Origin: an uncultured Roseburia sp.
Lineage (GTDB): Bacteria; Bacillota; Clostridia; Lachnospirales; Lachnospiraceae
Direction: 5' to 3'
Length of the DNA: 32,943 bases
Assembly (NCBI GenBank): GCA_945787015.1
Contig: CALZGM010000034.1
Location: 1 to 32,943, forward strand
How positions within the stretch are numbered: the first letter of the stretch is position 1; each line of letters opens with the position of its first letter. The translations under genes were made by a program, and so were the position numbers. Below the pieces are notes generated by a model. That model made no database searches. It worked only from the letters and a program-made list of their open reading frames with translations, and had not been told where the DNA came from. Shown in pieces: positions 1 to 32,943 of this stretch.

Positions 1-161
1 TCTGAATTTACTGTTTTTAAGGTTCTTTGAATATTCAAAGATGTTCGTGTTAGTCTCTTTGACTAACGAATTTTCTCAAACGAACTTTGTTCGTTTTAGA
101 ATCTTTCAAGGTTTATTCACTGTTCAGTTATCAAGGTACTGTGTGTCGTTTTTCGCGACAA
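1..161 (-). other. 5' leader of a probable rRNA operon, running out of the window
   Basis: Read on the minus strand, this untranslated stretch follows a consensus promoter. It contains the phrase CCTTGATAACTGAACA, typical of leader and spacer regions around 16S rRNA in Firmicutes, and three short hairpins: AACGAAC/GTTCGTT, TTAGTC/GACTAA and CTTTGAA/TTCAAAG. No open frame of note is present. The rRNA itself would lie beyond position 1, so the assignment is inferred from leader style and promoter strength. A different stable-RNA operon remains possible. Confidence 0.6.
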
Positions 162-168
162 CTCATAT

Positions 169-197
169 ATAATATCATGAGTGTCGATATTTGTCAA
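169..197 (-). promoter_or_regulatory. Strong sigma-A promoter of the leftward stable-RNA operon
   Basis: On the minus strand the -35 box TTGACA (192-197) is perfect and is separated by 17 bp from the -10 box TATTAT (169-174). Transcription would start near 161 and enter the hairpin-rich leader. Consensus -35 and ideal spacing fit a stable-RNA promoter. Confidence 0.75.
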
Positions 198-243
198 CAA
201 CTTTTTTCAAAAAATTAAAACAACCTATATTTCCAAATAAAAG

Positions 244-332
244 CGGAGAAGGAGGGATTTGAACCCTCGCGCCGGTCAACCCGACCTATACCCTTAGCAG
301 GGGCACCTCTTCGGCCACTTGAGTACTTCTCC
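244..332 (-). tRNA. tRNA-Ser (anticodon GCT)
   Basis: The minus strand folds as an 89-nt class II tRNA. The acceptor stem GGAGAAG pairs with CTTCTCC, the discriminator is G, the anticodon loop is CTGCTAA (GCT, reading AGC/AGT serine codons), there is a long variable arm, and the T loop is TTCAAAT. CCA is not encoded. It has its own promoter about 50 bp upstream. Confidence 0.96.
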
Positions 333-383
333 AAAGTATTATTTGACAATATTAGATTGTTTCTGCGTCGTGACGCATAGTTA

Positions 384-412
384 ATAATACTAAAGGATTT
401 CCCTTTTGTCAA
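384..412 (-). promoter_or_regulatory. Promoter of tRNA-Ser
   Basis: On the minus strand TTGACA (407-412) and TATTAT (384-389) are spaced by 17 bp and point at the tRNA-Ser gene. The boxes and spacing are identical to those of the rRNA-type promoter at 169-197. A small GCGTC/GACGC inverted repeat lies near the predicted start point. Confidence 0.75.
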
Positions 413-443
413 CGGAAATATTCAATTTTTTTAATTTTTTATT

Positions 444-1007
444 TTATTCTACACCCATACTCAGTTTTACTGTCATATAATCATGATGTACTGCAGGCAA
501 AAATTTTTCAAAAACATCTGATACCTTTAAACGAATACTAGAGGTATTTATACAAGGATGGCATCCGAAGTACTCCTCCTTTAATACATCTTCATCCACT
601 AATAGTGTTACTTCATTTTCCGTATCATTCATAAGTCCCATGACACTCACCGAACCGGGAGTGATATTTAAAAATTTTTCCATATACTCCGGTGATGCAA
701 AGGATAATCTCGCACTATTAATCTGATGGGAGATTTCTTTTGTTTTGAATTTTTTATCTTCCCGAATCATTAATAAGTAAAACTTTGTTTTCTGCGCGTT
801 ACATAAGAAAAGATTTTTACAAATGACCGCAGGTGCCAAAACCTCATCAATAGCTGCACATGCTTCCATCGTATTTGCTTCTTCATGATCTACCCGTTCA
901 TATTTGATTCCAAGAGAATCCAGTAAATCGTATGTCTTTATTTCCTTTTCCAAGCGGCCTTCATTGCTAACCGGACGTCCTTTTACCAGCGTTAATGTAC
1001 TGTTCAT
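444..1007 (-). CDS. YbaK/ProX-type prolyl-tRNA editing (aminoacyl-tRNA deacylase) protein
   Basis: This 187-residue single-domain protein resembles the YbaK/ProX/PrdX family, whose members hydrolyse mischarged tRNA (Ala-tRNA-Pro or Cys-tRNA-Pro) in trans in the cytoplasm. Family features visible are the KNLFL segment after the first third, KTKFYLL, a GSVSVMGLMND stretch (the G-x-V-x-x-x-G-L pattern) and a late FGCHPCINTSS segment where relatives have F-H-P-N-x-N-T. I chose the second ATG: AAAGG stands 7 nt before it, while the ATG 27 bp upstream has no ribosome binding site. It follows the fumarase beta gene by 49 bp and may be the last gene of that operon. The exact tRNA substrate cannot be told from sequence. 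Confidence 0.85.
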   Translation of the reverse strand: MNSTLTLVKGRPVSNEGRLEKEIKTYDLLDSLGIKYERVDHEEANTMEACAAIDEVLAPAVICKNLFLCNAQKTKFYLLMIREDKKFKTKEISHQINSARLSFASPEYMEKFLNITPGSVSVMGLMNDTENEVTLLVDEDVLKEEYFGCHPCINTSSIRLKVSDVFEKFLPAVHHDYMTVKLSMGVE

Positions 1008-1056
1008 ATCTATGCCTTTCTCATTTTTAGCCATATAATTTCAATGGTATTATTAT

Positions 1057-1611
1057 TTACGTTAACTCACAGTACTCTTTGATAGCCGTCTCATAAAGAT
1101 TATTTCCATCACAATCTACTACCACGATAACCGGAAAATCCTTTACTTCCATTTTTAATATGGCTTCTGCTCCCAAATCTTCGTAACACACTATTTCTGA
1201 TTTTTCTACGCATTTTGACAACAACGCACCGGCGCCGCCTACTGCTGCAAAATAAACTGCCTTATTCCGTACAATGGCATCCATGACTTCCTTGGAACGC
1301 TTGCCTTTCCCAATCATAGCCTTTTCTCCTAAATCCAATAAAGTCGGGGCATACTTGTCCATACGGGTTGCAGTTGTAGGACCGGCGGAACCGATTGGTC
1401 TACCCTCTCTTGCCGGAGAAGGTCCCATATAATAAATCGTAGCATCCTTTATATCAATTGGAAGCCCCTCACCTTTATCTAATGCTTCTATCATCCGTTT
1501 ATGTGCGGCATCTCTGGCAACATAAATTGTCCCGGTAATATAAACATAATCTCCGGACTTTAAGTCCTTCGTCACTTCTTCTGTAATTGGTGTTTTAATA
1601 TATTTATCCAT
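1057..1611 (-). CDS. Class I fumarate hydratase (Fe-S hydro-lyase), beta subunit
   Basis: This 184-residue protein corresponds to the C-terminal domain of class I fumarases. With the alpha subunit it interconverts fumarate and L-malate in the cytoplasm. Seen are the GPTTATRMD motif (family G-P-T-T-S-x-R-M, substrate binding), the preceding YYMGPSPAREGRPIGSAG segment and the AAVGGAGAL stretch. The start at 1611 has AAAGGTG before it. An in-frame ATG at 1662 would overlap the alpha gene and lacks a ribosome binding site. It lies 11 bp behind the alpha gene, so the two are surely co-transcribed. The split alpha/beta arrangement is usual in Clostridia. L(+)-tartrate dehydratase is the main alternative. 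Confidence 0.92.
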   Translation of the reverse strand: MDKYIKTPITEEVTKDLKSGDYVYITGTIYVARDAAHKRMIEALDKGEGLPIDIKDATIYYMGPSPAREGRPIGSAGPTTATRMDKYAPTLLDLGEKAMIGKGKRSKEVMDAIVRNKAVYFAAVGGAGALLSKCVEKSEIVCYEDLGAEAILKMEVKDFPVIVVVDCDGNNLYETAIKEYCELT

Positions 1612-1622
1612 AGCTTCACCTT

Positions 1623-2468
1623 TTAAACTTCCCTTACCACATGACGGTTTACATGGCAACAAATATTAATAGCAACCGGAAGTCCAGCAATATGAGTCGG
1701 ATAGGTATTGATATTAACGGCTAATGCAGTTGTACTTCCTCCTAAACCACCCGGTCCGATTCCCAATTTATTGATTTTTTCTAACATCTCTATTTCCAAA
1801 TCTTTTACATAAGGAATATCAGAATGCTCATTTACCGGTCTGGTCAATGCTTTTTTAGCAAGAAGCGCACATTTTTCAAAGGTTCCTCCAACACCAACAC
1901 CAACCACCATTGGTGGACAGGCATTCGGACCTGCATCTTTTACTGCTGTTAAAATAGCATTTTTCACACCTTCGATTCCATCAGCAGGCTTTAACATGAA
2001 CACACGGCTCATGTTCTCACTGCCAAATCCTTTTGGAGCCATAGTAATTTTTACTTTATCGCCCGGTACAATGGAATAGTGAATAACTGCAGGCGTATTG
2101 TCTTTCGTATTTTCACGAATAATCGGATCACCTACGACAGATTTTCTTAAAAAGCCTTCTACATAACCCTGACGCACACCTTCATTCACCGCATCTTCAA
2201 TTGACATACCTTCAAAATGAACATCCTGCCCAACCTCTAAAAAGATAACTGCCATTCCTGTGTCCTGGCAAATTGGTATCATTTCGTCTGCTGCAATCTT
2301 TAGATTATCCTGAAGCTGATTTAAAATCTTTCTTCCAAGTTCTGATTTTTCCGTTTCTACTGCCTGCTTCATGGCCAGGTCCATATCACCGGATAAAAAA
2401 TGATTTGCTTCAATACACATTTCTTTGATATTTTCTGTAATCACATCTGTTTGAATCGTTCGAATCAT
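1623..2468 (-). CDS. Class I fumarate hydratase (Fe-S hydro-lyase), alpha subunit
   Basis: This 281-residue catalytic subunit carries an oxygen-sensitive [4Fe-4S] cluster. The three expected ligand cysteines are visible: Cys67 in ICQDTG, the Cys of NACPP before VVGVGVGG, and the CC pair in INICCHVNRH near the C-terminus. With the beta subunit it hydrates fumarate to malate in the reductive branch of the citric acid cycle, as in most fermenting Clostridia. The gene begins 11 bp after the upstream membrane protein gene and ends 11 bp before the beta gene. Its ribosome binding site AAAGGAG is close to the start. Tartrate dehydratase alpha is a close relative and cannot be fully excluded. Confidence 0.93.
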   Translation of the reverse strand: MIRTIQTDVITENIKEMCIEANHFLSGDMDLAMKQAVETEKSELGRKILNQLQDNLKIAADEMIPICQDTGMAVIFLEVGQDVHFEGMSIEDAVNEGVRQGYVEGFLRKSVVGDPIIRENTKDNTPAVIHYSIVPGDKVKITMAPKGFGSENMSRVFMLKPADGIEGVKNAILTAVKDAGPNACPPMVVGVGVGGTFEKCALLAKKALTRPVNEHSDIPYVKDLEIEMLEKINKLGIGPGGLGGSTTALAVNINTYPTHIAGLPVAINICCHVNRHVVREV

Positions 2469-2479
2469 ATTTGCTCCTT

Positions 2480-2986
2480 TTAATGATTTTCAATTCTTGG
2501 TAAAACTTCATCGATATCCACATAATATTTTTTATAATTATTGTTATCCACATACACACGGACTGCATTGTTCTTAAGTAGTGATTCCGGATTATAATAA
2601 AGATATCTGCTCTTAAAAATATGTACTGTTCCATCCATAGCTTCGTATTTGCAATTGATTACAAAAGGATGTCTTCCGTTTACTTCCACATTATATTCTT
2701 GCGTAATATCAAAGATTTCTGCAACAACATAATTACCATTATCTAATAAACGTTGAGACGTTTTCTTTTTCAGCAATTGAGAAACAAGAAATGAAATCCC
2801 TAATATGAAAAAGATAAGTCCAATTCCATCAAAAATAAATAGGAACATAAAGGCATCTGTCTGTTCTTCTTTTAAACCATTGAATAAAACAATTCCTAAA
2901 ACAAGAAAAACTGCTCCAATAATACTGAAAATCAAACCTATAATAGCGATTGCATTCATTCCAATTTTTGCTTTTTTACTGTTCAT
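2480..2986 (-). CDS. Two-helix membrane protein with DUF3592-like soluble tail
   Basis: This 168-residue protein of unknown role has two hydrophobic segments (about residues 10-36 and 46-70), then a basic KKK stretch and a beta-rich soluble tail with evenly spaced tyrosines. The tail ends in a VRVYVDNNNYKKYYVD pattern reminiscent of DUF3592 (Val-x-Val-Tyr...Pro/Asn-x-x). The start overlaps the end of the upstream CmpB-like gene by 11 bp, which suggests translational coupling. No enzymatic motif is visible. The family assignment rests on layout only. Confidence 0.7.
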   Translation of the reverse strand: MNSKKAKIGMNAIAIIGLIFSIIGAVFLVLGIVLFNGLKEEQTDAFMFLFIFDGIGLIFFILGISFLVSQLLKKKTSQRLLDNGNYVVAEIFDITQEYNVEVNGRHPFVINCKYEAMDGTVHIFKSRYLYYNPESLLKNNAVRVYVDNNNYKKYYVDIDEVLPRIENH

Positions 2987-3905
2987 CTTCTTTATCCCTC
3001 TTTAATTTAATGTCAAAATATTTTTTATACTTTTGAAGAATTTCATTCTGATCCCTTGAAATCATATCAGGGAAAGCTTCCATCAAACGCTTAAAACCAA
3101 AATTCTTCTGTGTGATAAGTTCTTTATATTTCTTTGTAAGCTCTTCATATTCTTTTTTGGCTGCTTCCTTTTTATATTCGTATTCCGTCTTTGTTTCCAT
3201 GATATTTTCAGCAAATGCTTCACGGGCTGCATCTGTTTTCTCTTCTAATTTTTCCCGAAGTTCTCCTGCTTTATCCTGAACCTCTTCTGATTTTACTTTT
3301 ACAGTTGTCACACCTTCATAAATATTTTCGCCGATTTCATCCGAAAGCTGATGCATTTTCTGAGCTACCTCATCCATCAACTTCAACCGTTTATTAAACT
3401 TCAAGATTGTAGAAACAGTTACACCTAAATCTACAAAAAATGCAGTCATAATGATACACAATAAAATAATACCAAGAATATGAGGAATGATTGTAATAAA
3501 TTTATAAATACTCGGATGTAAAATCTTCATGATAAAAACGCATGCTAATCCCCATAGAATTGAAAATTTCAAACACACATATCCTTTGATATTAAACGGT
3601 TTATCAGAATAATCCCACCATTTGTTATGGAATACTTTTTCTAAAATAAATCCTGTTAAAAATTCCAATACACTGGTTAATAACATGGAACCTAAAAATA
3701 AAATAAAAATACTCTCTTTGATTGGTGTCAGCACCGCAACAACAATTACAACTCCACATCCGTAAATCGGACAATACGGGCCATTCAAAAATCCACGGTT
3801 TACAAACTTTCCACTATCTACAGCCGCAAACGATACTTCCGTACACCAGCCGATAAATGCATAAATAATAAAAATCCATACTAATTCATAAAAATTCTGT
3901 GGCAT
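2976..3905 (-). CDS. CmpB-like (putative type IV ABC transporter permease, DUF1113) membrane protein with coiled-coil tail
   Basis: A 309-residue protein. The N-terminal 165 residues hold about five hydrophobic helices with the family pattern seen in CmpB/DUF1113 proteins: the WIFIIYAFIGWCTEV opening, NRGFLNGPYCPIYGCG after the first helix, and a KWWDYS segment. Residues from about 180 to the end are highly charged with heptad-like repeats, predicting a long cytoplasmic coiled coil. Its function is not known. The name 'ABC permease' in databases is speculative. The ribosome binding site AAAGGGGG lies 7 nt upstream and is also the 3' arm of the gyrA terminator. It heads a run of closely spaced genes through the fumarase subunits. 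Confidence 0.8.
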   Translation of the reverse strand: MPQNFYELVWIFIIYAFIGWCTEVSFAAVDSGKFVNRGFLNGPYCPIYGCGVVIVVAVLTPIKESIFILFLGSMLLTSVLEFLTGFILEKVFHNKWWDYSDKPFNIKGYVCLKFSILWGLACVFIMKILHPSIYKFITIIPHILGIILLCIIMTAFFVDLGVTVSTILKFNKRLKLMDEVAQKMHQLSDEIGENIYEGVTTVKVKSEEVQDKAGELREKLEEKTDAAREAFAENIMETKTEYEYKKEAAKKEYEELTKKYKELITQKNFGFKRLMEAFPDMISRDQNEILQKYKKYFDIKLKRDKEDEQ

Positions 3906-3950
3906 AAAAAATCCCCCTTTGCACGTTATTATATATAAAATGCAAAGGGG
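3906..3950 (-). terminator. Intrinsic terminator of the gyrA transcript
   Basis: On the minus strand, 13 bp after the gyrA stop codon, CCCCTTTGCA (3941-3950) pairs perfectly with TGCAAAGGGG (3914-3923) around a 17-nt loop. This is followed by GAT and six T residues (3906-3911). The 3' arm doubles as the ribosome binding site of the next gene. Confidence 0.8.
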
Positions 3951-3956
3951 TGTAAA
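3928..3956 (-). promoter_or_regulatory. Promoter embedded in the gyrA terminator loop
   Basis: On the minus strand TTTACA (3951-3956) and TATAAT (3928-3933) are separated by 17 bp. The 5' arm of the terminator stem is the spacer and the -10 box lies in the loop. A transcript starting near 3921 would begin in the 3' arm, leaving its AAAGGGGG ribosome binding site unpaired. Confidence 0.6.
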
Positions 3957-3963
3957 TATTTTT

Positions 3964-6585
3964 TTATTCTTCTTCGCTGTCTGCTTCTGCTCTCTCTAAC
4001 AGTTCCTTCATAAGTTCTTCATCCGTTTCTGTTACATCAGAATTTCCGGCAGCTTTTTTTGCAGCCTCTGCGGCAGCTGCAGCACTCATTGCTTCTTCCT
4101 CTTCTGTTAAAAGTTCTGAAGTATCTGAATTATTAATCAGAGTTTTATCTTCTTTTACTTTTGCAATACTTGCTATTGTCACATCATCTGACAGATTCAT
4201 CAGTTTTACACCGGAGGTGACACGGCCAAGAAGTGCTGTCTGGTCTACCCTGATACGGATAATGATACCTTCCGTCGTAATTAACATTACTTCGTCTTCT
4301 TTTCTGACTGCCTTCACTCCTACAATATTTCCGGTTTTTTCGGTAATCTTATAACATTTTACACCTTTACCACCACGAATCTGTGCCGTAAATTCAGATG
4401 TCATGGTACATTTTCCGAGACCTCTTTCAGATACAATCATAAGGGATTCTCCCTGAGATTCCATCTGCATTCCTACTACTTCATCTCCATCTGTAAGATT
4501 CATACCGATAACACCCATAGAGGTTCTGCCGGTACTTCTTACATCTGTTTCATGGAAACGGATACACATACCATATTTTGTAACAAGGAAAATATCCTGT
4601 TCATTATCTGTTTTCTTTACTTCGATTAATTCATCATCTTCACGTAACGTGATAGCTGCCAGTCCGGTCTTACGGACATTTGCATAATCAGTAATCGGCG
4701 TTTTCTTTACGATACCATTCTTTGTTGCCATAAATAAGAAGTGGCCTTCTGTATATTCCTTAATCGGAATCACAGCGGTAATCTTTTCTCCCGGCTGAAG
4801 CTGTAATAGATTAATGATAGCTGTTCCACGTGCTGTTCTGCCTGCTTCCGGTATTTCATAGGCTTTCATTCTGTATACACGTCCGGTATTGGTAAAGAAC
4901 ATCATATAATGATGAGAGGTTGTCATCAAAAGTTCTTCGATGTAATCCTCGTCAATGGTTTCCATTCCCTTAATTCCTTTACCACCACGATTCTGCGCGC
5001 GGAAATTATCAAGACTCATTCTCTTAATATAGCCAAGCTTTGTCATGGCAACTACTGTATTGGTAACCGGAATTAAATCTTCCATGGAAATATCATACTC
5101 ATCAAATCCAATGGAAGTTCTTCTTTCGTCTCCGTATTTATCAGCAATTACTAAAATTTCTTCACGAATAACACCAAGAAGCTTCTTTTCATCTGCTAAA
5201 ATTGCCTTTAATTCTGCAATTTGTTCCATCAAAGCAGCATATTCTGCTTCCAGCTTTTCACGCTCCAAACCGGTCAGCGCACGCAAACGCATATCTACGA
5301 TTGCCTGTGCCTGTGCTTCTGTTAAAGCAAATCGTTCTATTAAACGTTCCTTTGCTTCCGGTGTACTGCGGCTGCTGCGGATAATGGAAATAACTTCATC
5401 AATATTATCAAGAGCAATTAATAATCCCTGTAAAATATGTGCACGCTCTTCTGCTTTATTTAAATCAAATTTTGTTCTTCTGGTTACTACATCCTTCTGA
5501 TGAATCAAATAATAATTCAGTACTTCGTAAAGATTCAATACTTTTGGCTGATTATCTACCAGTGCAAGCATTATCACACCAAATGTATCCTGCATCTGAG
5601 TATGTTTATAAAGCTGATTTAAAACGACGTTTGGATTTACATCACGACGCAGTTCAATACAGATACGCATACCCTGACGGTCAGATTCATCTCTTAAGTC
5701 TGTAATCCCATCAATCTTTTTATCACGAACCAATTCGGCAATTTTTTCAATTAATCTTGCCTTATTTACCATGTATGGAAGTTCGGTTACAACAATTCGG
5801 TTCTTACCGTTTTGCATTGGTTCGATATTAGTAATTGCACGAACTTTAATTTTACCACGACCGGTACGATATGCTTCATTAATACCGGCGGTACCTAAAA
5901 TCATAGCACCTGTCGGGAAATCCGGTCCTTTTATGATATTTAACAATTCATCAATATCTGTTCCTCTATCCTCTAATACCTCGTTATCAATAATCTTAAC
6001 AACGGCATTAATTACTTCACGAAGATTATGAGGTGGAATATTAGTAGCCATACCAACGGCAATACCGGTGGTACCATTTACCAAAAGATTTGGAAAACGT
6101 GCCGGCATAACAGTAGGCTCTTTTTCTGTTTCATCAAAGTTTGGTATAAAATCTACGGTATCTTTATTGATGTCAGCAAGCATTTCCATGGAAATTTTAG
6201 AAAGTCTTGCTTCAGTATATCGCATAGCAGCGGCACCATCACCATCCACAGAACCAAAGTTTCCATGTCCATCTACTAATGTATAACGGAATGACCAGTC
6301 CTGAGCCATATTAACAAGTGCACCATAGATGGAGCTGTCTCCATGAGGATGGTATTTACCCATGGTATCACCGACAATACGTGCACATTTTCTGTGTGGT
6401 TTGTCCGGTCCGTTATTCAGTTCTATCATAGAATATAAAACACGGCGTTGTACCGGTTTTAAACCATCTCTTACATCCGGCAATGCACGGGCGGCAATAA
6501 CGCTCATCGCATAGTCAATATAGGATGTTTCCATTGTTTTTTTCAAATCCACTTCGTGAATTTGATCAAAAATCTTATCATCCAT
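3964..6585 (-). CDS. gyrA: DNA gyrase subunit A
   Basis: An 873-residue full-length GyrA, the DNA-breaking and rejoining subunit of the A2B2 gyrase that introduces negative supercoils. The active-site Tyr123 sits in RYTEARL. The quinolone-determining region reads [10 protein letters not shown] (79-88). The C-terminal wrapping domain carries a GyrA box (QNRGGKG) and further RGGKG-type blades. The end is an acidic, alanine-rich tail finishing in DSEEE. Position 88, equivalent to E. coli Asp87, is Gly. The start is the only plausible ATG, 11 nt behind GGAGG, and 23 bp after gyrB, so the pair is co-transcribed. A terminator follows directly. Confidence 0.99.
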
Positions 6586-6608
6586 TGAAATCTAATCCTC
6601 CAAAAGTA

Positions 6609-9654
<3,046 letters not shown>

Positions 9655-9658
<4 letters not shown>

Positions 9659-9870
9659 TTTACAATTTGAATTGTCTCTCCATTAAAAGAAACAACATCT
9701 CCATTATAGAGTTTTTTTCCGCGCTGATACTCTACTTCTCCATTCAAAGTAACCTGTCCATCCTGAATAAAGAACTTTGCATCTACACCTGTTTCTACTA
9801 ATCCGGCTTTTTTTAAAGCCTGTCCTAATTTAATAAATTCGTCTGTTTCTCTAATATTAACAGTAATCAT
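9655..9870 (-). CDS. yaaA: YaaA/RlbA-like S4-domain RNA-binding protein
   Basis: This 71-residue protein is almost entirely an S4 domain: KLGQALKKAGLVETGVDAKFFI, then the QDGQVTLNGE turn and RGKKLYNGDVV. That matches YaaA between dnaN and recF in Firmicutes, which has been linked to large-subunit ribosome assembly. Its position between dnaN (17 bp upstream) and recF (4-bp overlap) supports the identification. Confidence 0.93.
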
Positions 9871-9887
9871 CTAATAAAGTTCCTCTC

Positions 9888-11000
9888 TTAACTGTTGGCC
9901 GCATTAAAGTTTACAGGTAAAATTAAATAGATGAATTTTCCTTCATCGTCTTTGATAAAACAAGGAGCTTTTGGATTCACCATATAGAGATTCACTTCTT
10001 CTTCATCTATGACTCTTAATGCATCAATAAAGAATTTCGGATTAAATCCAATCAAAATATCTTTTCCTTCTTTTACAACATCAATATCTTCATTCATAGA
10101 ACCAATGAAGGAATTAATTTTTAATTCCATATTGGAATCTGTAATATTCATAATAATTGGTTTCTTATCGCCCTCTTTTACTAAAAGAGTTGCACGATCG
10201 ATACAATCTAACAATTCACGTTTATTAATTTTTATCTTTGTTTCGTAATCAGAAGAAAGCATCTGTTCAATTCTGAAATATTCTCCTTCAATTAATCTGG
10301 AAACAACAGTTGTATTATCAAATTCAAAAATAATATGATTGTCAGACAAATAAATATTTACATCTTCTTCTAAACTTCCCGGTAAAATCTTGCTCACTTC
10401 CTGCAATGTTTTTCCAGGAACAACAACTTTTTTATGATCATAGGTATTTTTTAATTCAATGTTACGAATTGAAATACGATGTCCATCCAATGAAACAACT
10501 TTTAATTTGTTTTCATTGATTTCAAAAAGTTCACCTGTCATTAACTTATTGTTATCATTATCGGCAATAGAGAAAATGGTCTGTCTGATTACTTCTTTTA
10601 AAGTAAACTGGGAGATAGCGATACATTCTTTTCTTTCTATAAATGGAATGTAAGAAAAATCATCTCCTGATTTACCAATTATATTGAATTTTGCTTTTTC
10701 ACAAGTAATTGTAGTTTTAAAAGATGTATCTGTTTCAATGACAACTTCGCTATCAGGTAATTTACGGACAATTTCAGAAAAAATCTTTGCATCTAATGCA
10801 ATGACACCTCTTTCTGCAATTTCTCCTTCTATTTTTGTTTCAATTCCCAATTCCATATCATTTGCTGTTAATTTAATTTCATTTGTAGATGCATCAATTA
10901 AGATACATTCTAAAATAGCCATGGTAGTTCTGGTAGGAACAGCTTTTGAAACAATATTAACTCCATGTAATAAGTTTGCTTTTGAACAGATTAATTTCAT
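9888..11000 (-). CDS. dnaN: DNA polymerase III beta subunit (sliding clamp)
   Basis: A 370-residue clamp with the three repeated clamp folds. It forms the ring that tethers DNA polymerase III to DNA. Family landmarks include MKLICSKANLLHGVNIVSKAV at the start, the LTANDMELGIE stretch near residue 60, VSLDGHRISIR in domain 2 and a C-terminal YLILPVNF strand in the usual place of the M-P-M-R-L motif. AAGGAG stands 9 nt before the ATG. The spacer between the two is itself a DnaA box (TTATTCACA). It lies 194 bp behind dnaA, with no clear promoter of its own in the gap. Confidence 0.98.
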   Translation of the reverse strand: MKLICSKANLLHGVNIVSKAVPTRTTMAILECILIDASTNEIKLTANDMELGIETKIEGEIAERGVIALDAKIFSEIVRKLPDSEVVIETDTSFKTTITCEKAKFNIIGKSGDDFSYIPFIERKECIAISQFTLKEVIRQTIFSIADNDNNKLMTGELFEINENKLKVVSLDGHRISIRNIELKNTYDHKKVVVPGKTLQEVSKILPGSLEEDVNIYLSDNHIIFEFDNTTVVSRLIEGEYFRIEQMLSSDYETKIKINKRELLDCIDRATLLVKEGDKKPIIMNITDSNMELKINSFIGSMNEDIDVVKEGKDILIGFNPKFFIDALRVIDEEEVNLYMVNPKAPCFIKDDEGKFIYLILPVNFNAANS

Positions 11001-11194
11001 TGTGAATAACTCCTTCCTGATAAGCGATAGCGCTGCATATATATAATTATAAAAAGATATTAAAAGTATTATTATTAAGAGGTGTTTATATGTTTATAAG
11101 TACTTCAAAGCCATATAATACAAGGGAAAAACACCTTTATAACCTTGTGAAAACCTTAGGGATTTCATCTTAATATCATGTGAATAACTTCATG
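11001..11194. promoter_or_regulatory. dnaA-dnaN intergenic region with two DnaA boxes
   Basis: This AT-rich gap of 194 bp holds two exact TTATTCACA DnaA boxes on the minus strand, at 11001-11009 (touching the dnaN start codon) and 11179-11187 (just after the dnaA stop). An 8-bp inverted repeat AGGTGTTT/AAACACCT (11080-11087 and 11129-11136) and a 6-bp repeat ACAAGG/CCTTGT lie between them. In Bacillus the corresponding gap is the second part of a bipartite origin. Whether that holds here is inference. I see no convincing promoter or gene. Confidence 0.65.
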
Positions 11195-12553
11195 TTAATT
11201 AGGATTAATCTTTTTCTTTATGGTCTCAATAAGGCTTTTTGTCTGACTGTTTGTCTCATATTCTTCGGCAATTTTGTTGATACCGTGGATAATTGTGGAA
11301 TGGTCTCTTCCACCAAGTAAAGCTCCAATGGAATCAAGTGGAGTCTCAGTCATTGTTTTACATAGGAACATCGCAATCTGTCTTGGTTTTGCAATGTTAT
11401 TACTTCTATTTTTTGATATCATCTGGTCTAAGGAAATCTGAAAATGTTCAGAAACTACTTCAATGATAAGCTGTGGTGTAATTTCTCTGGGCTTGTCCGG
11501 TGTAATAATATTCTGAAGTTCTTTCATTGCTATTTCCATTGTGATATCTGTTTTTTCGAGATTAGAGTATGCAAGCAGTTTATTTAAAGCGCCCTCGAGT
11601 TCTCGAACATTAGACTTTATATTATTAGCGATGTAATTTAAAATATCATCACTTAAATTCATTTCATCTGCTTCAATTTTTTTACGAAGAATGGCCATTC
11701 TTGTTTCATAGTCCGGAATACCGATGTCTGCCATAAGGCCCCATTCAAAGCGGGAACGGATACGTTCTTCTAAAGTCTCCATATCTTTTGGAGGTTTATC
11801 TGAAGTTAAAATAACTTGTTTTCCGGCAGAATGAAGAGAGTTGAACGTATGGAAAAATTCTTCCTGTGTGCTTTCTTTTCCTATAATAAACTGTACATCA
11901 TCTACCATAAGTACATCAATTGTTCGATATTTTTCACGAAGTTTGTTCATGGCAGAAGCATTACCGCTTCGAATAGATTCAATTACTTCGTTTGTGAAAT
12001 CCTCTGAGGTTACGTACAAAACCTTTGTATCAGGATTATTTTTTAATATGAAATGACCGATGGAATGCATCAGGTGTGTTTTTCCAAGTCCCGGTCCTCC
12101 ATAGATATAGAGTGGATTATAGGCTTCACCCGGTGATTCTGCAACTGCTAAAGAAGCAGAGTGGGCAAAACGATTATTACTTCCTACAACGAAGGTTTCA
12201 AATGTATAATTTGGATTCAGATTTGACTTTTCAGCTGCTTCTGTGGAAAAATTTTTCTTTTCTTTATTATTAAGTGTTGATTTTAAGGTGGCAGCCTGAT
12301 CCGGTAAAATGAATTTTATTTCATATTCAATTCCTGTTAGTTCAGTAATTGCCACTTTTAAAGGAAGATAATATTTTTTAGAAATATAATTTAATGTCAT
12401 CTGGACAGATGGCACAAGAATATAAAGTGTATTTCCTTCTACACCATATACTTCCAAAGGTTTAATCCAGGTATCAAAAGAAATATCTGTAATATCGTGT
12501 TCTGTTTTTACTGTTTGTAAAATTTCATCCCATTTATCTAAAATAAGGTCCAT
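11195..12553 (-). CDS. dnaA: Chromosomal replication initiator DnaA
   Basis: This 452-residue AAA+ initiator binds DnaA boxes, melts oriC and recruits the helicase. Domain I covers residues 1-85. A short linker rich in Asn/Lys/Ser follows. The ATPase domain carries Walker A GGPGLGKT (152-159), Walker B VLMVDDVQF (about 215) and the sensor/arginine region RIRSRFEWG. The C-terminal DNA-binding domain has the signature GGRDHSTIIHGINKI. GGAG lies 7 nt before the ATG. The promoter at 12590-12618 lies next to the oriC boxes, so autoregulation by DnaA is expected. Confidence 0.99.
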   Translation of the reverse strand: MDLILDKWDEILQTVKTEHDITDISFDTWIKPLEVYGVEGNTLYILVPSVQMTLNYISKKYYLPLKVAITELTGIEYEIKFILPDQAATLKSTLNNKEKKNFSTEAAEKSNLNPNYTFETFVVGSNNRFAHSASLAVAESPGEAYNPLYIYGGPGLGKTHLMHSIGHFILKNNPDTKVLYVTSEDFTNEVIESIRSGNASAMNKLREKYRTIDVLMVDDVQFIIGKESTQEEFFHTFNSLHSAGKQVILTSDKPPKDMETLEERIRSRFEWGLMADIGIPDYETRMAILRKKIEADEMNLSDDILNYIANNIKSNVRELEGALNKLLAYSNLEKTDITMEIAMKELQNIITPDKPREITPQLIIEVVSEHFQISLDQMISKNRSNNIAKPRQIAMFLCKTMTETPLDSIGALLGGRDHSTIIHGINKIAEEYETNSQTKSLIETIKKKINPN

Positions 12554-12589
12554 TTTTTAACTCCGATTTCTAAATGCATTCTATAAACT

Positions 12590-12618
12590 ATTCTACAATA
12601 TTTTAGAGCTTTTATCAA
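12590..12618 (-). promoter_or_regulatory. dnaA promoter
   Basis: On the minus strand TTGATA (12613-12618) and TAGAAT (12590-12595) are spaced by 17 bp. The predicted transcript starts about 30 nt before the dnaA ATG. A near-consensus DnaA box (12629-12637) is just upstream of the -35. Confidence 0.7.
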
Positions 12619-12628
12619 CGCTAAATTG

Positions 12629-12807
12629 TGTGGAAAAAAAGTTCATGTGGTGGGGATAAAGTGTGGATATAAAAATGTCTAAATAAGCCAAATAAAGCTT
12701 TGTGAATAATTTTGATATCATTATGAACCTAGAAAATTAAGGATTCTATTTATATATAAACAGAATATTATATTTTTATCCACAAGTTATCCACAAATTG
12801 AGGATAA
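12629..12807. other. oriC: Chromosomal replication origin oriC with DnaA-box cluster
   Basis: In the divergent dnaA-rpmH gap, two exact TTATCCACA boxes lie on the plus strand (12776-12784, 12787-12795), 2 bp apart. One TTATTCACA box is on the minus strand (12701-12709). One-mismatch boxes are at 12629-12637, 12651-12659, 12662-12670 (minus) and 12799-12807 (TTATCCTCA, minus). The stretch 12738-12778 is almost pure A/T and is a candidate unwinding element, directly beside the strongest boxes. Gene orientation switches here from minus to plus, as expected at the origin. The unwinding element itself is inferred. Confidence 0.88.
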
Positions 12808-12841
12808 CTTATGTAAACAAGGAATTTTCAACATTTTTAGC

Positions 12842-12869
12842 TTGACTTGGACAATTTTTTTGATATAAT
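12842..12869 (+). promoter_or_regulatory. rpmH operon promoter
   Basis: TTGACT (12842-12847) and TATAAT (12864-12869) are separated by 16 bp, upstream of rpmH. The predicted start, near 12877, gives a leader of about 33 nt. Confidence 0.7.
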
Positions 12870-12909
12870 GGAACATGATGTTTTCTAACGTAGAGGAGGT
12901 GGATTAATA

Positions 12910-13044
12910 ATGAAGATGACATTCCAACCAAAAAAGAGACAGAGAGCGAAAGTTCATGGATTTAGAAGCAGAATGAGCACTGCAGGCGGAAGAAAAGTAT
13001 TGGCTGCAAGAAGATTAAAAGGTAGAAAGAAATTATCAGCTTAG
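12910..13044 (+). CDS. rpmH: 50S ribosomal protein L34
   Basis: A 44-residue, very basic protein. It begins [14 protein letters not shown] and continues [20 protein letters not shown], the invariant L34 pattern, ending KGRKKLSA. It is a structural protein of the large ribosomal subunit. The ribosome binding site GAGGAGGTG is strong. It is the first gene rightward of oriC, as in nearly all Firmicutes. A hairpin terminator begins in its stop codon. Confidence 0.98.
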
Positions 13045-13074
13045 GCCACATATTATGTGGTCTTTTCTTCTTTT
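13043..13074 (+). terminator. Terminator or attenuator after rpmH
   Basis: AGGCCACATA (13043-13052) pairs with TATGTGGTCT (13054-13063) around one base, with one G-U pair, and is followed by the tract TTTCTTCTTTT. The stem includes the last two bases of the rpmH stop codon. It probably lowers expression of rnpA relative to rpmH. I see no separate rnpA promoter in the remaining 20 bp. Confidence 0.65.
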
Positions 13075-13096
13075 AAGATGAAAAGGAATCTAATAT

Positions 13097-13462
13097 ATGA
13101 AATTTTCAGATTCATTGAAGAAAAACAGAGACTTCCAGAACGTATATCGAAAAGGTAAATCTTATGCAAATAAATATTTGGTTATGTACGTTCTAAAAAA
13201 TGAAACAGAAGAAAATCGTATCGGAATATCAGTAAGTAAAAAAGTAGGAAATAGTGTTATAAGACATCATGTTACCCGTTTAATCCGGGAAAGTTACAGA
13301 CTACATGAAGACATGTTTAATAGTGGTTTAGACATTGTAGTCATCGCAAGAAGTACGGCACGTGAAGTAGGTTATCATGAAATAGCAAGTGCAATGTTAC
13401 ATCTTGGAGGTCTTCACGGTATTATAAAAAAAGATTCAGAAAAGAAGATGGAATCATTTTGA
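13097..13462 (+). CDS. rnpA: Ribonuclease P protein component
   Basis: This 121-residue basic protein is the cofactor of the RNase P ribozyme, which trims tRNA 5' ends. Seen are the [19 protein letters not shown] opening, [25 protein letters not shown] (the 'RNR' helix, here RHH instead of the textbook RNR) and the [10 protein letters not shown] strand. The length is normal. The downstream yidD start overlaps its stop by 4 bp. Confidence 0.96.
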
Positions 13463-13668
13463 AAAGAATATTAATTGCGTTAATTAAGTTTTATAGAAAA
13501 TATCTTTCTCCAATGAAAACAACGAAATGTCCTTATTATCCGACATGTTCTACATATGGATTAGAGGCTATTGAAAAATATGGGACCCTAAAAGGTGGCG
13601 CATTGGCTTTATGGAGGATATTAAGATGTAATCCTTTTTCAAAAGGTGGATATGATCCAGTTCCATAG
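13459..13668 (+). CDS. yidD: Membrane protein insertion efficiency factor YidD
   Basis: This 69-residue protein has the YidD signature [19 protein letters not shown] and a following [24 protein letters not shown]. It assists YidC in inserting membrane proteins at the inner face of the membrane. The start is a TTG that overlaps the rnpA stop (TTGA), so translation is probably coupled. No ATG is available at the N-terminus of the conserved region. A GTG-started yidC follows 14 bp downstream. Confidence 0.95.
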
Positions 13669-13682
13669 TGGAGGTATTTTAA

Positions 13683-14960
13683 GTGTCAGAAATGTTATTA
13701 ACTGCATATGACGGGTCAATTCTTGGACCAATTGCAAAAATTCTTGGATGGTTAATGAATGGAATTTATGAAGTAATGGCAGCAATCGGAATTGGAAATG
13801 TTGGATTGGCCATTATCATTTTTACAATTGTTATTTATACGTTAATGTTCCCATTAACCTATAAGCAGCAGAAGTTCTCAAAATTATCTCAGAAGATGCA
13901 GCCGGAACTGAATGCTATTAGAAAAAAATATGAAAATAAAAAAGATCAGGCATCTATGATGGCTATGAATGAAGAAACACAGCGTGTTTATGAAAAATAC
14001 GGTGTTTCCATGACAGGTAGCTGTGGTCAGATGTTAATTCAGATGCCGATTTTATTTGCACTTTATCGTGTATTTATGAACGTACCGGCTTATGTAACCG
14101 GTGTAAAAGAAAGTTTTAGTGAATTAGTAAATGGTATTATGGCTACAAACGGATTTGCTGAAAAGATGACAACTCTTGTAGCTGAAAATAAGATATTTAC
14201 AGCACCTGCAGTTGATTTTACAGTAACCGATCAGACAGCGTTAGCTAATTATACAGTTGATGTACTTGGAAAATTAGGAACAAAAGGATGGAATTCATTA
14301 GCTGAAGCATTTCCAAACTTAGAAGCAACGATTGATGCTACTTATGAAACAGTTTCTAAGATTAATTATTTTGGACCTTTAAATATTTCAGATACACCAT
14401 GGCAGATTATAAAAGATGGTTTTTCATCCGGTGCATTTGTTGTTGCATTTGTAGCTTTATTGGTGCCTGTTGCTTCTTATTTATTTCAGGTATTAAATAT
14501 GAAGATGATGCCTTCTTCAGGCAGCAACGATCAAAATGATACAATGGCTCAGCAGATGAATATGATGAATAAGACAATGCCTTTATTCTCATTGGTAATG
14601 TGTTTTACGGTTCCTGTTGGTCTTGGTATTTACTGGGTAATGAGTTCAGTCGTTCGACTTGTCCAGCAGTACTTCTTAAATAAGCATTTTGATAAAATTA
14701 ATCTGGATGATATTATTAAGAAGAATGAAGAAAAAGCTAAGAAAAAACGTGAAAAGCTTGGAATTGCCGAAAACCAGATAAGAAATGCTGCTCAGATGAA
14801 TACAAAAACTATGGATGCAAAAGCAAATATACAAAATTCTGCTGAAAAAGAAGCCTTATTAGAAAAAGCTATGGCAGCAAAGGCAAATGCAAAGCCTGGT
14901 AGTATGACTGCAAAAGCAAATATGGTAAAAGATTTTAACGAAAGAAATAATAAAAAATAG
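13683..14960 (+). CDS. yidC: Membrane protein insertase YidC/Oxa1 (SpoIIIJ-like)
   Basis: This 425-residue insertase has a first hydrophobic segment (about 10-40), then GLAIIIFTIVIYTLMFPLTYKQQ with the adjoining cytoplasmic helical hairpin (SKLSQKMQPELNAIRKKYE). GQMLIQMPILFALYRVF follows, then a long extracytoplasmic loop of about 90 residues, and further helices FVALLVPVASYLFQVL and FSLVMCFTVPVGLGIYW. The C-terminal tail is lysine/alanine-rich with repeated KAN motifs, probably ribosome-facing. No lipobox is visible. The start is GTG with GGAGG 8 nt upstream. It sits in the conserved rnpA-yidD-yidC-jag cluster. Confidence 0.97.
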   Translation: MSEMLLTAYDGSILGPIAKILGWLMNGIYEVMAAIGIGNVGLAIIIFTIVIYTLMFPLTYKQQKFSKLSQKMQPELNAIRKKYENKKDQASMMAMNEETQRVYEKYGVSMTGSCGQMLIQMPILFALYRVFMNVPAYVTGVKESFSELVNGIMATNGFAEKMTTLVAENKIFTAPAVDFTVTDQTALANYTVDVLGKLGTKGWNSLAEAFPNLEATIDATYETVSKINYFGPLNISDTPWQIIKDGFSSGAFVVAFVALLVPVASYLFQVLNMKMMPSSGSNDQNDTMAQQMNMMNKTMPLFSLVMCFTVPVGLGIYWVMSSVVRLVQQYFLNKHFDKINLDDIIKKNEEKAKKKREKLGIAENQIRNAAQMNTKTMDAKANIQNSAEKEALLEKAMAAKANAKPGSMTAKANMVKDFNERNNKK

Positions 14961-14979
14961 GAAGGTAGGGGTACCTGTT

Positions 14980-15597
14980 ATGGAATATATTGAAGTTTCC
15001 GCTAAGACAGTAGATGATGCTGTTACAGAAGCACTTATTAAATTAGGCGCTACCAGTGATCAGATTGAATATGAAGTAATTGAAAAAGGAAGTACAGGAT
15101 TTTTAGGAATCGGAAGTAAAGCTGCAGTTATTAAAGCTCGTAAAAAATGCTCAACAGAAGATGTGATTCGTGAATTTTTAGGTAAAGTATTTGATGCAAT
15201 GGAACTTGAAGTTGAGATTCAGGTAACAAATACTGATAATAATTATTCTGTAGAATTAAAGGGAGATGAAATGGGTGTTCTCATTGGAAAACGTGGACAA
15301 ACATTAGATTCTCTTCAGTATTTAACAAATCTTGCAGTAAATAAGAATTCTGATGAATATGTTAAGGTTAAAATTGATACAGAAGATTACCGTAAGAGAA
15401 GAAAAGAAACCTTAGAGAATCTTGCGAAGAACATTGCTTATAAAGTAAAGAGAACAAAGCGTCCTGTTTCTTTAGAGCCAATGAATCCTTTTGAAAGAAG
15501 AGTGATTCATTCTGCATTACAGAATGATAAATTTGTTACAACTCATAGTGAAGGGGAAGAACCTTACAGACATGTAGTTGTTACATTAAAAAGATAG
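14980..15597 (+). CDS. jag: Jag/KhpB RNA-binding protein (SpoIIIJ-associated)
   Basis: A 205-residue three-domain protein. The Jag-N domain (residues 1-50, with GSTGFLGIGSKAAVI) is followed by a KH domain containing GVLIGKRGQTLDSLQYL and an R3H domain (MNPFERRVIHSALQ...TTHSEGEEPYRHVVV). It is a small-RNA and mRNA-binding chaperone-like protein linked to cell elongation. It follows yidC by 19 bp and ends 12 bp before a terminator. Confidence 0.97.
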   Translation: MEYIEVSAKTVDDAVTEALIKLGATSDQIEYEVIEKGSTGFLGIGSKAAVIKARKKCSTEDVIREFLGKVFDAMELEVEIQVTNTDNNYSVELKGDEMGVLIGKRGQTLDSLQYLTNLAVNKNSDEYVKVKIDTEDYRKRRKETLENLAKNIAYKVKRTKRPVSLEPMNPFERRVIHSALQNDKFVTTHSEGEEPYRHVVVTLKR

Positions 15598-15609
15598 TCA
15601 GCATAATGA

Positions 15610-15656
15610 GGGTATCCATTCCTTGCCAGAGGCAGTGAACACGGATACCCTTTTTT
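15610..15656 (+). terminator. Intrinsic terminator after jag
   Basis: GGGTATCC (15610-15617) pairs with GGATACCC (15643-15650), an inner TGCC/GGCA stem lies between, and six T residues follow. It stands 31 bp before mnmE, with no promoter visible in the remaining gap. Confidence 0.85.
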
Positions 15657-15687
15657 AAAGGGAAGGTTAAAGACCGGAGGTATTTTC

Positions 15688-17061
15688 ATGAAGACAGATA
15701 CAATTGCTGCAATTGCTACTGCAATGTCAAATTCAGGAATCGGAATCGTCCGTATCAGCGGAAGTGAAGCTCTTTCTATCATTGATCAGATTTTTGTAAT
15801 GAAAAATAATAAAAAGATTAGTGAAATGCCAACGCATACGATTCATTATGGCCATATTTATGATGGAAAGGAACTGATTGATGAAGTTATGGTTCTTTTG
15901 ATGAAAGAACCAAAAAGCTATACAAAGGAAGACACCATCGAAATTGATTGTCATGGTGGTGTTTATGTTGTAAAGAGAGTTCTTGAAACCGTTTTAAAAT
16001 ATGGAGCAAGACCTGCAGAACCGGGTGAATTTACAAAACGTGCATTTTTAAATGGAAGAATTGATTTATCGCAGGCTGAATCGGTCATGGACATTATTCA
16101 TTCTAAAAATGAATTTGCATTAAAGAGTTCTTTAAGTCAGTTATCCGGTGCAGTATCTGATAAAGTAAAAGAAGTTCGTAGTAAAATTATTCATGAAATT
16201 GCTTTTATTGAAAGTGCATTGGATGATCCGGAACATGTGAGTATTGACGGATATGGAGAAAGATTGTTTGTAATTGTAAATGAAGTAATAAGTAAAATAG
16301 AAGTTCTATTAAAAAATAGTGATAATGGAAAATTTTTGAAAGAAGGTATTACTACGGTAATTGTAGGTAAACCAAATGCCGGAAAATCTTCTTTGTTAAA
16401 TACACTAGTTGGAGAAGAACGTGCTATTGTAACAGATATTGCCGGAACAACCAGAGATGTATTAGAAGAACAAATTAACTTAAATGGGATTATTTTAAAT
16501 GTGATTGATACTGCAGGTATTCGTGAAACAGATGATATAGTAGAAAAAATAGGTGTTGACAGAGCAAAGAAATATTTAAATAATGCTGATTTGATTATTT
16601 ATGTGGTTGATACTTCGACTTCTTTGGATGAAAATGATTTTGAAATTATGGAAATGTTAAAGGATAGGCAGGCAATTATTCTTTTAAACAAATCTGATTT
16701 AAAACCGTTGACAACCGCCTCTGATATTTTAAAATATGTGGATAAAAAGATGATACAGATTTCTGCAAAAGAACAGCTTGGAATAGATGAATTGGAGAAT
16801 ACCATAAAAGAAATGTTCTTTCAGGGAGAAGTATCTTTTAATGATGAAGTTTATATTACAAATATTCGTCACAAAAATTCTTTACAAGAATCTATTAAGA
16901 GTTTACATTTAGTATTAAAGAGTATTGAAGATGGAATGCCGGAAGATTTTTATTCCATTGATTTAATGAATGCTTATGAGGAACTTGGAACCATTATAGG
17001 TGAATCAGTCGAAGATGATCTGGTAAATGAAATCTTTAGTAAGTTTTGTACCGGCAAATAA
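15688..17061 (+). CDS. mnmE: tRNA modification GTPase MnmE
   Basis: This 457-residue protein works with MnmG to make the cmnm5 modification of U34 in tRNA. The N-terminal tetrahydrofolate-binding domain begins DTIAAIATA and has [20 protein letters not shown]. The inserted G domain has G1 GKPNAGKSS (about 227-235), DTAG and NKSD. The C-terminus is FCTGK, carrying the invariant cysteine. CGGAGG precedes the ATG. It is followed within 20 bp by mnmG, its partner. Confidence 0.99.
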
Positions 17062-17081
17062 GTTGCCAGGAGAGGTTTAAG

Positions 17082-18995
17082 ATGAATCGTAATTTATTGG
17101 AAGAAACATATGATGTAGCAGTTGTTGGTGCGGGGCACGCAGGATGTGAAGCAGCATTAGCTGCTGCCAGACTTGGACTTGAAACAATTATTTTTACAGT
17201 TAGTGTAGACAGTATCGCATTAATGCCTTGTAATCCAAATATAGGCGGAAGCTCAAAGGGGCATCTGGTTAGAGAAATAGATGCTCTTGGTGGCGAGATG
17301 GGAAAAAATATCGACAAAACTTTTATTCAGTCTAAAATGTTGAATAAATCAAAAGGTCCCGCTGTTCACTCTTTAAGAGCTCAGGCTGATAAAATGAATT
17401 ATACGATGGAGATGAGAAAAACTTTACAAAATACAGATCATCTTACCATTCGCCAGGCTGAAGTTTCTGAGATTCTTACAGAAGAATATAAGACAGAAGG
17501 TGTTTTTGAAAAAAGAATCCTTGGTTTAAGAACATACTCCGGTGCAACTTATCATTGTAAAGCAGTCATTTTATGTACCGGTACTTATTTACGTGCAAGG
17601 TGTTTAACCGGTGAATTAATTACACATACCGGACCAAATGGTTTGCAGGCAGCAAATTATTTAACAGATTCTTTAGTGGAAAATGGTATTGAGATGCTTC
17701 GGTTTAAAACAGGTACTCCGGCCCGTATTGATAAACGTTCTATCGATTTTTCAAAAATGCAGGAACAAAAGGGGGATGAAAGAGTCGTTCCATTTTCTTT
17801 CACAACAAATCCGGAGGATGTACAGATTGACCAGGTATCCTGTTGGTTAACTTATACAAATGAGAAAACACATGAAATTATTCGTAATAATTTAGACCGT
17901 TCTCCTCTTTATGCAGGAATTATTGAAGGAACCGGTCCACGTTACTGTCCTTCTATTGAAGATAAGGTTGTAAAATTTGCAGATAAAGACCGTCATCAGA
18001 TTTTTATTGAACCGGAAGGTTTAAATACCAATGAAATGTATGTAGGGGGAATGTCCTCTTCTTTACCTGAGGATGTACAGCATGAAATGTATCGTACTCT
18101 TCCAGGATTAGAAAATGTGAAAATTGTTCGTAATGCTTATGCGATTGAATATGATTGTATAAATCCAAATCAGCTCTATGCGACTTTGGAATTTAAGAAA
18201 ATAAAAGGTTTGTTTGCAGGCGGACAGTTTAACGGCAGTAGTGGTTACGAAGAAGCAGCATGTCAGGGTCTTATGGCCGGTATTAATGCTTCAATGGAAG
18301 TATTGGGAAGAGAGCAGGTAGTATTAGATCGTTCGCAGGCATACATTGGTGTATTAATAGATGATTTGGTTACAAAAGAAAATAAGGAACCATATCGTAT
18401 GATGACTTCCCGTGCAGAATATCGTTTATTGCTACGCCAGGATAATGCAGATTTACGTTTATCAAAGATTGGTTATGAAATAGGATTAATTTCAAAAGAG
18501 AGGTATGACTGGGTTTGTGAAAAGGAAGTTTTAATTCAGAAAGAAATGGAAAGAGTTTCAGAAGAACGTATTGGTGCGAATAAAGAAGTGCAGGCTCTAT
18601 TGGAAAGCTATGACAGTATTCCTCTTAATACAGGTGTGACCTTAGCTGAATTAATTCGACGACCTGAACTGGATTATGAAAAGCTTGCTCCAATTGATAA
18701 AAACAGACCTGAATTACCTTATGATGTTGTAGAACAAGTGAACATTAACATCAAGTATGATGGTTATATTACCAGACAGATTAAGTTAGTGGAGAACTTT
18801 AAAAAACTGGAGAAGAAGCGGATTCCGGAAGATATCAATTATGATGAAGTACCAAGTCTTCGAATTGAAGCAAGACAGAAATTAAAATTATATCATCCGA
18901 TTTCTATAGGACAAGCTTCCCGTATTTCCGGTGTTTCTCCTGCGGATGTTTCTGTATTACTGGTATATATGGAGCAAATGAAACATACTTCATAA
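17082..18995 (+). CDS. mnmG: tRNA uridine-5-carboxymethylaminomethyl modification enzyme MnmG (GidA)
   Basis: This 637-residue FAD enzyme is the partner of MnmE. The FAD dinucleotide-binding motif [18 protein letters not shown] is at the start, then [23 protein letters not shown], the GTPARI segment, and the [14 protein letters not shown] and [14 protein letters not shown] blocks. The start chosen has AGGAGAGG 6 nt upstream. An ATG 36 bp earlier would overlap mnmE and adds non-conserved residues. The end carries the [18 protein letters not shown] domain typical of the family. Confidence 0.99.
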
Positions 18996-19022
18996 ATTTA
19001 AAGAAGAAAGAGGTTTCCTTTT

Positions 19023-19736
19023 ATGGAATATCAGTTAGATAAATTTAAGGAAGGATTAGAAAAACTGAATATAAATTTATCGGATCATCAAATTGAGCAG
19101 TTCTTATCCTACTATGAAATGTTAATTGAAAAAAATAAAGTCATGAATCTTACTGCAATTACAGAGTATGATGAAGTCATTGAAAAACATTTTTTAGATA
19201 GCATTTCTTTATGTAAGGTGTATGATTTATCAAAACCGTTAAAAGTATTGGATATGGGGACCGGTGCGGGTTTTCCGGGAATTCCTTTGAAAATTGCTTT
19301 TCCTGAAATTGAAATTACGTTAGCAGATTCTTTAAATAAACGTATTAAATTTTTGGATGAAGTGATTGATGAATTGGGATTAAAAAAAGTAAAAACGGTT
19401 CATGCCAGAGCAGAAGAACTCGCGCGAAACAAAGAATATAGAGAATCTTATGATTTGGTTGTATCAAGAGCTGTGGCAAATCTTTCAACTTTAGGAGAAT
19501 ATTGCATTCCATTTGTAAAAATAGGTGGTAAATTTATTTCATATAAATCCGGCGAAATTGAAGAAGAAGTAAACGGAGCCCAAAAAGCAATTTCTATTTT
19601 AGGCGGACAGATAAAAGATGTGTTTAAATTTGAATTGTCCAATCAGAAGCGTTCCTTTGTTATGATTGAAAAAGTAAAGAGTACACCAAAAGCTTATCCC
19701 AGAAAAGCAGGAACACCATCAAAAATGCCATTATAA
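19023..19736 (+). CDS. rsmG: 16S rRNA (guanine527-N7)-methyltransferase RsmG
   Basis: A 237-residue Rossmann-fold methyltransferase (GidB) that modifies G527 of 16S rRNA. The SAM motif is VLDMGTGAGFPGIPLKI, preceded by NKVMNLTAITEYDEVIEKHFLDS. VVSRAVANL and a late FVMIEK strand complete the fold, and a short basic YPRKAGTPSKMPL tail closes the protein. AGAGG is 9 nt before the ATG. It is the last gene of the mnmE-mnmG-rsmG run and ends at a terminator shared with the convergent hydrolase gene. Confidence 0.98.
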   Translation: MEYQLDKFKEGLEKLNINLSDHQIEQFLSYYEMLIEKNKVMNLTAITEYDEVIEKHFLDSISLCKVYDLSKPLKVLDMGTGAGFPGIPLKIAFPEIEITLADSLNKRIKFLDEVIDELGLKKVKTVHARAEELARNKEYRESYDLVVSRAVANLSTLGEYCIPFVKIGGKFISYKSGEIEEEVNGAQKAISILGGQIKDVFKFELSNQKRSFVMIEKVKSTPKAYPRKAGTPSKMPL

Positions 19737-19753
19737 TATAGTTATAATAATGA

Positions 19754-19784
19754 AGCGGCTGCAATTTATTTGCAACCGCTTTTT
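19754..19784. terminator. Terminator between convergent rsmG and the hydrolase gene
   Basis: AGCGGCTGCAA (19754-19764) pairs with TTGCAACCGCT (19770-19780) with one C-A mismatch and a 5-nt loop. Four T residues follow on the plus strand. It serves rsmG. The leftward side is less T-rich but could also stop the convergent transcript. Confidence 0.8.
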
Positions 19785-19786
19785 AA

Positions 19787-20737
19787 CTAGTTATTTAAAA
19801 ATATATCAACAATTTCAAAGAGTTTATCAGTCACTTCTAAGTGAGGAAGTTCCTTTGCATTTGAGATATATGCAGCCTCAATCGAAGGATTGATTCTGCA
19901 GTATTCATCAATTTTCTTTACGAAGTTGTCTCCATATCTGCTCTGAATCAAATAAAGAGGAATATCTAATTTTTCCAAAGCGTGATTGATGCTATTATCG
20001 GTATAATGACCTTCAATACTTGCCATCAGATATTTACCACCACTATTTTTCTTATGTGCACCTTCATAAAAAGCATCGATTAATTTTCCGGAAATAAGCT
20101 GAGGTTTTGCAAAGTATCTTTCCTGGAATGTTTTTGTGATATTTGCATTACTAATTAAAATATGGTAAACAAAGGTACCAATAATTGGTAATTCTAAAAT
20201 TATTTTGCGGACACTTGCAAATTTATCCGGATTTATTTTTAAAGAATTTAATTCAGGTGGATTGATACCGATAATTTTATTAATAATCTCTTTATTATTG
20301 TTGTGTGCAAGAACGACAAAGGATAAAGAACGGTTACTTGCAATCACATCTACTTTTTCGCCAATAATGTCTTTGATAAAATCTGTAATTAATTGTACAT
20401 ACAGATAATTGGTATAGGTCAGATATGGTTTGTCTGATCTGCCACAGCCAAGAAGATCTAACGTATAGACAGTGTGATTCTTTTCCAGCTTTTTAATAAG
20501 ATTTGTCCATTCTTTGGATGAACAGATTGGGTCTAAACTGTGGACAAGTAAAACAGGAGAACCGGTTCCGCGCTTCATATAAAAAATAGAACCATTTTTC
20601 CAATTATAGAATTGTCCCTTTGTAGTTGTTAAAATATTTTTCATTTCCGCTGTTGTGGTAATGAAACGATTAACTGCATGAATCGCACCTGCAGCTAAGG
20701 CTGTTAATAAAATAAAATGTTTGACATTCTTTTTCAT
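19787..20737 (-). CDS. Alpha/beta hydrolase-fold protein with degenerate nucleophile elbow
   Basis: This 316-residue protein has an N-terminal hydrophobic segment (residues 7-22) that may anchor it or direct export. The fold is seen in PVLLVHSLDP (oxyanion region, 61-70), YTLDLLGCGRSDKP (91-104), SRYGDN (acid region) and ELPHLE with His299. The expected G-x-S-x-G elbow is replaced by VIASNRSLS (131-139), leaving Asn135 at the serine position or a shifted Ser137. Activity is thus uncertain. AAGGGGG precedes the start at a slightly long distance. It is oriented against the surrounding operons and has its own promoter. Substrate unknown. Confidence 0.8.
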   Translation of the reverse strand: MKKNVKHFILLTALAAGAIHAVNRFITTTAEMKNILTTTKGQFYNWKNGSIFYMKRGTGSPVLLVHSLDPICSSKEWTNLIKKLEKNHTVYTLDLLGCGRSDKPYLTYTNYLYVQLITDFIKDIIGEKVDVIASNRSLSFVVLAHNNNKEIINKIIGINPPELNSLKINPDKFASVRKIILELPIIGTFVYHILISNANITKTFQERYFAKPQLISGKLIDAFYEGAHKKNSGGKYLMASIEGHYTDNSINHALEKLDIPLYLIQSRYGDNFVKKIDEYCRINPSIEAAYISNAKELPHLEVTDKLFEIVDIFLNN

Positions 20738-20760
20738 AGATAGGTTACCCCCTTTTCTAT

Positions 20761-20789
20761 ATTATAACTATTTTTATGATGTTATACAA
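20761..20789 (-). promoter_or_regulatory. Promoter of the hydrolase-like gene
   Basis: On the minus strand TTGTAT (20784-20789) and TATAAT (20761-20766) are spaced by 17 bp, 23 bp before the start codon. Confidence 0.65.
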
Positions 20790-20812
20790 TTTAAATTTAA
20801 ATAAAAAATATC

Positions 20813-20841
20813 TTTTCAGAATGAAAAAAATAGTATAGAAT
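20813..20841 (+). promoter_or_regulatory. Probable promoter of the two-component operon
   Basis: TTTTCA (20813-20818) and TAGAAT (20836-20841) are spaced by 17 bp, leaving a leader of about 40 nt before the kinase gene. The boxes are weaker than those of the housekeeping promoters here. Confidence 0.45.
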
Positions 20842-20890
20842 AATTATGGTACTTTAGTTTTATATACAAACATATGTTCGAGGTCAACAG

Positions 20891-21910
20891 ATGGTATGTG
20901 CTTATCTTGAAAAATTGCAAGAAGAGTATTTAGAAGAAAAAATTCAGATAGATAAAACTATTGCAAATTTAGAAATACAATTAAAAGAAAATATTGAGTT
21001 CATAAAGTTTCTGGATGAAAGTACGGATGTATGTTATGAATCATTTTCACCTAGGAATGTGAATGCTAAAAATAAAGCTCAAATTCAGGAGTTAAAAGAA
21101 AAGCAAAAAGACATCATACATCAAATGGATCAAGAAAAATCCATACAAACAGAAATGATACAAAAAATCGATGAGTTGAGTAGTGTAATCAAAGTTGCAA
21201 AGTCTACTTCTGAAAAAAACGTAAAGATAGAACTGGATAGTGATATTTATCGTTTAACTTTATTGGAAACACAGGAAAACGAGAGACAAAGAATTTCCAG
21301 AGAACTTCATGATTCTACTGTACAGAATCTTACAAGTATGATTCATAAAATTGAACTTTGCAGTAAGTTAATTGATATGGATCCAATTCGGTGTAAGTTA
21401 GAACTTACGATGATGTCAAGGACACTTCGTGATATTATTAATGATACCAGACAAATGATTTATAATTTGCGTCCAATGTCATTTGATGATATTGGTTTAG
21501 AAATTACTATTGAACGTGCTTTAGATAAATTAAAAAATGAAAAAGCATGCAATATAAATTTTACGATAGAAGGAGAGCCATATCAAATTAATCCTGTGAT
21601 AGGTATTACTCTTCTTCGCATTATTCAAGAAGCATGTAATAATGCAATCAAGTATGCAAATTCTTCTGCTATAGCTGTGAAATTAATATATGAAATAAAT
21701 GAAGTAAGTATTTCAATTGAAGATGATGGGGTTGGGTTTGATGTGGAAAATTTAGATGTTTCAAACAGAAAAGACAATTCCGGATTTGGATTATCAATGA
21801 TGAAAGAAAGAGTATATCTTTTATCAGGTGAAATAGCGATACATTCAAAAAAGAATGAAGGAACAAAAATATTAGTAAGAGTGCCTATTAATAATAAGGA
21901 GGAAAGATAA
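20891..21910 (+). CDS. Soluble DegS-like sensor histidine kinase
   Basis: This 339-residue kinase has no membrane segment. Residues 1-115 are predicted coiled coil, rich in Glu, Lys and Gln. The HisKA_3 dimerisation domain carries the phospho-acceptor His140 in RQRISRELHDSTVQNL. The ATPase domain has QEACNNAIKYANSS (N box), DDGVGFD (G1) and GFGLSMMKER (G2). This layout matches cytoplasmic DegS-type kinases that sense internal signals. Start ATG with GAGG 7 nt upstream. The response regulator begins at the next base after the stop, so the two form an operon. The signal is not evident. Confidence 0.92.
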   Translation: MVCAYLEKLQEEYLEEKIQIDKTIANLEIQLKENIEFIKFLDESTDVCYESFSPRNVNAKNKAQIQELKEKQKDIIHQMDQEKSIQTEMIQKIDELSSVIKVAKSTSEKNVKIELDSDIYRLTLLETQENERQRISRELHDSTVQNLTSMIHKIELCSKLIDMDPIRCKLELTMMSRTLRDIINDTRQMIYNLRPMSFDDIGLEITIERALDKLKNEKACNINFTIEGEPYQINPVIGITLLRIIQEACNNAIKYANSSAIAVKLIYEINEVSISIEDDGVGFDVENLDVSNRKDNSGFGLSMMKERVYLLSGEIAIHSKKNEGTKILVRVPINNKEER

Positions 21911-22552
21911 GTGGCTATAAATGTAATGATTACAGACGATCATTCTATGATCCGTGAGGGATTAAAACAATTACTGGAATTAGAAGGAGATTTTAAAGTA
22001 GTAGCTGAAGCATGTGATGGTGTTGAATGTTTAAATAAATTAGAGACAGTAACACCGGATGTTTTATTATTGGATATCAATATGCCAAATATGAATGGTC
22101 TTGAAGTGCTTCAAAAAATGAAAGAAAAGAGAATAAAAATTAAAGTTCTTGTATTAACAATTCATAGTGAGGTGGAATATTTATTAAAAGCAGTTGATAT
22201 TGGAGTAAATGGATATTTGTTAAAAGACTCTGAATCAGCAGAATTGAAAAAAGCAATTATTTCAGTTGTAAATGGTGAAAATTATATTCAGCCAAGTCTT
22301 ATTCCAGTATTGAATGCTAAGATGATTGACAGGGATAAGGATGTAATGAAAATAGAAAGTCTTACCAGAAGAGAATTAGAGGTTTTAAAAAATTTATCTA
22401 TTGGTATGTATAACAAAGAAATCGCTGAAAAATTAGATATTAGTGAACGTACTGTTAAAAACCATATCTCAAATATATTTAAAAAAATTGAAGTTACTGA
22501 CCGTACACAAGCAGCAGTATTTGCAATTCGCAATAATTTAATTACTATCTAA
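21911..22552 (+). CDS. NarL/DegU-family response regulator
   Basis: A 213-residue regulator. The receiver domain (residues 1-120) has acidic DD (9-10), phospho-acceptor Asp55 in LLLDINMPNMNG, a Thr in VLVLTIH and Lys in GYLLKDSE. The LuxR-type helix-turn-helix (about 147-205) reads LTRRELEVLKNLSIGMYNKEIA and ISERTVKNHISNIFKKI. The start is GTG behind AAGGAGG. It follows the kinase gene without a gap. Target genes are unknown. The transcript ends at a palindrome that contains parS. Confidence 0.93.
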   Translation: MAINVMITDDHSMIREGLKQLLELEGDFKVVAEACDGVECLNKLETVTPDVLLLDINMPNMNGLEVLQKMKEKRIKIKVLVLTIHSEVEYLLKAVDIGVNGYLLKDSESAELKKAIISVVNGENYIQPSLIPVLNAKMIDRDKDVMKIESLTRRELEVLKNLSIGMYNKEIAEKLDISERTVKNHISNIFKKIEVTDRTQAAVFAIRNNLITI

Positions 22553-22565
22553 TATAATAAAAAAC

Positions 22566-22601
22566 AAAGAGAAATGTTTCACGTGAAACATTTCTCTTTT
22601 T
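22566..22601. terminator. Palindromic terminator of the two-component operon that contains a perfect parS
   Basis: A perfect 34-bp palindrome (22566-22599) has the 16-bp parS TGTTTCACGTGAAACA at its centre (22575-22590) and AAAGAGAAA/TTTCTCTTT arms. It is followed by T residues up to 22601, the form of an intrinsic terminator for the operon ending at 22552. parS is the universal ParB-binding and loading site. A half-site TGTTTCAC follows at 22605-22612. Confidence 0.88.
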
Positions 22602-22631
22602 ATGTGTTTCACAGAAAAAATCTACAATATT

Positions 22632-22659
22632 TTGTATTTAATAATATAACTAAATACAA
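22632..22659. repeat. 9-bp inverted repeat between the two parS sites
   Basis: TTGTATTTA (22632-22640) and TAAATACAA (22651-22659) surround a 10-nt AT-rich centre. There is no T tract, so it is not a terminator. It could be an operator upstream of parA or a local structure. Its function is not known. Confidence 0.5.
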
Positions 22660-22681
22660 CAGTTTGAAAAGAAAATGAGAA

Positions 22682-22697
22682 TGTTTCACGTGAAACA
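22682..22697. promoter_or_regulatory. Perfect parS site upstream of parA
   Basis: TGTTTCACGTGAAACA matches the 16-bp parS consensus exactly and is extended to a 22-bp palindrome by GAA/TTC (22679-22700). It lies about 90 bp before parA and 25 bp before its likely -35 region. ParB clamps loaded here spread over the origin region and recruit SMC in related bacteria. Confidence 0.95.
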
Positions 22698-22722
22698 TTC
22701 AATATGAAATTATTTTCTGAAC

Positions 22723-22751
22723 TAGATTTTTATAGAAATGTATAGTATAAT
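22723..22751 (+). promoter_or_regulatory. Probable parA-parB promoter
   Basis: A perfect TATAAT (22746-22751) has a poor -35 candidate TAGATT (22723-22728) at 17 bp. Position relative to parA (36 bp) is good. The weak -35 and the nearby parS suggest control by ParB, which is inference. Confidence 0.5.
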
Positions 22752-22787
22752 CATTATTAGATTTTTTATATAAGGAAGGAAATACAA

Positions 22788-23555
22788 ATGGGAAGAGTAA
22801 TTGCAATTGCAAATCAAAAAGGTGGAGTAGGTAAAACAACTACTGCTATAAATTTAGCAGCTTGCCTGGCAGAGGCAGGAAAGAAAGTGTTAACAATAGA
22901 TTTAGATCCACAGGGAAATATGACAAGTGGATTAGGTGTTGATAAGAGTGAGTTGGAAAATACAGTATATGAACTGATGTTGGATGAATGTTCTATTAAA
23001 GAAAGTATGACAGATACGGTAGTGGAAGGAATGAAAGTAATTCCTTCTAATGTGAATTTAGCCGGAGCAGAAATCGAATTATTAGGTATTAACGAAAAAG
23101 AATATATATTAAAAAATGCAGTTGATTATATTAAGGATGATTATGATTTTATTATTATTGATTGTCCTCCATCCTTAAATATGTTAACAATCAATGCAAT
23201 GACAACTGCAGATTCTATTTTAGTTCCAATTCAATGTGAATATTATGCTTTGGAAGGTTTAAGTCAGTTAATGCATACTATCGATTTGGTTCAACAGAGA
23301 TTAAATCCAAATCTTACCATTGATGGAGTCGTATTTACAATGTATGATGTAAGAACAAATTTATCTGTGCAGGTAGTAGAAAGTGTAAAAGCAAATCTTG
23401 AAGCAAAAATTTATGATACATTGATTCCAAGAAATATTCGTTTGGCAGAAGCTCCATCACATGGATTACCAATTAATATGTATGATGCAAAGTCTGCCGG
23501 AGCAGAAAGTTATCGTTCACTTGCAAAAGAAGTAATGGAAAGGGTGGAGGCATAA
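22788..23555 (+). CDS. parA: Chromosome partitioning ATPase ParA (Soj)
   Basis: This 255-residue ATPase has the deviant Walker A KGGVGKTT (11-18), DLDPQGN (switch I, A' region) and [11 protein letters not shown] (Walker B). It cycles on the nucleoid and responds to ParB, and in Bacillus it also regulates DnaA. AAGGAAGG lies upstream of the ATG. parB starts 3 bp after its stop. It has the length and order of chromosomal ParA proteins, distinct from the second ParA at 28988. Confidence 0.97.
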
Positions 23556-23558
23556 ATT

Positions 23559-24470
23559 ATGGCAACAAAAAAAGCTGGTTTAGGAAAAGGTCTTGATTCC
23601 TTAATTACAAATAAAGTAGCTCCTACAAAAACAAGTGGTAATTCTCCAATGAAAGATGAAAAAAGTATTGAAGGAATCTTAATGGATATTAAAAAGGTAG
23701 AGCCAAATCGTGAACAACCTCGTAAGAATTTTGATGAGGATGCTTTACTAGAATTATCCGAATCTATCAAACAGTTTGGTGTATTACAACCTTTACTTGT
23801 TCAAGATAAAAAAGGTTATTATGAAATTATCGCCGGTGAAAGAAGATGGAGAGCTGCAAAGCTAGCAGGTTTAAAAGAAGTACCGGTTATTATTAAGGAT
23901 TTAACAGATCAGGAAATTGTTGAAATTTCTTTGATTGAAAATATTCAGAGAGAAAATTTAAATCCAATTGAAGAAGCAATCGCCTACAAAAGACTTTTAA
24001 CAGAATTCAATTTGAAACAGGATGAAGTAGCTGAACGTGTTTCAAAGAGTAGGACAGCTGTTACAAATTCTATGCGTCTTCTAAAGCTGAATGAAAAAGT
24101 TCAGCAAATGGTGATTGACGATATGATTTCTACCGGTCATGCACGTGCATTACTCGGTATTGAAAATCAGGAGAAACAGTATCAGGTTGCTCAAAAGATT
24201 TTTGACGAAAAGCTGAGTGTTCGTGAAACAGAAAAGCTGGTAAAAAAAATTCAGCAGGAAAAAGAAGAGAGTAAGCCTAAGAAAGAAGAAAAGATTGATC
24301 CTAAGATGGAAGCAATTTTTAGTGATTTAGAAGAAACCATGAAAGGGATTCTTGGAACAAAAGTTGCTATTAACCGAAAGGATGAAAAAAAAGGAAAAAT
24401 TGAAATTGAATATTATTCAATGGATGAGTTGGACCGTATCATTGATTTAATGAGAAAAATTGGTAAATAG
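23559..24470 (+). CDS. parB: Chromosome partitioning protein ParB (Spo0J)
   Basis: A 303-residue CTP-dependent DNA clamp. It opens with the KAGLGKGLDSLI segment that contacts ParA. The ParB/Srx domain has IEPNREQPRKNFD-like spacing, GERRWRAAKLAG (CTP-binding motif) and ENIQRENLNPIEEA. The helix-turn-helix (KQDEVAERVSKSRTAVTNSMRLLKL) reads parS. A charged linker and a C-terminal dimerisation domain finish the protein. The two perfect parS sites at 22575 and 22682 are its expected targets. Confidence 0.97.
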   Translation: MATKKAGLGKGLDSLITNKVAPTKTSGNSPMKDEKSIEGILMDIKKVEPNREQPRKNFDEDALLELSESIKQFGVLQPLLVQDKKGYYEIIAGERRWRAAKLAGLKEVPVIIKDLTDQEIVEISLIENIQRENLNPIEEAIAYKRLLTEFNLKQDEVAERVSKSRTAVTNSMRLLKLNEKVQQMVIDDMISTGHARALLGIENQEKQYQVAQKIFDEKLSVRETEKLVKKIQQEKEESKPKKEEKIDPKMEAIFSDLEETMKGILGTKVAINRKDEKKGKIEIEYYSMDELDRIIDLMRKIGK

Positions 24471-24503
24471 AACACATGTTCTAATATGAAATGAGGTAGT
24501 TAT

Positions 24504-25010
24504 ATGATTTCACAATATTTAGGTTTTGATTCAGATTTTATTATTATTGGTCTTTTAGCAGTGGTTCTCATATTAATGATTCTAGTTATTGTTAATATGG
24601 TACAGATGAAAAAGCTAAAAAAAGCTTATAAGGTTTTTATGAGTGGAAAAAATGGAAAGAATTTGGAAGAGACATTAATAAAACGATTGAATCAGGTCGA
24701 TAATCTATTAGAAGCAAATTCTTTGAATGAGAAAAATATTAGATTACTTTTTAAGAATATGAAACTTGCATATCAGAAGATGGGATTGGTAAAATATGAT
24801 GCACTTCATGAGATGGGAGGTAAATTAAGTTTTTCTCTTGCTATGTTAGATGGAAGAAATAATGGTTACATTATTAATGCAATGCATACCAGAGAAGGTT
24901 GTTATACATACATCAAAGAAATTGTGGATGGAAATTCCATTATTGTTTTGTCTGAGGAAGAGCAGGAAGCTCTTAAAATGGCCATGGAGGCAGAAGTTCC
25001 TGCAAAATAA
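24504..25010 (+). CDS. DUF4446 membrane-anchored protein
   Basis: This 168-residue protein has one N-terminal hydrophobic helix (about 12-33), a basic coiled-coil stretch, and a C-terminal domain with KYDALHEMGGKLSFSLAMLDGRNNGYIINAMHTREGCYTYIKEI. This is the recognisable core of DUF4446, often found just after parB in Clostridia. It lies 33 bp after parB and is probably co-transcribed with it. Function unknown. The N-out or N-in topology cannot be judged. Confidence 0.85.
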   Translation: MISQYLGFDSDFIIIGLLAVVLILMILVIVNMVQMKKLKKAYKVFMSGKNGKNLEETLIKRLNQVDNLLEANSLNEKNIRLLFKNMKLAYQKMGLVKYDALHEMGGKLSFSLAMLDGRNNGYIINAMHTREGCYTYIKEIVDGNSIIVLSEEEQEALKMAMEAEVPAK

Positions 25011-25029
25011 ATTTTGATGGGTTTAGAGG

Positions 25030-26067
25030 ATGAGAATACGTCAGGTAAGGTCACTAAAAGGCGGAGAGGTTCTTGCTGAGTCAGTGGTGACAGAGGAAAA
25101 GGAAGTTTTAATTACAAAGGGGACAGTTTTAAAACCGGAATACTTGGATTTACTTTCGTTTTTGGGGATTGATACGGTAAGCATTGAAGATCCATATGTA
25201 CAGTTTGAAAACCCTCACCAGTTCATGAAAAAGGAGATTTTTTCAGAATATGTGAATCGTGTCAAGAAAATTCTGGAAAATCATATCTATAACGGAAAAG
25301 ATGGTTTACGTGAGATTGAACCATTAGCACAGGATATTATTCGTGATATGATGAATGTAGATGAACGAATAGTAATTGATTTTGAAGAAAGAGATGGTAA
25401 TCTTTATGAGCATACAATTATGGTTACCTTTCTTTCCATTGCGGTTGCAAAAAAACTGAAATTGAGTGAAGAAGAAATCCGGACGGTTGCGTTGGGATGT
25501 CTTCTTCATGATCTTGGTTTACGCTATATTACGGTACCATATATTAATTATGATCCAAAGAAGAATACCATGACAGAAGCATTTGAATTTAAAAAGCATT
25601 CTATTTTGGCATATTCCGCTTTAGAACATGAGTATTGGTTAAATGATAGTGCAAAGAAAATGATTTTGTCGCATCACGAGCGTAAAGATGGATCCGGATT
25701 TCCGTTACATCAAAAAACAAAGGAAATAGAATGTAATATTTTACAAGTCTGTGATGCATTTGACTGCCTGGTTTCCGGGATGGAATGTAAACGTACAAAT
25801 GTACAGGCGGCTTTGGAGTATATTATTGAAGCTGCAGACGTATTATATGAAAAGAAGGTTGTAAAAGCAATTGAAAAAATGATAGCCCGTTATCCCGTTG
25901 GAACAAAGGTAAAGTTAAATACCGGAGATACCGGGGTGGTAATTACACAGACGGAAGATACGATTCATCCGGTTGTTGCAGTTTTAAATGAAGATGAGAC
26001 AATTGGAGAAAATTATTTTAATTTAAAGAAAAATAAAAATATTTCTATTTTAGCAATTATAGAATAA
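25030..26067 (+). CDS. HD-GYP domain protein (putative cyclic-di-GMP phosphodiesterase)
   Basis: This 345-residue soluble protein has an N-terminal domain (1-110) and an HD-GYP domain with His at LYEHT, LLHDLG (His160-Asp161), KKHS, and the signature HHERKDGSGFP (215-225). The GYP residues read GFP. Such enzymes hydrolyse c-di-GMP at a metal centre, and all metal-binding positions appear kept. The C-terminal about 70 residues form a beta-rich extra domain (PVGTKVKLNTGDTGVVI) often found in Clostridial members. GATGGG lies 8 nt before the start. It lies 19 bp after DUF4446, probably in the same operon. Confidence 0.88.
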   Translation: MRIRQVRSLKGGEVLAESVVTEEKEVLITKGTVLKPEYLDLLSFLGIDTVSIEDPYVQFENPHQFMKKEIFSEYVNRVKKILENHIYNGKDGLREIEPLAQDIIRDMMNVDERIVIDFEERDGNLYEHTIMVTFLSIAVAKKLKLSEEEIRTVALGCLLHDLGLRYITVPYINYDPKKNTMTEAFEFKKHSILAYSALEHEYWLNDSAKKMILSHHERKDGSGFPLHQKTKEIECNILQVCDAFDCLVSGMECKRTNVQAALEYIIEAADVLYEKKVVKAIEKMIARYPVGTKVKLNTGDTGVVITQTEDTIHPVVAVLNEDETIGENYFNLKKNKNISILAIIE

Positions 26068-26070
26068 AAA

Positions 26071-26099
26071 TTGAAAAATAAATCATTATGTTATATAAT
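26071..26099 (+). promoter_or_regulatory. Promoter of the DUF3881 gene with an inverted repeat over the -10
   Basis: TTGAAA (26071-26076) and TATAAT (26094-26099) are spaced by 17 bp. AATCATTAT (26081-26089) and ATAATGATT (26095-26103) form a 9-bp inverted repeat covering the spacer and -10. It may be an operator or a weak stem ending the previous transcript. No T tract follows. Confidence 0.65.
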
Positions 26100-26131
26100 G
26101 ATTAAGTTGTACGTTGAAAGGAGGATGTGAA

Positions 26132-27010
26132 ATGCATAAGTTTTTGCGGGCAGTAGGATTTTCCAAGATTACAAAAGAAGAATTGGAAACACTGTTTCAA
26201 AAAATCATCGATCATCCGACTGTTCAGAAGGCTGCAGAAGATTCGGAAGGAAATGAGTTTGCAGAGCTTAGTAAAGAATATGGAGATTTTTTTGGTATTT
26301 CTTTACGGGGAACTTTTGATGAAGACGATACCTTTCATTTGGATTATTATTATCCGTATTTTTGTGGGAATACACTTTCCACACAGGAAAAGCCGGATAT
26401 TGAAAAGCATGCAGAAAAAGAATCCTATGCAGGAATCTGTGATGAGGTACGTGTGGGTGTAACACTTATTTTTTATCTACAGAATGTGGTTGATTATCTG
26501 GCAGAAAAGAACAATCCGATGTTTCGGCTCCAAAAGAAGGGAGTCGTTTTGAGTGGTCTTTCTACAGATGGTAAGATATTACTTCCAATTAATAAGGATG
26601 AAAAAAAGCATAAACAGCTTGAACAACAAAAGATAGAGCGTAACAATATGATTGCTGCCGCGAGAAACGGTGATGAGAATGCAATTGAAAATCTTACATT
26701 GGAAGATATTGATACATACTCACTTCTTTCAAGACGAATTATGCGGGAAGATATTTTGAGTATTGTAGAAAATTATTTTATGCCTTATGGAATTGAAAGC
26801 GATCAGTATGCAATTCTTGGAGATATTATGGATTGCAGATTTTTACAAAATGAATATACCGGTGAAAACGTATATGTAATGGATTTAGTTTGCAATGATA
26901 TTCCGTTTAGTATCTGTATTAATCAAAAGGATTTATTAGGTGAACCTGCGGTTGGAAGACGGTTTAAGGGAACCATCTGGCTTCAGGGAAGTATCTGTTA
27001 TCAAAATTAG
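26132..27010 (+). CDS. DUF3881 family protein
   Basis: This 292-residue soluble protein is recognisable from MHKFLRAVGFS, the family's usual opening, and from its layout. An acidic N-terminal region has FGISLRGTF..DDTFHLDYYYPYF, a middle part has RNNMIAAARNGDENAIENLTLEDIDTY, and the C-terminus has VYVMDLVCNDIPFSICIN. DUF3881 is largely confined to Lachnospiraceae and its function is unknown. I chose the ATG with AAAGGAGG 8 nt upstream. A TTG 18 bp earlier would place that ribosome binding site inside the gene. It is the last core-genome gene before the tRNA array. Confidence 0.85.
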   Translation: MHKFLRAVGFSKITKEELETLFQKIIDHPTVQKAAEDSEGNEFAELSKEYGDFFGISLRGTFDEDDTFHLDYYYPYFCGNTLSTQEKPDIEKHAEKESYAGICDEVRVGVTLIFYLQNVVDYLAEKNNPMFRLQKKGVVLSGLSTDGKILLPINKDEKKHKQLEQQKIERNNMIAAARNGDENAIENLTLEDIDTYSLLSRRIMREDILSIVENYFMPYGIESDQYAILGDIMDCRFLQNEYTGENVYVMDLVCNDIPFSICINQKDLLGEPAVGRRFKGTIWLQGSICYQN

Positions 27011-27059
27011 ATATGGCAGCCGTTGCCAAAGAGGCTTAAAACCTGAAAATACGGCATTC

Positions 27060-27098
27060 GTTCTCATAGTTAAATGGATATAACAAGCGCCTCCTAAG
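27060..27098 (+). pseudogene. tRNA-Arg(CCT) 5' half, array copy 1
   Basis: These 39 nt are identical to the 5' half of the intact tRNA at 27708: acceptor strand GTTCTCA, D arm GTTA/TAAC, 5' anticodon stem and loop with CCT. After CCTAAG the sequence leaves the tRNA. GGTTC cannot pair with AGCGC, so no functional tRNA is possible. Confidence 0.9.
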
Positions 27099-27275
27099 GT
27101 TCAACCATGGTTAGACCCGTGAGAAATAGAAAGGGTATAACTTGGAGTTCGATTCAAGGAATGTCGCTTGAGATGTCGGAATAAGAAATAGAGGTAATTC
27201 ATCACGAAAGTGATTGGATTCATAAATATGGTTGCCGGTTCCAAAGTGGCTGAAAAGCCCGAAAATACGGCATTC

Positions 27276-27314
27276 GTTCTCATAGTTAAATGGATATAAC
27301 AAGCGCCTCCTAAG
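27276..27314 (+). pseudogene. tRNA-Arg(CCT) 5' half, array copy 2
   Basis: This copy is identical over 39 nt to the intact gene and to copy 1. The tail that follows (27315-27442) is the most diverged of the three yet keeps AACCATGG and GTTCGATTC at the same offsets. Confidence 0.9.
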
Positions 27315-27491
27315 GTTTAACCATGGTTAATCCCGAGGCAAGGGAAATGGGAATAAGTCAGAGTTCGATTCTAACCGGAATTGATTGAGATGTTGATTTA
27401 AGATACAATAGAAATTCATCACTTAGTGATTGGATTCATAGATATGGCTGCCGATGCCAAAGTGGCTGAAAAGCCCGAAAATACGGCATTT

Positions 27492-27530
27492 GTCCCCTTA
27501 GTTAAATGGATATAACGGGGCCCTCCTAAG
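27492..27530 (+). pseudogene. tRNA-Arg(CCT) 5' half, array copy 3, of a different tRNA allele
   Basis: Seven of 39 bases differ from the other copies, three in the acceptor strand (GTCCCCT) and four at the start of the anticodon arm (GGGGCC for AAGCGC). D arm and anticodon loop are unchanged. The pattern is that of another tRNA-Arg(CCT) gene rather than random decay. Here the following GGTTC could pair with GGGCC using two G-U pairs. Confidence 0.85.
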
Positions 27531-27707
27531 GTTCAACCATGGTTGGACCCGTTGGAAAGAAAAAGGGATAAACTTGGAGTTCGATTCCAGCAATGGCGCC
27601 TGTGATGTCAGAATAAGAAATAGAGGTAATTCATCACGAGAGTGATTGGATTCATAAATATGGTTGCCGATACCAAAGAGGCTGAAAAGCCCGAAAATAC
27701 GGCATTC

Positions 27708-27779
27708 GTTCTCATAGTTAAATGGATATAACAAGCGCCTCCTAAGCGCTAGTTGTGGGTTCGATTCCCGCTGGGAACA
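27708..27779 (+). tRNA. tRNA-Arg (anticodon CCT)
   Basis: This intact 72-nt tRNA has acceptor GTTCTCA/TGGGAAC (one G-U), D arm GTTA/TAAC, anticodon stem AGCGC/GCGCT with loop CTCCTAA, 4-nt variable loop, T arm GTGGG/CCCGC with loop TTCGATT, and discriminator A. It reads AGG codons. CCA is not encoded at the correct place. It is the fourth unit of the array and is followed by a strong terminator. Its position at the border to foreign-looking DNA makes it the likely integration target. Confidence 0.95.
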
Positions 27780-27786
27780 GCCATTT

Positions 27787-27825
27787 TTGCAGTAATAGTT
27801 GACCACAATTATTACTGCAATTTTT
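27787..27825 (+). terminator. Terminator after tRNA-Arg
   Basis: TTGCAGTAATA (27787-27797) pairs perfectly with TATTACTGCAA (27810-27820) around 12 nt, followed by TTTTTG and more T residues. Confidence 0.88.
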
Positions 27826-27843
27826 GTTTTTGGAGCGATTTTG

Positions 27844-27937
27844 GGTGGCAACTTGCCACCGAAGATTACCGCTAGATACAAAATCTGCCACCGAAAATGA
27901 AAAACTGCCACCCATTATGATTTTTTGGATTGCCACC
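27844..27937. repeat. Cluster of TGCCACC repeats, possible IS end or binding-site array
   Basis: GGTGGCAA-C-TTGCCACC forms a near-perfect palindrome (27844-27860). Direct copies of TGCCACC follow at 27886, 27906 and 27931, two of them in the context CTGCCACC. Such short repeats in both orientations resemble the multiple terminal repeats of IS21-family elements, but no transposase gene is present. A protein-binding array of the adjacent element is an equal alternative. The rest of the 27826-28020 gap holds no gene I can support. Confidence 0.55.
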
Positions 27938-27973
27938 CGGAGAGTTCAACTACAGTGTAGGATGAGGTTTGGG

Positions 27974-28001
27974 TTGTAAATCAGTGATAACATTATATTC
28001 T
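27974..28001 (+). promoter_or_regulatory. Possible promoter of the parB-parA-parB operon
   Basis: TTGTAA (27974-27979) and TATTCT (27996-28001) at 16 bp, or TTGGGT with TATATT at 19 bp, are the only candidates before the attenuator-like leader. Both are mediocre. Confidence 0.3.
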
Positions 28002-28020
28002 TGCTTGGAAGTATTCGAGC

Positions 28021-28081
28021 CTGACGGTTAGGTCCGTTCAGATTAGATGAAAAACAATTCTAATCTGGGCGGGCTTTTTTA
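28021..28081 (+). promoter_or_regulatory. Terminator with competing upstream hairpin (probable attenuator) before the partition operon
   Basis: Bases 28032-28046 (starting GTCCG) pair with 28060-28074 (ending GGGC) over 15 consecutive base pairs, three of them G-U, around a 13-nt loop. Six T residues follow (28075-28080). This is a strong intrinsic terminator placed only 23 bp before the first gene. A competing hairpin CTGACGG/CCGTTCAG (28021-28041) uses part of the same 5' arm and would prevent the terminator. The ligand or protein deciding between them is not known. Confidence 0.7.
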
Positions 28082-28103
28082 CGTTCAGGGAAAAGGAGGA
28101 AGA

Positions 28104-28976
28104 ATGCCAATAGAAGAAAAAACAGAGCAACGGGAAGCAGATGAAAAAGTTGTAGAGATCGAGCTGGAACGACTGAGATCCTTTGCCAATCATCCGTTCA
28201 AAGTTCAGGCAGACAGTCAGATGATTGAACTCCAGGACAGCATCAGGAAATATGGAATACTGAATCCATTGATTGTCCGGCCAAGACCGGAAGGGGTATA
28301 TGAGATCATATCCGGGCACCGAAGAAAATTCGCAGCAGAAAAGCTGGGGTATCGGAAGGTCCCTGTAATCATTCGGGCGATGAAGGATGATGAAGCAGTG
28401 GTTTCAATGGTAGATTCCAATCTTCAAAGGGAGAGAATCAGTCCAAGCGAAAAAGCATTTGCTTACAAGATGAAGTACGATGCAATCAAAAGAAGAACCG
28501 GCAGAAGAAAATGTGGTCAAGTTGACCATCATTCCGGGAAAAAGACCCTTGAAGTAATTGGAGAAGAAGGCGGAGACAGTCCGAAGCAGGTCCAGAGGTA
28601 TATCAAGATAACAGAACTGATACCGGAGCTTCTGGAAAAAGTGGATGATGGCAGCATGGGTTTCACGCCGGCGGTCCAGATTTCCTACCTGAAAAAGAAG
28701 GAACAGGAAGAAATGCTGGAAGCTATGGATTTTGCCCAGTGTACACCATCTTTATCACAGGCAATCAGAATAAAAAAACTGAGCTCAGAAGGAAAGCTTA
28801 CGGTAGAAACAATGGAAGATATTTTAAGTGAAATTAAGCAGAAAGATATTGACCGAGTAGTTTTTAAGAATGAGCAACTTCACAGGTTTTTTCCAGCCAG
28901 CTATACATCGGAACAGATGCGGCGTGAGATATTGGAAATATTGAAGTTATGGATGAAAAATAATTGGGATAAATAG
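28104..28976 (+). CDS. ParB-family partition protein 1 of the accessory element
   Basis: This 290-residue ParB has IELERLRSFANHPFKVQ (N-terminal start of the ParB domain), GILNPLIVRP, ISGHRRKFAAEKLG (CTP motif with GHRR in place of GERR) and DSNLQRERISPSEKAFAYKMKYDA. A helix-turn-helix region near KQVQRYIKITELIPELLEKVDDG follows, and the C-terminal tail ends in FFPASYTSEQMRREILEIL. AAGGAGG lies before the chosen ATG. An in-frame ATG 57 bp upstream sits in the terminator loop without a ribosome binding site. It is clearly paralogous to the ParB at 29774 and distant from the chromosomal ParB. Confidence 0.93.
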   Translation: MPIEEKTEQREADEKVVEIELERLRSFANHPFKVQADSQMIELQDSIRKYGILNPLIVRPRPEGVYEIISGHRRKFAAEKLGYRKVPVIIRAMKDDEAVVSMVDSNLQRERISPSEKAFAYKMKYDAIKRRTGRRKCGQVDHHSGKKTLEVIGEEGGDSPKQVQRYIKITELIPELLEKVDDGSMGFTPAVQISYLKKKEQEEMLEAMDFAQCTPSLSQAIRIKKLSSEGKLTVETMEDILSEIKQKDIDRVVFKNEQLHRFFPASYTSEQMRREILEILKLWMKNNWDK

Positions 28977-28987
28977 GAGGACAGATT

Positions 28988-29770
28988 ATGTGTAGAGTAA
29001 TTGCAGTATCAAACCAAAAAGGTGGAGTAGGTAAGACGGTATCATGTGTGAATCTTGGTATCGGCCTGGCGCAGTCAGGAAAGAAGGTTCTGTTGATTGA
29101 TGCGGATCCGCAGGGAAGCATGACAATCAGCCTTGGATATCCGGAGCCGGATGATATGGAGTATTCTCTGGCAAGCATGATGATGAATATTGTAAATGAT
29201 GAACCGCTTAACATGGATAAAACGATTCTTCATCATAAGGAAGGTGTGGATCTTATTCCGGCAAATATTGAATTATCAGCAATAGAAGTTTCTCTGGTAA
29301 ATGTAATGAGCAGGGAACTGATTCTTAGAACAATGGTAGACCAGCTGAGACAGTTCTATGATTTCATCATTATAGACTGCATGCCATCTCTGGGAATGAT
29401 GACAATAAATGCGCTGGCATGTGCAGACTCTGTTTTGATTCCGGTACAGGCTGCATATCTTCCGGTCAAGGGTTTACAACAGCTGATCAAAACAATCAGC
29501 AGGGTAAAGAAGCAGCTGAATCCGAAGCTTAAGATAGAAGGAATTCTTCTGACTATGGTTGATAACCGTACCAATTATGCCAGAGACATTTCATTGATGG
29601 TTTATGATACCTATTCTGCAAATATAAAAGTATTTGCAACAGAGATACCAATGTCAGTCAGGGCATCAGAGGTAAGTGTGGAAGGAAGCAGTATTTATTC
29701 CTATGATCCGAAAGGAAAAGCGGCATTTGCATATATGGCATTAACAAAGGAAGTGTTGAAGGAGGCATAA
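28988..29770 (+). CDS. ParA-family ATPase of the accessory element
   Basis: This 260-residue ATPase has the Walker A KGGVGKTV (11-18), LLIDADPQGSMT, and FIIIDCMPSLGMMTINAL (Walker B region). The C-terminus has PMSVRASEVSVEGSSIYSYDPKGKAA, as in ParA proteins of Firmicute plasmids and integrative elements. It lacks an N-terminal helix-turn-helix, so it is the short ParA type. GGAGG is 8 nt from the ATG. It lies between two parB genes (11 and 3 bp gaps), forming one operon. It should partition the element rather than the chromosome. Confidence 0.95.
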   Translation: MCRVIAVSNQKGGVGKTVSCVNLGIGLAQSGKKVLLIDADPQGSMTISLGYPEPDDMEYSLASMMMNIVNDEPLNMDKTILHHKEGVDLIPANIELSAIEVSLVNVMSRELILRTMVDQLRQFYDFIIIDCMPSLGMMTINALACADSVLIPVQAAYLPVKGLQQLIKTISRVKKQLNPKLKIEGILLTMVDNRTNYARDISLMVYDTYSANIKVFATEIPMSVRASEVSVEGSSIYSYDPKGKAAFAYMALTKEVLKEA

Positions 29771-29773
29771 GAC

Positions 29774-30673
29774 ATGGCAGGAAGAGTAGCAGGTAAAATC
29801 AAATTGCAGTCAGTGGATGAATTATTGGGGGTACCGGAGATTGCCGGGACACAGGAAATAGAACTTGGAAGGATTCATGCTTTTCCGAACCATCCGTTCA
29901 AGGTATTGGATGATGATAAGATGGAAACGCTGGTAGATAGCATCAGGGAAAACGGTATATTGAATCCGGTAATTGTCAGACCTGACCAGACCGGAAATTA
30001 TGAAATGATATCCGGCCACAGAAGATTACATGCGGCAGGCATTGTGGGATTAAAGAAGATACCGGCGATTGTAAAAGAAATGTCGGATGATGAAGCCATT
30101 ATAAAAATGTTGGATGCGAACATTCAGCGAGAAGAGATACTTCCAAGTGAAAGAGCATGGTCTTTGAAGATGAAAATGGATGCGATGAGAAGACAAGGAA
30201 GCAGAACTGATTTAACTTGTGGCACTGAGTGCCAGAAGTTGTCATCCGATGAAGTTGGAGAAGCATTTGGATTAAAAGGTAGACAGGTAAGGAAATATGT
30301 ACGATTAACAGAACTGATATCTGAATTGATGGATTATGTTGATATGAAGAAAATACCGATTTCTATGGCAGTCGATATCTCATATTTTGATGAACAGGTT
30401 CAAAAGTGGGTTTATGAATATATAAAAGACAATGGGTTCCTGAAGCCGGTGCAGATAGCAGCTTTGAAGGAGCAACCGAACCTGTCAAATGCGTCTCAGT
30501 ATAATGTTATCTCTATATTAAATGGAGCACTGCCACAGAAATCATCATCAGCAAAGGTATCATTGTCAGAGAAGAAACTGGATAGGTATTTTCCACCACA
30601 CTATTCCGCAAAACAGAGGGAAGAGGTTATCATTCAGCTTCTGGAACAGTGGAGTAAGGAGCAGGCAGAATAA
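29774..30673 (+). CDS. ParB-family partition protein 2 of the accessory element
   Basis: A 299-residue ParB. After a basic N-terminus (MAGRVAGKIKLQSVDELLG, a possible ParA-contact peptide) come IELGRIHAFPNHPFKV, GILNPVIVRP, ISGHRRLHAAGIVG and DANIQREEILPSERAW. A helix-turn-helix (SDEVGEAFGLKGRQVRKYVRLTEL) follows. The end RYFPPHYSAKQREEVIIQLLEQW parallels the end of ParB 1. It starts 3 bp after parA. Only this copy has the N-terminal extension typical of ParA stimulation. ParB 1 starts directly with the ParB domain, which may mean a division of labour. Confidence 0.94.
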   Translation: MAGRVAGKIKLQSVDELLGVPEIAGTQEIELGRIHAFPNHPFKVLDDDKMETLVDSIRENGILNPVIVRPDQTGNYEMISGHRRLHAAGIVGLKKIPAIVKEMSDDEAIIKMLDANIQREEILPSERAWSLKMKMDAMRRQGSRTDLTCGTECQKLSSDEVGEAFGLKGRQVRKYVRLTELISELMDYVDMKKIPISMAVDISYFDEQVQKWVYEYIKDNGFLKPVQIAALKEQPNLSNASQYNVISILNGALPQKSSSAKVSLSEKKLDRYFPPHYSAKQREEVIIQLLEQWSKEQAE

Positions 30674-30684
30674 ATAGGAAAGGG

Positions 30685-30719
30685 TAATCCAGAAGTGTGA
30701 AAAGTGCACTTCTGGATTA
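30685..30719. promoter_or_regulatory. Perfect 13-bp inverted repeat before repA (candidate operator)
   Basis: TAATCCAGAAGTG (30685-30697) and CACTTCTGGATTA (30707-30719) surround a 9-nt centre, 15 bp before the repA start. It contains the AGAAGTG core found as iterons inside repA. No T tract follows, so a terminator is unlikely. RepA autoregulation at this site is a reasonable inference. Confidence 0.7.
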
Positions 30720-30734
30720 AGGAAGGAGTATCGA

Positions 30735-31691
30735 ATGGAAGACAGACTTACGTTTTCCTATTTCTATGGAAAGGAAGCGGACCAGTATTCATTTTATAAA
30801 ATACCAAAGCTGCTATTCACGGATGAACATTTCAAGAATGTATCTGTAGAGGCAAAGGTTCTGTATGGGCTGATGTTGGATAGGATGTCGTTATCGGTAA
30901 AAAATCAGTGGCTTGATACGGAAGGCCGGGCATATATCTATTATTCATTAGAAGATATCATGGATGCTCTGGGTTGTAGTAACAAGAAAGCAATTACCAT
31001 AATGAAGGAACTGGATACAGAAGCCGGGATTGGATTGATTGAAAAGAGGCGGCAGGGACAGGGAAAGCCAACCATGATTTATGTGAAGCAGTTCGTGGTT
31101 CAGGATGTTCAGAAATGTAAAAATTACACTTCTGAGGAAAATATGGCAGTTCCAGAAGTGAAAAAATTACATGTCTTGAAGTGTAAAAAGGACACTTCTA
31201 GAAGTGAAGAAATTACATGTCTAGAAGTGAAAAAAATTCACACTAATAAGAATAATATAAATAATACTGATTTGAATAATACTGAATCTAATCTTATCTT
31301 ATCGGGAAATGATGGGATGGGATCCGATGTGGAAGCTTACACAGAGTTAATCAGGGACAATCTGGATTTAGATATTTTGAGAGAGCGTTATCCGTATGAT
31401 CAGGAGCTTCTTGATGGTATTTTTGATTTGATTCTTGAAACAGTACTCTGCAAAAGTGAAAGTATTATTATTGCATCAAACGAATACCCGGCGGCTATTG
31501 TAAGGAGTAAGTTTTTGAAGCTGAACAGCTCGCATATCGAATATGTGATTGACTGCTTTAAGACGAATACTACCAAGGTACATAATATCAAAAAGTATCT
31601 GCTTGCAGCATTATTCAATGCTCCGACTACAATAAGCGGATATTATCAGGCAGAGGTTAACCATGATATGCCGCAGTTTGCTGTGAAATAG
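30735..31691 (+). CDS. repA: RepA_N-type replication initiator with C-terminal DUF6017-like domain
   Basis: This 318-residue protein has an N-terminal domain, FYKIPKLLFTDEHFKNVSVEAKVLYGLMLDR, DTEGRAYIYYSLEDIMDALGCSNKKAITIMKEL and GLIEKRRQGQGKP, which is the RepA_N pattern of winged-helix initiators. Residues about 125-167 are a variable linker encoded by the iteron DNA. The C-terminal domain (about 205-315) has LRERYPYDQELLDGIFDLILETV and NIKKYLLAALFNAPTT, as in DUF6017. GGAAGGAG precedes the ATG. RepA_N initiators drive theta replication of Firmicute plasmids and are common in integrative conjugative elements. The adjoining partition operon fits this. Confidence 0.93.
   Translation: MEDRLTFSYFYGKEADQYSFYKIPKLLFTDEHFKNVSVEAKVLYGLMLDRMSLSVKNQWLDTEGRAYIYYSLEDIMDALGCSNKKAITIMKELDTEAGIGLIEKRRQGQGKPTMIYVKQFVVQDVQKCKNYTSEENMAVPEVKKLHVLKCKKDTSRSEEITCLEVKKIHTNKNNINNTDLNNTESNLILSGNDGMGSDVEAYTELIRDNLDLDILRERYPYDQELLDGIFDLILETVLCKSESIIIASNEYPAAIVRSKFLKLNSSHIEYVIDCFKTNTTKVHNIKKYLLAALFNAPTTISGYYQAEVNHDMPQFAVK
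31109..31235. repeat. Iterons inside repA (candidate replication origin of the element)
   Basis: The core AGAAGTG (TGAAGTG once) occurs at 31154, 31177, 31200 and 31223, an exact 23-bp period. A 30-bp segment at 31154-31183 recurs at 31200-31229 with two differences. An imperfect inverted repeat TCAGAAATGTAA/TTACACTTCTGA (31109-31135) and a perfect 14-bp palindrome CACTTCTAGAAGTG (31193-31206) add inverted copies. As 23 is not a multiple of three, the repeats are read in all frames and are selected as DNA, not as protein. RepA_N plasmids are known to have their origin inside repA. Confidence 0.82.
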
Positions 31692-31779
31692 ATTTAGGAT
31701 GGTTTACAGTAGATAACAGAGAGAAAATATGTCATACTTTATGAAGGTGTGAAATATAAGAAAGTTGAGGAATTAAACT

Positions 31780-32235
31780 ATGTATGATGATTACGAAGAA
31801 TCCTTTTATTATGATAAACCAAGTTCAGCCGGTTCCGATGTTTCAGGAGAAGCTGTAGGTCTGGGATTAGGTCTGGGTGCCGGACTGGTAGCAACTATTT
31901 TATCAGGGCTGTTGTTTCTGATTGCAAGATTTGATATTTTGTGTTCATCTTTATTGGCATTACTGATTTACTTACTTACATATAAGTATGAGTGGAATAC
32001 ACCGATATACATTATCGGTGCCATTGTGATTTTTGCAGTATCAATGTTGTTACAACACTTTTTGAAAGGATTCCGGATTATATATGGCATCTTTGCATGC
32101 GTGGTTACTTCACTTCTGGGTCCGGCCTTTATTGGATATGATTCTAATGTGAAGATGTATCTGACTATGGCTGTGTGCTTTGGAGTGACGGCATTATGGG
32201 GAATTATTTCCTGGCGTTGCATCATAAAGAAATAG
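31780..32235 (+). CDS. Small polytopic membrane protein of unknown function
   Basis: This 151-residue protein has an acidic, tyrosine-rich N-terminus (MYDDYEESFYYDKP), a glycine-rich first helix (GLGLGLGAGLVA), and about five hydrophobic segments (near 29-49, 52-67, 76-92, 98-119 and 126-145). The C-terminus is short and basic. GAGG is 9 nt before the ATG. It lies 88 bp after repA in the same direction and the sequence between shows nothing firm. I do not recognise the family. It may be an element-specific membrane protein. Confidence 0.7.
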   Translation: MYDDYEESFYYDKPSSAGSDVSGEAVGLGLGLGAGLVATILSGLLFLIARFDILCSSLLALLIYLLTYKYEWNTPIYIIGAIVIFAVSMLLQHFLKGFRIIYGIFACVVTSLLGPAFIGYDSNVKMYLTMAVCFGVTALWGIISWRCIIKK

Positions 32236-32307
32236 GTTTATTAAATATAGATATTGAATTGATTTGTGTTTAGGAGGACAAAGCGGCAGATATAATGTTA
32301 AAAGTAG

Positions 32308-32336
32308 TTGCGTGCGCACGCATATTGATGTATAAT
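32308..32336 (+). promoter_or_regulatory. marR-MATE promoter with overlapping 14-bp palindrome
   Basis: TTGCGT (32308-32313) and a perfect TATAAT (32331-32336) are spaced by 17 bp. The perfect palindrome TGCGTGCGCACGCA (32309-32322) covers the -35 and the start of the spacer. MarR regulators usually repress their own operon from such sites, so this is the probable operator. Confidence 0.72.
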
Positions 32337-32361
32337 ACGTTCTGATTGGAGGTATATATCT

Positions 32362-32811
32362 ATGCAACTATTAAAATGGCTTTCCGTAACAGACCGATTT
32401 TACAAAATCTATTTGGACAAGCAACTTGCCCCCTATGGAATCAACAACAGTCAATATATGTTCTTAATCAAAATCTGTCGTTCGCCCGGTATTCTACAAG
32501 ATTCTTTAATGGATATGTTTTATGTTCATCCGAGCAATATTGTACGGACAGTTGCGGCATTAGAAAAGCAGGGAATGATTATGCGTTCCCCAAATGATAA
32601 GGATAAGCGGACGTGTAAGCTGTATCCTACGGAACGTGCGCTGTCTGTAATTGATGAGGTACAGACGGTATGCGAAAAGACAGAAGCTCTTTTATTGCAG
32701 GGTATGAGCGAATCCGAGCAGAACCTTTTTATGGATTTCTTAATACAGGCGGGCAGAAATATCACATCGGAACTCCATATAGAGAGAAAGGGGGAGGAGT
32801 TCAATGACTGA
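32362..32811 (+). CDS. MarR-family transcriptional regulator
   Basis: A 149-residue winged-helix regulator. An N-terminal dimerisation helix is followed by NNSQYMFLIKICRSPGILQDSLMDMFYVHPSNIVRTVAALEKQGMIMR, the MarR helix-turn-helix. The wing SPNDKDKRTCKLYPTERA has the usual D-x-R region, and a long C-terminal helix completes the fold. GGAGG lies upstream of the ATG. It overlaps the MATE gene by 8 bp, so it most likely controls that exporter and responds to a small molecule. The promoter palindrome at 32309-32322 is the likely binding site. Confidence 0.93.
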   Translation: MQLLKWLSVTDRFYKIYLDKQLAPYGINNSQYMFLIKICRSPGILQDSLMDMFYVHPSNIVRTVAALEKQGMIMRSPNDKDKRTCKLYPTERALSVIDEVQTVCEKTEALLLQGMSESEQNLFMDFLIQAGRNITSELHIERKGEEFND

Positions 32812-32943
32812 AAATCCTCTGGGCTATGAAAAAATTTCAAAGCTGTTGAAAAATTTTGCTGTTCCCAGTATTGTGGCGTCTCTTGTCGGCTCAATCTACA
32901 ATATTGTGGATCAGATTTTTATTGGTCAAGGGGTCGGTTATTT
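32804..32943 (+). CDS. MATE-family multidrug efflux transporter (N-terminal part, cut by the window end)
   Basis: Forty-six codons are visible. They read MTENPLGYEKISKLLKNFAVPSIVASL and then a helix with YNIVDQIFIGQGVGY, which is the typical first helix of MATE exporters (pattern Y-N-x-x-D-x-x-F-I-G). These proteins expel drugs or metabolites in exchange for Na+ or H+. GGGGGAGGAG stands 5 nt before the ATG, which lies inside the end of marR, so translation is probably coupled. The gene continues beyond the window. Confidence 0.9.
   Translation, partial: MTENPLGYEKISKLLKNFAVPSIVASLVGSIYNIVDQIFIGQGVGY

Follow-up and report, generated by a model that had tools for sequence, protein, structure and literature searches.

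The stretch analysed here, referred to as the window, comprises 32,943 nucleotides from a 59-contig draft genome of an uncultured Roseburia sp., and all features described lie on its forward strand. A DUF3881 gene (26114–27010; Pfam PF12997, E value 6.6e-123), a host gene that usually precedes the tRNA-Arg(CCT) site and has a homologue at 26 of 35 loci chosen for this test, is followed by a tandem array with a period of 216 and 3.4 copies (27011–27746; Tandem Repeats Finder, score 955). Four tRNA 5′ halves start at 27060, 27276, 27492 and 27708, and four copies of the anticodon loop sequence CTCCTAA start at 27091, 27307, 27523 and 27739. ARAGORN identified a single complete tRNA-Arg(CCT) in the window (27708–27779) and one tRNA-Ser elsewhere; Rfam concurred on both, with 64.5 bits for tRNA-Arg(CCT). 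The array matched its source genome once. The original prediction, that four 5′ halves lie 216 bp apart and that only the last is completed, was confirmed. Its common leader, its AACCATGG and GTTCGATTC boxes and its diverged second tail with small gaps were also found as claimed.

That prediction had divided the array from leader to leader. We retained the 216-bp period but not this cut, because the sequence of relatives switches at CTCCTAA, which favours a division from core to core. Cut in this way, the array consists of an outermost 5′ half, three 216-bp units (27091–27306, 27307–27522 and 27523–27738) and the 3′ half that completes tRNA-Arg(CCT). Each unit, as exemplified by unit 1, runs from the core CTCCTAA through a tail and a hairpin leader to a tRNA 5′ half; that of unit 2 reads GTCCCCT/GGGCC, and that of unit 3 belongs to the complete tRNA. 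A promoter-like TTGATT-17-TACAAT lies in unit 2 (27381–27409). It is not significant alone, since 26900–28100 contains three promoter-like sites versus 2.9 in shuffles.

A terminator-like hairpin (27787–27820) stands 3′ of the tRNA and is followed by two TGCCACCGAA repeats (27854–27863 and 27886–27895), which are candidate integrase arm sites. Downstream are genes with Pfam matches to ParB_N, ParA-type AAA_31, ParB_N and RepA_N plus DUF6017 (28047–31691). We read this region as part of an integrative element, of which the window covers about 5 kb; the genes in that portion are of the ParA, ParB and RepA_N types only, as judged by Pfam. Tandem Repeats Finder also reported 23/46-bp repeats within the RepA_N/DUF6017 gene (31110–31235), which may be the element's origin iterons.

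The DNA preceding the first core was compared with that of another genome of the genus (G048, locus L004). Over the kilobase before this core, 940 of 1032 columns were identical. In G048 the same leader and native 5′ half meet a 3′ half directly, without a unit; as the G048 contig stops 12 nucleotides past the core, only the start of this 3′ half is visible. The leader at 27012–27059 and the outermost 5′ half at 27060–27090 are therefore presumably those of the native tRNA-Arg(CCT).

Each unit has close relatives in other genomes. Exact 216-bp matches to unit 3 occur in four of them, Roseburia hominis (G183, loci L068/L097) and loci L106, L107 and L115, all with other flanking DNA. The 5′ half that precedes unit 3 has identical letters in G183 and L107 and different ones in L106, L115 and the window, and downstream there is a tRNA 3′ half in the window and G183 and three other tails in L106, L107 and L115. 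From the outer core at 27523, the window and G183 are 100% identical over 400 bp and 99% over the next 100, a match that spans unit 3, the tRNA, the terminator and the repeats; before the tRNA 5′ half, the G183 DNA is another leader. The same element start is also present in G147 (92–100% identity per 100-bp bin), where it is joined straight to the native 5′ half without a unit. Unit 3 is thus taken to be the left end of the element now in place. Unit 1, interpreted as the fossilised left end of an earlier element, is 91.7% identical to unit 3 over 216 bp; its matches to L109 (97.1% over 140 bp) and L070 (96.6% over 116 bp) are partial, both being clipped by contig ends. Unit 2 is read as a fossil left end from another lineage and is 95.9% identical to the unit at L100, which precedes ParB and ParA genes. 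As a separate observation, the first ParB gene (28023–29122) is 72–90% identical to that of G183 and its flanks, including most of ParA, are 95–100% identical; this segment appears to be replaced or fast-changing.

At the junctions read in relatives, the sequence switches at the short shared core CTCCTAA inside the tRNA gene, the position occupied in the window by the youngest site (27739–27745), and the distance between cores ranges from 2.6 kb to about 80 kb. The units sit within clearly different tRNA bodies in G246, Clostridium fessum (G283/L103) and Lacrimispora (L098). At four places non-tRNA DNA abuts a unit, as is expected of a circle or tandem of such elements: Catonella (G457:C4 310720), G005 (4474765), GAM79 (G458 3973117) and the faecal record L025. 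The native 5′ half of C. fessum was left out of this set, leaving four, after reclassification by eye from 'R?'. Two of the four are well supported. The Catonella junction DNA is a right end (type R1) with relatives that precede 3′ halves in G002, G005, G006, G008 and G034, and the right end at the G005 junction recurs in G003, where a 3′ half follows it. For GAM79 and L025, the DNA on the left side of the core matched no known right end.

The Catonella element encodes a tyrosine integrase (PF00589) 2.3 kb inside its right end, a 73% relative of which is present in G462. Some repeats are shared by both ends of an element, at about −140 relative to the right core and, on the other side, beginning at +114 to +147 relative to the inner core. 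The Catonella end repeats (TTTGTCAGCGAAA) share 13 and 15 bases, the longest in 200 shuffles being 12. G147, whose element start matches that of the window, has an R1-like right end; its right-end TGCCACCGAA repeat of 10 bases is not above chance (longest in shuffles, 14), and its two ends are on separate contigs. We infer that the recombinase is a tyrosine integrase, on the basis of where the crossover falls, of the Catonella element and of the R1-like right end of G147. The window genome yielded no R1-type right end, nothing close to the Catonella integrase (best match, 30%) and, by exact pattern, no second, displaced 3′ half, so the right boundary and recombinase of the present element are unseen; nor was any excision or circular form observed.

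The fate of the host tRNA is most clearly seen in G246, assembled as a single 2.24-Mb contig with a completeness rating of 100%. This genome has the native 5′ half first, then the unit and a complete foreign tRNA, about 2.6 kb of element DNA, a right end and a 3′ half, and the host tRNA halves are 2.8 kb apart. The displaced 3′ half pairs at 12 of 12 positions with the native 5′ half and at 5 of 12 with the 5′ half of the element, and the single complete CCT tRNA found by pattern search is that of the element. In the clearest relatives the host tRNA is split, with its 5′ half left in place, its 3′ half at the far end and a complete tRNA between them that belongs to the element.

We extended this comparison to 15 chains, in each of which the outermost 5′ half was paired with a second 3′ half of the same genome, counting G-U as a pair; the farther of two displaced halves was used for Catonella (the nearer gave 10/12) and the best of four for G199. 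The fit was 12/12 in ten chains (G246, G463, G457, G401, G462, G377, G096, G001, G199 and G460). Six of these have the displaced half on the same contig; the tie is less sure in G462, G377, G001 and G460 because it lies on another contig. Nine of the ten displaced halves fit the element's own 5′ half worse, and that of Catonella fits it equally well. The five imperfect chains were G066 (11/12), G003 (9/12), C. fessum (7/12), G466 (9/12) and G389 (8/12). In both C. fessum and G466 the displaced half scored 11/12 with an inner unit, and in G003 it scored 12/12 with the element's own 5′ half, fits that nesting would allow without demanding them. By pattern, a second 3′ half was absent from G183, G464, G465 and G467, as from the window's draft genome. 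In relatives, these comparisons show a displaced target fragment at the far end.

Junctions between a right end and a 3′ half occur in series in Catonella, G005 and G199, and tandem accretion at shared att cores is therefore found in this group. G199 also contains five CCT tRNA 3′ halves within 136 kb (G199:C1 1546656–1682615), one of the later ones being preceded by another 5′ half; this region is a deep element stack. In G003 (L062/L061), the 7.3 kb between two 3′ halves carries riboflavin-synthesis-like genes and a Fic-like gene, as identified by eye, and its listed ORFs include no integrase.

We also examined how the halves at the left end fit each other in 21 non-duplicate chains, which remained of 32 rows after dropping 10 duplicates and L060, part of the L002 locus; one of the 21, G005 (L002), has an outermost half that is not native. 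The element's own halves pair at 12/12 in 19 of the 21 chains. By comparison, full 12/12 pairing between the outermost 5′ half and the 3′ half of the element occurs in just four chains, the window included; the other 17 mispair. Some of these mispairs may reflect later decay of an orphaned half, but many of the differences were probably present at insertion, since the displaced halves fit perfectly in ten chains. The complete tRNA in the window uses the 5′ half of unit 3, and the host tRNA is not restored in the classical manner.

We consider it very probable that the array consists of the stacked left ends of integrative elements that target the anticodon loop of tRNA-Arg(CCT). Comparison among the relatives shows that the left end of such an element starts with the tail, leader and 5′ half (about 216 bp in the window), followed by another copy of CTCCTAA, the 3′ half, the terminator-like hairpin, the repeats and then the ParB-ParA-ParB-Rep genes. 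The element would recombine in the 7-bp CTCCTAA via a tyrosine integrase. The unit and the 3′ half that belongs to the element add up to an entire tRNA-Arg(CCT) carried by the element, so integration would both split the host gene and replace it; the unit would often supply a promoter as well. A later element would enter at the newest core, inside the tRNA of the previous element, and the earlier unit would stay behind as a 5′-half fossil. The window would have hosted three elements of this kind, all different, each of which entered the newest tRNA. Since these elements carry a whole tRNA and 17 of the 21 chains mispair, they would be freed from matching the host tRNA; that is, integration would not depend on the fit of the element's 3′ half to the host 5′ half. 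Insertions into the anticodon loop that restore the 5′ half had been proposed in the original prediction. The kind of event stands, but instead of a small element the insert is better interpreted as the left end of an entire integrative element, which brings the complete tRNA rather than the 5′ half alone.

Two other origins of the array were weighed against this one. Local duplication in tandem of the 5′ part of the tRNA gene, followed by decay, would account for the regular period, and in G401, where both units are identical, unequal exchange may therefore add copies. However, identical columns over the first 100 bases number only 70 of 101 for units 1 and 2, 86 of 100 for units 1 and 3 and 66 of 101 for units 2 and 3, whereas each unit is 96–100% identical to a relative elsewhere (for unit 1, to partial units), and in G377 three tails and tRNA bodies, all different, follow one another. 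As each unit in the window is closer to a unit in another genome than to its neighbours in the array, local duplication, including the plain decayed copies that the original prediction had allowed for, was rejected, and we give it next to no chance of being correct. Nor is selection on spacing needed to explain a period that is kept despite the diverged second tail, as had been suggested; another element lineage with a unit of nearly equal length explains it. The other origin is that the 216-bp unit itself is exchanged, as a self-contained tRNA-rescue cassette that elements swap and stack. Excision with the right end and the inner core would leave a unit behind and repeated cycles would add more, or the integrase would move units alone. 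Integron cassette arrays are likewise short units in a row between recombination cores; compared by description, the units here differ from integron cassettes in carrying tRNA halves. Exchange of the unit fits the presence of CTCCTAA at both ends of all 33 distinct units, which were defined in this way, and the position of the left-end repeats, which relative to the inner core begin at +114 to +147 and are thus farther from the outer core by about 216 bp. It also fits the occurrence of the same element start with a unit in G183 and without one in G147. In G183, however, identity to the window continues past the inner core through the tRNA and repeats, so the unit and element start moved together, and no unit was seen at an element-free locus among the loci examined. 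We regard such a cassette as unlikely. If it were real, the element-built tRNA would lift the need for a tRNA fragment to fit that of the host, and the array would be an ordered record of invaders.

The composition of the units bears on whether they also act as RNA. Seven of the 33 are 104–125 bp long, one is 161 bp, 22 are 206–219 bp and three are 259–272 bp. A consensus-like promoter (9 of 12 positions or better) was found in 14 units versus a shuffled mean of 1.15; it was absent from the other 19, units 1 and 3 of the window included, and we rejected a promoter in every unit. In 22 units a GTTCRA box, which is the T-loop consensus of tRNAs, lies 54–57 nucleotides after the core start (mononucleotide-shuffle mean of 0.27 for the range 45–62). 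Seventeen of these 22 have related tails, and the tails of five (units 4, 5, 6, 30 and 31 of the list) are mostly different. The box favours the view that the RNAs made of a 5′ half and tail are tRNA-like regulators co-made with the real tRNA, as had been proposed; were the cassette real, its constant distance would mean that the orphaned 5′ half and tail are still selected as a tRNA-like RNA. Pairing of tail hairpin 2 in 66% of cells, which none of 2000 shuffles reached (18 distinct rows), points the same way. Against this, the box is missing from that position in 11 of the 33 units; of 2000 shuffles, 857 reached the count of double changes in hairpin 2 and 966 that of pair types; and hairpin 1 was rejected as a conserved structure because it did no better than shuffles. 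The three window RNAs of 5′ half and tail fold no better than shuffles (z of −0.26 to −0.86; tail 3 alone, −1.23), the tRNA model gave those of units 3 and 2 scores of 19.9 and 15.4 bits, under its cut-off of 29, and at gathering score Rfam reported only the two tRNAs in the window and nothing in the units. We consider a regulatory RNA function highly improbable. A relaxed Rfam search of the leader for known RNAs found nothing convincing, for example RAGATH-21 at 19.7 bits versus a cut-off of 70.3.

Stacked left ends of integrative elements share several properties with known systems. Anticodon-loop targeting, displaced fragments and tandem accretion are all known (PMC4383910, PMC8371274, PMC5704250, PMC3146451), as are tRNA fragments (PMC9897764). 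Among the tRNA-targeting tyrosine-recombinase islands of Islander, 2083 of 3919 have an anticodon-centred site and 159 of 3919 leave a 5′ tDNA fragment (PMC4383910). The elements described here resemble tRNA-targeting ICE and IME islands in their target, the 7-bp core in the anticodon loop and the displaced fragment at the far end. In those islands a fragment restores the host gene, whereas the elements described here contain an entire tRNA gene, located past the tail, and neither half of the host gene is kept in use. As in the 5′-fragment islands, the working tRNA receives a new 5′ part, but here the 3′ half is also that of the element and the 5′ halves pile up in tandem. Several elements at one site are likewise described for the tandem accretion of ICEs, IMEs and CIMEs via shared att cores (PMC5704250) and for the ssrA islands of Dehalococcoides (PMC3146451). 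Such accretion leaves short gene ends spaced by islands, in contrast to the uninterrupted array of 216-bp left ends upstream of a complete gene seen here. The original prediction named no described element of this form, and we found no description of whole-tRNA-replacing elements or of 5′-half arrays in the literature searched, which had most subscription journals outside its coverage.

An element that gives back a whole gene and sits in clearly different tRNA bodies suggests a wider host range among Lachnospiraceae and their relatives. A host translation gene would become element-owned, and in G246 only this complete CCT tRNA was matched. The array would be a readable order of past integrations. 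It may also be a trap for annotation, since finders that rely on one fragment and one tRNA could misplace the left border.

A search of 84,980 species genomes with the leader pattern found 19 stretches, of which 14 have titles naming Roseburia, Catonella, Lacrimispora or Lachnospiraceae; the remaining five come from Clostridium fessum and from MAGs labelled Clostridia, Clostridiales, Thermoflexaceae and Bacteroides. The window genome and G183 fall in one family group, and NCBI assigns R. hominis to Lachnospiraceae and C. fessum to Clostridiaceae. The family search matched 113 of 397 genomes but does not serve as a count of units, as most matches were to the tRNA 5′ half alone; 30 loci were taken from it. 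The leader pattern had no match in viral contigs, and we rejected units in phages or plasmids, the named matches looking like tRNA genes (20 of 37 phage and 20 of 21 plasmid records listed). Of three unannotated faecal 'Bacteriophage sp.' records, only L025 contained a unit, beside bacterial or element genes. A two-unit array (L104) lies on a contig binned as uncultured Bacteroides, which is perhaps mis-binned. In G029, a partial leader copy (GCCCGAAAATATGGCATTTGTCC; L018, 1501–1532) with no tRNA at that place abuts a promoter-like TTGACA, and the ORF downstream of both resembles an HU protein.
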